NCBI GenBank assembly: GCA_004524445.1
Contig: SDNP01000004.1
Location: 39,596-103,595, forward strand
DNA length: 64,000 nt
Origin: Candidatus Thorarchaeota archaeon
GTDB taxonomy: Archaea; Asgardarchaeota; Thorarchaeia; Thorarchaeales; Thorarchaeaceae
Direction of reading: 5' to 3'
The notes beneath the pieces were generated by a model. It did not search any database. It saw nothing but the letters and a program-made list of their open reading frames with translations, and had not been told where the DNA came from. Within the stretch, counting starts at the first letter, position 1. Each line of letters opens with the position of its first letter. Positions 1-64,000 of this stretch are shown piece after piece. A program made the translations under genes and the position numbers.

Positions 1-817
1 ATGGATTGGAAAACATCACATAAGGGTCCTCGACGCATTCATCGGTATGGGTTATGACAAAAGTACCAGTACCCGTTGTGGCTTTGATAATTCCAGTTTC
101 AATTGTTCCAGTTCCCAAGGCGGAACATTGCTGGTCGCCACTTCCCATTACGACAGTAGTTCCTTTGGCAAGTCCAGTCGCTTTCGATGCTAGATCAGTT
201 ATTTGACCTAACGTGGTTCCGGGTTCAACAATATCAACGAGCTTATCTCTATTGATGTTCGTCTTTTCGAGCAATTCCTCAGACCATTCTAAGGTGTCAT
301 GATCAATAGGACCAAAACGTGCGTTTGCAGGTTCACTCACCATCCTTTCACAGAGCCGATAATTGATATAAGCGTCAAGATGGATGAATTTGTCAGCCTC
401 TTTGTACAATTTCGGACGCTCATCCATAAACCACATTATTTTGTTTACGCTTTTCCGCGGTCCAATTTGCTCAGCTAGTTCCTTGCTTCGTTCACTGGAT
501 CGGTTATCTACCCAAGTCACAGTGGGCGCAAGTGGATTGCCGTTCCCATCTACTGGTGTAATGCAATCACGTGTTGTTGTGACTATCGTTGCAAAGACAG
601 AGTTTGCCCCACCATGATATCCCGTCAGCGCCCTCTGCATGGTATTGCAGGCGGTTCTCCAAAAGGTTTCGGAGAGCTGTTCATGTGTTCCAACATCGCG
701 TGGTTTCGTGGGATATTCCTCATATGCCTTGCTTAGTTCCTTACCTTCTTCATTCATGAGCACTGATCGTGCGCCAGTGGTACCAATATCGAATACTGCG
801 AAAACCCTGTCTGTCAT
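1..817 (-). CDS. FGGY-family carbohydrate kinase (xylulokinase/glycerokinase-like), C-terminus cut by window edge
   Basis: Reverse-strand translation from ATG at 817: MTDRVFAVFDIGTTGARSVLMNEEGKELSKAYEEYP...VTWVDNRSSERSKEL...GSGDQQCSALGTGTIETGIIKATTGTGTFV. FDIGTTGxR phosphate-1 motif and GSGDQQ..ALG are typical of FGGY kinases. Absent from the ORF track because it is open at the edge. Confidence 0.88.
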   Translation of the reverse strand, partial: MTDRVFAVFDIGTTGARSVLMNEEGKELSKAYEEYPTKPRDVGTHEQLSETFWRTACNTMQRALTGYHGGANSVFATIVTTTRDCITPVDGNGNPLAPTVTWVDNRSSERSKELAEQIGPRKSVNKIMWFMDERPKLYKEADKFIHLDAYINYRLCERMVSEPANARFGPIDHDTLEWSEELLEKTNINRDKLVDIVEPGTTLGQITDLASKATGLAKGTTVVMGSGDQQCSALGTGTIETGIIKATTGTGTFVITHTDECVEDPYVMFSNP

Positions 818-1246
818 GATATACCACCTGATTTGTTACTAAAATCAGTACTCATGGTGCAATATGAATAATCTGTTTTTCAAAGCTGCAGGACCTTGGC
901 ATGGTTGAATATCATGTCATTGTTGGCTCTTGGCCATTTCCCATCGAGAAGAAGACCAGAAAATACAATACCATACTATAACGGAGTCGTATGAGGTTTG
1001 AGCGTGAAATATCAACAGAAAGGAGATCCATCCTTTGAGTCCCTTAGAAAGCAGGTGATTGAGAAAGCCACGGATTTTGAAAGACAACAAAAAGGCGTTG
1101 CCGCTGCTCTTTGGTTCAAGTAATGTTATGGGAGAACCGATTAAGGCGAACAGAATTCTATTAAAAGGCTTCGAGCAATATCCAGATTAATTAAGCAACT
1201 GGAAGAATAACGACACACAGCTTCGACTCATCTGTGAGGCACAATT

Positions 1247-2179
1247 ATGCTGCAGGACTACCCGATTCATTCTGAGATACAAGAGAATATCTATCTTCTC
1301 CGTGGGAAGAATGCGTCCCGCTTTCCTCAGGCAAACTCAATACTCATTGATGACGAGTTGCTCACCCTCATAGATGCTGGAACACACATTGATCATATCG
1401 AGCATGCATTGAGGGATATTGGTCATTCGCTTCTTGATATCGACCAAATTGTGCTTACACACTTCCATATAGATCATAAAGGTCACGCTGAACAAATTCG
1501 GCAGGTCTCTGATTGTGAAGTAATTTGTCATCCGCTTGCTGAGGAGGGAATTGCTACATTTGAGGGAATGGTCGACTACTACGGGATTAAGGGGCACAAA
1601 TTCTTCCCCGAGTGGAATGACCTCCTTAGTTCCTTTTTGCCTCATATTCGCTCAAACTATAAGGTGACCGGGCATTTTGAAGATCGAAGACCGATTGATT
1701 GTGGAAGTATACAATTAATGCCGATCTACACCCCGGGGCACACTATTGACCACACCGTAATGGGTATTGGCGGGTATGATGTGATGCTGCTGGTTGATAT
1801 AGATTTAACGTCATTTGGACCGTGGTACGGTAATGCAGTTAGTGATATCCAAGATTTCAAGAAATCTATGGAAACTATTATCGAATTGGAGCCCACGACC
1901 GGAATAAGCAGTCATCTTCTTGAGCCAGTCAGTGGTCAATTGGACGCTAGACTGAATACATATCTTGATGAATTTGACCAGAGGGAAAATCGCATCCTCG
2001 AATACATAAGAAGTGGAAAGAAGACAATCCAAGACTTGGCGAATAAACCCACTATTTATCCAAGATTCCCAAACAAAGCGTATCGAATTTTTGAGGAATT
2101 TATGATAAGAAAACACATAGAAGATATGGAGAGAAGAAACATTCTCAGCGTCTGCGACGGCAAACTATCAGTTCATTAG
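1247..2179 (+). CDS. MBL-fold metallo-hydrolase
   Basis: 310 aa with LTHFHIDHKGH (HxHxDH motif), YTPGHTIDHTV and downstream Asp/His residues of the metallo-beta-lactamase fold. Confidence 0.88.
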   Translation: MLQDYPIHSEIQENIYLLRGKNASRFPQANSILIDDELLTLIDAGTHIDHIEHALRDIGHSLLDIDQIVLTHFHIDHKGHAEQIRQVSDCEVICHPLAEEGIATFEGMVDYYGIKGHKFFPEWNDLLSSFLPHIRSNYKVTGHFEDRRPIDCGSIQLMPIYTPGHTIDHTVMGIGGYDVMLLVDIDLTSFGPWYGNAVSDIQDFKKSMETIIELEPTTGISSHLLEPVSGQLDARLNTYLDEFDQRENRILEYIRSGKKTIQDLANKPTIYPRFPNKAYRIFEEFMIRKHIEDMERRNILSVCDGKLSVH

Positions 2180-2253
2180 GATGTGAGCAATCTCACACAG
2201 AGCGAGTGAGCGGCAAGTAGCACCACTCACTCTACGGATGCAGTAAGGATTGA

Positions 2254-3054
2254 TTACTTGTGTGAGAAGTCAGGGTCTCGTTTTGAGAGGAACGCATCTA
2301 CTCCTTCTTCTTTGTCTTCTGTATCGAAGACCTCAGTAAAAAGATCAACCTCTAATTCAAGATTCTTGCCAACGGGCAAAACCCATGCCGCATTCAATGA
2401 CTTCTTGGCAAGTTTAATCGCAACTCCCGGCTTCTTGGCTAAATCCTGAGCAAGACCAGCAGTTTCTTCTCTCAATCTTTCTACTGATTCGAATACTTCA
2501 TTTACCAGTCCCAAACGCTTGGCCTCTTCAGCGATGATTTGCTCCCCAGTAAACACCAATTCTTTAGCCATCCCAAGACCGACCAGCCGAGGCAGCCGTA
2601 CAGTACCACCAAATCCAGGAATAATCCCGAGATTTATCTCAGGCTGTCCAAAGCGGGCGTTAGTCGAAGCATACCGAATGTCGCATGCCATAGCAATTTC
2701 ACAACCGCCTCCTAAAGCGAATCCATTAACACAAGCTATCACAGGCTTTGTCATGGATTCTATTTCGGTGCAAAGGTCTTGACCAGCTTGAGCCAAGGGA
2801 CGTACTGTCTTCGAATCCTTATCCCGGAATTCATTGATATCTGCCCCAGCTGCAAAAGCCTTTTCTCCAGCACCAGTAAGGATGATTACTCTAATCGTAT
2901 CATCATCTTCTGCCTTTTTCATGGCATTTCTCAATTCTTGGACAACAAAGGTGTTCAGCGCATTGTATTTCTGGGGTCTGTTAATCGTGATTGTTGCAAT
3001 TGACCCATCAACACTGTAGAGGACTTCATTCTCTGACAATTCATTCTCCTCCAT
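2254..3054 (-). CDS. enoyl-CoA hydratase/isomerase family protein
   Basis: Crotonase signature: ITINRPQKYNALN, AFAAGADINEF, NGFALGGGCEIAMACDIRYAS, FGQPEINLGIIPGFGGTVRLPRLVG. Confidence 0.93.
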   Translation of the reverse strand: MEENELSENEVLYSVDGSIATITINRPQKYNALNTFVVQELRNAMKKAEDDDTIRVIILTGAGEKAFAAGADINEFRDKDSKTVRPLAQAGQDLCTEIESMTKPVIACVNGFALGGGCEIAMACDIRYASTNARFGQPEINLGIIPGFGGTVRLPRLVGLGMAKELVFTGEQIIAEEAKRLGLVNEVFESVERLREETAGLAQDLAKKPGVAIKLAKKSLNAAWVLPVGKNLELEVDLFTEVFDTEDKEEGVDAFLSKRDPDFSHK

Positions 3055-3211
3055 ATTACTGACCCCGACTTGTTACTTCCACTAAATAAGCATTCTCAAG
3101 TGCATCGAAACATGATGAACGGAAAAATTCTGATATAGGATGGCACCCTCTAACCTTATTTAGTAGGAATGCCGCTCGGTTTTATGAAAACGGTGTAGCG
3201 GTGCGAGAAAT

Positions 3212-3550
3212 ATGCGGAATCTGAGAACTGACGCTTTGAGAAAATCCTTACTCGCAATGAAAAATTCATTAATCAGTTCTTATGAACTAAAGACTGCAAT
3301 TCGCGAAGAGAGTCTTTTTGAAAGAGCCTGGAAAAGAGAAGAGCCAGACTATTTGATATTCTCAGATTATCGCAGAAATGAAGGAAGACGCAGAATCCTT
3401 GATGCCGCAGAAATCATTGATGGAGCATTAGAACAGCTGGAAAGTTGCGATCAAATGGCAGCCTCAAAGCTTTATTTGCAGACGCTAAACGCAGTCGCGC
3501 TACTCACTAAATGGGCGGGCATTCTTGAATCTAGTGTTAGAGAATCCTAA
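3212..3550 (+). CDS. hypothetical helical protein
   Basis: 112-aa ORF with no overlapping gene; followed at once by a hairpin and a convergent gene. No family recognised. Confidence 0.5.
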   Translation: MRNLRTDALRKSLLAMKNSLISSYELKTAIREESLFERAWKREEPDYLIFSDYRRNEGRRRILDAAEIIDGALEQLESCDQMAASKLYLQTLNAVALLTKWAGILESSVRES

Positions 3551-3587
3551 AAAAGAAGATTGGGAGGGGAAAAAACCCCTCATCGTT

Positions 3588-4013
3588 CTATACAAGCCAC
3601 TTATAGGTAATTTTGTGCTTATCGATTGTTTCGAATGCGAGCTTCAAGTCCATGCCAACTTCAGGTTGAGACATGAGATTCGTGATATGAGCTGTCAGTC
3701 GACAGCCAGATGGAAATTCACCAATTCCTACGACGTAGGGCGCCTTTGATGCCAAGCTTGCTGGAGCAAAATCCACGATAACATATGACCGTAATTTCGC
3801 CTCTCGCTCGGTGAATTCTTCAAGTTCACATATACTCAGGTCCTTCTGGCAGTGCTCCCGTGGCGGGAGATATTCTGCCCCACACTCTGGACAGACGCTT
3901 TTCATTAGCCGCTCTTCATCGAGGGCTTCTAGAAAGTCTTGCATGAACGGAGTTACTGCTTTGTCGGTCGCATATCCGAGATAGAGTTCTTTTTCTTCTG
4001 CCATGTTTACCAT
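3588..4013 (-). CDS. Zn-ribbon/OB-fold (DUF35-type) acyl-CoA-associated protein
   Basis: CPECGAEYLPPREHC rubredoxin-like ribbon followed by an OB-fold region; overlaps the downstream end of a thiolase gene, the classic archaeal pairing. Confidence 0.85.
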   Translation of the reverse strand: MVNMAEEKELYLGYATDKAVTPFMQDFLEALDEERLMKSVCPECGAEYLPPREHCQKDLSICELEEFTEREAKLRSYVIVDFAPASLASKAPYVVGIGEFPSGCRLTAHITNLMSQPEVGMDLKLAFETIDKHKITYKWLV

Positions 4014-5173
4014 CCCCTCTCAAAGATAAAGACGTTCACAAATTGCCCTGATTGACCAACATTGTGGGCGAGCCCCAACTGAATATCGTCAATCTGTCTC
4101 GATTGTTCCTCTGCTTCGCCTCGCATCTGCTTGAGAATCTCATAAGTCATAGAAACCCCTGTTGCACCCAACGGATGACCTTTACTCTTCAGTCCACCGT
4201 CGCAGTTAACCGGAATCTTGCCGTCGTGGTAGACCTCCTTGTTCTCAATAAGTTCGCGACCCTTACCGGGCTCAGCAAATCCAAGGTCTTCGTATGCAAT
4301 TAATTCAGCGATGGTAAAGCAATCATGGACCTGTGCCATGTCGATATCCTCGGGCCCAACTCCTGCCATCTCGTATGCGGCCTTGCCAGCCCTCACTGCT
4401 CCAGGTATTGATGTAAGTGAGTCACGATCCTGTACCATCATTGCTGATGCGCCAGCACCGATGCCCTTAATCCACATAGGTTCATCGGTGAATTCCTTGA
4501 CTCTGTCCTCGGCAGCAATAACGCATGCTGCAGCACCATCAGAGATAAGGCTACAATCGTAAAGATTCAACGGTCTTGCGATGGGTACCGAGTTATGCGC
4601 TTCTTCAAGAGTGACTTCACGCGGTAGATGAGCCTTCGGATTCTGAGCACCATAATGATGCGACTTGACTGCAATTTTGGATAGGACTTCATGCGGCAAG
4701 TCATATTCATACATGTATCTTGATGCCATCAGAGCATAGAAGGCGGGGAATGATATGCCATATGGGTACTCCCATCGCATATCGCCTGCCTGTGACATAT
4801 ATTCGGTTGCGGTTGCTGATGAAACGCGGTTCATCTGCTCAACCCCGACCACCAGCATAACATCGTATAATCCTGCTGCAACCATTCCCCAGGCCGCTCT
4901 TAGTGAGGCGGTTCCTGTTGTACAAGCAGACTCGACTCTTAAGTGAGGTTTATCATCTATTCCGAGATAGTCAGCAATCAATGCAGACCCGGCGCCTTGC
5001 CCAGTAAACTGAGAAGCAGCATAAGATAGGATTGATGCATCAATTCTATCTTGCGTTATGCCTTCCTCATAGATAGGTCTATAGGCCTCTGCACAGAGTT
5101 CTCTCATTGTTGCATCAAAGCGTTTTCCGAATTTGGCGTGGCCCGCGGCCACTACTGCAACTTTTCTAGCCAT
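4007..5173 (-). CDS. thiolase-family protein (archaeal acetyl-CoA acetyltransferase / SCP2-type)
   Basis: VESACTTGTASLRAAWGMVAAGLYDVMLVVGVEQMN, VHDCFTIAELIAYEDLG, GGLKSKGHPLGATGVS thiolase motifs. Confidence 0.92.
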   Translation of the reverse strand: MARKVAVVAAGHAKFGKRFDATMRELCAEAYRPIYEEGITQDRIDASILSYAASQFTGQGAGSALIADYLGIDDKPHLRVESACTTGTASLRAAWGMVAAGLYDVMLVVGVEQMNRVSSATATEYMSQAGDMRWEYPYGISFPAFYALMASRYMYEYDLPHEVLSKIAVKSHHYGAQNPKAHLPREVTLEEAHNSVPIARPLNLYDCSLISDGAAACVIAAEDRVKEFTDEPMWIKGIGAGASAMMVQDRDSLTSIPGAVRAGKAAYEMAGVGPEDIDMAQVHDCFTIAELIAYEDLGFAEPGKGRELIENKEVYHDGKIPVNCDGGLKSKGHPLGATGVSMTYEILKQMRGEAEEQSRQIDDIQLGLAHNVGQSGQFVNVFIFERGW

Positions 5174-5425
5174 TTCATTTCCTCCATGGGAGAATTCTGT
5201 TCGATAACACAGCTCCCAATGTGTTTGGTTAATTTATGCAACATCAGGCATCCTGTCTTAAGGCTGTCGGAATCGTGAGGATGAACGAAAAGCGCAGTTC
5301 CTATTTTTAATTTATCAGGCATTGCACAAATTCCTGCAATTATGGTGGTTTTGTCGTATAGTAGGTTTTATTGACTGCCAGAGCTTAGTATTTACTGCAA
5401 TTCAGCTAAGGATGAGAGACATGAA

Positions 5426-6673
5426 ATGAGTACATCAAAAGAGAAGATTTGGAAAAAAATAGATAAAGAACATGATGAAATTCTTAAACTGGCTGGTGAT
5501 TTAATCAGATTCCCCAGTGAGAACCCTCCTGGAGACATGACTGAGATTGCCGATTTTGTTGTTGAGTATCTATCGGATTATGGATTGGATTGTGAAACCC
5601 ATGAACCAGAATCTGGCGTGATCAACATTTTGTGCAAACTTGGATCTGGCAAAGAAAAACGCCTGGTTTTGAATGGTCACCTCGACGTTGTGCCTGTTGG
5701 TGACAAAGACGATTGGAGCTTTCCACCGTTCAGTGGGGAGGTGAAGGATGGCTTTCTCCTCGGTCGCGGTGCAAGCGACATGAAAGGAGGAGATACGGGT
5801 ATCATCAGCGCGATGAGGCTTCTTGTTGATTATGAAGATGAGTTGGATGGTACTGTTACGCTCACGCTTGTTCCCGACGAGGAAACCATGGGAGAATTGG
5901 GGACAGGATGGATTTTGGATGAGAAACTGGTAGACCCAACTGCATGTGTGATTGCAGAACCAACCGACCTACCTCTGATAGATATTGGACAGAAGGGAGC
6001 TTACTGGGGAAAAGTCGTTGTTAAAGGCACACCAATTCATGGTAGTCTTTCACCATATAAAGGAGATAGTGCAATTCGAAAAGCCTGCAAAGTCATGGAA
6101 AAAATGTTCGATATCACCAAAGTCAACGTCGAGGCTCCGGAGGATATCAAGAAGGTTATTGAGGAATCTAAGCCTTTGATTGAAGACTTGATTGGCGAGG
6201 AAGGTGTTGGCATAATCCTGAGTTCACCCACGCTCAATATCGGGATAATAAGAGGAGGCAATAAGGTCAATATTGTTCCTGATAGATGTGAACTCGAATT
6301 CGATATGCGATTGCCTATTGGTTTTGATGTCAGCAAAGCATCCGGGCATATGGAAGAAATCTTGAAGGACTTTGGTGAAGACGCAGTGCTCGATATTGGC
6401 ACAGCGATTGACCCCAATTATACAGCCCCTGATGCCCCAATAGTCACATCGACAATGGAGAATGTTGAGAAGGTTCTTGGCAGAGAGCCTCGAATATTCA
6501 CACAATGGGCTTCAAGTGATGCAAGGCATTTCAGAAATCGAGGAATTGACACAGTACATTATGGACCAGCGATAATCGAGGGTATTCACGGAATCGATGA
6601 AAAGGTAAAAGCGGATGATGTCGTACAGGCAACCAAAGTATACACTGGAGTCGTCCTTGACTACCTTTCCTAA
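5426..6673 (+). CDS. M20-family metallopeptidase (ArgE/DapE/CPG2-like)
   Basis: LVLNGHLDVVPVGD, LGRGASDMKGG, LVPDEETMGELGT motifs of M20 deacylases/peptidases. Confidence 0.9.
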   Translation: MSTSKEKIWKKIDKEHDEILKLAGDLIRFPSENPPGDMTEIADFVVEYLSDYGLDCETHEPESGVINILCKLGSGKEKRLVLNGHLDVVPVGDKDDWSFPPFSGEVKDGFLLGRGASDMKGGDTGIISAMRLLVDYEDELDGTVTLTLVPDEETMGELGTGWILDEKLVDPTACVIAEPTDLPLIDIGQKGAYWGKVVVKGTPIHGSLSPYKGDSAIRKACKVMEKMFDITKVNVEAPEDIKKVIEESKPLIEDLIGEEGVGIILSSPTLNIGIIRGGNKVNIVPDRCELEFDMRLPIGFDVSKASGHMEEILKDFGEDAVLDIGTAIDPNYTAPDAPIVTSTMENVEKVLGREPRIFTQWASSDARHFRNRGIDTVHYGPAIIEGIHGIDEKVKADDVVQATKVYTGVVLDYLS

Positions 6674-6720
6674 ACTGTCTTGATACTTCATCATGTTAGA
6701 GAGCTCAAATGGGTATCCAC

Positions 6721-7389
6721 TCAGAGGAGCTCTCTGATAACCCTAGCAAGGATAGTACGTGACAGAAGAGCTGGCACGCCAACCTCTCTCTTCATGAAAT
6801 CACTCAGCTCATCACTGTACCCGATGCAATCGAGTGCAATAAGGTCGACGCCTTCATTCCGAAATCGTTCTGCAATTCTCTCAATTTCATTCATATCTTG
6901 TTCTTGATAGGGGGAGAGATCTTGGACAAATACTTCAAGATTTTCACGTTTCCATTTCTCAGTCACAACTTTCTTCTGCTCGGGATTGGGTATCAAAACG
7001 CCTAATTTACCTGATTGAAGAATGCCCTCCAATAATTGCCCCATTAATTCCGATGGTTTTAGCATAATCTTCTTTGATTGGAGTTCAGGAAACTCGCCAG
7101 TGCAGAGAATCGCGATAAAGTCAACTTCTGGCTCCAAATTCTGGATACATTGATTCATTTTTCCAACTATCTTGGAATGACCCAATTTTACTTCTGTCCC
7201 ATCTGTCAATCGTGTGACAAGTAGCTCTTCCCCGGGAGAGGGCTCCAAGGCTCTTATTTCCTCCAGCGAGAGGTCATCAAGGGCACCACAGTGGATAGTT
7301 TCAATACTGGAGCCAAGAATAGGTTCTACATCTGTCATCACATCAGTTCGTGGTGATTGTCCAATAGTTATCATTGCGACCTTTTTCAT
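6721..7389 (-). CDS. AroM family protein
   Basis: MKKVAMITIGQSPRTDVMTDV...ALDDLSLEEIRALEPSPGE N-terminus typical of AroM-family (Asp/Glu racemase-like) proteins. Confidence 0.82.
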   Translation of the reverse strand: MKKVAMITIGQSPRTDVMTDVEPILGSSIETIHCGALDDLSLEEIRALEPSPGEELLVTRLTDGTEVKLGHSKIVGKMNQCIQNLEPEVDFIAILCTGEFPELQSKKIMLKPSELMGQLLEGILQSGKLGVLIPNPEQKKVVTEKWKRENLEVFVQDLSPYQEQDMNEIERIAERFRNEGVDLIALDCIGYSDELSDFMKREVGVPALLSRTILARVIRELL

Positions 7390-7413
7390 TTGCTTGTCCT
7401 CTCTCTTTGTTGG

Positions 7414-8346
7414 TCACATTTTCCGAAGTTTTGAAGCCATCTCTCCATATCTATTCAGCAGAATATCGAGTTCATCTTCCCTATAGAATTTGCAGATTCC
7501 GCTGGTATAATCTCTCGCTACTTCGACGCAGAATCGTGCTGCACCCTCCAATCCGTTTACATAGTTAGCTCCTCCCCCACTACCAGGAACCGGTAGAGTG
7601 GCTGTGGTTGCCACCCCTACAAGAGGAGCCGAGGACATGACCCAAGGCTGCATTATGGAGTTGATATGATAAACATCGTTTCCATAAGGGGTAATATCTT
7701 GCATAGTTATTGGGGCGACAGCAGCCGCTTTGCCTGTCACTCGCTCGTAAATGTTGATTATATCATCACTTACCTTCAGAATCCAGCCATCTTTTACAGT
7801 AGGAGTTATTGCAAATCCTTCAGTTTTGATGACGCGATTTCCTTTTGTCGCGTCAACTGATAGAATAGCATCCATTCTGTCATCAACGAGCTCGCTCAAT
7901 ACATCCATGATGGGGACGGGGGAGATCATAAATGGAACTGGATCATGGGGTAATGTCGGGGCATCTGGTGCAACATGAGTTGTGACTATGACATCGCCCT
8001 CGAGTACATCACCTCTTTTGGCGGATGTTGCCAGCTTCATAGCATCAGCCAAGGCAACAATCGCTCCATCTGCATCAGAAACCAAACCAAGCACCTCGGG
8101 TCGAGCTCCAATACCACCTAATTGCCCCACAATGCCAAGTGTTGGAGCATCCCCACCACTTTCCCCACCATTTTTTCCGGGGATGAGAACTTTCACTACA
8201 TCTGTTTTTCCCTTATCACCCTCAAGGCGGGTTATGTCTATGTTCTCAACTCCAAATGGAACTAAGAATTCCTTAACTGCTTCGCCATCTATTTCCGGGT
8301 GGTCAATTAGATCCATGATTTCGATAATTTGTTTCATACATGACAT
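7414..8346 (-). CDS. DUF1177 family protein
   Basis: 310 aa with GKNGGESGGDAPTLGIVGQLGGIGARPEVLGLVSDADGAIVALA and HVAPDAPTLPHDPVPFM; recalled as DUF1177, adjacent to AroM. Confidence 0.75.
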   Translation of the reverse strand: MSCMKQIIEIMDLIDHPEIDGEAVKEFLVPFGVENIDITRLEGDKGKTDVVKVLIPGKNGGESGGDAPTLGIVGQLGGIGARPEVLGLVSDADGAIVALADAMKLATSAKRGDVLEGDVIVTTHVAPDAPTLPHDPVPFMISPVPIMDVLSELVDDRMDAILSVDATKGNRVIKTEGFAITPTVKDGWILKVSDDIINIYERVTGKAAAVAPITMQDITPYGNDVYHINSIMQPWVMSSAPLVGVATTATLPVPGSGGGANYVNGLEGAARFCVEVARDYTSGICKFYREDELDILLNRYGEMASKLRKM

Positions 8347-8352
8347 GACATT

Positions 8353-9033
8353 TCATTCTCCGTTCTGAATTTGATTTCCTCGCGCTGCATAGTAGGTAAC
8401 TAGTCCCGATGAAATAACGGGGTCCACAACCGGTATATGCAATTCATTCCGGATTCTGGGTGCTAATCGTGCAGTTGAGAGACCCGTACAAGCTAAGAGA
8501 ATTACCCTAGCATGATTATCATCAACTAATTTTCGTGCCAAATCGATATACTTGTTTAGTGATTTATTGATATCAAGTGTCGTTTCAACATCTTCGGGCT
8601 TCAGGTAACTCCAAGTGGTTCGGCCCAATGCATCAGCGACCACTCCTGGTACCTTCTCATCTATTCCGAGAATACCGATAGGAAATCCCAGCGACCTAGC
8701 TACATAGGCAGAGGTCCTTCCGGCTCCAACAACCGGAATCTCAAGCTTTTCTTGGAGCTCAGATACTCCAGGGTCTGCTGCACAGCTCACAAATAGAGCA
8801 TTCAAATCTTCATTTTTGACCATTCGATTAGCAGTTTCAATGACGTAAGGGATTGCGCGAGCTTCTTCTTCTTCATTCGGAATCCCACTTGGAAAACCAT
8901 CAATTCTATCAGTGACCATCTGCAATTTAGGGTCTCGAACATATTCGGAGATTATCCGAGCATGTGTTCTGAGGAAATCCCAGTCATCTGTCGTGACGAC
9001 GCGAATAACTCCAATCTTTAATTTCGATGCCAT
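8353..9033 (-). CDS. hydantoin-racemase / Asp-Glu racemase superfamily protein
   Basis: IGVIRVVTTDD..., LFVSCAADPGVSELQEKLEIPVVGAGRTSAY, VILLACTGLSTARLAPRIRNELHIPVVDPV: two-Cys racemase-type architecture. Confidence 0.78.
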   Translation of the reverse strand: MASKLKIGVIRVVTTDDWDFLRTHARIISEYVRDPKLQMVTDRIDGFPSGIPNEEEEARAIPYVIETANRMVKNEDLNALFVSCAADPGVSELQEKLEIPVVGAGRTSAYVARSLGFPIGILGIDEKVPGVVADALGRTTWSYLKPEDVETTLDINKSLNKYIDLARKLVDDNHARVILLACTGLSTARLAPRIRNELHIPVVDPVISSGLVTYYAARGNQIQNGE

Positions 9034-9083
9034 TTTCCTGTATCATCCTTTGAAGCTTGCAAGGCTGATAGCCCAGCAAGTCC

Positions 9084-10010
9084 TCATGCGCCAAGCCCTA
9101 GGAAGGATAGCAGCTGATTGAATAGAGCAATCAACCAGCCTATGATCCAACTCATGAAATCGATGATCCACTGAATGAGATTTGGTCGAAGGATGTTGTA
9201 AAGGAACTGGTAGTTGAACCATCCATAGACCACGCTGAGTACAACGATTCCAAGAGTCATTAAGATTGCCAGAGCCAATACACCATAGTCCAAGGCTTTG
9301 AAGGAAATCTCCTGCCTAAACGTTCGGTTGGCAGGGTCATAGGTGAATGCTCTAGACTCAATAGTTCTGGAAATATCAATCCCTCTGAGTACAGTTAGAT
9401 ATATGCTAGGCACAATAACTGGAACATACGCTCTCATTTTTGTAATTGGGTTCCTTATATCGAATTTCGCACCTCTTGATTTTTGTGCTTCGATAACCGT
9501 ACGGAATTGATTGATCATCAGTGGGACAGATGCAAATGCAATTCCAAGGGAAACAGCAGCCTCAACCGGAAACCGTAGCCGCACCAATGCAATCAATAAA
9601 TCTGAAACAGGCGTGACTAAGGTAATCAGTCGTGTAACAATAATGAAGAAGATGAATCTCTCTCCACTTGAAATACCAATCAATGTGGTTCGTAATGTTA
9701 CAGGGCCAAACTCCGTGAAGGGAATCAGGTAGAAATATATGTAATCACCTGGCAGGGGAGGAACTGTTAGGTAATTGACCACAATAAATAGAATCATTGC
9801 GGGTAACGATGCCTTCAGAACGAGCATCAGCTTTTCGCGAGGAATGCCAGCAACACGATACATTCCCAACGTCATCAGGAGAATGATAAAGAAGACTATC
9901 GGGTCGAAGACAACCACTGTTAGTATTACTAGACCCAAGAAGATGAATATCTTTGTCCGAGGATCCATTCTATGAAGAATGCTATCACCAGGCACGTATT
10001 CCATTGCCAT
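9084..10010 (-). CDS. ECF transporter transmembrane (T) component, EcfT/CbiQ-like
   Basis: YVPGDSILHRMDPRTKIFIFLGLVILTVV; AQKSRGAKFD (an A-R-G coupling motif); multiple TM segments; abuts the ATPase gene. Confidence 0.88.
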   Translation of the reverse strand: MAMEYVPGDSILHRMDPRTKIFIFLGLVILTVVVFDPIVFFIILLMTLGMYRVAGIPREKLMLVLKASLPAMILFIVVNYLTVPPLPGDYIYFYLIPFTEFGPVTLRTTLIGISSGERFIFFIIVTRLITLVTPVSDLLIALVRLRFPVEAAVSLGIAFASVPLMINQFRTVIEAQKSRGAKFDIRNPITKMRAYVPVIVPSIYLTVLRGIDISRTIESRAFTYDPANRTFRQEISFKALDYGVLALAILMTLGIVVLSVVYGWFNYQFLYNILRPNLIQWIIDFMSWIIGWLIALFNQLLSFLGLGA

Positions 10011-11792
10011 CTACTGCTGACCTCCTTCTTTCAAGAGTTCTTCCATAAGACTCACCGCTTTCTCGATTGTAAGAATATCCGGCGGAACTTCAAACTTTTG
10101 GCTTAATCGTATGAATAGCTGTGTCATTGCAGGGGGGGTAAGATGAGTGGTCGCTAATTGATCCGTTTGAATGAATACTTCTTCGGGAGTGCCATCTAGC
10201 AATATTTTGCCATCATGCATTATTACACATCGCTCTGCATATTCTGCAGCTAATGACATATCGTGGGTTATCACAATTATTGTTTTGCCTTCTTTGTGTA
10301 ATTCCCTCATGAGGTCCATAATCTCTCTGCGACGGCGAGGATCCTGTCCAGTTGTGGGCTCGTCAACGATTATTACGTCTGGATCTAGCGCTAGAATGGA
10401 TGTGATTACAACTCTCTGTCGGTCACCTTTGCTCAATGAATAGGGGCGCTCTTCCAACAAGTCTTCTATGTCCATTCTACGAGCAACTTCTTGCACTCGT
10501 TTCTTTCGCTCATCCTTCTTCATTCCGATATTTTTCAACCCAAACTCAAGCTCATCGGAAACCTTACTTGAAAAGAGCTGCTGGTCAGGGTTTTGGAAAA
10601 CATAACCAACATCAGTGACCAACTTGTAAGTCGGAATCTCCTGAGAGTCGGTTCCACGTATATATACCACCCCTTCTCCGGGTTCAAGAAGTCCGTTGAA
10701 GTGCTTGACAAGAGTTGTTTTGCCAGATCCATTCTGCCCCAATATTGCGGTAAACTCGTTTTCATGTATCTCCAAGTTCACTCCCTTTAGGGCATGTGTT
10801 CCAGTTTCATACCAGAATTGCACATCTTCGACACGAATCAATGCTTCTCCCTGTCTGGGGACAGATTCTCTATCTTTTACCTCATCCACCGGAGCTCCAC
10901 CTGACCGCTCTGGCACACCTGCCTTGGATAAGACATTGGAGAAGTATTCAACTCCTTCCTCCAAAGTCATGGGAATTTGTCCAAATTCATCGCCAATTAG
11001 CCCTTTGTCTCTTAACTGATATGCAAGTAACGACATCTGAGGTGGCCAAAGGCCGATGTCTCGAAGCATCTCAGCCTTTCCACCGAGGATTTCTCTTGGT
11101 GGACCCATGGCTACAATTTCACCTTCATTGAGAACCATAACACGATCTGCTATGTCGATTAAGGCTTCGAGCTCGTGCTCCACAAGGACGAATGTCTTGT
11201 TTTCCTCATCTGCAATCTTATGAATGAGGTCAAATACCTGTTCGGTTCCATAAGGATCCAAGTTCGAAGTTGGTTCGTCCAAAACATATATGTCAGGACT
11301 CATAGATAAGATAGAGGCGAGAGCTAATGCTTGCTGCTGACCCCCTGACAGAGCGAAAGGGGGGCGATCCCTGGCATGATTTAGCCCGACGAAGTCGAGG
11401 GCATAATCGATACGTTCTTCGATTTCTTCTCTAGGCAGAGCGATATTTTCGGGACCAAAGGCAACCTCTTCCGCAACTGAACCAGAAATCAACTGACTGG
11501 CGGGGTCTTGAAAGAGAAGCCCAACATGTCTCGATAACCTGCCCACATATGACTTCTGCGTGTCAATACCAGCGACGGTGATTTCACCCTCCAACTTCCC
11601 AGAATAGAAATGGGGTATAAGGCCGTTCAGCAGGTTACAGAAAGTAGTCTTTCCCGCCCCATTAGGGCCTGTGAGTAGTAGAATCTCACCCTTATCTAGA
11701 TCTATAGAGATGTTCTTCAACACCTGTTCCGATGTCCCAGCATATCTCCAATTAACCTTCTTAACGGATACCTGTGGCTCTCCTTGACTCAT
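10011..11792 (-). CDS. ECF transporter energy-coupling ATPase with two fused ABC domains
   Basis: Two Walker A motifs (GPNGAGKTT, GQNGSGKTT), two signature regions (LSGGQQQ, LSKGDRQR), two Walker B motifs (YVLDEPTS, IIVDEPTT). Confidence 0.95.
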   Translation of the reverse strand: MSQGEPQVSVKKVNWRYAGTSEQVLKNISIDLDKGEILLLTGPNGAGKTTFCNLLNGLIPHFYSGKLEGEITVAGIDTQKSYVGRLSRHVGLLFQDPASQLISGSVAEEVAFGPENIALPREEIEERIDYALDFVGLNHARDRPPFALSGGQQQALALASILSMSPDIYVLDEPTSNLDPYGTEQVFDLIHKIADEENKTFVLVEHELEALIDIADRVMVLNEGEIVAMGPPREILGGKAEMLRDIGLWPPQMSLLAYQLRDKGLIGDEFGQIPMTLEEGVEYFSNVLSKAGVPERSGGAPVDEVKDRESVPRQGEALIRVEDVQFWYETGTHALKGVNLEIHENEFTAILGQNGSGKTTLVKHFNGLLEPGEGVVYIRGTDSQEIPTYKLVTDVGYVFQNPDQQLFSSKVSDELEFGLKNIGMKKDERKKRVQEVARRMDIEDLLEERPYSLSKGDRQRVVITSILALDPDVIIVDEPTTGQDPRRRREIMDLMRELHKEGKTIIVITHDMSLAAEYAERCVIMHDGKILLDGTPEEVFIQTDQLATTHLTPPAMTQLFIRLSQKFEVPPDILTIEKAVSLMEELLKEGGQQ

Positions 11793-11887
11793 GAATTAAG
11801 CAACTCGTGTACAATTATTATAGAAACAATAGTAGCACCCCTATTTGAATCAGATGATTAGGCAATAGGATAGCAAAAAGAAAAGGG

Positions 11888-11906
11888 GAAAGGCCGGGGG
11901 CCTTTC
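11888..11906 (-). terminator. hairpin plus T-rich tract 3' of the ECF operon
   Basis: GAAAGGCC-GGG-GGCCTTTC perfect 8-bp inverted repeat; minus strand continues CCCCTTTTCTTTTTG; 4 nt past the stop of 11911-12165. Confidence 0.55.
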
Positions 11907-11910
11907 TAGA

Positions 11911-12165
11911 CTAGAACCATTCCTGCTTTCTACCATACCATAGGCAGACAATCAGGATGATTATCACAACAACGGATAGAATGCCCTGTACTACCAGACT
12001 TGCAATGGTACCTGAACCAAAGATGGCTTCTACGATGGGGAGAAGAATCCGCGTACCTAGTGCTTCAAACCCACCGCTAACGAAGAAGGTCACCAAAACG
12101 AAGAGAGCAAAAAGCACGACCAGACATACTAACCAGTACATCGTTTTCTTGTTATCCTCTACCAT
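11911..12165 (-). CDS. small two-TM membrane protein in the ECF operon
   Basis: 84 aa with two hydrophobic segments (YWLVCLVVLFALFVLVTFFV; IASLVVQGILSVVVIIILIVCLWYG); start overlaps the S-component stop. Confidence 0.65.
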   Translation of the reverse strand: MVEDNKKTMYWLVCLVVLFALFVLVTFFVSGGFEALGTRILLPIVEAIFGSGTIASLVVQGILSVVVIIILIVCLWYGRKQEWF

Positions 12166-12722
12166 GGTGCCTCACCTTCCGACCATCCAAAGATATCAGG
12201 CAACGCTGCAACTACTGCGCTGAATATGACTATCTGGAAAATTCCATACAGTGTGTAGTACCATCCGAAGACAATCGGGTATGTTGGATAGAATGGATAG
12301 AATCCCAAGAGTGAGTTGGCAAATATGAACAGGGGAGCCTCAATAAAGAATTGAAGCAGCCAAGTCAGTATCCAAAACACAATCCAACGCTTCTTTTCGT
12401 CTTCTATTTTTAGCACTACGTATTTCCATACAAATGCCCAGTAGATGCCTTTTACGGGTTGCAAGAGTAGGTCTACTTGCGGGAGACCCGAGGGAATTCC
12501 TCTAGCGATACCAACAATAATTCCGACTATTGGTCCTCCTGCCATTCCTGCAAGAATTGGCATTAGAGCACCTGGTCCAATGACCAAAGGCGGAACCATA
12601 GGAATCGCAATTCCCAAGGCTCTGAACGCAAACGCCGCAGCACCGAATGCTGCCGCTAAACCCATCTGGCGACTTGTGATGAAGGGCTTTCGTCCTCCTT
12701 CTGTTTCACCCAATACGTTCAC
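12159..12722 (-). CDS. ECF transporter substrate-binding (S) component-like membrane protein
   Basis: Multi-TM 187 aa with FRALGIAIPMVPPLVIGPGALMPILAGMAGGPIVGIIVGIARGIPSG, an S-component-like topology; operonic with T and A components. Confidence 0.75.
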   Translation of the reverse strand: MNVLGETEGGRKPFITSRQMGLAAAFGAAAFAFRALGIAIPMVPPLVIGPGALMPILAGMAGGPIVGIIVGIARGIPSGLPQVDLLLQPVKGIYWAFVWKYVVLKIEDEKKRWIVFWILTWLLQFFIEAPLFIFANSLLGFYPFYPTYPIVFGWYYTLYGIFQIVIFSAVVAALPDIFGWSEGEAPW

Positions 12723-12850
12723 CTCTCGATAGAATACAGTGTGCGTCCCCCGTTTTATTTATTGCGGAAACCCAATTAGAACTCGATTTGGTTAGATTTA
12801 CACGTGATTCATACTAGATTCTATTTCCAAATTGAAAAAGAAAAGAAAGG

Positions 12851-12870
12851 AGAGTACCCTGTGGTACTCT
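12851..12870 (-). terminator. hairpin plus T-rich tract 3' of enoyl-CoA hydratase operon
   Basis: AGAGTACC-CTGT-GGTACTCT perfect 8-bp stem; minus strand continues CCTTTCTTTTCTTTTTC; 8 nt past the stop at 12879. Confidence 0.6.
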
Positions 12871-12878
12871 GAGCTGGT

Positions 12879-13691
12879 TTACTTACCCGTGAACTTGCCT
12901 CGTCTCTTCTCGAAGACTGCAGAGATGCCTTCAGCCAAGTCTTCTGTTTCAAAGCATGCCACTGCGGCTTCAACTTCGAATTCAAGATTATCGTCATAAT
13001 CTTCTTCAAAAGCCATATGTGTTGCTTTCTTAGCCCAGTTCAATGCAATTGGCGCATTGCCGCCGAGCTTGGCACCGTACCACATTGCTTGACTCAGAAG
13101 CTCTTCTTTGGGCACAACTTTGCTGACAAGACCCATTTCCAGTGCCTCTTCTCCGGATACCTGGCCACCGGTAAGGATCAGCTCCATTGCTTTACCGAGA
13201 CCGATAATGCGGGGTAATCTGACACAGCCACCCCACGCGGGAATCAAACCGAGACTAACCTCGGGAGTGCCAATTTTTGCTTCTTCATCACAAACACGGA
13301 TATCACATGCGAGTGCGATCTCGGTACCTCCCCCAAGACAGAGGCCATGAATCGCCGCAATGACAGGTTTGCTGAGTTTCGCAATTGTGTCAATAGCTTT
13401 TTGTCCTTGTCCAACCAGGTCCTTGACTTCTTCACTTTTGCCAAGAAGTCCTTGAGCCATCTTTAGGTCAGCACCAGTACAAAAGACTTTATCATGTGCT
13501 GATGCTAAGACGACGGAGCGAACATCATCATCCTTCTCTGCTTCTTCAAGAGCAGCGACCAAATCCTGTATAAACTGGTCATTAATGCTGTTCAGCGAGT
13601 CAACACGGTTGAACTTGATTAAGGCAACGTTCTTCACAGGTGAGAGAAACGAACCTTCCTTTGAGTATAGCATTGTTTCGAATTCGGGCAT
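12879..13691 (-). CDS. enoyl-CoA hydratase/isomerase family protein
   Basis: Crotonase motifs NRVDSLNSIND, VFCTGADLKMAQ, HGLCLGGGTEIALACDIRV, GTPEVSLGLIPAWGGCVRLPRIIG. Start placed at MPEFETMLY rather than the longer ORF (13799). Confidence 0.92.
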   Translation of the reverse strand: MPEFETMLYSKEGSFLSPVKNVALIKFNRVDSLNSINDQFIQDLVAALEEAEKDDDVRSVVLASAHDKVFCTGADLKMAQGLLGKSEEVKDLVGQGQKAIDTIAKLSKPVIAAIHGLCLGGGTEIALACDIRVCDEEAKIGTPEVSLGLIPAWGGCVRLPRIIGLGKAMELILTGGQVSGEEALEMGLVSKVVPKEELLSQAMWYGAKLGGNAPIALNWAKKATHMAFEEDYDDNLEFEVEAAVACFETEDLAEGISAVFEKRRGKFTGK

Positions 13692-13788
13692 TTTTACCAC
13701 CTTAGCGCTACTATACTGCTCTGATGAATGTACCGCCTTATAAACCTCCTTCATTGAGGAGTCAACACAGTTTAAAAAAGAAAGGAAT

Positions 13789-13808
13789 GGCAAGGACATT
13801 GCCTTGCC
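13789..13808 (-). terminator. hairpin plus T-rich tract 3' of 3-hydroxyacyl-CoA dehydrogenase
   Basis: GGCAAGG-ACATTG-CCTTGCC 7-bp stem; minus strand continues ATTCCTTTCTTTTTTAAAC; 9 nt past stop at 13818. Confidence 0.55.
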
Positions 13809-13817
13809 AGAAGTAGA

Positions 13818-14948
13818 CTACTTCAGCATCTCTGGCACTGAATAACACTCGCCGTGTTTCTCCTCCAGTTTCTCTATCTCTTCTTTGACCTTGTCATGGC
13901 CAATATCTTCGGCCATCTCGAATGGTCCTTTGGGAAAACTCGCACCCAGTTTCATGGCTTTGTCAATGGCATCCTTCTTAGCAATTTCCTCGTCAACGAG
14001 TATCATGGCTTCGCGGATTACAGGGACCTGAATACGAGTGACAAGCCAATCAGGGTCTGCACCTTTGGGTTCTTCAGGTTCCTCCGGCTCACCACCATAT
14101 TTGTAAAAGCCTTCTTTTGCTTTGGTACCAATCTTTCCATCTTCAACAAGCTGCTTCAGAGTTTCAGGTGGCTTGAAACAGTCGCCGAGTTCTTGATAGA
14201 GAGTACTCATAGCGTGATATGCGATATCAAGACCAACAAAATCTCCTAATGCAAAAGGTCCTGCCGGAAATTTCGCCTTGCTTGTCATAGCTGAGTCGAT
14301 TTCCTCTTTCGTGGCGATACCATCCTCATAAAGGAGGATTGCCTCTCTGAGAACGGGCATGAGAATTCTATTTACGATAAAACCAGGGCTGTCTCTGGCT
14401 TTGACTGGTTCCTTTCCCTGTTTCTCGCCCACCTTGATGGCAGTTTCAATAGTTTCATCGCTGGTCTTTTCGCCAATGACAATCTCAATGAGCTTCATTG
14501 CCGCCACCGGACTGAAATAGTGCATACCAATGAACTTCTCAGGCCGATCCGTAGCAGTTGCCAGCTCATCAATACTTAGAGAAGATGTGTTTGTTGCCAG
14601 GATTGCATGGGGTGGAGCATGCTTGTCAGCCTTCGAAAACACTTCTTTCTTCACTTTCATGTTCTCAAAGATCGCTTCTATTATCAAGTCGGCATCTCCC
14701 ACCGCATCTTCAAGATTTGTTGTTGACTTCAAACGGCCCATTAGGCTTTGTGCTTCAGATAGGCTTAGCTTACCCTTATCGACACCAGTCATTACATCTG
14801 AACGGATGCGTTCCATACCATCCTCAAGCGCATCCTGGTTCACATCCACCATCGTGACATCAAAACCATGCCATGCTGAGATGTATGCAATACCTGAACC
14901 CATTAAGCCAGCCCCAACAACTGCGATCTTGTTAACGTCCATGGACAT
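13818..14948 (-). CDS. 3-hydroxyacyl-CoA dehydrogenase with duplicated C-terminal domain
   Basis: VGAGLMGSGIAYISAWHGFDVTMVDVN Rossmann motif, ATNTSSLSIDELA, GMHYFSPVAAMKLIEIV, and two C-terminal 3HCDH helical modules (SPGFIVNRILMPVLREAI... and VTRIQVPVIREAMILV...). Confidence 0.94.
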   Translation of the reverse strand: MSMDVNKIAVVGAGLMGSGIAYISAWHGFDVTMVDVNQDALEDGMERIRSDVMTGVDKGKLSLSEAQSLMGRLKSTTNLEDAVGDADLIIEAIFENMKVKKEVFSKADKHAPPHAILATNTSSLSIDELATATDRPEKFIGMHYFSPVAAMKLIEIVIGEKTSDETIETAIKVGEKQGKEPVKARDSPGFIVNRILMPVLREAILLYEDGIATKEEIDSAMTSKAKFPAGPFALGDFVGLDIAYHAMSTLYQELGDCFKPPETLKQLVEDGKIGTKAKEGFYKYGGEPEEPEEPKGADPDWLVTRIQVPVIREAMILVDEEIAKKDAIDKAMKLGASFPKGPFEMAEDIGHDKVKEEIEKLEEKHGECYSVPEMLK

Positions 14949-14953
14949 TCCTC

Positions 14954-15313
14954 CTATAGAGCACTCGTCATGGCAACCAAGATGAGATTGGCAAGAGGAT
15001 CGCTCTCATGAGCATTCCCAATGACCTTGAGAGATCCGTCTTTCATCGTCTGCTTGAACGGAACATCACCTGTAAATATGCCCAGTAGGGTTTCAGCATC
15101 GGACTCATAGATTACGTCTGGGCTTGGATATAGCCCATCTCGGAGAGTCATGCTATCCTTAGTAATAACCACGTATTGGTCGCCCTCCTCCGTTCGCACC
15201 TGAAGGATTTTACCGTCGTATGGTCCAACCCATTCAGCAAGTCGCTTCTGTAGGTCCTCTTTCTCCCTGATTTGAGCCATCAGGAACTTGAAAAATTCTT
15301 GTAGCTGTGACAT
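14954..15313 (-). CDS. SCP2 sterol-binding domain protein
   Basis: MSQLQEFFKFL...DQYVVITKDSMTLRDGLYPSPDVIYESDAETLLGIFTGDVPFKQTMKDGSLKVIGN: SCP2-type fold pattern; in beta-oxidation operon. Confidence 0.8.
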   Translation of the reverse strand: MSQLQEFFKFLMAQIREKEDLQKRLAEWVGPYDGKILQVRTEEGDQYVVITKDSMTLRDGLYPSPDVIYESDAETLLGIFTGDVPFKQTMKDGSLKVIGNAHESDPLANLILVAMTSAL

Positions 15314-15317
15314 CTCT

Positions 15318-15590
15318 CTATTCCTCCTTCTCCATCCATAAATCAATGGCTTCCTGCATCACTTCTTCAATGGTGACAGACCACATATTCCCCTTTCTCT
15401 TCTTGATCTCGTCAAGAAAAGCCTTGTATTTGGGATAGTGCATTAGCACCACAATACGACCCTTTCGGTCATTTATGAATGCCTGATGGATCATTTTCTT
15501 GGTGGTCCAATACTCATGTTCGATGTCTCCTTCTTCCAGGGTTGGATAAAAGGGCCATTCACCTGTTGGATGATCACGATATTTTGCCAT
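15318..15590 (-). CDS. small hypothetical protein in lipid-metabolism operon
   Basis: 90-aa ORF, tightly packed between neighbours on the same strand; no family recognised. Confidence 0.65.
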   Translation of the reverse strand: MAKYRDHPTGEWPFYPTLEEGDIEHEYWTTKKMIHQAFINDRKGRIVVLMHYPKYKAFLDEIKKRKGNMWSVTIEEVMQEAIDLWMEKEE

Positions 15591-15848
15591 TTAGGATCTC
15601 CTCCATTTCTTCACTTCATCACCTGTAGCTTCTTTAAAGCCAGGCCGGAAGGGCCATTGAACAACATAACGCATTCCCTTGACACCATCGACCTCTCCGG
15701 AGGACCATCTACCAGTGTACACTCGAGCTCCTGTATTATTACAGAATTGCTCCATAACAACTTCGATGAATCCTTCGGGAGTAAGATTAGCCTCTTCGGA
15801 CAGCTCTTTCATATTCTCCATGGTTTCTTTATCAAAACTAACTTCCAT
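15591..15848 (-). CDS. small hypothetical protein in lipid-metabolism operon
   Basis: 85-aa ORF directly adjacent to 15318-15590 with no gap; N-terminal helical segment then Trp/Arg-rich region. Confidence 0.65.
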   Translation of the reverse strand: MEVSFDKETMENMKELSEEANLTPEGFIEVVMEQFCNNTGARVYTGRWSSGEVDGVKGMRYVVQWPFRPGFKEATGDEVKKWRRS

Positions 15849-15853
15849 CCTTC

Positions 15854-16621
15854 TTATTCCTCCTTATCCTTGAATGCAAGACGGGTATAGGGCAGACCCC
15901 ATCGCTCCTGATACATGAGGCCTTCCAACGGAGGCCTGCTTGGACCAAGTGCTCTTTCTGAAACTCTCTGACCTATGCAGAAGGCAGTAAGAGGTGTCCA
16001 AATTGGTGGGATTCCTAGTCTATCGCGAATTAGTTCTGCATGTCGCGGGTCTGAACAGACCAATGCCTCGTATCCGCATCCGTAGCCCAGCTCCGTGGCT
16101 GTCAGCCACATATTTTGAACAGCCATGCCACATACAACTGAGCCAAAAAGCTCATTCGGATATAGGTAGCCCGCGTCGTGCCAGCTCTCACTGGCGCATA
16201 TAACGATACAAGTATCACTCTTCTCTGGATAGCGGAATAGCTCTCCATCTCTGAGCCTTGCATATACTGCTGCACGATACGGATCGCTGATGAACCAATT
16301 GCGTCCACTGGTCAGTTCAAAGGGGGCTCCACCAAATGCGGTCTGAGCCATTTCCTGAGCAATGTCAGCAAGGAAAGTTTTCATTTCTTCATCATCGCGT
16401 ATAACGACGAATCGCATCATGAGCATATTTTCTGGACTCGGGGCGTGTCGAGCAGCTTCCAAAATCATTTCAATATGTTCATCTGGAATGGGTTCTCCGG
16501 TAAATTCCCGGATTGAACGCCGTTGCCGTATGAGCTTCAGAGACTGCAGGTCTTGAACAGTACCTGCTGCTCCTTTGGCTTCTCCGGCTGATTCCGATTT
16601 AGCATCTGTTGCCATAATCAT
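15854..16621 (-). CDS. nitroreductase-family protein
   Basis: LKLIRQRRSIREFTGEPIPDEHIEMILEAARHAPSPENMLMMRFVVIRD FMN-binding nitroreductase N-terminus; AVQNMWLTATELGYGCGYE C-terminal motif. Confidence 0.92.
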   Translation of the reverse strand: MIMATDAKSESAGEAKGAAGTVQDLQSLKLIRQRRSIREFTGEPIPDEHIEMILEAARHAPSPENMLMMRFVVIRDDEEMKTFLADIAQEMAQTAFGGAPFELTSGRNWFISDPYRAAVYARLRDGELFRYPEKSDTCIVICASESWHDAGYLYPNELFGSVVCGMAVQNMWLTATELGYGCGYEALVCSDPRHAELIRDRLGIPPIWTPLTAFCIGQRVSERALGPSRPPLEGLMYQERWGLPYTRLAFKDKEE

Positions 16622-16864
16622 ACCTCATTCGTTTGAATAGTATACCTGTGGTGACGAGCTCTTACATTTATTCCTTCCGAGAAGAGATTTTCAGGACTAA
16701 AATATCCCATTATATGTAGAAACACAGAAAGGATGTGTTGCGGGGGTTTTACGCTCATATTCACCCAGTATTAGCTGAAGCACACAATATGAAATATTCA
16801 GGTATGTGTTTCAATAGTTGGAGCACACAAATCCTCCCGGTGACTAGTGCGTTCCTAGACTGAA

Positions 16865-16883
16865 GAGGAGCCTGATGCTCCTC
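16865..16883 (-). terminator. hairpin 3' of 16891-17940
   Basis: GAGGAGC-CTGAT-GCTCCTC perfect 7-bp stem 7 nt past the stop; no following T tract on the minus strand, so weaker. Confidence 0.35.
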
Positions 16884-16890
16884 CTCACAT

Positions 16891-17940
16891 CTATTTCTCG
16901 TTGGTTATACCCAGCACACCAAAATCCAGAGACTCTCTTAGGATTTTCACTACCACTGGGACCTTCTCAATGTTCTCGGTAGTAACAGTTCCAATTAGTG
17001 AATCTACAATTTGTCCAGTAGTATAGGTGTCGTAACCCGTCATCATTATGGGAACCTCCTTCTCTCTCGCCTGAGCCAGCGTTCGAATATTGGGACCCAT
17101 ACCACCTGTCAGAATGAGGAGATTTGTGTCAGTTTCCATAGCCGCCATACAGATATCTGCTCTATCTCCACTGGTGATTACTGCCTTGTTCTTTGCCCTT
17201 CTGAACCATTTTAGTGCATTCTCGGGTGCCATACTGCCCACCATGAAACGATCTACAAGGATATCTTCCTTGTCTTCACCAACAACCATTTGTCCGTCTA
17301 GTGCCTTCAGAATCTCTTGAACACTAGGAGCAAAGAGCTCACGATTCCTATAGATTGAACCTAAAAAGTCCATGTCACTGGATTTAATGAATTCTCTTAT
17401 GCTTCCAGAAACAATCGTCTTTAGCATAGGGGGAACCATATTGAGGGCTATTGTCAAATCCTTGACATTGTGTCTGAGAAAGAGATCCTTTTGGAGCAAT
17501 ACGTCATCAATGGCTGTGACATCCTGAAAATTCACAAGGCAGATAGCCTTTGCACCAAGCTCTTCAGCAATCTGAGGGGTAGAGAGATTCACATGGAGAA
17601 GATGCCACGGAGCTTCTGTACCTTCGATCAATACTATATCTTTCCCATCGGACACGTTACTATACGCGTCCAAGATTCTACTCCGTAATTGTTTATATCC
17701 AATTCTCAATAATTCATCATAGCTTGATTTCATTCTCTCGATGGGACAAATATTGCTCAGATTGGCACGAAGGTTTAGAACCTGTTTCATCAAAGAGGCA
17801 TCCGGGTCATTCGGAGCGCCTACTGGCTTGAAATATCCAACCTTCAAGCCCTGCTGCTTGGCGTATTCTGAGAGAGCTAGAGCCACCAATGTCTTCCCGG
17901 TTAGGGTCTGACCGCTTATCACGTAATTTTCCGGCATCAT
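16891..17940 (-). CDS. BioD-like AAA ATPase + DRTGG domain protein (phosphotransacetylase N-terminal-like)
   Basis: NYVISGQTLTGKTLVALALSEYAKQQGLKVGYFKPVG P-loop/BioD-like start; C-terminal DRTGG-like region (VGSMAPENALKWFRRAKNKAVITSGDRADICMAAMETDTNLLILTGGMGP); overlaps acd-like gene. Confidence 0.8.
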   Translation of the reverse strand: MMPENYVISGQTLTGKTLVALALSEYAKQQGLKVGYFKPVGAPNDPDASLMKQVLNLRANLSNICPIERMKSSYDELLRIGYKQLRSRILDAYSNVSDGKDIVLIEGTEAPWHLLHVNLSTPQIAEELGAKAICLVNFQDVTAIDDVLLQKDLFLRHNVKDLTIALNMVPPMLKTIVSGSIREFIKSSDMDFLGSIYRNRELFAPSVQEILKALDGQMVVGEDKEDILVDRFMVGSMAPENALKWFRRAKNKAVITSGDRADICMAAMETDTNLLILTGGMGPNIRTLAQAREKEVPIMMTGYDTYTTGQIVDSLIGTVTTENIEKVPVVVKILRESLDFGVLGITNEK

Positions 17941-20030
17941 TTTTCACCTCCAATTGTAATTTTGACATCAACAGCAGATACACCTTTGCCTTTCTCGTAA
18001 GCAAAGGCCGGATTAATGTCAAGTTCCACAATTTCTTCAAAATCGGTGACAAGCTGACTGATTCGTAGAATAGTATCTTGAATTGCCACTATGTCGCTTG
18101 GCGGCTCCCCTCGTACACCCTCAAGCAAAGTGCCAATTTTGGTTTCTTTCATCAGTTCACTAGCATCACTTCTTGTCATGGGAGCGAGCCGAAAGGCAAT
18201 ATCCTTCAAGTAGTTTACAAATATGCCGCCAGCTCCAAACATTATGAGCGGCCCAAACTGAACATCCCGCGAGCATCCAATTATCAGCTCTTTTCCTTCT
18301 TCAGCCATCTCCTGCACATCCACACCATAGATGATGGCTTTGGGCATATGTTTCCGAGCGTTCTCAACGATTTCAAGAAACGCCGCTTCTACTTCTCGAG
18401 GTGTTTTGAGACCCACCTTAATACCGCCAATGTCGCTCTTGTGGACAATATCAGGACTAGCAATTTTTAACACCACAGGATATCCGAGTTCCTCTGCTTT
18501 TGCTGTGGCCTCCTCAGCACTGGTTGCCAGTCTGATTTTAGCTACAGGAATACCATAGCATTCCGCAATCGCATGAGCCTCACTGCCCAACAGAACTCGT
18601 CTTTCATCTTCGCGAACCTCCTGTATGATCTCCTTCACTCTGTCAGTATCAGCTTTATACTTGGGTATTGATTCATCCTTCACGCTATCTCTATTCAATA
18701 CATATTGATAGAGCTCAGCCAACGCATTAACAGCACGTTCCGGAAAGTCAAAGACTGGAATTCCTCCGTCTGTCAGGACAATTCTGGGATATACCATTGA
18801 ATTGCCACCCATGAATACAGCAAGCAGCGGCTTGTCCGGATATTTTTTGTGAGATTCAACAATCACTTGTGCAGTTTCTGTTTCTTTTGTCATGGCCTGA
18901 GGAGTAACCAGTACTAATACAGAGTCAACCTTCTCATCTCGCAGAGCTGCCTCTGTGCAAAGTGCATAGTCTTCAGGTTGAGCAGTCCCAAGCGCATCAA
19001 TCGGATTGTAGACTGCTGCTGCTGGAGGCAGCTCCTCTCGCAGAAGTTCAACTGTGTTCTGAGAGAGCTCCGCAATCTCTAATCCATGTGCTTCGCATGC
19101 ATCTGTGGTGATGATGCCAGGACCGCCTGCATTGGTGATAATTGCCACCTGATTTCCAGCTGGGAGATGCATATCATCAAACACGTTTGCGATATCAAAA
19201 AGCTCAGCCATACTGGTTGCTCGGCTTACGCCTGACTGTTTGAATGCGGTGTCATATGCGGTATCACTGCCTGCGAGAGATCCCGTGTGCGATGAAGCCG
19301 CTCTTGCCCCAGCTTGACTTACCCCAGACTTGATCACAAAGATGGGCTTCTTTTGAACTACTTTCTTGCACACATCCATAAATTTCCGTCCATCAACTAC
19401 GGATTCAATATAGAGCAGAACAAATGTTGAATCAGGGTCTCTTCCAAATGCCTGAATCAAGTCGGCTTCATCAAGTTGTGCCTTATTTCCCAGACTGACA
19501 AATTTGGAAAATCCAATTCTTTCCATGAGACTCCAATCTAGAATTCCCGTCATCAGAGCACCCGACTGAGATGCAAATGCGATTGTACCCTTTGAGGGTG
19601 TTCCTGCAGAGAATGAAGCATTGTAGGGCGCATGAGTGTTGATTATTCCGAGACAATTCGGACCCAGCATAACCATCCCGTGTTCTTCTGCAACTTTTGC
19701 TATTTCCTTTTCAGCCTCTGCTCCTTCATGTCCAATCTCTTTGAATCCGGCAGTTATGATTACCAATGCCTTGACTTCTTTTTCAGCGCATTGCTTAACA
19801 ACGGTCAGAACGTATTTGGCAGGAATGACTATAACAGCCATATCAACATCGCTAGCAATATCATTTACAGCTCTATATGCCTGATGTCCAAGAATTTCTC
19901 CAGCTTTTGGATTGACTGGATAGATTCTGCCGCCGAATCCGCTATCGATGAGATTTCGCATCACATCGTTGCCAAGTTTTCCCTTTGTTGCGGATGCGCC
20001 AATCACTGCAATCGATTTTGGATCGAACAT
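17937..20030 (-). CDS. ADP-forming acetate/acyl-CoA synthetase, fused alpha-beta subunits
   Basis: MFDPKSIAVIGASATKGKLGNDVMRNLIDSGFGGRIYPVNP CoA-binding domain; SQSGALMTGILDW; SSHTGSLAGSDTAYDTAFKQSGVSRA; ATP-grasp domain LGYPVVLKIASPDIVHKSDIGGIKVGL. Start at MFDPKS preferred over 20108. Confidence 0.94.
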   Translation of the reverse strand: MFDPKSIAVIGASATKGKLGNDVMRNLIDSGFGGRIYPVNPKAGEILGHQAYRAVNDIASDVDMAVIVIPAKYVLTVVKQCAEKEVKALVIITAGFKEIGHEGAEAEKEIAKVAEEHGMVMLGPNCLGIINTHAPYNASFSAGTPSKGTIAFASQSGALMTGILDWSLMERIGFSKFVSLGNKAQLDEADLIQAFGRDPDSTFVLLYIESVVDGRKFMDVCKKVVQKKPIFVIKSGVSQAGARAASSHTGSLAGSDTAYDTAFKQSGVSRATSMAELFDIANVFDDMHLPAGNQVAIITNAGGPGIITTDACEAHGLEIAELSQNTVELLREELPPAAAVYNPIDALGTAQPEDYALCTEAALRDEKVDSVLVLVTPQAMTKETETAQVIVESHKKYPDKPLLAVFMGGNSMVYPRIVLTDGGIPVFDFPERAVNALAELYQYVLNRDSVKDESIPKYKADTDRVKEIIQEVREDERRVLLGSEAHAIAECYGIPVAKIRLATSAEEATAKAEELGYPVVLKIASPDIVHKSDIGGIKVGLKTPREVEAAFLEIVENARKHMPKAIIYGVDVQEMAEEGKELIIGCSRDVQFGPLIMFGAGGIFVNYLKDIAFRLAPMTRSDASELMKETKIGTLLEGVRGEPPSDIVAIQDTILRISQLVTDFEEIVELDINPAFAYEKGKGVSAVDVKITIGGEK

Positions 20031-20329
20031 CACATCAATTCCTTTTTGTCTGTCCAATTTCCTACACAACCTCATGACAGTTAGATTCGTGCTTTTGGGG
20101 CAATGCATGAGTGATATAACTCATTGCCTAACGGCCGTGTAGGGAGGATGATTTCTACCACTAAAAAACTATGTTTCCTTCACCTCATCTCTTTGGATTG
20201 ATGAGGGTATCTACCCAGTATTACTCACTTCCATATTTATGTATGACCCAGGTGTTACTTAGATGAATACCTCGGTAGGCTCAATGTAGTACTGCCGAAA
20301 TCTTCACAGAGAGATAATTGGTGGAAAAA

Positions 20330-20470
20330 ATGAAACTTGTAACACTACATGTCCCAGAAACCTACATCGATGGATTGGAGAAATTGGTTGACAGCAATCT
20401 CTATCCCAATAGATCTGAGGCAATTCGTATAGCAATCCGTGACCTGCTTAAAAGAGAGCTCTGGGGTTAG
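20330..20470 (+). CDS. ribbon-helix-helix (CopG/NikR-like) DNA-binding protein
   Basis: 46 aa: MKLVTLHVPETYIDGLEKLVDSNLYPNRSEAIRIAIRDLLKRELWG; classic RHH pattern (beta strand, then PNRSEAIRxAIRDLL). In-frame GTG at 20321 is an alternative start. Below the length cutoff of the supplied ORF track. Confidence 0.85.
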   Translation: MKLVTLHVPETYIDGLEKLVDSNLYPNRSEAIRIAIRDLLKRELWG

Positions 20471-20793
20471 ATTCAGCCTTCACCTAGGACCGCCTTCGTG
20501 TGAGAAACGCCACGAACCTGTATGGCTGAGCGTCCACCCCGCCCTTTCATTTATGCAGAGTAATGAGATACAAGTGCAGGTCAAGATTTGATTTTGACTA
20601 CCGGCCTAGTAATGGGCAATTATTTCAGAACTGAATTTTGTTGATTGCGATTTTCCAAATTAGTTGGTTGAATATGGACCTATCCAGCAAAAACAGCAAA
20701 TCTTCATTGTGTCTACCTGAATTGCTTTAACTGGATAAATGATTACATTCATGTAAATTGCAATTTTGCTTTCCCCGTCAGGAGAAACCATTC

Positions 20794-21768
20794 ATGGACT
20801 CAGATGTCAAAGAAAAAATGAAACAACACAAGACCATCAGAGTTATTCGTGGTTGCCCTTGTTTCAAAGTCTTCGGTGATGAAAAGCTCTGTGTCAATGA
20901 CGACAGCATTTTGGAACTTGATGTTATGGAGATGGATCCATCGTTCTTCAATTTACATACAACGAAAGAATCACTAGAAAAAGAGAAGGCCGATAAGGGA
21001 AATCTATGTTATCTCTGCATATACTCCAACTATCCTGACAATAGGGTGTACTGTATTTCACAGGGTTGGAACCTTAGGATACATGGCAAGGACGTCAGAG
21101 CTGATGAGCTGGAAGATGCAATGCAATTTCTATCAACAACTGATAAATCCGCCAGTGCAGAACTATGTAGTGATTGTCTCTATAAATTCCTCCTCACTCT
21201 GGGAGAATCTTTTACCGACATTATGTCAGAAACTGAGAAAATGGAGGAAATCAAGAAATATGTTGATGAATTCTCCATCATGATAGCAATCAAGCTGAGT
21301 GAAACAGATGATCAGATGGGGGCAATAGGGCAATTAGAAGATAAGGGTGAAGAATTAGACCATGTTGCGATTATTCAGAGATACCTTATTCAACTTCAGG
21401 ACCAACAAAATGAATACGTGAAGATTCATGAGAGACTTGAGAGAGAGGACGCTCCGTGTTGGATATTAGATTTGATTGAGGAAAGGCAGAAACTGGCACG
21501 TCTTGAATTTCAATTTTACAGTCAAGTCCTTCTTCTGAGGAGCATTACCGATTTTCATTTGGTAATCAAAGTGCTGTATTTTATTCTGGAAACCTCTTCT
21601 AGAATTCTTGCGCTTAACTCGGACATCCACAGCAAAATCCCTTCAGAAGAATTCATCGAGAAAAGCAAATACGACGGTGAACTGGCTATACTTTTAAATT
21701 ATAAGAGCAAGGGCAGAGCTATTGAACATAACTTCGGAAACATTCTTCAAATCCTCGGAAGATTGTGA
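20794..21768 (+). CDS. uncharacterised Cys-rich protein, paralog A
   Basis: Start MDSDVKEKM preferred (CAGGAG upstream). Conserved GCPCFKVFGDEKLCVNDDSILELD, LCYLCIY, RVYCISQGWNLRIHGKDVRADEL, CSDCLY; helical C-terminus. Paralogous to the next ORF. Confidence 0.85.
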   Translation: MDSDVKEKMKQHKTIRVIRGCPCFKVFGDEKLCVNDDSILELDVMEMDPSFFNLHTTKESLEKEKADKGNLCYLCIYSNYPDNRVYCISQGWNLRIHGKDVRADELEDAMQFLSTTDKSASAELCSDCLYKFLLTLGESFTDIMSETEKMEEIKKYVDEFSIMIAIKLSETDDQMGAIGQLEDKGEELDHVAIIQRYLIQLQDQQNEYVKIHERLEREDAPCWILDLIEERQKLARLEFQFYSQVLLLRSITDFHLVIKVLYFILETSSRILALNSDIHSKIPSEEFIEKSKYDGELAILLNYKSKGRAIEHNFGNILQILGRL

Positions 21769-21802
21769 AAAAGATGGGATATGAATAGGGAAGAGAGCAG
21801 TA

Positions 21803-22702
21803 ATGAAGGAGCCAAAGGCATTCGGGTTCTGCCCCTGTTATAGGGACTTCAAGGGTGAAATCCTCTGTGTTAATGATGACGATATAATAGACATCGAACC
21901 CATGACGCTAGGCACAGACATTCTTGGATCCAATCCTACTACAGAGGAGATAGAGCGATTCAGGTGCGACGACGGCCAGACATGCTATATGTCCATTTAC
22001 ATAGACAATGGCGGAGTCTATTGTTTATCTCAGGGGTGGCCTATTCGTATTCATGGGAGAGATGTGTCTGCAGAAGACTTGATCACAGCACTCAGGCTCT
22101 ATTTCATTGGCGAGATTCAACCCACTCTTGATTGTGCAACTTGCATATACGGCATCCTCCTTGCTTTAGTAATGTCAGAAGAGAAGCAATTTGACTCAAT
22201 CAAAAGATACCTTGATGAGTTCTCTTTAAAAATCGCTATCAATCTGAGCGAACTAAGCTCAGTGGAAGATGAGGAAGAAATTGATTACTTCGGAATCGTC
22301 AGAGCATATCTTGTAGATCTCCTCGAACAACAGAAATTCTGGCACAAAGCACAAAGAGGTATAGAGGAAAAAGAAGAAGATGGAGATTGGCTGAAAATTC
22401 TGGCCAGGCATATGGAAACACTTGATCGTCTGCAATTCCAGTTCTATAGCCAGGTTCTGAATATAAGAGGGACTGAGAACCAAAGAATACTGGTTAGGAT
22501 GCTGTACCATATTCTGAATACCGCGAAGGATATCTTCGAGGCAAATGATGCAGTATCAACGATAATCATGTCTGATAGAGGCACGTCATACAGAAACAAT
22601 AATGATAACGATATTGCAAATAGAATGGAAGAGTACGTTGAGAGGAGCATGACCATCGACCACTTTTTCGGGAACATTCTAGATATAATGAAGTCCACAT
22701 AA
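21803..22702 (+). CDS. uncharacterised Cys-rich protein, paralog B
   Basis: GFCPCYRDFKGEILCVNDDDIIDIEPM, TCYMSIY, GVYCLSQGWPIRIHGRDVSAEDL, CATCIY, LQFQFYSQVLNIRG align end to end with paralog A. Confidence 0.85.
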   Translation: MKEPKAFGFCPCYRDFKGEILCVNDDDIIDIEPMTLGTDILGSNPTTEEIERFRCDDGQTCYMSIYIDNGGVYCLSQGWPIRIHGRDVSAEDLITALRLYFIGEIQPTLDCATCIYGILLALVMSEEKQFDSIKRYLDEFSLKIAINLSELSSVEDEEEIDYFGIVRAYLVDLLEQQKFWHKAQRGIEEKEEDGDWLKILARHMETLDRLQFQFYSQVLNIRGTENQRILVRMLYHILNTAKDIFEANDAVSTIIMSDRGTSYRNNNDNDIANRMEEYVERSMTIDHFFGNILDIMKST

Positions 22703-22782
22703 CTGCCAATTCGGTCGCTGCAGAGTCATTATGATTCCTAGAACAGACGACTTTGACTTCTGCCATTCAAATTTCTGATTAC

Positions 22783-23739
22783 TTAGTTGTCAAATCCGTA
22801 AGTATTGACAAGCCACTGCACATATTTCCTTACCCCATTTTCCAAGCTTGTTTTGGGTTGCCAACCCAACGACTTGAGCAGACTTATGTCAATATCCGTG
22901 ATTACAACGTCTCCTGCCCATCCCCTCTTAGAACCTGTATATTCAATCCTTGCCTCTTCCAAGTTGAGAGATTCCACTACCAATTCAGCTATGCGTGAAA
23001 CCTTGAGCCGCTCACCAGAACCAATGTTTATGGGAAGATAGCCCCCATCTATATTTTGTGATACGCAGAGTGTTGCATCAACTGCATCACTGACATACAT
23101 GTAGGATTTTTCTTGACGCCCATCTCCTAGGACCTCCAATCGTGAGGGGTTTCTCTTCAGCTTCATGAAGAAATCATATATGACTCCATGCGTTGAACGA
23201 GACCCAATGATATTGGCGAATCGTAAGCTTGCACATTTAATGCCGTAGAGCGTTGAAAAGGATGAAAGATACATCTCTACAGCACCCTTTGCAGCCCCGT
23301 AATTGCTTATCGGGCGGAATGCGGTCGACTCAGGCGTGGGAAACTCATCAGTTTCACCATAGACTGTTCCTCCTGAGGATGCAAAAAGAATCTTGGCAAC
23401 ATCATTCTTTCTGGATTCATCCAATAGTTTCATGCTCCCTACGACATTGATTTCAAAATCCCAATACGGTTTCTGGACACTAAGACGTACATCTGGCTGC
23501 GCTGCAAAATGCAAAACAATGTCAACATCTTCAAGAGCTCTTTCTAGGTCATCATTAGATGTTATCGATCCTTTGATGAAACGGAAGTTATCCTTGCTCA
23601 TATGGGATTCAATATTGGATTTCAAGCCCCCTGAGAGGTCATCTAGTACTACTACGTCGTTCTTTTCGATCAGGGAGTCAACCAAATGACTTCCGATAAA
23701 CCCAGCCCCGCCAGTTACCAGCACTCTACTCATATTCAA
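22783..23739 (-). CDS. NAD-dependent epimerase/dehydratase (UDP-glucose 4-epimerase-like SDR)
   Basis: RVLVTGGAGFIGSHLVDSLIEKNDVVVLDDLSGG; YGAAK catalytic motif. Confidence 0.92.
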   Translation of the reverse strand: MNMSRVLVTGGAGFIGSHLVDSLIEKNDVVVLDDLSGGLKSNIESHMSKDNFRFIKGSITSNDDLERALEDVDIVLHFAAQPDVRLSVQKPYWDFEINVVGSMKLLDESRKNDVAKILFASSGGTVYGETDEFPTPESTAFRPISNYGAAKGAVEMYLSSFSTLYGIKCASLRFANIIGSRSTHGVIYDFFMKLKRNPSRLEVLGDGRQEKSYMYVSDAVDATLCVSQNIDGGYLPINIGSGERLKVSRIAELVVESLNLEEARIEYTGSKRGWAGDVVITDIDISLLKSLGWQPKTSLENGVRKYVQWLVNTYGFDN

Positions 23740-23780
23740 GACCTAATCACGAAAAAAAGGCGGTTGATAAATATGTATTC

Positions 23781-24383
23781 CTAGACGGAAAAACGCGGGT
23801 CTTCCAGTATTGCTCGAATAAAATCTATGGCAGAATGAGTAACTCGTTCAATATTCCACTCATCAACAAACTCACGGTATAATCTCCATTCCTCCAAAAA
23901 TGCTGACCCGATAACTCCTAGCTCTTCTTTTGTAACTGGGTCACCTTTTCCCATCCCAGAGCAAATTTCAACCAGGGCATGAAGACCCCATTTCATATCG
24001 CCATCAGAACGTTCGAACACAAATGGGAAGCTCCGGCATACACCAGGCCGAGCAGGATGAACCATACACAAATTATCCTTCAGAAACACGCAAGAATCAT
24101 CTTCTAGCTTCTTAAGTGCAGGATATGCAGGTCCTCTTTCTGTTAAGACTGATGGTGTGTCTTGAAGACCCATTGGAATAGTTTCATCCTCGGGAACAAC
24201 ATAGAAGTCGAGAGCTCGCATCATTTGATTTGCAGAAAGTCCAAGAGCATACGCAAGCCTCGCAATATCTCTTCCATTTACCGTCACCAAAATTTGCTCG
24301 TGCCGACAACACGCCCCACATTGTGTGCATTCAAATCGAACGTCAGTAGATATGTCTTTCCTGCTATTGCCATTCTCAGACAG
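23781..24383 (-). CDS. YkgJ-family cysteine cluster protein (start codon unclear)
   Basis: ECTQCGACCRHEQILVTVNGRDIARLAYALG...CVFLKDNLCMVHPARPGVCRSFPF: Fe/Zn cluster family. The ORF track starts at TTG 24290, losing the CxxCxxCC motif; the frame is open upstream to a TAG at 24384-24386 but has no ATG/GTG/TTG. Confidence 0.75.
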   Translation of the reverse strand: MSENGNSRKDISTDVRFECTQCGACCRHEQILVTVNGRDIARLAYALGLSANQMMRALDFYVVPEDETIPMGLQDTPSVLTERGPAYPALKKLEDDSCVFLKDNLCMVHPARPGVCRSFPFVFERSDGDMKWGLHALVEICSGMGKGDPVTKEELGVIGSAFLEEWRLYREFVDEWNIERVTHSAIDFIRAILEDPRFSV

Positions 24384-24395
24384 CTAGGGCACGAC

Positions 24396-25562
24396 CTAAG
24401 AAAAAGTTTCGAGGTACTTCTTCAGCTTTGTGAGACCGTTTTCGATTGACTCCATATCAGTTGCATATGAGAATCTCAAATTGTAATCATAATCGGTACC
24501 AAATGCTACTCCGGGAGTGCTACATACTCCGACCATTTTCAGCAGCAGTTCTGCCAGGGTTGCACTGGTAAGTCCATATTCTGAGAAGTCTGGAAAGACA
24601 TAGAATGCACCCATAGGGTTAGCACACTGGATGCCTTCAATCTCACAAAAGAGCTCTGTTATGCGATCACGGCGCCTTTGATACTCGGCTCTAACATTCT
24701 CAATAAAGCTCTGATCTCCCCTTAAGGCTTCAATGCCAGCATGTTGAACAAACGATGTAGCACACGAAGTTGTATTTTGCTGAATACGTACCAAGTTATT
24801 GATAGATTCAGGATTGCCTATTGCGTAGCCTAGTCTCCAACCAGTCATAGAATAAGCTTTGGAAAACCCGCTTATTGCCATCGTACGCTCCATAGAGGGG
24901 TCAACTTTTAGCATACTCTTCTGTTCAAAGCCATCGTAGACTAATGCATCATATATCTCATCACTGAAGACCAAGAAATCATAGTCTTCTGCCACATCGT
25001 GTATCAGCTTCAAATCCTCTTCGTCTAACACCCCACCCGTTGGGTTATTCGGGCTATTGACTATGATAGCGCTAACATGCCTATTTGCACGAGCCTTCAA
25101 TAATTCCGGGTCCAGTTTGTAATCCATGCTAGTAGGTACATCAATTGGTTTTCCACCAGCAGTTCTTACCATGACGCGATATGTTGGCCAGGCCGGCGAC
25201 AAAACTAGGACATCATCTCCTTGGTCGATTGCAGCATAGAGCCCACCAAAGAGCGCCATCTTTGCCCCGGGTGTAACAATAACATTCCTTCTGCCATCAA
25301 TCTTAATCCCCCTTTTCCCATAGGTTTCTTCTATGGCGTCCAAGAGCGGAGGTATGCCCCGCGCGGGCGTGTAGCGTGTATGCCCAGCCTTGAGTGCATC
25401 GATTGCAGCGTCTACTATATTCTTCGGAGTGTCATAATCCGGCTGCCCAACCTCAAAGTGATAGACTTGTCGACCCTCTCGTTCAAGACGATTGGCCAAT
25501 TCAAACATCTTGAGGGTACCCGATGCCGGAATTCTTTCCATTATGTGAGATGTCCAGTCCAT
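24396..25562 (-). CDS. PLP-dependent aminotransferase, class I/II (AspC-like)
   Basis: YHFEVGQPDYDTPKNIVDAAIDAL, NSPNNPTGGVLDEEDL, SDEIYDALVYDG, SGFSKAYSMTGWRLGYAIG (PLP Lys). Confidence 0.95.
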   Translation of the reverse strand: MDWTSHIMERIPASGTLKMFELANRLEREGRQVYHFEVGQPDYDTPKNIVDAAIDALKAGHTRYTPARGIPPLLDAIEETYGKRGIKIDGRRNVIVTPGAKMALFGGLYAAIDQGDDVLVLSPAWPTYRVMVRTAGGKPIDVPTSMDYKLDPELLKARANRHVSAIIVNSPNNPTGGVLDEEDLKLIHDVAEDYDFLVFSDEIYDALVYDGFEQKSMLKVDPSMERTMAISGFSKAYSMTGWRLGYAIGNPESINNLVRIQQNTTSCATSFVQHAGIEALRGDQSFIENVRAEYQRRRDRITELFCEIEGIQCANPMGAFYVFPDFSEYGLTSATLAELLLKMVGVCSTPGVAFGTDYDYNLRFSYATDMESIENGLTKLKKYLETFS

Positions 25563-25625
25563 ATCAGACCCACCAAGGCGTGACTATAAGCACTCTACAG
25601 ATGTATGGTTCTTCTCTGAGTGGTA

Positions 25626-26471
25626 TTATATCCCTTTTGGCAACATACAATCTCTAAGACTCTTCTCAAGTAACGTCTTTTGATGTTCAGTACCATGTAC
25701 GTTGATATGGTCGACAGCAGCCTGCCCTAAGCCCTGATTGTGTGCCTTCAGAAGGTGAGGGATATCAAAGGGGTCAAATCCGAGTAGTTTCGCACAGTAG
25801 GAGTCGATAGCTACGGGGTCCTCTCCAACGACTACCCCACCAACGAATTTGGTCTTCTTTTCTTCTCGCTTGCCAAGAACAACATTTGTCATTTCAAGAA
25901 TGGTAAAATCGGGTTTGTAATGGAAGAGTAAGTCTTGCAACACATCATCGATTGCATCATGATATACAGACTTGTCTTTCTCGGGAATCAGGCCAAACAG
26001 ATTCTTAACAGACCCACCTATAGTACATATATTGGGTTCTGCCTTCAGAGTTGCGAGATTTACAAGAAATTGCGAGTTCTCTATTGTTTCTGGCATCTCA
26101 TGTTTTTGAAAGAAATTCCCCGGAAAATCCACAGGCACCTTCTCATCCTGGCTGAGATTCTTGAAGCGTACACGCTCAGATAACGCAGTAGTACAACCCA
26201 AATTATGGAAAGCGCTTTCTGCACTACGAATCGGATTGTCACTCTCAACAACAACCAGTTTCGCAATATCTTCAAACACATTCACTACAGACATCATCAT
26301 TCCTAGGGAGGTATTTCCAGGCAATGCAGGATCATATATGGATGGTTTGATGATAATTTCATCAATGCCCTCTGCGAACCGAACTGGTTGGGGAAGCTTT
26401 GAAATGGCGACAGATAAAGCCTCCAAGGGGTTCTTCTTCACGGCCACCGAAATATCAGTAGTTAATTGCAT
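25626..26471 (-). CDS. DUF362 domain-containing protein
   Basis: IIIKPSIYDPALPGNTS..., NLATLKAEPNICTIGGSVKNLFGLIPEKDKSVYH, VVGEDPVAIDSYCAKLLGFDP pattern of DUF362. Confidence 0.85.
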   Translation of the reverse strand: MQLTTDISVAVKKNPLEALSVAISKLPQPVRFAEGIDEIIIKPSIYDPALPGNTSLGMMMSVVNVFEDIAKLVVVESDNPIRSAESAFHNLGCTTALSERVRFKNLSQDEKVPVDFPGNFFQKHEMPETIENSQFLVNLATLKAEPNICTIGGSVKNLFGLIPEKDKSVYHDAIDDVLQDLLFHYKPDFTILEMTNVVLGKREEKKTKFVGGVVVGEDPVAIDSYCAKLLGFDPFDIPHLLKAHNQGLGQAAVDHINVHGTEHQKTLLEKSLRDCMLPKGI

Positions 26472-26582
26472 AGCTTACAATACCTATCGTGGGATTTTCA
26501 GTTGAGTGAAACGCCATAATTTGAGCAGGATCACTCGAACGAGATACAAAATCATCTCATTCACACTATTCGTATTCTTGAT

Positions 26583-27593
26583 TCAGGTTCCGAAGAATAA
26601 TCGCCTAGCTCTGCGCTTCCGCTCTTCCTCGCTATCGTCAGTTTCAGGTGGCGGCGGAGGCGGAGGGGGCGTTTGTTTCTCATTTTCTTCTGTCCCATCT
26701 GAAGCTTCGCCAACATCTTCGTCCTCCAAGTCCTCATCATCTTCTAATTCCTCGGGCACCGGCGGTTCATCCATCGGACTCCAAGATTTAGGTGCAGACA
26801 TTGATTCCTTCTCCGTGTATTCACCTTCGGAAGTTTCATCCATTTCTGACTCGTAGTCTTTCCAAGTGAAGGATGGTTCATCAGAATCCTCTAAATCAGA
26901 TGTGTCCACATCTTCTTCAATCTCAGAGTCTGTTTCCTCATGGCCAATAGCATCCGAGTCTATTGGTGCTACTTCTGCAATAGTATCTGCAGTTTCTATT
27001 GGCTCTTCACTTGAGGGCTCAGCGGGCTCTGTTTCTTCCAATTCATAGGGCATTGGCTCAGCTACTTCAAAATCCTCTTCGAAATCGCGTGCCTCACCAT
27101 CCGTCAATGATTCTTCACTCATTGAGGCAGTAGTTCCGGCGATTGAGTCAACCATGCCAGAAGACGATTCGTCTACAGATAACTCGTCATGTTCTTCTTC
27201 CGTCAAGTACTCTTCGTCGGATTCTTGTTCATACTCGGCATCTTCTGGAAAATGGCTGGATTCGAAATCCGTTCCGGGATGCTCATCTTCCAATTCTTCA
27301 TCTTCCTCATCAGCGTATTCTTTGTCATCTTTTTCCCTGTCGAATCTCAGACCTAGCTGTTCACTAAGACAGCTTTCACATCGTTTCGCAGCTGCAATCA
27401 GTCCATCATGAATAAACTCTTCGAGGGTTTTTGCATCCGCTTTGTATCTGCTTGACCATTTTACAAATGAATCGACCATTCTAAGGGCATCTCGGACACC
27501 CATCCAGTATTCATCTGATTTCTTCTTCTCGGAATTCAAATCGAGCACCACTCCGGAGCTTGTGATATATTGAGAAAAGGGTTTCCATAACAA
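26583..27593 (-). CDS. highly acidic low-complexity protein with polyproline and basic C-terminal tail
   Basis: 336 aa; residues ~100-300 dominated by E/D/S; C-terminus PPPPPPPPPETDDSEEERKRRARRLFFGT. Confidence 0.8.
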   Translation of the reverse strand: MLWKPFSQYITSSGVVLDLNSEKKKSDEYWMGVRDALRMVDSFVKWSSRYKADAKTLEEFIHDGLIAAAKRCESCLSEQLGLRFDREKDDKEYADEEDEELEDEHPGTDFESSHFPEDAEYEQESDEEYLTEEEHDELSVDESSSGMVDSIAGTTASMSEESLTDGEARDFEEDFEVAEPMPYELEETEPAEPSSEEPIETADTIAEVAPIDSDAIGHEETDSEIEEDVDTSDLEDSDEPSFTWKDYESEMDETSEGEYTEKESMSAPKSWSPMDEPPVPEELEDDEDLEDEDVGEASDGTEENEKQTPPPPPPPPETDDSEEERKRRARRLFFGT

Positions 27594-27608
27594 GTCTAGT
27601 ATTATAGG

Positions 27609-28067
27609 CTATTTTTTCCTCTTTTCCAAAATCTCTTCAACGAGTTCGCCAAGATTGTATATCAATTGGTTCTTCTGATAGTCTTCAATTTGATCCCCCA
27701 CAAAGACAATCCGAGTAGGGATCCCTGCTCCCAGCTTCTCACGGACCTCGTTCCTGTAGATAGATTCTATTTCAGGATCGGGCTCTTTCATTATAATGAG
27801 CACGCCCTTCGCACCAGTAAATGTGACGGTCAAGAGAACGTCAAGCGCGGTGTGCTTTGGAGACATGGTCACGGCACGTACATCAGTGCCCTCAGCTTCA
27901 ATTTCAGTTGATCCTATTCGAATTCCATCAATTGAAACCACATTCTCATTAAGAACACGCAATACTTCATCCAATAAGGAATCATCAGGACCAACAACGG
28001 TTACTTTGAACAGATACTTGGCCCTTCTCTTTTTGCCATCAGATTCATTATTCGTTTTAGGCGACAT
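27609..28067 (-). CDS. degenerate Ras-like GTPase-fold protein (no canonical P-loop)
   Basis: LFKVTVVGPDDSLLDEVLRVLNENVVSIDGIRIGSTEIEAEGTDVRAVTMSPKH...KGVLIIMKEPDPEIESIYRNEV...IPTRIVFVGDQIED: strand order resembles small GTPases, but GxxxxGK[ST] is GPDDSLLD. Confidence 0.6.
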   Translation of the reverse strand: MSPKTNNESDGKKRRAKYLFKVTVVGPDDSLLDEVLRVLNENVVSIDGIRIGSTEIEAEGTDVRAVTMSPKHTALDVLLTVTFTGAKGVLIIMKEPDPEIESIYRNEVREKLGAGIPTRIVFVGDQIEDYQKNQLIYNLGELVEEILEKRKK

Positions 28068-28221
28068 TTGATTTTCCTCATGATTCTTGGCCTTTCATAT
28101 CGCGAGTGCTATGAAATCTATGAAAACAAAGTGTGGATTGGCTGATATGTCTTATCTTCACATCAAAATTCATGGAACCATGCTAGCCTAACACTCTTAA
28201 GAAGCTCCAATCAAGTGCGAT

Positions 28222-28581
28222 TTGGAGATTCACTTGGTAACAAAAGATGATGTATTTGAAGCTCTCAAGTCAGTACAGGATCCCGAGCATCCCATCTCTA
28301 TTACTGATCCGAGAATTGGTATTGTAAAGAAGGATTACGTCAATACGAATGATGAAAGCATTTCTGTTCAATTCAAACCAACCGTGCCATACTGTCCGAT
28401 GGGTGGATTAATTGGCGTATTGATTAGAAGACGGTTGGAAGAGGTATTCCACCATAAGAAGATAGAGGTTTCACTGGTACCGGGAACTCATAGTCAAGAA
28501 GACGCAGTGAATCAGATGGTATCGGATGACACCAGATACAATCAAATCCTAAACAAAATGAAAGAACAAGGAATGGCATAG
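28222..28581 (+). CDS. MIP18/DUF59-family Fe-S assembly protein (CIA2-like)
   Basis: VFEALKSVQDPEHPISITDPRIGIVKKDYV...VQFKPTVPYCPMGGLIGVLIRRRLEEVF. TTG start. Confidence 0.85.
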   Translation: MEIHLVTKDDVFEALKSVQDPEHPISITDPRIGIVKKDYVNTNDESISVQFKPTVPYCPMGGLIGVLIRRRLEEVFHHKKIEVSLVPGTHSQEDAVNQMVSDDTRYNQILNKMKEQGMA

Positions 28582-28636
28582 GCAACCCTGTTATTCCACT
28601 CATATCCGTAGAATACTGAAGAATAGAGATGATTTT

Positions 28637-28990
28637 ATGCGTAAAGGTGGTTTCCTAATATCGCTTGGCACCATTTTGGTTATAATTGGATTCATCTTTC
28701 TTATGGTGGAAGGCGGCTCTGTTGATACATTCTTCTTTGTTTTTCCATTCTTCTTTTTCGCAGGCAGTAGCTCGCCCGATTTTATGATTATCCTACTCGT
28801 AATGATCTTTCTCGCGTTTACTCTGTTCTTTTTTTGCATACCGCTGAGATGGGGTTCGCGAAGCCCTCGTGCACTCGATTATGAGCACCAGGCTGAAATA
28901 CAAGAATATTGCCCATATTGTCATAGCAGAATCAGTAATGATGCCATTTATTGCCACAAATGCGGCGAGAGAGTTGTAGATTCCGAGTAA
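28637..28990 (+). CDS. membrane protein with C-terminal zinc ribbon
   Basis: Two hydrophobic N-terminal segments; C-terminal YCPYCHSRISNDAIYCHKCGERV. Confidence 0.75.
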   Translation: MRKGGFLISLGTILVIIGFIFLMVEGGSVDTFFFVFPFFFFAGSSSPDFMIILLVMIFLAFTLFFFCIPLRWGSRSPRALDYEHQAEIQEYCPYCHSRISNDAIYCHKCGERVVDSE

Positions 28991-29007
28991 GCACATTGGG
29001 ATTACAA

Positions 29008-29490
29008 ATGCAATTGAGTGTGTCTTGTGTGGTCAACGTAAGAATCCCCGGGGTTGAAGATTTATCAAGAATCAACGAGATAGAGGAGGAAAGTTTCCCA
29101 CACCCTTGGAATCCAGATGTATTTCAAGACATTGTGGAGTATCAAGGCAAACTGATGCTCGAAGGTGCAATCATCCGAATGATAGTGGCGACTAAGCAAG
29201 ATAGAGTTGCAGGATATATTGTATGGACAGAAGGTCGGAATCTTTCCGAAGGGCATATCCTCAATATTGCAGTCAGGAAAAAGCTATGGGGTCGGGGTAT
29301 AGGTCGCAAGCTACTTGAGTATTCAATAGACTCCATGACTCAGCAGAATATGAACCAAGTACGTCTTGAAGTGCGTGAGGGCAATTTGAGAGCCAGAGAG
29401 TTTTATGAACAACGGGGATTTCAACAAAAGGGCAGGTTCCCCGCCTATTATGAAGATGAGGATGCACTCTGCTATTATTTACGTCTTTAA
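29008..29490 (+). CDS. GNAT N-acetyltransferase, RimI/Ard1-like
   Basis: NEIEEESFPHPW...GHILNIAVRKKLWGRGIGRKLLEYSID...NQVRLEVREGNLRAREFYEQRGFQQKGRFPAYYEDEDALCYYL. Start at MQLSV preferred. Confidence 0.9.
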   Translation: MQLSVSCVVNVRIPGVEDLSRINEIEEESFPHPWNPDVFQDIVEYQGKLMLEGAIIRMIVATKQDRVAGYIVWTEGRNLSEGHILNIAVRKKLWGRGIGRKLLEYSIDSMTQQNMNQVRLEVREGNLRAREFYEQRGFQQKGRFPAYYEDEDALCYYLRL

Positions 29491-32400
29491 TTCTTTGCGG
29501 CTGGTGATCATCTTAGGACCGATGACATCTCGATAGAGATTCAAATACGACTGGTCGCGTGAAACTATGAATAGCTGGTCCTCTTGCAAAGCACCGCCAA
29601 GAAGGATTTCTCGACTGTCAATCACAGCAAGTGCCATTGGGACAGACGTCTGCCAGATTCTCCAACCCTTGAGTACATCCAGTTCTGGAGATGGTTCGTC
29701 GCTTTCGGGGACAACCAATATCCTACGACCGGGCTCCTTAATTCTAGAGAGTTTCTTGAGATCAAGACAATCGGTCGAGAATACAGAAAGAAGCACCGAG
29801 TTTTCTGCTCTATTTGCCATGTCCTGCATATGAGCACATGCCTCCTCCTCGCCAGAAATATACCAAGTATCTTTAGTAGGAATTAGAGCCAATTCCTTTC
29901 CTGCTTCATTAATGGCTTCGATTGAATTAACAGTATTCGTGCCAGCAGTTTTTGCCTTCTTAATAGCATCTTGCAGGCTAGTTCTGATTTTGGTTAGTGT
30001 CTGTTTCCTGCTGGCAGCCCAGTCTTTGAAATCAGCAGTCGATTCATTGCGAGTAGAGGTGAATTTCTCAGAACGTATCTCACGAAGATTGGATGTTGAT
30101 TCGGTCATATCAGCCATAGCTCCTTCTCCGGTCTTACTCAGATTGTCTATTTTTGCTGATACGCTGTTACGAATCTCCTCATTGATTCCATATGCCTTGC
30201 TACTGAATTCTGCTTTCAGGTCGAGTCCTATTGATTCAAATTTTCGAGCGGCTTTTTGGTTGGCAAGCATTACATTCTGTTGAGTATTTTCGAATAGAGT
30301 CCTCCTCGAACGGGTCATCTGTGCGACAATCCGCTTTAACAGACTCTCAAATTCTTCAGCGGTAGTATCAGCTAGAGCGGCGACCTCAACAAAGCCAGCC
30401 TTCATATCATCTTCAGCTTGCTCCACCTCTTCTCGAGCAGGACTAATTATCTCGATTAGGCTCTCTGAAACCAGTTGTGAAGTTGCTTCAGCAACATTTG
30501 CCAGTTCATCCATGGTCTGGTTTATTGATGCATCACTAGTGGAGCTGAAGTTATCAAGGGTTGCCCTTACCCGCCCCTCGTTCTTTGATAGCATATTCTG
30601 AACAATGGTTTCAAGTTGACCCGCCTGACTCTCTCCAAATTCGTTAAGAGACTCCAATGACTCATCTGCTGATTTCTGTAGTCCTTGCCGCATTACAGCA
30701 ATATCGCCATTGAGTTTTGTTGCCAACTCGTTTACAGAAGAGGATACATTCTTCGTTGTTTTGTTGATATAGGAGGAACTCGATTCGATTGCCTTTCTTG
30801 ACTCAACTTTTCTCTCATCGATTGATGAGAGAACTTCATCTCTAGCAGATTCATGGGCAGCTAAAACCTCTTCTTCTCTATCAGTAAGGCTTTGCTGGTA
30901 TTCGCCAATCTTCTCAGAAGTTGATTGAATAACTTCACCAGCAACATTATCCATTTTCTTGCTAGTATCTGAGAGCACCCGCTGCCAAGATTCTTGTTCC
31001 CCAGAAATGTACGAGTCTATTGTATTACGAACTCCTGTTGAATTTTTAGTCAGAATATCCTCAGTTTCCTGACCGAGAGAGGATAAGCGCCCAGAAACAT
31101 TATCTCTTGCACCAAGAACAGAAGTATGGAACTCCTTGGATACTTTGACTAAGTTGTCACCAAAGTGTCTGACAGTGGAAGCTTCCAGTTCAGCAAGTGA
31201 TTCTTCAGTTTCGCTGAGTCCTCCATTAATTTCTTGTAGAACCATCTCTGATGATTTGGAGATATCCTGTTTCTTCTCTGTCGTGAATTCGTCGAGCATT
31301 CTCCGCATTGCCGCCAAATTATCCTTAACCTTGTCAACACGTAGACCAACTTCGGAGGCGAATTCCTGTTGTAGTTTGATTGAATCTTCATCCAGACTTT
31401 CCATTTCGGATTTCAGGGAATTTTTGAACTCAGTATGAGCAGACGAAATCATGTTTCTTGCCTCAACAGCTTGGCTCGACAGAAGTCCATTGAATGTCGA
31501 TTCGATGCTTTGAGTCAATGATATGAACTGACGAGTGATATCCTCTAATTGAATATGGAGCTCCCCGCGCATTTCCTCAGCGTGACTATCTATTCTCGAA
31601 ACTTGTTCACTGATTGTTTGATCAACTTCCTTCTGGACTCGGGCATAATGTGAATCTATTGTTGAAACGCTTTCAGCCAGACGTTCATTCAGCTTGGCGT
31701 TAAGCATATCGTATACAGTTTCAGCCTTCCCAACTTGTTTTTGAGCGGAAGTTAGATATTCTTGCGTTATCTCATCCAATACGGAGTTTATACTAGTTTC
31801 GTATTCATTGGTAGAAACTTCGATTTTAGATAGGATCGCCTCGTTCCTAGTGGCAGTCGATGAACGAACACCAGAAAATGATGATTTTACTCGATTCGTG
31901 AAACTCTCAGCTAGCTTGCCCAATTCATTCGATTCATTCTCGAGAACGCTACTGATTTCTTTTGTGGCGCCCTGTACTTTTTTATCAATATTTCTGCCTG
32001 CTTTGGAGCCCCATTTCTCAAGGTCCGCATCAAGCTTCTTGCTTGTTTGTTCCAACCTGACGGTTTGAGCCTCAGCCTGTTTGTTGAGAAGGCCTGCGAC
32101 ATTAGAACGTGCCTCATTGATGAAAAGCTCTGTGTTGCTAGAAATCCCTCTTGCCATCGAGCGCAGTTCTGTATGTTCCTCTGTTGTTGTTGCACTCACT
32201 CGGTCAAGGTGACCGCTGATGATACTTCTCATAACTTCATGGAAGCTATTTTGACCATTGGCAAGTTGATCAAGCTGAGATCTCATCGATTGCTGCGTTG
32301 TTTCCACTTGCGATGTGACCTCTTCTTTCCATGCGTCAATTCCTTCATCTGTGTCCACAGTAGTGGCAATGGCGGATTCAATTCTCTTCTTGGTAAGATC

Positions 32401-33378
32401 TGCATGCCTTCTATTGAATTCCCTAGCTGTGCTAATCACTTCTTCGAGCGATGCTTGAGCTTCAATGGATGCTTGAGAGAGGTCAGTTTCAGCTTCAGTA
32501 GTCTTGCTTTTGAGATTCTCGGAGAGAAGCATTAGTATCTCTGAAATTTCGTTGGAGGTTTCGAGAGCGTGGGCGTCCATTTTGGATTGGATTTCTTCGG
32601 TAGTGGATCTGAGGGAGGCTAACGTTTCAGAAGTTGCTTTGATAACAGCATTCTTGGCGGCATTAATGAATGCATCAGTTCTTTTCTTCAACTCAGCGAC
32701 AGATGTCTTCACTTCTTTCTGATCATGTTCTAGGGATTGGTCATATTCTTTGGCAAGGGCATCATTTTGTTCCTTTAGCTGATTTTGAGTGGCATCGAGC
32801 TCGGCATGCAGTTCAGCCAAATCAGTACCAATAGTCTCTTCAAGTCCTTCATCCAGACCGGAAAGAATCTTTGACAATTCTTCGTTGTATTCATTCAGGG
32901 TTTTGTTGGTCGATGAAACAACAGCATCGACTGTGCTCTTCAGTTTATGGAGAATACCTTCTTCATAATCAGTATAGATGCCCTGCAATTCACTATCCGC
33001 TGCCTCGTAAGAATCTAAGAGGCTCTCTACCATTTGGTCGGTCTTTTCAGCATGAGATTTCAACTCCTCTGTCTTTGATACAGAGATTTCTTCTAGTTGT
33101 GTAATCAATGTTGAAACCGACTCTGAGATCGCTGTAAGTGGGAGGATTGCCCGATAGATCGTGACTACTCCCTCTATTGGTTCAACAAGCCCTTTCTTTT
33201 CCAACCGTTTCAAGGCTCGTTCGACCTTGTCCAGACCCTCATTCAAAATAAGAGCCACTCCGCCTGCGGTCATGTTCCCTCCTCTTATTACTGGGAGGAG
33301 CACCAAGGCTTCAGTTTTTGACAGTCCTAAATTTTCCTTCAATACCGGAATTGCACGAATACTTTTGCTTTTGCTCAA
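29479..33378 (-). CDS. giant coiled-coil protein with N-terminal TrmB-like winged-helix and C-terminal TrmB/PLD-like domain
   Basis: 1299 aa. N-term LGLSKTEALVLLPVIRGGNMTAGGVALILNEGLDKVERALKRLEKKGLVEPIEGVVTIYRAI (wHTH); ~1000 aa of Ser/Thr/Glu/Lys-rich heptad-like sequence; C-term DTWYISGEEEACAHMQDMANRAENSVLLSVFSTDCLDLKKL...RRILVVPESDEPSPEL...VPMALAVIDSREILLGGA. Confidence 0.85.
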   Translation of the reverse strand: MSKSKSIRAIPVLKENLGLSKTEALVLLPVIRGGNMTAGGVALILNEGLDKVERALKRLEKKGLVEPIEGVVTIYRAILPLTAISESVSTLITQLEEISVSKTEELKSHAEKTDQMVESLLDSYEAADSELQGIYTDYEEGILHKLKSTVDAVVSSTNKTLNEYNEELSKILSGLDEGLEETIGTDLAELHAELDATQNQLKEQNDALAKEYDQSLEHDQKEVKTSVAELKKRTDAFINAAKNAVIKATSETLASLRSTTEEIQSKMDAHALETSNEISEILMLLSENLKSKTTEAETDLSQASIEAQASLEEVISTAREFNRRHADLTKKRIESAIATTVDTDEGIDAWKEEVTSQVETTQQSMRSQLDQLANGQNSFHEVMRSIISGHLDRVSATTTEEHTELRSMARGISSNTELFINEARSNVAGLLNKQAEAQTVRLEQTSKKLDADLEKWGSKAGRNIDKKVQGATKEISSVLENESNELGKLAESFTNRVKSSFSGVRSSTATRNEAILSKIEVSTNEYETSINSVLDEITQEYLTSAQKQVGKAETVYDMLNAKLNERLAESVSTIDSHYARVQKEVDQTISEQVSRIDSHAEEMRGELHIQLEDITRQFISLTQSIESTFNGLLSSQAVEARNMISSAHTEFKNSLKSEMESLDEDSIKLQQEFASEVGLRVDKVKDNLAAMRRMLDEFTTEKKQDISKSSEMVLQEINGGLSETEESLAELEASTVRHFGDNLVKVSKEFHTSVLGARDNVSGRLSSLGQETEDILTKNSTGVRNTIDSYISGEQESWQRVLSDTSKKMDNVAGEVIQSTSEKIGEYQQSLTDREEEVLAAHESARDEVLSSIDERKVESRKAIESSSSYINKTTKNVSSSVNELATKLNGDIAVMRQGLQKSADESLESLNEFGESQAGQLETIVQNMLSKNEGRVRATLDNFSSTSDASINQTMDELANVAEATSQLVSESLIEIISPAREEVEQAEDDMKAGFVEVAALADTTAEEFESLLKRIVAQMTRSRRTLFENTQQNVMLANQKAARKFESIGLDLKAEFSSKAYGINEEIRNSVSAKIDNLSKTGEGAMADMTESTSNLREIRSEKFTSTRNESTADFKDWAASRKQTLTKIRTSLQDAIKKAKTAGTNTVNSIEAINEAGKELALIPTKDTWYISGEEEACAHMQDMANRAENSVLLSVFSTDCLDLKKLSRIKEPGRRILVVPESDEPSPELDVLKGWRIWQTSVPMALAVIDSREILLGGALQEDQLFIVSRDQSYLNLYRDVIGPKMITSRKELKT

Positions 33379-33418
33379 ATCGAATCTACCGCCTATTTCC
33401 GAGATAACTCCCAGACTT

Positions 33419-34225
33419 TTAGGTTTGCTCTACAAGACCTGCAACCAACTCAAATAGATTTTTCAGTGAAGATATCTTCACAGGAGGCTGAATGTTGTCA
33501 ACAACAGCCTCAACCTCTACAATCAATGAATCCTTCTCGCTCTTGGCAATGGCAACTTCAAACAGACGAGAAATATTCTTCTTAAGAGGACCTATTTCTT
33601 CTTTGGAGAACGTCCCTTTAGCTTCTATAGTAAGAATCCACCAATTCGTGGTTAAGTCACTCACTCTGGCGTCCAGATTGAACCACTTTGAAAAGAGATT
33701 GGAATATAGCTTGAACGCATTGAAATCCAAAATAGCTTCATTTAGCGGGTTGATCAACACGATGCCTCTTTCGAAATCAAAATGGAAAATATTGCCATTC
33801 CCAGCGACCAACATTACATTATTCTCGTTGACTTTGGAATAGTTTTCCCACTCCTTCTTGAACTTGGAATTGAAGTGCCTAATCGAGCTTACTCTTAGTG
33901 TCGATAACAGGTCCTTAATGGGGAGTCTCTTATCTTTCATAACCCGACCCCTCTGGTCCAAAATATACCGACGTACTTGGTCGAGGTACTGCGAATAGCA
34001 GAACTTGGGTAGGTTCTGGGGTTCAACCCCTAGCTCGATTAATACATTTAGGAAGTTCCGATCTTTACAAGCTGGACGGACAGTACAGCTCAGACGATCC
34101 TCCTGGCATGCCTGGCACTTGACAGAGTACAACTCCATCATATCTTTGGCCAATTCGCTATCAGCTTCGATATTCAGAATATCTATCCGTTCAGCCAAAT
34201 CACCCTTATGTTCAACAATTCTCAT
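33419..34225 (-). CDS. uncharacterised protein with N-terminal Cys cluster
   Basis: 268 aa; CQACQEDRLSCTVRPAC near N-terminus, then mixed alpha/beta; same strand, 40 nt from the giant coiled-coil gene. Confidence 0.75.
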   Translation of the reverse strand: MRIVEHKGDLAERIDILNIEADSELAKDMMELYSVKCQACQEDRLSCTVRPACKDRNFLNVLIELGVEPQNLPKFCYSQYLDQVRRYILDQRGRVMKDKRLPIKDLLSTLRVSSIRHFNSKFKKEWENYSKVNENNVMLVAGNGNIFHFDFERGIVLINPLNEAILDFNAFKLYSNLFSKWFNLDARVSDLTTNWWILTIEAKGTFSKEEIGPLKKNISRLFEVAIAKSEKDSLIVEVEAVVDNIQPPVKISSLKNLFELVAGLVEQT

Positions 34226-34386
34226 ACCAGACTCATCTCCTAATTAGACTACTTCAGGGATTCTGTGTTTTTTCAGAACTATACTTGATAGAATGACCAC
34301 TGATTGCAGTCGAATCAATTTTGGAGATTTACTATGATAAACCTATGGAAGTCGGACCCGCAAAAAATCCAGTTCTAAAGAGGAAA

Positions 34387-35475
34387 CTAGCCCTTCTGCA
34401 GCTTTTTAGACCAGTCGCGAAGATCCTTGTTGAGTCGTGCAATATCATTTTCATTCAAGGTAGCAGTTGGCGGATATGACTTCAGCTCACGCGCGCGCTT
34501 TCCAAACTGAAATAAAACGGGGGTATGACCCTCAATTAATGTCGTTAGCTTATCCCTAACCTGCTCAAGAGCCCTTGCCATTTCCTTTGCTTCAGTTTTT
34601 GGATTTACCAGATTCTTCAAGTTTGCCATCAATCCATCAATATCTGAGGGTAGTTCGTCGGGCCTGGGTGATTCCGATTCACCATTCTCTTCAGAAGAAG
34701 TCTTTTTTTGCACAGGTTTCTTCTTTGATGCCGTGGAATCATTGTGTGCTTCATCCAATTTGTCGAGAGCGTCCGATAAGTCCTCAATAGTCTTGTTGTA
34801 TTTTCTTTCTATATCGTCAAGCTGACGGACGATTATGCTCACTATTTCTTTGGTTTCGGAAAATGATACGGACATCTCATCTAGGCGCTCTTCAAGAACA
34901 GATAGACCAGCAACATACTGCTGCATATCTTCAATCTTCTTTTCCAAGACATCCAGTTTCTGGGTTTTAATCTCGTTGATTCCTTCGTCAACGGATTCCA
35001 TTTTCTTTAGCAGACTATCTGTCTTCTTCTCAAGTTCGTCACTCTCGCTCGCTTCAGCAAGTGCGTTCATATCTGCCTTCAAGTCATTCACTGCTATCAG
35101 GACATCATCAATTTTCTTGAACATAACCTCAGTTTCTTTGGCATCCAGAATTTTTGAAACCTCTTTATCAAGTGCCTCCAAATTCTTTGAGAGTCCATCA
35201 ACCTTCTTGTCAATGGCATCCATTCCTTTTGAAGTGTCAGATTCATCTATTGCCTTCTCAAGACCGTCAACAGACTTCAGCAAATCATCGACCTTGGATA
35301 CAGATTCCATCTGTGAAGAAACAGCTTCTATCTTATCTTCCATGGAGCTGACTTTTTCATCAATGTCGGAAAGAGTCGAGAGAGGTTCCAATGCGTCTTT
35401 CATCTCTGCAACTTCCTTACCGAGATTGTCAATCTTTTCATCGAGTTCGGAGATTTTTTTACTCTCGCCTGACAT
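34387..35475 (-). CDS. coiled-coil protein
   Basis: 362 aa; repeated KIDxLxKEVxxMKDxLE-type heptads through ~240 aa, then a basic/globular C-terminus. Confidence 0.8.
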   Translation of the reverse strand: MSGESKKISELDEKIDNLGKEVAEMKDALEPLSTLSDIDEKVSSMEDKIEAVSSQMESVSKVDDLLKSVDGLEKAIDESDTSKGMDAIDKKVDGLSKNLEALDKEVSKILDAKETEVMFKKIDDVLIAVNDLKADMNALAEASESDELEKKTDSLLKKMESVDEGINEIKTQKLDVLEKKIEDMQQYVAGLSVLEERLDEMSVSFSETKEIVSIIVRQLDDIERKYNKTIEDLSDALDKLDEAHNDSTASKKKPVQKKTSSEENGESESPRPDELPSDIDGLMANLKNLVNPKTEAKEMARALEQVRDKLTTLIEGHTPVLFQFGKRARELKSYPPTATLNENDIARLNKDLRDWSKKLQKG

Positions 35476-35567
35476 ATGCTCCCCTACTGTGGCGCTGTTG
35501 GTTATTTGTGAAAGTGAACAAGTTATTTAGGCTTTCGGGGGTGTGTTCCTTCCTTTAATCCGTATTT

Positions 35568-36422
35568 TCAAACGTCTCTTGCACGTATTATTTCTATGTC
35601 GAATTTCTCGAGAAGGGGGAGAATATTATTACGCTGTGAGGATTTGGTGCCTTTCCAATCGATAATAGCTGACTCAATAGTTTCAAGTGACCTACCTATC
35701 ATTTGCTTTGCGACTTCTTCAGTCATATTTTCCAGGGCATATTTTGGAGCCATGTGGCCGAATATTGCTTCGCCCCCTAACACCATTTTATTGAATTTGC
35801 TGACATAATGAGTCCCCCCAATTCCTATAGAAGCAGTCTTGGAGAAGGGTTCGCCACTGCAATCAACTGCGGCTTTTGCTACGGCGCTGGCTCCGCCTCT
35901 ATGTTTCCAGTATGTTTCATCACTTCCAAGTTCTACGAACACCAGAGGAGTGCTCATCGATGTAGGACCATGATGAGTAGCTTCCATAGACACGTCAAAT
36001 TCAGCCAAGTCATTGTCTTCTTGAGCGTCGTTGAGGGACTTGAGGGCTCTTGACACGAGGCTTGCAGCAGAAATCGATAACGTTGATGGTTCGCCGCCAA
36101 ATCTTGCCTCTGAGCCGAGATTACCCGTGCTATGTGTTAGGAGGGCTGGCTTTCCAGATTTTGACCGATGTCTGGAACAGAAGATATACGCCTCTGCTTC
36201 GAAATGTTTGTCAAGATGATTTGTAAGAATCAAATCACGGGCACTGGTTACTAGCTTGGTATGTTTGTTCATAGCCCATATAGGATTGCTATCGAATGTT
36301 TCTCCTGTTTCCTCGAATCCAAACTCCTCTATGAGTATTTTCCGAATTGTAAGACTTGCGATATCCTTCTCAGAAGTGACGAGAACTCTCAAGAAGGCAC
36401 CTCTTTCGCCTTCGTGCGACAT
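35568..36422 (-). CDS. dtdA: D-aminoacyl-tRNA deacylase, archaeal/plant type (DTD2/GEK1)
   Basis: AYIFCSRHRSKSGKPALLTHSTGN, SMEATHHGPTSMSTPLVFVELGS, GIGGTHYVSKFNKMVL. Confidence 0.9.
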   Translation of the reverse strand: MSHEGERGAFLRVLVTSEKDIASLTIRKILIEEFGFEETGETFDSNPIWAMNKHTKLVTSARDLILTNHLDKHFEAEAYIFCSRHRSKSGKPALLTHSTGNLGSEARFGGEPSTLSISAASLVSRALKSLNDAQEDNDLAEFDVSMEATHHGPTSMSTPLVFVELGSDETYWKHRGGASAVAKAAVDCSGEPFSKTASIGIGGTHYVSKFNKMVLGGEAIFGHMAPKYALENMTEEVAKQMIGRSLETIESAIIDWKGTKSSQRNNILPLLEKFDIEIIRARDV

Positions 36423-37645
36423 TTCGCCAGAAGAGGCTCCAGTCCATGGTCTTCTATCTCAATGTGAACTCTCTCATCAAATGCCTTCTTGATTTCTATC
36501 TCAATTCTTCGCTTAAAGACTTCGATTTTCTCCATCTGACGTTCGATGTCATCCGCAATTCTCAACAAGTCATTCTTGTGATATTCCAGATTCTTCTTAG
36601 CTTCGTTCACTTCTTCCTGGAGTTTCTCATCACGCCTGTACACATCTGATTCAGCATATTCCCGACGTTTTTTCTCAATTTCTTTTGCTTGCTGCTGCAA
36701 GTCCAGGAGCATGCCATCTCGGATTGCCTCAATTTCCTCGACTGCTCTTCGGGCTAAACGATCCTTTATCTTCAGTGTATCCTTCTCAACTGCCTTCTCT
36801 ACTCCAGCAAGACCCTCAAGAAGCGCGGGATGTCCATCAGGCTCTTCAACTATTGCCGTGTAGGGCTCCTCCCAGTAGTCATTGAGCGCCTTCTGACCCG
36901 AGGGCCCGACCATGACCCCTGTATCTTGTTGTGTAAATTTCTTCACAGGCTTTCTGAGTGTATTCAGTTTCATCTTCAAGACAACTGCAACATGGTCAGC
37001 ATCCTCATCCAAATTCAAGAGATCTGAAACATTAGACTTCTCTTTGAAGTCAACATATGTCTGCTTTGATCCGTCATACTCTTTACGAGCCTGTTCCATC
37101 TTCATGGTTACTTGTCTAATCTGTTCTTCAAATTGCTCTTTGCCATAAGTCAGGTCTTTCAGCGTATCGATCCTTGAGCCAATTCTTTCGAGGTCTTTGA
37201 CCCATGAATACTCGAAGAGCAGCTTGCTGAGATTCTTCATCTCATTAGCTAGTTCCTTCATGTAGACGTCTAGTTGTTTGATGGTACCCTTGTGACGTTT
37301 ATCCATCCTTTTTATCCATCTAGCTCCCGCCCCCCATAGTTCTTGGATGAAATCCTGAATCTCTTCCTGCATCTCTTCTGTGCTTTCGTAGGTTATGTCG
37401 CTTTTTACTTCAAAATCATCAACAGTTTCCCGAATCTTGAGAGCAAATCGGGTTGCAATTCCTAGTGCTTCTTCGTCGTCTTCTTCGCTCTCATCTCTTA
37501 GCTGTGTGGCTATTGAATCGACATCTCGAAGTGACCGCTCAACCGATTTATAGCTCTTTTCGGCTTCCTTAATGAAGTCCTTAGACTCATCTTGCAGGCG
37601 GTTCCGATACCATTCTTCGAGTTCAGGGATTGTTAATTTCTTCAT
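36389..37645 (-). CDS. coiled-coil protein overlapping dtdA
   Basis: 418 aa; several long charged helices with heptad spacing (KEQFEEQIRQVTMKMEQARKEYDGSKQTY; QQAKEIEKKRREYAESDVYRRDEKLQEEVNEAKKNLEYHKNDLLRIADDIERQMEKIEVFKRRIEIEIKK). Confidence 0.85.
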   Translation of the reverse strand: MKKLTIPELEEWYRNRLQDESKDFIKEAEKSYKSVERSLRDVDSIATQLRDESEEDDEEALGIATRFALKIRETVDDFEVKSDITYESTEEMQEEIQDFIQELWGAGARWIKRMDKRHKGTIKQLDVYMKELANEMKNLSKLLFEYSWVKDLERIGSRIDTLKDLTYGKEQFEEQIRQVTMKMEQARKEYDGSKQTYVDFKEKSNVSDLLNLDEDADHVAVVLKMKLNTLRKPVKKFTQQDTGVMVGPSGQKALNDYWEEPYTAIVEEPDGHPALLEGLAGVEKAVEKDTLKIKDRLARRAVEEIEAIRDGMLLDLQQQAKEIEKKRREYAESDVYRRDEKLQEEVNEAKKNLEYHKNDLLRIADDIERQMEKIEVFKRRIEIEIKKAFDERVHIEIEDHGLEPLLAKCRTKAKEVPS

Positions 37646-37763
37646 TGCACAGAAGCACCCACTCTATAGCCAGAATTCCGTGAGCACTTTATCAACTTTA
37701 TGAAACAAGAGTGAATATACTACTGCAACCAACTCTTGGTTCAGAGCCCATTCTTTATATCAG

Positions 37764-38611
37764 ATGATGAGTGACCATGACTTAGCATTGGACAAGTGGT
37801 CATTGTGGCAGAAATCTTGGAAACTGGGAATCGAGCTCCCAGGCTTGACATGGCATATGCCGTAGAGTGTGCCTCATGAGGAGAAGGTCGCTATGGCCTG
37901 TATCTCAAAAGGCTCAGTCTGATTGACCCTGACAAAAACGACCGACTGGTATTGAGGAATCCTGCAAACTACAAGTCTGGTTTCTGGACCTCCTTCAAAA
38001 CTGATCGTGGAACGTGCTATACGGCATCCACGGAGCCCAAAGAGCTCATGAAGGTCGAATCAAAGACTGAAAAGGACGGTTTGCTTCGTGTTGTCCTTAA
38101 TCATACACCTGAAGGCGAAAACCAAGCGGTGCTGCAATTCAAGCATACCCTTTGGAGCAAAAACAAGCCATATCTGCTATGGCGTTTTAGTACGAAAAAC
38201 GTCAGTAATAGCAAGGTGAGTGATCTGAGAGTGTATGCTCTTATGGACTTTGATGTTGGGGGACCAACCAGCTACAAAGATGACATAGCACAATACGATA
38301 CCAATAATCATGTGATGGTCGTGTTTGACGATAATCCCGTGGCTGTTGCTATGACGTCAAGAACTGAGCCTCATTGTTGGGGAATAAAATCTCCTATCAA
38401 TCTCAAGATAACACAGGACTTACGCGACCTTCCAGGCAACACAGAAGAAGGGCCAAGAGACCTTGCAGTAGGCCTGCAATGGAATCTTGGTCATATTCCG
38501 CCAGACGAGAGCAGAGATATTGATTTGCTTTTGTCTATTGGATCCAGCCGTGAAGAGGCGATAGAGCTCATTCCAGACGGATTAGAACTATTCGATAAGA
38601 AATTGCGATGA
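37764..38611 (+). pseudogene. hypothetical gene with disrupted 5' end (main ORF 37952-38611)
   Basis: Main frame opens after an in-frame TGA at 37877-37879 (GEGRYGLYLKRLSLIDPDKNDRLVLRNPANYKSGFW...) with no ATG; an ATG ORF in another frame (37764: MMSDHDLALDKWSLWQKSWKLGIELPGLTWHMP*) with upstream TTTATAT ends just before it. Confidence 0.45.
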
Positions 38612-38763
38612 TGCCAATTCGTAAAGCAAATGCAGAATTGGAGTAGCACAGGGCAGCACCCTGCACTCTTGTCGGAAAAAATCGTAGAAGAGGGACTGCA
38701 TGAGTACCCTCTTCACTGCGATTATGTACTAGAGCAATGAATCCCGTTGTGCCATGTTTCACA

Positions 38764-39195
38764 CTAGAGAGTTTCCGTAGAGTCCAATTCGTTCACTACT
38801 AGTCTTGCAACTTCTGTGTACTCTGCGGGACATCCACGATTATCTGCATTGCCACCTTGCAAGAGTTCTAAATCAACTAAGACTCTCATATTCCATTTCA
38901 CTGTGCTATATGGGATGCCAGTCTTCGTTGACACTTGATCGGCCAACGCAGTCAATGTCATGTCTTGCTCACACCAATGCAGCGTATGCACGCAACCCCG
39001 CAGAACCTCTTTCTGAGTCTCAGATAGCTTATACGCTGCCAGAGAAAGATATGCAGAGAGCAATCCTCTGAAAGAAGGCAAATTCGAACCTATATCGCAG
39101 TAGCGGCAGATATCACTGCCACTGGAGAACAGATTCACCTCGGGGAGTAATTTCATACTCACCTTGGGAGCTTGTGACCCGACATTGATGGGCAT
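38764..39195 (-). CDS. winged-helix/HTH domain protein
   Basis: 143 aa: LRGCVHTLHWCEQDMTLTALADQVSTKTGIPYSTVKWNMRVLVDLELLQGG, HTH pattern. Confidence 0.65.
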   Translation of the reverse strand: MPINVGSQAPKVSMKLLPEVNLFSSGSDICRYCDIGSNLPSFRGLLSAYLSLAAYKLSETQKEVLRGCVHTLHWCEQDMTLTALADQVSTKTGIPYSTVKWNMRVLVDLELLQGGNADNRGCPAEYTEVARLVVNELDSTETL

Positions 39196-39318
39196 CTAAT
39201 TCGTCGAATTTTGATTCAGTACCCATTTTGTTTTTTCACCTCTTTTTAATAGGGTCATAAGCTATTTTCAAAAACGTGCTTTTAAGGTTTTTCAGAAGAG
39301 TAAAAACCCGCTAGAATG

Positions 39319-39813
39319 CTATTCCATCTCGGATGGAACATCCAATCCTAGTTTCTTGAGTCGTGCGAATCCTTTACTATAAAGACTCATGTGGTGCCGG
39401 ATATCTTCTTCAGTATCAGCAAGATCTCCTAGTTGTCCCACTATATTATCCAGGCCGCCTTCTTTGTACTCATCAAGCATGATGCTGAAGGTGTCACTCA
39501 TAGAGAGCATCATGCTTTCTACACGGTCATTTAGCTCAATCATGGACCGTACTGTTTCAATTGCAGCCTCGTCTGGCATGTGTGGAAGAAAATCTTCCAA
39601 GGCGACTCCAGCCGCCCGGCACATGTCAACTCTTCCTGGGATGACGTCATCTATCATATTTGTAATCCACCCCACTCGCTCTTGGTTGGTCAAATCTCGC
39701 AGGCTATCCATTGAGAAATACGTAGTCCAAGGCATAAACTCTGTACTCTCATATGCAATCCAATCATCAAATGCACTGAGTACTCTGTGCCATGCTGCAG
39801 CGGTCTCAGACAT
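39319..39813 (-). CDS. hypothetical helical protein
   Basis: Start at MSETAAAWH preferred; ~164 aa, helical; divergent from the nuclease-like ORF. Confidence 0.65.
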   Translation of the reverse strand: MSETAAAWHRVLSAFDDWIAYESTEFMPWTTYFSMDSLRDLTNQERVGWITNMIDDVIPGRVDMCRAAGVALEDFLPHMPDEAAIETVRSMIELNDRVESMMLSMSDTFSIMLDEYKEGGLDNIVGQLGDLADTEEDIRHHMSLYSKGFARLKKLGLDVPSEME

Positions 39814-39876
39814 GTCTATCGTTATGGATATTCTACAGCGCATGATATAAAGTAGTGTGCAGTATAAGAGAACAAG

Positions 39877-40566
39877 ATGAACCCACCCCAATTGAGTGAA
39901 ATCCTAGAGATGCTGAAGGCAACAAAAGAATCACATTTGGTGCCAATTGAAAATGAGATTCCATATTCCATATTGCATGGTTATGCAACACAATCTGATG
40001 ATAACAGATGGGTTCTCGATAGAAGTGGCCGGATAGATTTAGCACTCATGGCAGTTTCATTAGGTGCAGAGATAGAACAAGTGGTCAGCCATTTGAATTG
40101 GAAAGACTTCGAGAGTTTCATTGCGAGAATCCTAAGAGAACATAATTATGAATGCGTGGAGAGCTTCCGCCAGGTGGGAAACAGCGATAGAAAGGGTATG
40201 GAAATTGATGTCATAGGCATTCGCAATAGAGTGATAGTCTCTGTTGACGCCAAGATGTGGAGCATTCGTGGAGGGAAAGCATCTGCTCTTCGTGCTGCGG
40301 CGGAGAAGCAAGCAAAAAGAACACACAGGTTAGGCAGTGAGCTATCTAAGCTTGCTGAAAAAGTTCATAATATGCAAATGGGCGAATACGTCATGAGACC
40401 CATGGTTGTGACTTGGCTCATTGAGGATGTAGAAATTCATGATGGCGTGCCAGTTGTTCCAGTCTTCAAATTCAATTCATTTTTGTTGAACTATGCAATG
40501 TTCGAGGATAGACTCAAATCATTCACTGGAATTCTTGGGGTTCAATATAACCAGACTAGACTCTAG
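39877..40566 (+). CDS. PD-(D/E)XK nuclease-like (Mrr/restriction-endonuclease-like) protein
   Basis: LNWKDFESFIARILREHNYECVESFRQVGNSDRKGMEIDVIGIRNRVIVSVDAKMWS: E...GxEID...xDAK arrangement. Confidence 0.75.
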   Translation: MNPPQLSEILEMLKATKESHLVPIENEIPYSILHGYATQSDDNRWVLDRSGRIDLALMAVSLGAEIEQVVSHLNWKDFESFIARILREHNYECVESFRQVGNSDRKGMEIDVIGIRNRVIVSVDAKMWSIRGGKASALRAAAEKQAKRTHRLGSELSKLAEKVHNMQMGEYVMRPMVVTWLIEDVEIHDGVPVVPVFKFNSFLLNYAMFEDRLKSFTGILGVQYNQTRL

Positions 40567-41594
40567 CAACGCCAATTTATCTCTCTTACAACATTGGTTA
40601 CAGTATCCATCTTCATCATTTCAATAAACTGATGATCTCCGGGTAGCAATTCTTGATGGTTTTGGATCGCTGGATATGTTGAGAGATTTTCTACGGTAGC
40701 TCTTCCAACATTGACAACTCGTTCTTCTGGACTCTTGGCAATGACGCGTTCGAAGGTTTCTACTCTCTCACATAGGGCACTTATAGCAAAGTGGAGATGT
40801 GAATCCTCTATAGCATCGAGATTCATCGAAGCACAGCCTGCACCACAAGACGGTCCCGTGCCCTCAAGATTTCCGTGAATGACTACCAGTATTTGTTGTT
40901 CAATATTCCCACCTGAGAGCCAACTGGAAAAGAAGGAATCTAATTGAATACATTCGGTGATTGATGAATGATATTGGGGAACAAATGCACCAAGCGTCTG
41001 AATTGACATAGACACTCCAAGTGGAGATTCAGGAGGGCGCACTCTAGAATCGGAACACAAAACAGTAAGCAGACGGTCATCTAGGTAGTTTGGATGTCTA
41101 ATCCGTCCCAGAACGGATTTCTCTTCTTCTGAAGCTCTCTCATATCCATGCGGGAATATTGTTGCATATCCACTAAGATAATCAATTCTCAAAGCAATAA
41201 TTGGGACTCCTGCCAGGGCTGGATGTTTGTTGATAGAATCAAGACTTTTTTCGATTGTATCATCAGATTCCTCCTGGTCAAACGTAATGATGACAGCCTT
41301 GCGTTCATCGAAGTTTGAAGTGTACGCTGCTGGCCCCGCAAAAAGAATCGGTGATTCTCTTGGAGAAGGAAGCGCCATCCCGGGAACCCTTGTACCGCCA
41401 AATGCATCACCTTGCTGGAATTGTAGTAGATGAAGATCTTGTGATGAACGGTTAACAGGTGAAATAAGGAAGTAACGGGGTGATTGACCCTCCGCAGCAA
41501 TATCCATTAGTCGTTTTAGTTCAGGGTTCTCTTTTCGCGACTTCGCTAGGTCTTCTGAGATGGTAGCAATCCGATTTAGCATTGTGATGACCAC
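40563..41594 (-). CDS. hypothetical protein
   Basis: 343-aa ORF convergent with 39877-40566, overlapping by 4 nt; no family recognised. Confidence 0.7.
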   Translation of the reverse strand: MVITMLNRIATISEDLAKSRKENPELKRLMDIAAEGQSPRYFLISPVNRSSQDLHLLQFQQGDAFGGTRVPGMALPSPRESPILFAGPAAYTSNFDERKAVIITFDQEESDDTIEKSLDSINKHPALAGVPIIALRIDYLSGYATIFPHGYERASEEEKSVLGRIRHPNYLDDRLLTVLCSDSRVRPPESPLGVSMSIQTLGAFVPQYHSSITECIQLDSFFSSWLSGGNIEQQILVVIHGNLEGTGPSCGAGCASMNLDAIEDSHLHFAISALCERVETFERVIAKSPEERVVNVGRATVENLSTYPAIQNHQELLPGDHQFIEMMKMDTVTNVVREINWRC

Positions 41595-41823
41595 TTCCAG
41601 CAGGCGGATATGTTATGCCTAAAAAACTCGTAGATAGCTGACCATAATCCCTACCTCGTCAGGTGAGAGCCATTATCAAATGTTAAACAACGTGGTTTAT
41701 ATGAGCCGTTATTAACCTAAAAAGCTAACATATTCTCATCACGCTATTAGGATAATCTACTGGCACCTCTATGTCTGATGAGTAATCCTTCCATGACAGA
41801 CATACTTCCCTTGAGTAGACAAA

Positions 41824-42525
41824 TCATATGTAGAAGCCAAAACGGGGAAGCATGAGCCAAATTCCAAGAGCGACTAATAGACAGCCCACAATGATTTCAA
41901 TCGTTCGAGCAGATCTGGCCATCTTAGAAGCAAGACGGTCTCTGCTTTCGCCAGTGACGAGTGCAATGGCAAGATATGGCGTTAGTACCCCAATGCTTAG
42001 CATGACGAACATGAGAATAGTCATGAGTAAGTCAATCTGAGAGCCGAAAATAAATCCCAGTGCTAATATCGACGGGCCAGTGCAAGGTGCAGCCAACAGT
42101 GCGTATGCAAATCCAACACCAAACACTCCAATCAAACCTTTGGGATTGCCAGGATCGCTACGTATATTGATCTTTGTTATTCCAGTCATCTCACGAAGTT
42201 TTGGGAAGAGCGTGAAAATTCCGAAGACGATGATGATACCACCTAGAACAGCCTGAATTAGGAGATAGTTTTGTATCAAGTAAAGTCCGATAAAACTTGA
42301 GATTGCTATGAATACGCCCAGTGAAATAAGGATCCCCGCAGTAAGAACAATAGTCACTAGAACACTTCTCGTTCTACTATCCTCTGATTGAAGATTCCTA
42401 ATTAGGAATAGAGGGAGCAGTGGAAATAAGCAGGGCGAAGTCGCAATATACAAGCCAACACCAAACACAGTACCCAATTGAACAACCCACTGGACGAGTA
42501 GAGCAAAGAATTCTTGCATAAACAT
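41824..42525 (-). CDS. CcdA/DsbD-like thiol-disulfide transport membrane protein
   Basis: 6 TM; LYIATSPCLFPLLPLFL and LAAPCTGPSILALGF paired Cys-Pro motifs. Confidence 0.85.
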   Translation of the reverse strand: MFMQEFFALLVQWVVQLGTVFGVGLYIATSPCLFPLLPLFLIRNLQSEDSRTRSVLVTIVLTAGILISLGVFIAISSFIGLYLIQNYLLIQAVLGGIIIVFGIFTLFPKLREMTGITKINIRSDPGNPKGLIGVFGVGFAYALLAAPCTGPSILALGFIFGSQIDLLMTILMFVMLSIGVLTPYLAIALVTGESRDRLASKMARSARTIEIIVGCLLVALGIWLMLPRFGFYI

Positions 42526-42809
42526 AAACCACTCTTTAATCGCTTTTTTCTGAAATCACATCTAGCCCCAAATTCATGGTTCAGATGTCTTAGCATTCAG
42601 ATTCAAACGCATCTGAAAATTTTATTGTATAGTGTAGGGTTGTAGGGCATATAAGCAAGTCTCTGAAGCGATGTATTTCTTTTTCTCAAAACTAATGATC
42701 GCAGGATGTTCATTGAAGGAGATTTGAGTATTGTAACCACAATTTTTTCTTAACCATGTGTCTCTGAACCAATGACCGGTTTTTTAACCTTGATTGTTGT
42801 TTCTATATT

Positions 42810-43694
42810 ATGCGATTAGGGATTTCATACCATGAGAACGTGAACAACTGGGCGACAGCCAGTTTACTTGACACCATGAAGAAGAAAGGGCATGATGCGG
42901 TCCCCATTAGATTAGCAGATATGGGTGCTGAAATCCCTAGCAGATTCATCCATATTGATGATGATGTGACCAATCTTGCTGGCATTATTGTTAGAACGAT
43001 AGGATTCGGCACTGGAGACCAGATAACATTCAGAATTAGCTTGCTTGAACAGTTTGAAGATGCAGGGATATATGTAATGAATCCAGCATATTCATTCCGT
43101 CGGGCAAAGGATAAGTACGCAACTCTCACAGCCTTGCATAAGAATGGCATAGCGGTCCCAAAAACATTCATCGGCGAAAATCTTGAAGCAGCCATGGAAT
43201 TTGTTGAGGAGGTGGGAGATGTCGTAATCAAGCCGCTCATTGGAGCTAGAGGGCTGGGCTCAATCCGAGCCAAGCATGAGGAACTCACCTATAGAGCAAT
43301 GAAATTCGTTCATCAGCTTGGGCAGGTCTTGTATGTTCAACAGATGATAGACAAGCCTGACAGAGATATTCGGGCATTTGTAATCGGCGGCGAGCTGGTT
43401 GGCGCAATGTACAGATACCTTCCTGAAGACGATGACGACGAATGGAGAACAAACGTGCATGGCGGTGGTCGAGCAGAAGCTGCAAGTCTGTCAGCTGAAT
43501 ATGAAGAATGCGCAGTAAAAACAGCAGAAGTTCTCCAACTGGATTATACTGGCGTAGATATCTTGGAGTCAAAAAACGGGCCCGTGGTTATAGAGGCCAA
43601 CGCATCACCTTCATGGAGTGCCTTATCCAGAGTGACTGGCTTGGATGTTGCTGATATGATAGTTGACCATCTCGTTGAAAAAGCGAAGCGATGA
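42810..43694 (+). CDS. RimK/LysX-type ATP-grasp ligase
   Basis: MRLGISYHENVNNW...; VVIKPLIGARGLGSI; VLYVQQMIDKPDRDIRAFVIGGELVGAMYR; YTGVDILESKNGPVVIEANASPSW. Confidence 0.9.
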   Translation: MRLGISYHENVNNWATASLLDTMKKKGHDAVPIRLADMGAEIPSRFIHIDDDVTNLAGIIVRTIGFGTGDQITFRISLLEQFEDAGIYVMNPAYSFRRAKDKYATLTALHKNGIAVPKTFIGENLEAAMEFVEEVGDVVIKPLIGARGLGSIRAKHEELTYRAMKFVHQLGQVLYVQQMIDKPDRDIRAFVIGGELVGAMYRYLPEDDDDEWRTNVHGGGRAEAASLSAEYEECAVKTAEVLQLDYTGVDILESKNGPVVIEANASPSWSALSRVTGLDVADMIVDHLVEKAKR

Positions 43695-43773
43695 TTTGGT
43701 GCTTTGCTTTTTTGTTAATTGCAGCAATCAGGCAATTTTTTAAATCAAACCCAAGCGGCTCGCTCGAGCACTG

Positions 43774-44109
43774 ATGACCACATATGACAGTAAGAAAAAT
43801 GGGTCAATCTACACCACTCCTTGTGGGCGGATAGGATGCATAGCAGTTTATTCCAGCAGAGATTGCCATATGTGCGAATATATTGAAGAAATAGTAAGAC
43901 ATGCAGTCATAGCGGAGGGCATTCGAGGGGAGATTGTAAACCGTGTTCCAGAGAAGGATCCTCACGGAGGCTTGCCATTCGATTCTGTATACGCATATCC
44001 TTCAGTGCGGGTATGTGATAGCATTCTAAATGGAATTCCTACAGAAAAAGAGGTTCGAGATGCTCTTAGAAGAGCAAATCACCTAAAGTGTTTCTTGAAG
44101 GCTGACTAG
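43774..44109 (+). CDS. thioredoxin-fold-like protein with CxxC
   Basis: CIAVYSSRDCHMCEYIEEIVRHA; YAYPSVRVCDSILNGIPTEKEVRDALR. Confidence 0.65.
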   Translation: MTTYDSKKNGSIYTTPCGRIGCIAVYSSRDCHMCEYIEEIVRHAVIAEGIRGEIVNRVPEKDPHGGLPFDSVYAYPSVRVCDSILNGIPTEKEVRDALRRANHLKCFLKAD

Positions 44110-44134
44110 AAAAAGAACCAGTGAACTGATCCAT

Positions 44135-44872
44135 CTATTCCTTCTTGGTCATCAATGCTTTTACTTCATCACGAGGGAGAATTCTGAACTCCTTATCTTC
44201 AGTATCGATGACACCTATGTCAATGGTTTCATCTTCTTCGTCTTCCTCTTCGGATTTCGCCTCAGATTGACGAATACCTCTGAGCGCTAGGTCAATTGCT
44301 CCGTCTAAATCTGGCAACTTCTTACCTGCAAGTTCTTTCTCAAAGAAATCCCTCACGACATCGGCATCCTTTCCAATCGCATGTGCTTTCCATCCCCAGA
44401 AAGAACCTGAAGGATCGGTGGAATAGAGTTGAGGCCCGAAATCATCCACTCCTGCGACAAGCAGCGAAACACCAAATGGACGCACTCCACCGTATTGGGT
44501 ATGCATCTGTTTAGTATCGCAGATATCAACAACTAAGGATTGAATTGAGATGGGTTCGTCATAAGAGAGTCTATTCACTTGGGATCTGACCCGAGCTTGG
44601 TCAATGAGCTTTCGAGCATCAGCATGAAGTCCGGCAATAGCGGTGCCAACATGATCGTCAATCAAGAGAATCTTCTTGAGAGTTGATAGGTCAATTAGCT
44701 TGTTGGGGGTCCGCTTTTCTCCTGCAAGTACCACACCGTTTGTTGCCTTCACTCCAACTGCCAAGGGACCGTGTCTAACAGCCTCTGTGGCATATTCAAC
44801 TTGGTACAAACGACCCTCTGGACTGAAAACCGTGATAGCTCTGTCGTAGCCCATCGATTGATTTGGAAACAT
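44135..44872 (-). CDS. psmA: archaeal 20S proteasome alpha subunit
   Basis: MGYDRAITVFSPEGRLYQVEYATEAVRHGPLAVGVKATNGVVLAGEKR. Start at MFPNQSMGYD (44872) preferred over 44965. Confidence 0.95.
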   Translation of the reverse strand: MFPNQSMGYDRAITVFSPEGRLYQVEYATEAVRHGPLAVGVKATNGVVLAGEKRTPNKLIDLSTLKKILLIDDHVGTAIAGLHADARKLIDQARVRSQVNRLSYDEPISIQSLVVDICDTKQMHTQYGGVRPFGVSLLVAGVDDFGPQLYSTDPSGSFWGWKAHAIGKDADVVRDFFEKELAGKKLPDLDGAIDLALRGIRQSEAKSEEEDEEDETIDIGVIDTEDKEFRILPRDEVKALMTKKE

Positions 44873-44998
44873 GATAACTCTACTCTCTGCAATTATGGGA
44901 CCCGAAAACGATATGGTCAGTAGAACGACACATGAAGCCAGTTTATAAAAGTATTCAACTGGCATAGAGATACGGGCTTTGGAGCAGATAGCTTTGGG

Positions 44999-45697
44999 CT
45001 AGCGAAACTGTAGATCCACTTCAACGCCCCCAGACGCTTCATCAATTATCTCTTCCAAATCCTCCTTCTTGGGTCGCGTTAAATTCGTTGCTTCGCTTTC
45101 CCGAACTCCAGATGAAGGTACATAGTCTTGAACTACATAGCGCCCCTCAAACCCCAGTTCTTCAAGAATATCGATAATGTCTACAATATCTTGAGGACTT
45201 AGTAGATTCCCTGCGTAGGTAGTTCTTGGCCAGAGGTCGACATTCGATTTTAGTAGCAGGTCGATTGATTTCTTCACATTGGGCCAAGGGCTGTGTTTTG
45301 TTCTACAGACTTTTTCATATCTCGTGGGCGAGGCCTTTAGGTCAAGCCAAACTGAATCTAGATATGGGATGCACTCCTCCAGTACCGATGGGACAGATCC
45401 CTGAGAGTTTAGATTGATGTGAAAGTCTCCCTTTTTGCTTAATGCCTTGAGTAAATCAGGTAATTCCTTCTGGATTGTTGGTTCCCCACCAGTTACGCAA
45501 TAGCCGTCTACCAAGTGACCGCTTGCACCAGAGAGCACCTCAGAAACAGACATTTCCATTCCTGAATTAAGAGGAATTATGTTTGCATTTTGACAATACG
45601 GACAATCGAAGTTACAACCAGCAGTAAAGATGACCGTAACAGGAATGCCAGGAACGTCAACAAGACTTACATCAATGATTGAAGCGATTCGCATCAC
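44999..45697 (-). CDS. radical SAM protein, anaerobic RNR-activating-like (NrdG-like)
   Basis: VSLVDVPGIPVTVIFTAGCNFDCPYCQNANIIPL (CxxxCxxC), VTGGEPTIQKEL, HINLNSQG. Confidence 0.88.
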   Translation of the reverse strand: MMRIASIIDVSLVDVPGIPVTVIFTAGCNFDCPYCQNANIIPLNSGMEMSVSEVLSGASGHLVDGYCVTGGEPTIQKELPDLLKALSKKGDFHINLNSQGSVPSVLEECIPYLDSVWLDLKASPTRYEKVCRTKHSPWPNVKKSIDLLLKSNVDLWPRTTYAGNLLSPQDIVDIIDILEELGFEGRYVVQDYVPSSGVRESEATNLTRPKKEDLEEIIDEASGGVEVDLQFR

Positions 45698-45863
45698 TTT
45701 CTCATCTTCTAATCACTTTCCATCTCACAACTCAATAAATGTCCATCGATATTGAAATGTGAATACCACAACCCCTCAAAAAAATCATGATAGTATATAT
45801 TATAGGGTAATCATTCGAATGATTTTTCTAGAATCCTTATTAATTTAAGTTCATTTAGCAATA

Positions 45864-46148
45864 ATGGGACCAGAAATGGCGGAATTAAGCGTAACAAAAG
45901 ACGATATTCTAAGGAGCACTCTTTTTCACATTCAAATCAACCGCTGTGAATACATTGATGACTTTCCAGAAGCGGTTTCGGAAGTATTCAACAAAATGAT
46001 TGATGAGAATGGAATGCCAAGCTACAAGAAACTGAAAAGAAAGCTATACAAAATAGATACCAGCTTCTTCAGTATCAACAAAGGTAAAACAAAGAAGAAG
46101 GACTTCTATGAAGGTTTGTATGAACGAATCGAGAGAAAAACCGAATAG
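45864..46148 (+). CDS. hypothetical small basic protein
   Basis: 94-aa ORF preceded by AT-rich promoter-like DNA; no family recognised. Confidence 0.55.
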   Translation: MGPEMAELSVTKDDILRSTLFHIQINRCEYIDDFPEAVSEVFNKMIDENGMPSYKKLKRKLYKIDTSFFSINKGKTKKKDFYEGLYERIERKTE

Positions 46149-46153
46149 GATCT

Positions 46154-47605
46154 TTATTCAGCAAGCCTGAGTGTCAGTACAAACTTGGCACCCATGCTGG
46201 GCTGTCCTGGCACACGGTCAAAGATTTCAAGTTTTCCGCCGTATTTTGTGGCCATTTGTGAAACCAAGGTCAGACCCACTCCACCAGCCCGCCTAGACTT
46301 ATCGAATAGGGCTTCTTTTCTACTGTCACTGATTCCAGGGCCATTATCAGCGATGGCTATTTCTACCATATCACCTAATCGCCTTATTTCCACCCAGATT
46401 TTTCGCTCATCTTTGGGATTGTGTCTTGCAGCATTCTCAAGAAGATTCCAGATAAGCTCACCTAGAAGAGCGTCCGCATGAACAATGATCTTATCCTGGA
46501 GCCCAACGACTTTGACCTGCGCACAATGTACGCGGCGGACAACCGACACTTTCTCCTCGACTACTTCTGTGAGATTGACTTTTGCTGTAGGCAAATGCCG
46601 GAGCTGTCCAGCACGTTTCACCTTAGTAATCAGTCGGTTACACCTCTCCACCGCATCCTGGATATCCATACGAGCATCATCAATGTAAGAATCAGGTAGT
46701 TCTTCGTCGAGAAGCCCTGAAGATGTCATAATCACCTGAAGTTGATTTGCTATATCATGAGTAAGCAAATCAAGATAAAATTGAATCGACTCCTCAGCTT
46801 CCTTCTGGGAGGATATATCAGTTACTACTGCAAAGGTGCCAAGAAACTCATTCTCGGGAGAGAAGTACGGCATAGCTGAAACGATTGTTGGAACCACTTT
46901 CCCAGACTTAGTTTCCCATTTCAATTCATAGTGATCAGAAATGCCAGCCTTACGTTCCTCACGTTTGCTCTCGACAAACTTGCTATCTTTTTCTTTAGTG
47001 AATTCAATCCAGCCGTGTCCAATAATCTCCTCAGGATCACGTTCAAGCATGTCACAAAAGGCGTTGTTTGCATAGACGATACGCCCCTTTTCATCATCAA
47101 TTGACAGCCCGTCATTCATTGTTTCAACGAGTGTGCGATATTTTTCTTCACTCTGCTCGAGAGCCTTCCTATCTGTAACCTGTTGTGTTATATCCAAAAT
47201 ATGTAAGACAGTCTTCTTCCCTTGGGAATCTGTTGGAGCAACTGATGCTATGAGGTCAAGAGTTGCTTTGTCCCCACCTAACCGGGTGACTTCTATGCGA
47301 TATGCACCGGGACCAATATCCCCTTTTTGACGTCTTGAAAACTTTTCCGAAACTCTTGAAGCCACATCACTTGCAAGAAACTCTCGAAAATCATGCCCAA
47401 TATATCCTTCAGCAGGTCTCCCGAGAACATTCAGTGCGACTTCATTGACATAATCTATCTTATAATCTTCATTTACAATCATGATTGCCTCGTGGCTATG
47501 TTTCATGAGATGTTCGAGTATGGGTTGTGTAATCCTCACTTTGCCTAACTGCATAGTTGTGTCACTTGAAGATGTGCCGTCCGTTTTCTGGTCTCTCGAA
47601 TTCAT
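46154..47605 (-). CDS. PAS-PAS sensor histidine kinase
   Basis: Two PAS domains (HEAIMIVNEDYKIDYVNEVALNVLGR; DGLSIDDEKGRIVYANNAFCDMLERDPEEIIGHGW), H-box LTHDIANQLQVI, ATPase ELIWNLLENAARHNPKDERK...ADNGPGIS...GGVGLTLV. Confidence 0.92.
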   Translation of the reverse strand: MNSRDQKTDGTSSSDTTMQLGKVRITQPILEHLMKHSHEAIMIVNEDYKIDYVNEVALNVLGRPAEGYIGHDFREFLASDVASRVSEKFSRRQKGDIGPGAYRIEVTRLGGDKATLDLIASVAPTDSQGKKTVLHILDITQQVTDRKALEQSEEKYRTLVETMNDGLSIDDEKGRIVYANNAFCDMLERDPEEIIGHGWIEFTKEKDSKFVESKREERKAGISDHYELKWETKSGKVVPTIVSAMPYFSPENEFLGTFAVVTDISSQKEAEESIQFYLDLLTHDIANQLQVIMTSSGLLDEELPDSYIDDARMDIQDAVERCNRLITKVKRAGQLRHLPTAKVNLTEVVEEKVSVVRRVHCAQVKVVGLQDKIIVHADALLGELIWNLLENAARHNPKDERKIWVEIRRLGDMVEIAIADNGPGISDSRKEALFDKSRRAGGVGLTLVSQMATKYGGKLEIFDRVPGQPSMGAKFVLTLRLAE

Positions 47606-47754
47606 TCATTCTATCTCCGACGATGATGACCAGGACTGTGAAATTCCCGTCCTAACCTGCAACAGCCGCTGAGAGCCGATTTGCTCAACAATCACGGGGA
47701 TATACGACAGATATTTACCAATGTCATATGCTATATAAATTTCGTAGCTGCTAT

Positions 47755-49197
47755 TTATGAGGTTTTGTCATATCTCGCCCAAGCAGATGATGGCGGCTTC
47801 TGTTTCCCATAACCAACGATATCATCCATTTTCACAATCAAAGAATTCATCCAAGGCATGTTTTCTACGATCCAAAGGATTAGCCTGTGCAGTAAGCCGT
47901 CTTCTTTGTTATAAGGACAGGAACGTAGACAATTAGAACACTCTGAGCCGTTTTCAATCCAGAAACCATAGCAGGTTTCGGGGTTGATATACCATTTCTT
48001 TACTCCAGGATTGTTTGATTTGGTCTCTCCTGTTATGGTCCTTTCAGGTCCAAAGGGGATGGACTGTGACGGGCAATGTTCAGCACATTTCTCACATACT
48101 TCACAGAATCTTATAACAGATTCTGCAAATTTGGTGTCGGGCTGATCCGGCTCCAAGGGCATATCGGTGAAAACCTTTGCCAGTCTAACCCTTGGCCCGT
48201 ACTTCTTTGTTATCAGGAGACCATGCCGGCCATAACCCCCAAGACCCGCATCGATAGCTAACGGCACGCTCAAGCCAACATCATTGCCGCAGGATACCGC
48301 TGAGTATCCGAGTCTTCGAATGAAGGCTGCAAGTTCAATTTCAAGAAAAGCCATCTGTGAGTAGCCTAGGGCTGTTGCCGCAGAACTAGTAAAGGATGGG
48401 GACGTTGCAATGGATTCATAGTCCATCTCGATAGCCATGACAATTGCACGATTAAATCCCTCAGGTATATCATACTGATTTCCCTTTCGATCTTCTGAAT
48501 ATAGCCATCTTCTATCAAGCTGGGCAATGCCGACAAGGTCTGCACCTATGAATCTGGCAGCACGCTTTATGGCAAGAGCTAGTTCAGCTGGTGCGGCTTG
48601 TATTGTTCGATTTCTTTTGGGTCTTGTAATTTCCTCTTGGGGAACACCAGTGACAAGTGTTCTTGCATCGTATAGGTGCCAGTTGGCAACAGCTAATTCA
48701 TGTTCGAACCGCCCGTAGCCTTCAATATTGCTTTCAATCATGGCCTCCGCACCATGCCACTCGTCCTTTCCATAGTGCTCAAAACTTGAGTCATTTCGGA
48801 CTCTTGCAAAAATCATATTAGATTCAGAAAAACGGGAATAATCCTCCGAAATCTCATAGGGTTTATTCTGAGGTGTTGAAGCCCTCAAACGCGTCTTCTG
48901 ATGCTTTTTTCGGTTGTGGAGGTGAATGTTCGTTATAGCACCATAAGGGCAGGAACGGATGCAGCTCAGGCACTCAGTGCATTTGGCTTCATCAATAACA
49001 GGATACCCTTTGGAAACGGAGAATGAAAGAGGGGCGTCTTCGCCGTGAATGCTTCTACATGCATCTACACATTCTCTATTACAGGTACCATTCTTGCATA
49101 GGGGAACCAAGACTTCCATGCTAACACCCGGTCTGGGCATCATGAGAGTATCGACAATTAACTCCTTCTCTTGAGCAGTGAATCCAACTGTAAGCAC
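47755..49197 (-). CDS. Fe-S protein resembling reductive dehalogenase / epoxyqueuosine reductase
   Basis: N-terminal ferredoxin (CTECLSCIRSCPYGAI), middle VGIAQLDRRWLYS...LGYSAVSCGNDVGLSVPLAIDAGLGGYGRHGLLITKKYGPRVRLAKVFTDMPL, C-terminal CEVCEKCAEHCPSQSIPFG and CSNCLRSCPYNK. Confidence 0.82.
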   Translation of the reverse strand: MLTVGFTAQEKELIVDTLMMPRPGVSMEVLVPLCKNGTCNRECVDACRSIHGEDAPLSFSVSKGYPVIDEAKCTECLSCIRSCPYGAITNIHLHNRKKHQKTRLRASTPQNKPYEISEDYSRFSESNMIFARVRNDSSFEHYGKDEWHGAEAMIESNIEGYGRFEHELAVANWHLYDARTLVTGVPQEEITRPKRNRTIQAAPAELALAIKRAARFIGADLVGIAQLDRRWLYSEDRKGNQYDIPEGFNRAIVMAIEMDYESIATSPSFTSSAATALGYSQMAFLEIELAAFIRRLGYSAVSCGNDVGLSVPLAIDAGLGGYGRHGLLITKKYGPRVRLAKVFTDMPLEPDQPDTKFAESVIRFCEVCEKCAEHCPSQSIPFGPERTITGETKSNNPGVKKWYINPETCYGFWIENGSECSNCLRSCPYNKEDGLLHRLILWIVENMPWMNSLIVKMDDIVGYGKQKPPSSAWARYDKTS

Positions 49198-49209
49198 AGG
49201 ATCGTGAAA

Positions 49210-50298
49210 TCAATCGTAATCCAATGATAGCTCGGGAAATACGCAATCTTTGACTCTTTTTACGTTCTCTCTAGTAATGTCCCAAATTTCTTCATCATCA
49301 CGAAAAGGAGGTTCTTCATCAGGAATTTCCATGTGAAGTCCGGATAATAATGAAATAATTAGTTTGGCTCCTGTTTTGAAGACTTCAGGATTATATCCGC
49401 CACCAGAAACAACTCCCAAACAGCCATTGCAGTTCCGATGTGAGAATTCATGAAACCATTCTGCGACATAATGGATAGTCTTGAATGTGAGGTTCAGGTG
49501 AGCCAAAGGGTCTCGATAGTGTGCATCGAAACTGGGAAGAAGTAGTATGAAATCCGGCTTGAAGAAGTGGACTAGCGGCGGGACCAATTCATCAAAAGCG
49601 TAGCGGTACACATCGTCACCGGCATCCATTGGAAAATGCATATTGACGTTATAGCCTCTACCAGAATCTGACCCGATATCCTCAACAAAACCATCATGAG
49701 GGTACATCCACTCGGGATCTTCGTGAAATGAAATGGTCATGACTGCAGAATCATTGTAGAAATAATCTTGAGTTCCATTTCCGTGATGCACATCGAAATC
49801 TGCAATTAAAACCCGTTCGTAGCCTAGTTCCTTTAAAAGAATGACTGCCATGGCGATGTCATTGAAGATACAGAAGCCGCCTCCATGGTCGTAAAAAGCA
49901 TGATGAAAGCCTCCGGTAGGCGAATAGAAGTGATCAATTCGGCGATTGTGCATAGCTCGAATTCCCGAGATAATAGTTCCAGAGGCTAGGAGGGAATTTT
50001 CGAGGATGCCAACAAATCCAGGTGTGTCAATGTCTATATCCCCTTTGCCAGTCGTCGAGATCTCCGTGACTTTCTGAATGTAGTCTTTAGAATGTGCCTT
50101 TCTCAGCAGTTCATCCGATACAGGTTCAGGGTTAATGATCTCGATAGGGGAGGTATCAAGAATGCCAGATTCAAGCAAGAAGTCGTGTACCATCTGGAAA
50201 CGTCCCACTCGTACTGGATGACGGGCTCCAAAATCGAACGTTTCGAGTTTTGGGTCCCACATGAATCCAACTGAGCAATGGGAGGGATCATCATTCAT
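49210..50298 (-). CDS. histone deacetylase / acetylpolyamine amidohydrolase family protein
   Basis: HSKDYI, SPTGGFHHAFYDHGGGFCIFNDIAMAVILL, RVLIADFDVHHGNGTQDYFY, SGGGYN. Confidence 0.93.
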   Translation of the reverse strand: MNDDPSHCSVGFMWDPKLETFDFGARHPVRVGRFQMVHDFLLESGILDTSPIEIINPEPVSDELLRKAHSKDYIQKVTEISTTGKGDIDIDTPGFVGILENSLLASGTIISGIRAMHNRRIDHFYSPTGGFHHAFYDHGGGFCIFNDIAMAVILLKELGYERVLIADFDVHHGNGTQDYFYNDSAVMTISFHEDPEWMYPHDGFVEDIGSDSGRGYNVNMHFPMDAGDDVYRYAFDELVPPLVHFFKPDFILLLPSFDAHYRDPLAHLNLTFKTIHYVAEWFHEFSHRNCNGCLGVVSGGGYNPEVFKTGAKLIISLLSGLHMEIPDEEPPFRDDEEIWDITRENVKRVKDCVFPELSLDYD

Positions 50299-50362
50299 TG
50301 AGCCAGCGCAGTATTGAAAACTTATATGGGTACCGCGCGTAAGAATCGCGGTGCGCGGTTAG

Positions 50363-51808
50363 TTGAGGCTTCGAGAGATAGCGAAGGTGCCGATTTCTTC
50401 TGATGCTTACAGCCTCTATGTAAGGCAAAGGACTCAGGCAAATCCCCAGGTCTTTTCACTGGACTATGGAGATCAATTGAAGGTGTATGATACTTCAGGG
50501 TCCCTACAATCATCGAGAAACTGGAGCAGCAAGGTTCGATGTATTGCAGTGGGAGATGTTGAGGGGGAGGGACATGATGCGCTTGTGGGAGGGGTAGGAA
50601 AGCGAATATTAGTTATAGACCATCAAGGTAGTCTATTGTGGAAGATTGACCTTGAGAGTAACGTCATTGCCTGTGACGCAAGAGATGTTGATGGCGATGA
50701 TGCAGCAGAGGTTGCAGTTGCTCTTCGGAACAAACGTGTCATACTCTGGAATGATGACAAGGTCGCCCTTTTCACTCGTAAAATGGATTTTCCTATAGCT
50801 GATGTTTGGCTTGAGGACATGACGGATGATTCCGAACTCGAGCTAATTGTTGCAGACAGGCGGGGAAATGTTGTCATTCTTACATCAACAGGCTATGAAT
50901 TGATGAGGCTTGAACTCGGAGAGGCAATCACGGTCTTTGCGGTCATCAGGTTTGGGAAGAAAAAGCTGTTTGTAACGGGAAATCACTCAAAGCTTCTGAA
51001 GATTTGGGATATCAAAGGAAGAAGAATCAATGAATTGAAACTAAGTGGTGAGCCTTCAGCCATATCGGCAGGAGTTCCAGCTGAAAAAACCGACCTAGCG
51101 TATATTGTTGTCAGCACAGAGGATAACCGGCTTGGTTTCTGGGAAATCCGTGATAAGACAAGAGTTTCCGATTCAGAGAAGACAACCCTCCAAGAGATTG
51201 AAGCAACCAAGACGATTCTATACCGAAGAGCCATAAGATGTGGAAATTGCGGAGCTCCAACCTCTCCCGAGTCGTCCCGATGCGAATCATGTGGTGCAAT
51301 ACTCGAGGTTCTTGACGAATATGCACTTCAGGAGTACATAAGTGAGGCATTGGATTCCATTACCTCGAAGCATGAGAAGATTAAGCTCAAAGAACTAGAC
51401 AGGATACTTAGACGAACTCTGCCGAAACCAGCATCATATAACCTTAGGCGAAGTCTTCAGACAATGATTGAAAAGCGAATCGTAGAAGGTCATATCGATG
51501 GCAATGTTTTCGTGCGGACGCGCCCCTGGAAGATTAAGAGCTCAAACAGACCGAGGAGAGATGAGATTCGAAGACTCCCAGAAGTCATTTTCTCATTGCT
51601 CAAGAAGGAGAAGAGTTTCGAGATCCAACTTGTCGAGAAGAAGACAGGCATTGACAGATCTGTCTTGAGAAAATCACTTCTAATCCTTCTAGGCGATGAG
51701 GAAATAGAAGGCAGAATGAGTGACAATGAATTTATTCTTGAAGAAAGTCAAGAGATAGAAAGCTTTGTCAGCAAGTTACTAGAAGAGATTGAATCTATTT
51801 CAAAATAA
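50363..51808 (+). CDS. beta-propeller-like repeat protein with zinc ribbon and C-terminal helical domain
   Basis: TTG start. Repeats such as GDVEGEGHDALVGGVGKRILVIDHQGSLLWKIDLES and EDMTDDSELELIVADRRGNVVILTSTG; RCGNCGAPTSPESSRCESCGAIL; charged winged-helix-like C-terminus. Confidence 0.75.
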   Translation: MRLREIAKVPISSDAYSLYVRQRTQANPQVFSLDYGDQLKVYDTSGSLQSSRNWSSKVRCIAVGDVEGEGHDALVGGVGKRILVIDHQGSLLWKIDLESNVIACDARDVDGDDAAEVAVALRNKRVILWNDDKVALFTRKMDFPIADVWLEDMTDDSELELIVADRRGNVVILTSTGYELMRLELGEAITVFAVIRFGKKKLFVTGNHSKLLKIWDIKGRRINELKLSGEPSAISAGVPAEKTDLAYIVVSTEDNRLGFWEIRDKTRVSDSEKTTLQEIEATKTILYRRAIRCGNCGAPTSPESSRCESCGAILEVLDEYALQEYISEALDSITSKHEKIKLKELDRILRRTLPKPASYNLRRSLQTMIEKRIVEGHIDGNVFVRTRPWKIKSSNRPRRDEIRRLPEVIFSLLKKEKSFEIQLVEKKTGIDRSVLRKSLLILLGDEEIEGRMSDNEFILEESQEIESFVSKLLEEIESISK

Positions 51809-51849
51809 TAATGAAGAATCGTGGTAAGCCCATTGGAGGAATATAGAAG

Positions 51850-54696
51850 ATGAAAATTAGTAAGCGTATAATAATCGCATTCGTGACTGTGTCATTAATT
51901 CCGATTTTGGTGATGTCAGCATTATCAGCGGTCACGATATACAATGTTTCGACTGAGAATGCAAATGATGCGGCAGCAGCTTTAGAGAATGAAGAAACCG
52001 AGAATCTAAGGCGTCTTGCCGGTGATACAGCCCTGTTTATTGACGAACGCATGCAGCACTATTTGGATGGTGTCTATATGATGGAAGAGTATTCTGAGGC
52101 CCTCTTCAACAAGGAAATCAATGCAACTCCGACATATTCGTATTATTGGGACCCAGACATTGAGGAGGCAAGGGGCCATCCTATTCCGGGAATAGACCCG
52201 GATTATGAGGAGGATTACGACTCGTATGATATCTCCTTTGACGTGAGCTGCTATTACATGCCCAGACCATATTACCCAACTCCTGGAGACCCATTCACAC
52301 TTGACGAAGATACTGAATATTATCTGAATGTTTCAAGCAATATGGATAATATCTATCGAGCGCTACATGAAATGAGTCCCGATTATATCTGGCTCTACAT
52401 GTATTTTGACCAGGCCGTTGCCCCTGGCCATCTCTTCAGAAACTATCCATATGATAATCTGGAGTATTTCCTTGGCGATGTGCCCGCTGAAGATTATGAC
52501 CCACAAGTTGAAGAATGGTACACAAACGCTGCATCAGTGGGAGTTAATGATGACAGTGTGGCTATCACAAGCCCCTATGGGGACCCATCCACAGGGCTCG
52601 TCATATCGATGGGACGGCCTGTCTATGTGAATGAGACCGATTACATCGGAGTGGTATCAGCGGATGTCACACTAGATACGGTTCTTGCCAATGTGCTGAA
52701 TATTAGAGTCCTCGATAGCGGATATGCGTACCTTTTGGAATCGGATGGTGCTGTGCTTGCTCATCCCGAATTCACCACGGAAGGTCAAACTATCTATGAT
52801 CTAGAATTCGAAGACAGTACAAGTAGTGAGGCGCAAGCGTTTAGTGATATCCTGACAGATGCCCTTGCCAGTGAGTCAGGTCAAGACACATTCACGAAGG
52901 ATGGAGAGGAGTGGCTTATCACTTACAAGGAAGTTCCTAACACAGATTTTCTCCTCGCGGTTGTAGTTCCGGTATCAGAAGCCATTCAGCCCGCAGCCAA
53001 TATCCTCTCGCAAGTATTGGCTAATACGACCTTCTTGACCATCGTCCTAGGCGGTATTCTCGCAGGTGTAGCAGTGCTAGTTGGCGCAGTTGCTTACCGT
53101 AGAGGCAAAGCGGTTGTTGAACCTATCAAGGAAATGACTCGACTTGTGGAAAAGATGTCCAAGCAGGACTTCACGCGAAGCGTGTCCACGAGTGGAGCTA
53201 TGTATGAAGAGATAGGTACAACGGTTGACGCCCTACTTAGTTTCCAGGAGGCTTGTAGGTTTGGTAACCAGGCATTCATCAGGGGGGACCTGAACCGTGC
53301 AATGTCCAACTATCAGAACCTCCTTGAGATTAGCAGACGTCTGAATATCAAAGCCGGCGAGCAAACAATGCTCCTAAACATTGGCAATGTCTTTCGACAA
53401 CGGGGAGACACGGGTAACGCACTCGATTATTATGAGAGAGCCCTTGCATTAGCTAAAGAGCTTCTCTTCCAAGCAAAAGAGGGTGATGCCGATGAAACAG
53501 ATGCCATGGTACGAGTTGCGTCTGCTTATCACAACATGGCACTAGTAAGGATGGACAGGCAAGAATATGATGAAGCAATCACGTTGCTTGAAGACGCAAG
53601 AGCGATTGATGAAACTCTTGGCAACCAAAGAGGACTGGCAAAACGAGCAGATGCCATGGGTCTTGTACTTATGAGAGAAGGCAGAGAAAGCCAAGCAGAA
53701 TCCAAGTTCAAAGAAGCGCAGACTGTTGCTGAGAAGGAAGGGTATGACCGGACTCTAGCCTACATCCACTATCATCTTGGTGAATTGTTCGCACAGAGAG
53801 AAAATTGGAATTCGGCAAAATCTGAGTATCAAACCGCCATTAATCTTGGTGAACATACAGAGGAATACTGGCTGGTTGTATATGCAATGCAAGAATTGGC
53901 CGATACGCTTGACCATCTTGATGAACCCACACATGACCTCCGTCGAAGAGCAGAGAAGCTGAGAAGGTCAATACTATTCAAGAAAAGCGTCATCTTTGTA
54001 ATTGACTACTCAGGTAGTATGAGGGCTCAAGATAGAATAAGAGCTGCAGTTGACGGTGCAAAGGAGATTTTGAACAGCCAAGTGAATCCCCAAGACCGTG
54101 TAAGTATTATTGTGTTCAACAATACGTACAGGCAAATTCTACCTCTGACGAGAAGGGGGGAACATGACGACCCGAGAGATAGCAAAATAGTAAGAGCGCT
54201 TGAATCACTCAGACATCCTAATTATGCCACAGCATTTTACGATGCTCTAGGCAAGGCATTGGAGGATCTCGACAAGATAGAGTCCAGTGAGCATCGATGG
54301 ATTATAGCACTTACTGATGGGCAGGATAACAGTTCAGAGAAGTACTCGTTGGATGCCTTAGAGGGAATAGATACAGAGGAGGAGCGGTACAAGGAGGGTA
54401 GACCTCTGACTATTGAGGGCTACATCCGTGACAATCATCTTGATGTCTTCTTGATCATCATTGGAGTTGGTGAGGAGCTTAGAGAGCCTATAGAAGCAAA
54501 TATCCGATCTCCAGATACGGGAAGACGGATGACATTCGAAGAGCTTCTCGAATCGGTTTGTGAGTCTATCCCGCAGGGCCAGTACTTCTCCGTGGTTGAT
54601 ACAAAGGATGTACATCTGGACATTCAACAGGCATTTCAGGAGGTAGGCGTAATGATGGCGCAGCTGGAAATGGGAGGAATGACGGACGACTACTAG
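51850..54696 (+). CDS. dCache-HAMP-TPR-VWA transmembrane receptor-like protein
   Basis: 948 aa: TM1 IIIAFVTVSLIPILVMSALSAVTI; dCache core YDPQVEEWYTNA...TSPYGDPSTGLVISMGRPVYVNETDYIGVVSADVTLDT; TM2 TFLTIVLGGILAGVAVLVGAVAY; HAMP; TPR repeats (LLNIGNVFRQRGDTGNALDYYERALALAKE); VWA MIDAS FVIDYSGSMRAQDR...ALTDGQDNSS. Confidence 0.9.
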   Translation: MKISKRIIIAFVTVSLIPILVMSALSAVTIYNVSTENANDAAAALENEETENLRRLAGDTALFIDERMQHYLDGVYMMEEYSEALFNKEINATPTYSYYWDPDIEEARGHPIPGIDPDYEEDYDSYDISFDVSCYYMPRPYYPTPGDPFTLDEDTEYYLNVSSNMDNIYRALHEMSPDYIWLYMYFDQAVAPGHLFRNYPYDNLEYFLGDVPAEDYDPQVEEWYTNAASVGVNDDSVAITSPYGDPSTGLVISMGRPVYVNETDYIGVVSADVTLDTVLANVLNIRVLDSGYAYLLESDGAVLAHPEFTTEGQTIYDLEFEDSTSSEAQAFSDILTDALASESGQDTFTKDGEEWLITYKEVPNTDFLLAVVVPVSEAIQPAANILSQVLANTTFLTIVLGGILAGVAVLVGAVAYRRGKAVVEPIKEMTRLVEKMSKQDFTRSVSTSGAMYEEIGTTVDALLSFQEACRFGNQAFIRGDLNRAMSNYQNLLEISRRLNIKAGEQTMLLNIGNVFRQRGDTGNALDYYERALALAKELLFQAKEGDADETDAMVRVASAYHNMALVRMDRQEYDEAITLLEDARAIDETLGNQRGLAKRADAMGLVLMREGRESQAESKFKEAQTVAEKEGYDRTLAYIHYHLGELFAQRENWNSAKSEYQTAINLGEHTEEYWLVVYAMQELADTLDHLDEPTHDLRRRAEKLRRSILFKKSVIFVIDYSGSMRAQDRIRAAVDGAKEILNSQVNPQDRVSIIVFNNTYRQILPLTRRGEHDDPRDSKIVRALESLRHPNYATAFYDALGKALEDLDKIESSEHRWIIALTDGQDNSSEKYSLDALEGIDTEEERYKEGRPLTIEGYIRDNHLDVFLIIIGVGEELREPIEANIRSPDTGRRMTFEELLESVCESIPQGQYFSVVDTKDVHLDIQQAFQEVGVMMAQLEMGGMTDDY

Positions 54697-54710
54697 GAGG
54701 TGCAAGAAGA

Positions 54711-56162
54711 ATGGCGACAACTAAGAAAAAAGGCAGCTTTCGACGAAATGTAATAGTGACCTTCCTCACAATCGCAGTGATATCCATGACCGTAACTGGT
54801 CTGATCTCACTTGCATTCGTGGACTTGACGGGAGGGTACACAACAGACCAAAGCTCGAATGCACTCCAAGAACAAATTGAGAGAAATATGGGGCAGACAG
54901 CCGAGTCCAACTCACTAGTGGTTAGGCAAAAGCTAGAGAGTGCTGAGGGCATGGTCAACGCCATGGCAGAAGAGGTTGAAGCTTTGTTCGATAGTGATTC
55001 AACATATTTCCCTAGAGAGGTCTACTACGACTACTTCTTCCAGAACACGGCAGAAGGCCCATATCCTGCTGATGTCCATTATGAAGAGGAGTATGGTATC
55101 AATGTTTCATGGAACTACAGTAGTTGGTATATTCCAGGCTCTAACTCCACCAACTACGAAGCTTACGAGGCTGTTGAGTCGGCGAAGCTAGAAAGGGTTT
55201 CCAATATGGACTACATATTCCAATACATTCACTCTCAGATGCCAGAGTTCAGATGGCTCTATGTAGGTTTTGAGAACGACTTATGGATTAATTACCCGGG
55301 AAGCATTGTGGGAGGTAGTACCTCTGAACGTAATAATCCCGCGCTGCAGTTCAAGGCATCAGAGGAGGGATGGTATCAAGAGCTCAGAGCTGCGGGTCGC
55401 GATACAATATTCGTAGAGCCATACTATGACCCGATAGATGGAGTTCTACTCATATCCATCGGAAGGGCGTTCTATAATGAGAGCGGTCAGGTAATGGGCA
55501 TTATTGCAGGGGATATCACAGTAGATGACATAAGGAACAAGATTCTTGATGTGGAGATTCTGGAAACAGGGTACGCTGCACTCATAACTTCAGGAGGAGG
55601 AATCGTTGCACATCCGAACGTGGAAGACAGGCACTATGGGCTATACGACGACCAGCTCCCACCACTGGAAGATTTCGAGGTCAATTCTGATTTGTCACCT
55701 GCGCAGATCGCACAGATAACCTCAGGAAACACTGGCACGACGACATTCCAAAAGGATGGGGAAGAGTATATCCTTGCCTACACACCAGTTGGCGTTGGAG
55801 GCTACATCTGCATTATCATCGTTCCAAGGGAGGAGGCTCTTGCAGCAATCCCTGCACTTGAGGCCAGAATACAAAATGCAGACCTTCAAGCGACGACGTT
55901 CATCATTGCAGTTACCGTTGGTGGTATATTGGTTGCAGGGGCTGTCGCAGTAGTCGTATCCAATCAAATAACTCGCCCTCTACAATATTTGATGGACTTG
56001 GCAAACAGGAATGTATCTGCCATGATAAAGCAAGAAAGGCTAGATACTACTGACCTCCAAGTTGATAGGGTCTATACTGGAAAGGATGATGAGATTGGTG
56101 AATTAGCACGGGCATTCCAAGGGATGCTCGACACCATTCGAGAAGAGGAGAGCGAGGAATAG
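54711..56162 (+). CDS. dCache-HAMP membrane protein lacking an output domain
   Basis: TM1 VTFLTIAVISMTVTGLISLAFV; dCache SEEGWYQELRAAGRDTIFVEPYYDPIDGVLLISIGRAFYNESGQVMGIIAGDITVDD; TM2 TTFIIAVTVGGILVAGAVAVVVS; HAMP then stop (LARAFQGMLDTIREEESEE). Confidence 0.88.
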   Translation: MATTKKKGSFRRNVIVTFLTIAVISMTVTGLISLAFVDLTGGYTTDQSSNALQEQIERNMGQTAESNSLVVRQKLESAEGMVNAMAEEVEALFDSDSTYFPREVYYDYFFQNTAEGPYPADVHYEEEYGINVSWNYSSWYIPGSNSTNYEAYEAVESAKLERVSNMDYIFQYIHSQMPEFRWLYVGFENDLWINYPGSIVGGSTSERNNPALQFKASEEGWYQELRAAGRDTIFVEPYYDPIDGVLLISIGRAFYNESGQVMGIIAGDITVDDIRNKILDVEILETGYAALITSGGGIVAHPNVEDRHYGLYDDQLPPLEDFEVNSDLSPAQIAQITSGNTGTTTFQKDGEEYILAYTPVGVGGYICIIIVPREEALAAIPALEARIQNADLQATTFIIAVTVGGILVAGAVAVVVSNQITRPLQYLMDLANRNVSAMIKQERLDTTDLQVDRVYTGKDDEIGELARAFQGMLDTIREEESEE

Positions 56163-56182
56163 ACCAATTTCAGAAACGCGAG

Positions 56183-58021
56183 ATGCAGAATATGCAGAAT
56201 TGGACCACAGATGATGCCAAAGTAGTGTACGGTCTGAATAAGAATGACCTACATTTCCTCAACATAACAGAAGAGGGGAATCTTTGCATTGAACTTAATG
56301 GAAAAAGAATCACAATAGAAGATTTGGTGAACCGTGTTCACCACGAGGACGGAATGAAGAAGGGATACACCTCATCCTTCACGCTTCGGATGCCCCAATT
56401 GATCACATACCAAATCCTGAAGTTGAAGAGGAGTTTCCAGAAACTTATTGACGATTTGGATTATGAGGGGGATTTTTGTGGGATATACCCTGTGAAGGTC
56501 AACCAACGAAAAGACTGCGTAGTGCCAGTCATTATGTCAGATCCCAATTACGGAATAGAAGCGGGTACAAAGGCAGAATTACATCTCATTCGAGAGGTCG
56601 TTGGTGAAGAAAAACATCGGCTCATCATTTGTAATGGTGCAAAGGACCCCGAGTATCTCTCAACAATCGAGGAGTTCACTAGAGATGGCTACAACATAGG
56701 AATCAGCATCGAATCGGTAGATGAGGCAAACCGGGTCTTGGATATATTCGAGCCTAATGAGATTAATTTGGTGTTGCGCCTTAAACCGTATCTGACAGTA
56801 CGCGGGCACTGGTCACATTCTGCTGGAAGGGACTCCAAGTTTGGACTCAGCATTCACGACCTATTCGATGTTGTTGATCTCCTGAAAAGCAACGGCTTTG
56901 AAAATTCGGTGACGACAATTCTTGGGCATGTGGGTTCTCAAATCACAGCAATTGAGGATTTCAGGAAATTCTCGCGCTTCATGACCCGTACATTCTACGA
57001 AATTCGGGATATGGGGTTTGGGAACCTAGACATCATTGATTTTGGTGGAGGATTGCCCATTGATTATACAAGCAGTCATCCACCGAACATGATGGAGCTC
57101 TATGCAACAGCCATCATCGAGGGAATCATGGATGAAATGAATAATCAGATCGGCGAAAGAAAAGCTCCAGATATTATGATAGAGTCTGGACGAGGGATAA
57201 CTGCCTTGAGCTCACTTGTACTCGTTGAGGCACTCGAAGTGCGATGTGTATATCCGTCGGTTGATGATTTGCCTCAGCTTAGAAAACACCTTGAAGCATG
57301 GATATCGAAGTTGACTGCCGCTACCTCATTGAAAGAGATATTAGATATTTGGGAGGAATTCCTTTCTGAATCGATGCCAGAGGCCCGTTCTCTATCTGAG
57401 CTGAAGGAACAAGAGAAATTGCGTGGGGCATTCCGTTCTGAGATTCGGAGACATATTGCAGACTTGGGTGTTGATTCAGTCATTGCAAACCCGGTGGTTG
57501 AGGAGCTTTGGCATCCTGAGCATATTGTTGTAGGGAATTTCAGTGTCTTCAACAGCGCGGGAGACCATGTGCTTGTGAAGCAGCATTTCCCCATCCTGCC
57601 TGTGAGAGACCTCCATGTAATGCCAGAAACAACAGTGCGTCTCGTGGATATTACCTGCGATTCCGATGGCGAAATCTCCCAATTTCACAGAAAGGGCACA
57701 GGAGAGATATGGTATACCCAAGATTATAGGCCACTCACAATGCCGGTTGAACGAATGGGTGTTGGAATTCCTGTTGGAAAACTAGGGAATGTGAAAGGCT
57801 CTCACTTTGTTATCGCTCTGACAGGCGCGTACCAAGATGTGATTGAGATGGACCATAATCTCCTGGGAGACCTCCCTGACGTTGAGCTTCTTCTTGATAA
57901 GGATGGAAAATGGGAAACACGCTGGATGGCTGGAGCCCAAAACATGGAGGAAATCCTTGAAGACGTGGGATATTTTGGTCTTGATATAGATGAGGATCCC
58001 TACATGTCTGGTGACGACTGA
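56183..58021 (+). CDS. speA: biosynthetic arginine decarboxylase, PLP fold type III (SpeA-type)
   Basis: FCGIYPVKVNQRKDCVVPVI (PLP Lys), GIEAGTKAELHL, HVGSQITAIEDFRKFSR, IDFGGGLPIDYTSS, IMIESGRGITALSSLVLVEALEV, length 612 aa. Confidence 0.92.
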   Translation: MQNMQNWTTDDAKVVYGLNKNDLHFLNITEEGNLCIELNGKRITIEDLVNRVHHEDGMKKGYTSSFTLRMPQLITYQILKLKRSFQKLIDDLDYEGDFCGIYPVKVNQRKDCVVPVIMSDPNYGIEAGTKAELHLIREVVGEEKHRLIICNGAKDPEYLSTIEEFTRDGYNIGISIESVDEANRVLDIFEPNEINLVLRLKPYLTVRGHWSHSAGRDSKFGLSIHDLFDVVDLLKSNGFENSVTTILGHVGSQITAIEDFRKFSRFMTRTFYEIRDMGFGNLDIIDFGGGLPIDYTSSHPPNMMELYATAIIEGIMDEMNNQIGERKAPDIMIESGRGITALSSLVLVEALEVRCVYPSVDDLPQLRKHLEAWISKLTAATSLKEILDIWEEFLSESMPEARSLSELKEQEKLRGAFRSEIRRHIADLGVDSVIANPVVEELWHPEHIVVGNFSVFNSAGDHVLVKQHFPILPVRDLHVMPETTVRLVDITCDSDGEISQFHRKGTGEIWYTQDYRPLTMPVERMGVGIPVGKLGNVKGSHFVIALTGAYQDVIEMDHNLLGDLPDVELLLDKDGKWETRWMAGAQNMEEILEDVGYFGLDIDEDPYMSGDD

Positions 58022-58833
58022 TGGCGGTAGATGAGTCCAAGTTTGAAATCGTACGTGACTTGCTTACCGGTCATTGCGTACTAGTAGCGTTCAGTGGGGG
58101 TGTGGATAGTTCAGTATTAGCACATAATGCAAAGAGATGGGCAAAAGAAGTCAGCCTCCTCCTAGTTAGTAGTGAAACCGTCACAAGTGAAGAGATTGAG
58201 AACGCCAAGTCCGTTGCAAGTGAGCTGGAATTAGACCTCGATGTTATTGATTTTGACTGGTTGAGTCAAGGCAATCTCGCAAGCAATCCAATCGACCGTT
58301 GTTATCAATGCAAAAAGGCACTCGCGAAACTGTGGAAAGAACGTGCAAATGAGCTTGGACTCGATATGGTTGTGGAGGGAACAACGGCGACAGAGATGTC
58401 TGGAAGAAGGCCAGGAGAACAGGCTCTTAGAGAGGAGGGCATCACATCACCATTTCTTGTAGCTGAGCTAACAAAACCCGATCTTCGAGCATATGCTCTA
58501 GAACATAATCTATCCATAGCTGAACGGCCTTCAATGGCTTGCTTGGCTACACGGTTTCCTTATGACACACAAATTACTAAGAACCTGCTCCGAAAAATAG
58601 ACGAGTTTGAGGAGAAGATTCGGGAATTCACCGGCGTAGGTAGGTTACGAGCTCGATATCATGATGAAATTGTCAGAATTGAGGTTGCGCCTGAAGAACG
58701 TGATGCATTCTTTGACAAGAGGATTCTCGATGACATCCATCAAATAGGGAAATCTCTTGGCTTTCAGTATATCACACTTGATATGAAGGGATACAGATCA
58801 GGGGCCATGGACGAGCCCTTATGTGATGATTAG
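58021..58833 (+). CDS. larE: LarE-type ATP-dependent sacrificial sulfur transferase / PP-loop ATPase
   Basis: VLVAFSGGVDSSVLAHNAKRW PP-loop; NPIDRCYQCKKALAKLWKERA; VVEGTTATEMSGRRPGEQALREEGITSPF; RPSMACLATRFPY. Confidence 0.88.
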   Translation: MAVDESKFEIVRDLLTGHCVLVAFSGGVDSSVLAHNAKRWAKEVSLLLVSSETVTSEEIENAKSVASELELDLDVIDFDWLSQGNLASNPIDRCYQCKKALAKLWKERANELGLDMVVEGTTATEMSGRRPGEQALREEGITSPFLVAELTKPDLRAYALEHNLSIAERPSMACLATRFPYDTQITKNLLRKIDEFEEKIREFTGVGRLRARYHDEIVRIEVAPEERDAFFDKRILDDIHQIGKSLGFQYITLDMKGYRSGAMDEPLCDD

Positions 58834-58860
58834 AATGGCAGGATAAACGAAAGGTCCTCT

Positions 58861-59223
58861 TTACAAATCTCGCAACTCTGATTTTATGGTACCTGAGCAG
58901 TAAGGACAAAGTGCGGTCATTGGACCCGCCCAGCTCACCATTTCCATGCTGATTCTGCCACCACAATGCGGACATTTGTCTGGGAGGTCATAAACAGACT
59001 TGCGGACTTCTTTTTTTCTCCCAGGGTATACTGTTTCTTTCTTTTCTCTTCCATTTGAGATTGACATGAAAATAGCGATGAAAAGAAAAGGAATTGGAAT
59101 TAGCCAACCTGCGGTACCTGTTACAAAGGACATCAATCCGCAGATCAGGATGAAGACATTAAGGAAACTTATTTTGAAATATTTTGATGCTTTCGTTCGC
59201 CCACCAGACATATAATCACTCAT
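58861..59223 (-). CDS. small membrane protein with C-terminal zinc ribbon
   Basis: 120 aa; two TM segments then CPHCGGRISMEMVSWAGPMTALCPYCSGTI. Confidence 0.75.
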   Translation of the reverse strand: MSDYMSGGRTKASKYFKISFLNVFILICGLMSFVTGTAGWLIPIPFLFIAIFMSISNGREKKETVYPGRKKEVRKSVYDLPDKCPHCGGRISMEMVSWAGPMTALCPYCSGTIKSELRDL

Positions 59224-59327
59224 TAGAGAATGTGAAAATCAGTATTTGAGTGGCTGCCCCCAATTCAAGCTTCTATTGATAATGGCCCATATGACTAGCA
59301 GGACCAGGTAACAAGGAAGTGGAGATA

Positions 59328-59789
59328 TCATAAATGCTTGATCCAAATCACTGCATGATCGTCAGGATAGAATCCTGCAATTTCCGCACCTTCACTGAAA
59401 CCAATGCCTTTGTAGAAGTTTCGTGCTGTTTCATTTGTTCGTTCCATAAAAAGAAAAATCACACGCAAAGCATGCCCATGTTCAGAGAAGTATTCAATCG
59501 CTTGATTCGTCAATATTTCGACTAGTTTCGTCGCGATTCCTTGTCGCCTGTATTCTTCGCTCACGCCAAGTGACACTATCTCAGCAATTCCATCCTCAAG
59601 ACCGCCCCTTGTTTCCCATGATACAGTCCCGCATATTTGCTCACCATCTGTGGATAAAATAGTGCGAGTGTGTTCTATCAGATCGTCTGCAAACCGAGCT
59701 GCTCGTTCAACATTATCTTCTATTTCTTCTAGATACATTTTGATGAGCAACGGTTTGTCATCAATCAACGCGGTTCTGTATTCTATCAT
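59328..59789 (-). CDS. GNAT-family N-acetyltransferase
   Basis: AEIVSLGVSEEYRRQGIATKLVEILTNQAI...VIFLFMERTNETARNFYKGIGFSEGAEIAGFYPDDHAVIW. Confidence 0.88.
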   Translation of the reverse strand: MIEYRTALIDDKPLLIKMYLEEIEDNVERAARFADDLIEHTRTILSTDGEQICGTVSWETRGGLEDGIAEIVSLGVSEEYRRQGIATKLVEILTNQAIEYFSEHGHALRVIFLFMERTNETARNFYKGIGFSEGAEIAGFYPDDHAVIWIKHL

Positions 59790-59877
59790 GTGAACAACTC
59801 GACTTATCCTCTAACTCCTTTGCCTTTTTCTCTACAACAGGTTTTCACAGTATTCACTTCAAATGGCTCTGACTGCT

Positions 59878-61065
59878 CTATTCATCTATGCATATCAGCT
59901 GTCTTTGTGGAGTTGACAGAAACTCACATCCTTTCTTAGTTATGACAATATCCTCCTCTAGACTCACCTGACCATAGTCCTCAGTTGTCACATACAGCTC
60001 AAGGGTGAAGACATTTCCAACTTCCACCTCGCCTTTTGGAATGTCACCATAGCGTTCCCACAGAGGGCCCAACAAAACACCACCATCATGGGCATGCTGC
60101 CCCACTTGGTGTCCAAGAGCATGTTGATACTCTTCGTAGCCATGGTCTAAAACGTAATCTCGGGCGATCGAATCAACCTCGTATCCTTTCATTCCCGGTT
60201 CTATTTTGTCAGCAGCAAGTTGGATGGCATCACGGACCGTGTTGAATGCGGAGTTGATTTGGTCTGGAACGTCTTTTTCTTTGCCGAAGAAGAACATGCG
60301 CTGTATATCAGAACAATAGCCAAAGTATTTCACGCCGAAATCAAAGTGAAGTAGATGACCCTCCTTCGTCTTGTTTTCCGTAGGACCCGCATGTCCGAAC
60401 TCCTTGTTGGGCCCAGCGTCAACCGCAGGGCAGTGGTCTGGTGCCCATGCAGGACCCACGTCACTGTCCCTCATAAGATCATGAAAACGTTGATAGATCT
60501 CTAGTTCGGTTTGACCGGGTCGAACTTCCGCTCTAATGATGGAGTATATTTTCTCTGTGATTTGGACGGCCTTTTTTATTAGATCCAATTCAGTCTTGGT
60601 CTTTCTTCCTCGAAGACGACCTACGATGTCTTCAGCACTCATGAATCGCTGCTCAAAATCGGTATCCTGAAGAAGCTCTTTGAGACTGCGGTACATTCCC
60701 ACGGTCAAGCCATCAGCAGCAACATCGTTCTTACTGTAGTTCAATGCAATCTTCGAGGGGTTGATTTCTCGTATCTCATCAATCAATAGCTCCTTGATGG
60801 ATTTCGTGTAAGGCTCAATCCTATCGAACAGTTTCTTTTCTCTAAGACCATCTGCGTCAAAATTGCCAACAATAGCGATGCGGCTTCCTTCCTTCGTATA
60901 TATCAAAGCTGACTGCCATACCAAGTCTCCATCTAATATCAAATCCAGTGCGGGGTCGCGGAGCTGGGAAGTTTCTCTGACCCAAATCAACCACGAGTCA
61001 ACATCCAGCTCCGATAGAATTCCCTGAACTTGTTCGTTCTTTTCTTTGTATATGTTAGATTTCAT
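59878..61065 (-). CDS. M24-family Xaa-Pro aminopeptidase-like peptidase
   Basis: AQ...VDAGPNKEFGHAGPTENKTKEGHLLHFDFGVKYFGYCSDIQRMFF, HALGHQVGQHAHDGG, VFTLELYV..EDIVI. Start at MKSNIYKEKN preferred. Confidence 0.9.
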   Translation of the reverse strand: MKSNIYKEKNEQVQGILSELDVDSWLIWVRETSQLRDPALDLILDGDLVWQSALIYTKEGSRIAIVGNFDADGLREKKLFDRIEPYTKSIKELLIDEIREINPSKIALNYSKNDVAADGLTVGMYRSLKELLQDTDFEQRFMSAEDIVGRLRGRKTKTELDLIKKAVQITEKIYSIIRAEVRPGQTELEIYQRFHDLMRDSDVGPAWAPDHCPAVDAGPNKEFGHAGPTENKTKEGHLLHFDFGVKYFGYCSDIQRMFFFGKEKDVPDQINSAFNTVRDAIQLAADKIEPGMKGYEVDSIARDYVLDHGYEEYQHALGHQVGQHAHDGGVLLGPLWERYGDIPKGEVEVGNVFTLELYVTTEDYGQVSLEEDIVITKKGCEFLSTPQRQLICIDE

Positions 61066-61109
61066 TGCAAGGCACTCCGACCTATCACAGCATTCTTGCC
61101 GGACAGTAG

Positions 61110-62294
61110 ATGTTTCTACGCACAAACCCCTTAAGATACTCAGAGATATATCTTCGGGGACATGTCTTGGAGATTAATCTGATTGGCCTCATCCTTGTAT
61201 TGCTTGGCACAAGTATTTGTGTTTCAGCAGTTATTATTGCTTTCAATCAATGGAAAAGATTGGGTGCCGATCTGTACAAGCAATTAAGCATTGCATTCGT
61301 TTTCCTATCTCTGATGTGCATCGGTTATATGTTCGCAGCCCTCTACAATGCGAGCGTATACCAAGACATGGTTTTGAGATGGCAGATTTTCTTCGCATCT
61401 TTCGGCCTGGCATTTCTAGGATTTATGGTGCGGGCGTTTGAATACCTCAAGAAGAAACCAGAGGAATCGAGAGTAAACTCTGTGTTCATTCTGGCGGGGG
61501 CAGTTATAGCCACACGATTCTTGCCGGGACAATATGATGTGGTTTGGATTCAGAATGGCTGGGAACAGCACTATGGAATGGGGCTTATTGTACTCTCCAT
61601 TCTTCTCTATGCAGTCACCATAGCATATACAATTCCCGTGTTTTACAGAGCATGGTCCAGAATCAAGCAAACTAATAGATACAGAATGTGGGTGAGGAGC
61701 TTATTCGCGCTTCTTTTCCTAAGCGCCGCGTTGGTTGGAGCATATCTTATAGCATCGCGAGTGTTTCATTGGGTCCCTGACATATTCACTTCAATTAGCT
61801 ATTTCTTGTTTGCCCCATTCATAGGAATTGTGGTCGGCCTGACAAACAAATTGTTGATTTCTTATCCCACCATATTCTTTGTATCAACCCATGACCTGAT
61901 AGAATTACAGATTATTTCGAAAGATAGCAATGAAATGACATACCGGTTTAGCTTTGATGAACACAGTGCAAAGGAAAGGAGTCTGGTTCCTGGTGCACAT
62001 CACACAATAAGACAGGTCTTTCGGCAATTGCTGGACACCTCTGAAGAATTGGAAAGCATACGTGTGCAAGAAGGAGAGGTGCTGGTATACGAGGGTGAAC
62101 AAACAACCGGACTACTATACACAATAAGAGGTTCGCAGTTGTTCAAAAATCTCCTAAAGCTTACTGCGGAGAAATTTGAGAATGATTATGATCCGAGCAG
62201 TTTCTCAGAAGCTCATGCTGATGATTTCGAGATGTATCTTCGCGACGTCTTTCAGTTTGCCCTAACTAGGCCGGAAGAGGTACTTGAACGATAA
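61110..62294 (+). CDS. 7TM protein with C-terminal longin/roadblock-like domain (paralog A); start uncertain
   Basis: Seven hydrophobic segments, then soluble ~130 aa: FFVSTHDLIELQIISKDSNEMTYRFSFDEHS...HHTIRQVFRQLLDTSEELESIRVQEGEVLVYEGEQTTGLLYTIRGSQLFKNLLKLTAEKFENDY. Confidence 0.8.
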   Translation: MFLRTNPLRYSEIYLRGHVLEINLIGLILVLLGTSICVSAVIIAFNQWKRLGADLYKQLSIAFVFLSLMCIGYMFAALYNASVYQDMVLRWQIFFASFGLAFLGFMVRAFEYLKKKPEESRVNSVFILAGAVIATRFLPGQYDVVWIQNGWEQHYGMGLIVLSILLYAVTIAYTIPVFYRAWSRIKQTNRYRMWVRSLFALLFLSAALVGAYLIASRVFHWVPDIFTSISYFLFAPFIGIVVGLTNKLLISYPTIFFVSTHDLIELQIISKDSNEMTYRFSFDEHSAKERSLVPGAHHTIRQVFRQLLDTSEELESIRVQEGEVLVYEGEQTTGLLYTIRGSQLFKNLLKLTAEKFENDYDPSSFSEAHADDFEMYLRDVFQFALTRPEEVLER

Positions 62295-62380
62295 AAGCAT
62301 GAATGGCCATGTTTCTCAAATGATTTATTTGCGAATTTCCCATAGTTTTCTCGCCACCAGAATGTTCGGGGATACTAATC

Positions 62381-63565
62381 TTGGACACGCCACTCATGAT
62401 CACCAGTTTATTTGCAGCATGTTGTGCGGTATTTGCCACTTTCGTGTCTGAGAAACTTCATAGGCGACTTGAGGTTGATTTTTTCAAAAATAGTGCTATG
62501 TTTCATCTATGCACAACGATTTGGTTAACGGGATTTATCATCCAATCCCTACACAGCTATCCTGATGGATATGTGACGGCCGCAATTTCACACGTTATCT
62601 TTTCACCATTTCTATACCTCGGACTGGCATTTCTTGTATCTGCCACTGAGAGTGTCAAAGGATCAAAGAGGTCATTTCTTGAAGACATCTCATTCTTGCT
62701 TGCCGGCATAATGATTGCAGGAGGATTCCACCGGGATTCTTTCACGCTAACTTGGACTGCTATTGGATGGGTACAGGAATTCCATCCTCTGTATTTACTG
62801 GGCAGAATAATGATGGTACTGCTCTGCTTTGCGGCCCTACTGCCTTTAGCGATTCGAGCGAGGAAGCGACTGACATTTTCGATTAGAAGCGACCAGTATC
62901 TGGTAATTCCGATGGCCATTCTCGCGGTTCTCCTGCCAATAACCATGACGTTGTACGGGCAGGGATATATTCTATCCTACCTTCCGCCTATCCTTATGTA
63001 TCCTGAAGTAGTTACGACTGTGACTGGTTTCTTCCTACTATGGGTGGGTATCCTGCTTTCCAAACACCCCACAATTCTCTTCTCAACCATAAATGACATT
63101 CTTGACCTATATATCATTGATTCAGGCAGTGGCCTCCCTCAGTATAGTTACAGTTTTGGGAATCGGAAAGTGCGAGAAGGAGGAGAGGTTCTTTCTGCAT
63201 TTTTCACAAGCATCCGACACTTTGTCAAACAGGAAATAGCTGCCGGAGAGATTGAAAAAATCGTGATTGGTGATAGTGAAGTCGTTGTATGTGATGGCCT
63301 CTTTTGTTTTGGTATTCTTCTTGCGCGAAAGAGCTCACGCCTAGTCCAGTTGTTGCTGGAAGTAATCCTGTCCGAATTTGAAGCAGCGTACGCTTTCGAA
63401 TTAACCGAACCCAATAGAACCAATCGATTTAGTGAATTTGATTACACAATCGAGAGGTATTTTGAATTCGCCCTTCGTGGCTCGTTTGCCAAAGATAGTG
63501 GAGAAGGTCCGAATATTAGCTTAGATTCAACTGACTATGTTCATGATTTAGAAGAGAGCACCTGA
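62381..63565 (+). CDS. 7TM protein with C-terminal longin/roadblock-like domain (paralog B)
   Basis: Same length (394 aa) and topology: ILFSTINDILDLYIIDSGSGLPQYSYSFGNRKVREGGEVLSAFFTSIRHFVKQEIAAGEIEKIVIGDSEVVVCDGLFCFGILLARKSSRLVQLLLEVILSEFEAAYAF. Confidence 0.8.
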   Translation: MDTPLMITSLFAACCAVFATFVSEKLHRRLEVDFFKNSAMFHLCTTIWLTGFIIQSLHSYPDGYVTAAISHVIFSPFLYLGLAFLVSATESVKGSKRSFLEDISFLLAGIMIAGGFHRDSFTLTWTAIGWVQEFHPLYLLGRIMMVLLCFAALLPLAIRARKRLTFSIRSDQYLVIPMAILAVLLPITMTLYGQGYILSYLPPILMYPEVVTTVTGFFLLWVGILLSKHPTILFSTINDILDLYIIDSGSGLPQYSYSFGNRKVREGGEVLSAFFTSIRHFVKQEIAAGEIEKIVIGDSEVVVCDGLFCFGILLARKSSRLVQLLLEVILSEFEAAYAFELTEPNRTNRFSEFDYTIERYFEFALRGSFAKDSGEGPNISLDSTDYVHDLEEST

Positions 63566-63886
63566 CCAGTATTCTCAGGTGTATTCCATATGAGATTATC
63601 GCGATTGCACATTTCGCAGAAACGGTTAAAAATGTTATTTCTTCATTGGGCTCTACAATTAGATAAATAAGGAAAATCCCGATATTGAATTGGGGGCTCA
63701 GGATTGAGAACGGACTCTTGCCGATATGGATGCCTTGTTCTCTTGATTTCCATTGCCACATTGAACCCGCATTTCAACTGGAATTTTTATTCTTACGGTT
63801 CTCTTCTGGAAGGAAAAAAAGCAAATAGTACCGAACTAAGAGCGGCAACGAGTGTCATGAATCAATGATTATTCAGAGGCATAAGC

Positions 63887-64000
63887 ATGGACCTTCCCTC
63901 ATCACTAGAACCCGACAGGATTCAGCCGAGTCAGCTCTATATATCACAGAAGAAACTCGACGCGGTTCTGAGCCTCTTTGATGAGGCTAGAGAGCAAGAA
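63887..64000 (+). CDS. partial ORF, possible ParB/sulfiredoxin-like N-terminus, cut by window edge
   Basis: MDLPSSLEPDRIQPSQLYISQKKLDAVLSLFDEAREQE, open to the window end; D-RIxPSQLYIS-KLxxVLxLF resembles ParB-like N-termini. Confidence 0.5.
   Translation, partial: MDLPSSLEPDRIQPSQLYISQKKLDAVLSLFDEAREQE

Follow-up and report, generated by a model that had tools for sequence, protein, structure and literature searches.

TrmBL2 is an archaeal chromatin protein in which a winged helix (wHTH) is followed by an amphipathic dimerisation helix and a C-terminal domain (PMC4877046). This protein of ~30.6 kDa, a tetramer when taken from its host, coats DNA as stiff filaments without cross-bridging (PMC4877046). 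In Sso10a, an antiparallel coiled-coil rod bears the wHTH domains; DNA is bridged by Sso10a1 (PMC4941522).

A gene in the window (the whole stretch of Thorarchaeota DNA analysed, 64,000 nucleotides) encodes a protein, here called the rod protein, that resembles each of these systems in part. It shares with TrmBL2 (TK0471 / Pyrococcus furiosus TrmBL2; 5bpd, 5box, 5bqt) the domain order and the absence of a sugar-binding subdomain, and TrmBL2 is matched by its winged helix in profile searches and best by its C-domain in Foldseek. Unlike the compact TrmBL2 of ~265 aa with its one short helix, the rod protein has 1299 aa and a hendecad helix of ~1060 residues, whose pairing is predicted to be antiparallel along the full length. 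The sugar-responsive regulators TrmB and TrmBL1 (3qph, 2f5t) have a homologous winged helix and PLD-like lobe, but differ in their extra sugar-binding subdomain and vastly shorter helix. As in Sso10a, a crenarchaeal chromatin protein, winged helices would lie at opposite ends of an antiparallel rod if the inferred homodimer forms; Sso10a, however, is about 10 kDa with a short rod and no PLD-like domain, and no homology is claimed. Long antiparallel coiled-coil arms, strictly kept length and terminal domains that meet are features of SMC proteins as well, yet the rod protein is without an ATPase head or hinge domain. Its ends gave no SMC or ATPase match in Pfam and NCBIfam, its centre is a continuous hendecad helix, and genuine SMC genes are present separately in the same genomes. 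The features of the gene are as follows.

29479..33378, minus strand: gene for the wHTH - hendecad rod - PLD-like protein, 1299 aa, TTG start at 33378
33145..33342, minus strand: TrmB winged helix, residues 13-78, supported by Pfam, PDB matches and conservation
29899..33096, minus strand: hendecad (11/3) rod, residues 95-1160, supported by periodicity, phase, absence of indels and a register test
31309..31581, minus strand: best-conserved rod segment, residues 600-690, containing the predicted two-fold axis at ~618.5 (charge complementarity and covariation), with continuous helix phase
29482..29877, minus strand: PLD-like / TrmBL2-like C-terminal domain, residues 1168-1299, supported by AF2 and Foldseek, a sub-threshold PF11495 match and Asgard-wide profile matches

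The original prediction had placed a 1299-aa protein at 29479-33378. A single open frame of 1299 codons does span this interval, but the strand had to be corrected: the frame runs from 33378 down to 29479 on the minus strand, and stops occur throughout the plus strand. Full-length orthologs were found in nearly every sampled Thorarchaeia genus, which excludes a chance ORF; their open frames measure 1297-1341 aa, with one of 1574 aa. A frameshift or assembly artefact was ruled out by the 35 distinct Thorarchaeia orthologs. Below, Thor-A denotes the rod protein of this locus, Thor-B a second Thorarchaeia paralogue and Loki-B a third family.

At the N-terminus, residues 13-78 matched Pfam PF01978 with E 1.5e-9 and a score of 38 bits (cut-off 25.6), thereby meeting the criterion for a TrmB superfamily winged helix. 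A profile of 17 orthologs searched against the PDB matched TrmB 3qph (4.7e-6) and TrmBL2 5bpd (1.8e-4), so that the earlier assignment of the first ~80 aa to a TrmB winged helix was borne out. Among 35 orthologs, basic residues occupy position 54 in 83%, 58 in 80%, 62 in 100% and 76 in 89%; the mean net charge of the winged helix is only about +1.7. At the other end, where a TrmB/PLD-like domain had been proposed for the last ~110 aa, about 130 aa take this fold according to AF2 and Foldseek. Using the AF2 model of the C-domain (pLDDT 78), Foldseek returned TrmBL2 as the top match (E 3.8e-8), followed by PLD-family nucleases, TrmB 3qph and the TrmB sensor 2f5t. The corresponding Pfam family, Regulator_TrmB PF11495, matched the C-terminus weakly, in 7 of the 17 orthologs with E no better than 0.0038, and scored 14 bits against a cut-off of 22.2 on the 1299-aa protein itself. 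A sequence search of the PDB with the C-terminal domain gave no match, and the domain has neither an HKD catalytic motif nor, as in TrmBL2, the extra sugar-binding subdomain of TrmB/TrmBL1. No carrier of the C-domain was confirmed in viruses. The idea of a TrmB regulator split into two halves was abandoned, as winged helix, helix and C-domain follow one another in the usual TrmBL2 order with the helix lengthened.

The intervening ~1060 residues are helical, rich in Glu and Ser and poor in Pro (0.2%), in agreement with the Ser/Glu-rich middle of ~1000 aa first described. They are not heptad-like, as was then thought: the period is 3.66 residues per turn, or 11/3, with phase kept over the entire stretch, which rules out a heptad coiled coil in favour of a hendecad. 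The hydrophobic stripe is narrow, with three main core positions of 11, and no hydrophobic stretch suggestive of a TM segment was seen, judging by composition only and not by formal TM prediction. If fully helical, the rod would be about 158-160 nm long. Pfam assigned it to Apolipoprotein PF01442 (E 9.5e-32), a family of 11/22-residue amphipathic helices. This score is attributable to the common 11-residue period, the one criterion for such lipid-binding helices that the rod meets; it lacks Pro-punctuated repeats, a broad hydrophobic face and a variable repeat number. Apolipoprotein membership was rejected, as only the period is held in common.

The length of the rod is locked. Residues 21-1160 are free of indels in 34 of the 35 Thorarchaeia orthologs at a median rod identity of 31%, and in the register test the ungapped alignment was best in 354 of 368 windows. 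The sole length change in Thor-A (1/35) is a tandem duplication of 232 residues that spans roughly 504-737 and is centred within 1-3 residues on the predicted axis at the rod midpoint; length changes in Thor-B also sit near the rod centre. In the best-conserved segment, H608, Q617, F618, I619, E626, F629, H648 and F651 are invariant among the first 17 full-length orthologs. In a neighbouring 362-aa coiled-coil protein, used as internal control, the median number of indels is 6 although identity is 48%, which rules out constant length as a general coiled-coil trait, while SMC from the same genomes has none at 64% identity. By these controls, length locking is typical of antiparallel machines and not of coils generally. 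A search of Asgard genomes, as originally suggested, found C-domain profile matches in 164 of 228, making the family Asgard-wide; the length of the rod is specific to the lineage and ranges over ~500-1520 residues.

Antiparallel pairing of the N-arm with the C-arm is well supported. Charge covariation in Thor-A gave an antiparallel peak of z 5.2-5.8 at centre 618-618.5, against a best value of 3.2-3.3 elsewhere, and was strongest among the most distant residue pairs. Thor-B served as an independent replicate, with z 5.8 at centre 521.0 (n=10 sequences). The centre follows a simple rule, (wing Gly + first C-domain Trp - 5)/2, which yields 618.5 in Thor-A, predicts 521.0 in Thor-B in exact agreement with observation, and gives 351.5 against an observed 352.5-353.5 in Loki-B. 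The Loki-B family also carries paired insertions, one pair of 44+44 and another of 11+11 residues, placed at mirror sites on the two arms. Some results were weaker. The peak in mean charge was lost under a narrow flank definition; individual charge tests in two further lineages (f17 and f28) were not significant, with the rule-predicted centre among the top peaks. As positive control, SMC gave a mean-charge centre at 597 (z 3.0, P 0.13), and the covariation test, with 8 close sequences only, did not recover its hairpin, leaving the sensitivity of the test unproven.

Upstream of the rod gene lie the following genes.

33419..34225, minus strand: 268-aa Cys4 protein with C37, C40, C47 and C53 invariant, directly upstream across a 40-nt gap, supported by synteny
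34387..35475, minus strand: the 362-aa coiled-coil protein of variable length, kept in the Thorarchaeia gene block
35568..36422, minus strand: D-aminoacyl-tRNA deacylase of DTD2 type (Pfam PF04414, E 2.4e-63), a conserved neighbour by synteny
36389..37645, minus strand: 418-aa helical protein, function unknown, a conserved neighbour with identity of about 60% across Thorarchaeia

In about ten Asgard families the Cys4 gene is kept next to the rod gene, and its product is likely a functional partner of the rod protein. It belongs to no Pfam or NCBIfam family, and its AF2 fold has no match in the PDB. The DTD2-type deacylase is probably functionally unrelated.

Beyond the computed domains, hendecad rod, locked length, antiparallel arm pairing and Cys4 gene linkage, we favour, with a probability of roughly 0.6, an antiparallel TrmBL2-type homodimeric rod that acts as a DNA bridge or tether; homodimer, DNA binding and bridging are inferred. 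The short amphipathic dimerisation helix of a TrmBL2-type protein would have grown into the ~1060-residue hendecad rod, and two antiparallel chains with a two-fold axis at residue ~618.5 would form a straight rod about 158 nm in length. Antiparallel chains bring the wHTH of one next to its partner's PLD-like domain, so each end would be a composite TrmB-like unit. Such a rod would most likely serve the Asgard chromosome as a bridge or tether that is passive and needs no ATP, holding at a fixed large distance two DNA segments or, alternatively, DNA and a second structure to which the Cys4 partner or the PLD-like domain binds. By analogy, the protein might be regarded as a giant, TrmBL2-built counterpart of Sso10a. 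The link to DNA is inferred from conserved basic recognition-helix positions, the chromatin protein as top fold match and the Sso10a analogy; there is no direct binding evidence and the low net charge of the winged helix counts against it, and a DNA-organising or tethering role, as originally proposed, remains the best reading.

The covariation and matched insertions are compatible with any antiparallel N-arm/C-arm pairing, including an SMC-like intramolecular hairpin in which the chain folds at its centre, the winged helix meets the PLD-like domain, and an apex about 80 nm away is possibly anchored to a membrane or partner (a DNA-to-X tether). SMC in the same genomes likewise lacks indels, and the Loki-B centre is loop-like, with a phase break, an indel hot spot and the aromatic/basic loop FFWLGKKKK; relatives such as Loki-B may be hairpins. 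For the Thorarchaeia proteins we consider this fold unlikely: the hendecad phase runs unbroken, without a loop, through the centre of Thor-A and also of Thor-B, the Thor-A apex would hit a helix-favouring conserved R-Q-F-I, and the Thor-A duplication would put it on ordinary rod sequence. The preference for a Thor-A homodimer is thus an inference, resting mainly on helix continuity. A parallel dimer, with winged helices at one end and PLD-like domains 158 nm away as a DNA-to-partner tether, draws mild support from the in-register mean-charge score (z 2.4-2.9) but is very unlikely, as covariation gave no parallel signal at small shift against a strong antiparallel one in two families, and the indels seen are mirror-paired or central instead of the whole-hendecad changes in one arm expected of it.

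Two further readings remain. A TrmB regulator of the ordinary transcriptional kind, responsive to a ligand and carrying a long linker, would account for the winged helix and the TrmB-family C-terminal domain; it is very unlikely with the sugar-binding subdomain missing, as in TrmBL2, and a phylum-wide locked rod that simple repression would not obviously need. Almost no credence is given to an apolipoprotein- or perilipin-like helix lying on membranes or lipid droplets, whose winged helix would then serve to bind proteins. The Apolipoprotein match speaks for it, against a narrow stripe (about 3/11 positions), near absence of Pro and invariant repeat number, and a surface-lying helix has no need of long-range charge covariation between arms.

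The homodimeric rod model is directly testable, since it specifies the two-fold axis residue, cross-linkable residue pairs (i with ~1237-i) and the rod length. The mirror-paired insertions are an unusually clear evolutionary trace of how the arms of a giant coiled coil pair in antiparallel fashion. To our knowledge, Asgard chromosome organisation is largely unknown apart from histones and SMC. No counterpart of the rod family was found in Pfam/NCBIfam models or the literature searched, with genome scans limited to Asgard. Only tentatively, the family may be extended to phylum-wide, ATP-free, double-ended Asgard chromosome spacers: antiparallel homodimeric hendecad rods, tens to about 240 nm long depending on lineage, with TrmBL2-like ends built in trans from two chains, which together with a dedicated Cys4 partner would keep DNA segments a fixed distance apart, and with paralogues anchored instead to the membrane by their central loop. 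If the homodimeric rod model is right, the rods are protein rulers on the scale of the chromosome, in a family widespread among Asgard archaea.

The rod gene is a genuine open reading frame of 1299 aa, as the original prediction held for 29479-33378, with the strand corrected to minus (33378 down to 29479, TTG start). The TrmB winged helix proposed for its N-terminus was recovered at residues 13-78 (Pfam PF01978, E 1.5e-9), and the winged-helix profile also matches TrmB (PDB 3qph, E 4.7e-6) and TrmBL2 (5bpd, E 1.8e-4). The proposed TrmB/PLD-like C-terminus found support mainly from modeling. PF11495 matches the last ~130 residues only below cut-off. In the PDB, the AF2 model of these residues (pLDDT 78) is closest to TrmBL2, described as "an archaeal chromatin protein" (E 3.8e-8); PLD-family nucleases rank next, then TrmB itself. 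The middle had been read as heptad-like; its hydrophobic period is instead 3.66, or 11/3, making it a hendecad rod. This period is kept across about 1060 residues; the phase shifts once around residues 300-360 and again, slightly, around 830-880. Pfam reports Apolipoprotein on the rod because the repeat is hendecad.

The C-domain profile finds matches in 164 of 228 Asgard genomes; for the winged-helix profile the figure is 113 of 119. Most of the relatives that carry a name are Candidatus Thorarchaeota MAGs, from which a Thorarchaeia origin of the window is inferred as most likely. A search of Asgard for the same architecture, suggested earlier as a check, identified a winged helix, proline-poor rod and C-domain in all 19 homologues examined outside or paralogous to Thor-A (the window's own rod family), with a period of 3.65-3.68 in each and rods of ~500 to ~1520 residues. 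Protein lengths are lineage-specific: for example, most members of one large family measure 755-766 aa, and those of another 1916-1921 aa. Open frames of 1300-2092 aa encode many other Asgard winged-helix proteins (e.g. G095:C83, G190:C178, G191:C4), which suggests that each genome has several additional rod paralogues. In one complete Thorarchaeota chromosome (L025, CP070658.1), the rod ORF stops early, with a frame of 994 codons and a match that runs to residue 903, and none of the usual neighbours turned up in the fetched flanks. No description of the rod family was found in the open-licence papers searched.

Gene order around the rod gene (20758-45000) is strikingly conserved across Thorarchaeia and includes an aminotransferase, GNAT, small proteins, DTD2, coiled-coil proteins and others. 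Three of the proteins encoded in this interval are:

33419-34225, minus strand, Cys4 protein of 268 aa, encoded 40 nt upstream of the rod gene
34387-35475, minus strand, length-variable 362-aa coiled-coil protein with weak NCBIfam similarity to SpiroCoCo, Rad50 and ASRP coiled-coil models
26583-27593, minus strand, protein with a conserved ~70-residue stretch and no family match

The Cys4 protein carries four invariant cysteines (C-x2-C-x6-C-x5-C), has no match in Pfam, NCBIfam or PDB folds, and is present in 148 of 228 Asgard genomes, nearly always in single copy. Its homologues directly precede rod genes in Thorarchaeia and in Asgard families f3, f4, f6, f9, f18, f20, f21, f24 and f26; in the genomes inspected from f2/f23, f17 and f28 they are not adjacent to a rod gene. 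The relative of the 26583-27593 protein in L016 bears a long tail that is acidic and probably disordered.

Rod length is locked in Thor-A. Over residues 21-1160, 34 of 35 distinct orthologs have zero gaps, and the median identity within the rod is 31%. An aligner artefact was rejected as the cause: across 368 windows, each 88 residues long, the best ungapped offset is zero in 354, with the exceptions near noise. In the controls, the median indel count was 6 for the neighbouring 362-aa coiled-coil protein (48% identity), 2 for a 418-aa protein and 0 for the DTD2 enzyme; SMC of the same genomes showed none at 64% identity. The one change of length is a tandem duplication of 232 residues (65% identity between copies), whose midpoint lies within 1-3 residues of the Thor-A axis; it is a natural test of antiparallel register. 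Its carrier is a 1574-aa ortholog (L158, genome G200) with a doubled rod centre.

Three kinds of sequence evidence, namely charges, geometry and indels, agree on the inferred ANTIPARALLEL pairing of the rod arms. A first, exploratory mean flank charge score peaked at antiparallel centre 618 in Thor-A; the peak stayed at that centre with the conserved middle removed (P 0.03-0.05), was kept in each half of the sequence set, and was lost under a narrow flank definition. Charge covariation between positions, a separate statistic, has its Thor-A maximum at 618.0-618.5 (z 5.76). Without a helical-wheel assumption, z is 5.2-5.5 among 1730 sums (3.2-3.3 elsewhere). The signal is greatest in the most distant residue pairs, and parallel pairing gave none comparable in Thor-A. 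The covariation scripts involve several parameter choices, the shift-based null corrects only partly for relatedness, and the SMC control was underpowered. A geometric rule fitted on Thor-A, centre = (wing Gly + first C-domain Trp - 5)/2, predicts 521.0 in Thor-B (the second Thorarchaeia copy), where covariation peaks at 521.0 (z 5.8, 10 sequences), and 351.5 in Loki-B (the ~760-aa f2 copy), where a weak peak lies at 352.5-353.5. By this rule the rod ends lie flush, with winged helix beside C-domain in each family. In Thor-B, changes of rod length are confined to the region around the centre; close Loki-B relatives show indels at the centre, 1-2-residue changes elsewhere, or mirror pairs of whole hendecads (44+44 in one genus, 11+11 in another), confirmed by independent pairwise alignments.

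Such arms could belong to two chains or to one folded hairpin, and the argument between these is inferential. The hendecad phase runs unbroken through the centre in Thor-A and Thor-B, and the Thor-A centre (Q617-F618-I619) is helix-favouring and among the rod's most conserved sequence, which together favour two chains over a turn. At the Loki-B centre the phase breaks, the loop is variable and aromatic/basic residues occur, a picture that resembles a hairpin tip. In L062, L075 and related ~760-aa Loki-B proteins, this aromatic and basic loop (FFWLGKKKKYKAR) occupies residues ~345-360, at the rod midpoint, and could be a membrane- or nucleic-acid-binding tip.

TrmBL2 is ordered as a winged helix, a long amphipathic dimer-forming helix and a C-terminal domain without the sugar-binding subdomain, the same succession as in the rod protein (PMC4877046). 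In the chromatin protein Sso10a, an antiparallel rod carries winged helices at its two ends, and Sso10a1 bridges DNA (PMC4941522). Basic residues are conserved on the recognition helix and wing of the rod protein's winged helix; they support DNA binding and do not show it. Combining the TrmBL2 layout with the Sso10a precedent, it is proposed that the protein would form a ~158 nm double-ended rod, each end a composite TrmB-like unit, that may bridge or tether DNA.
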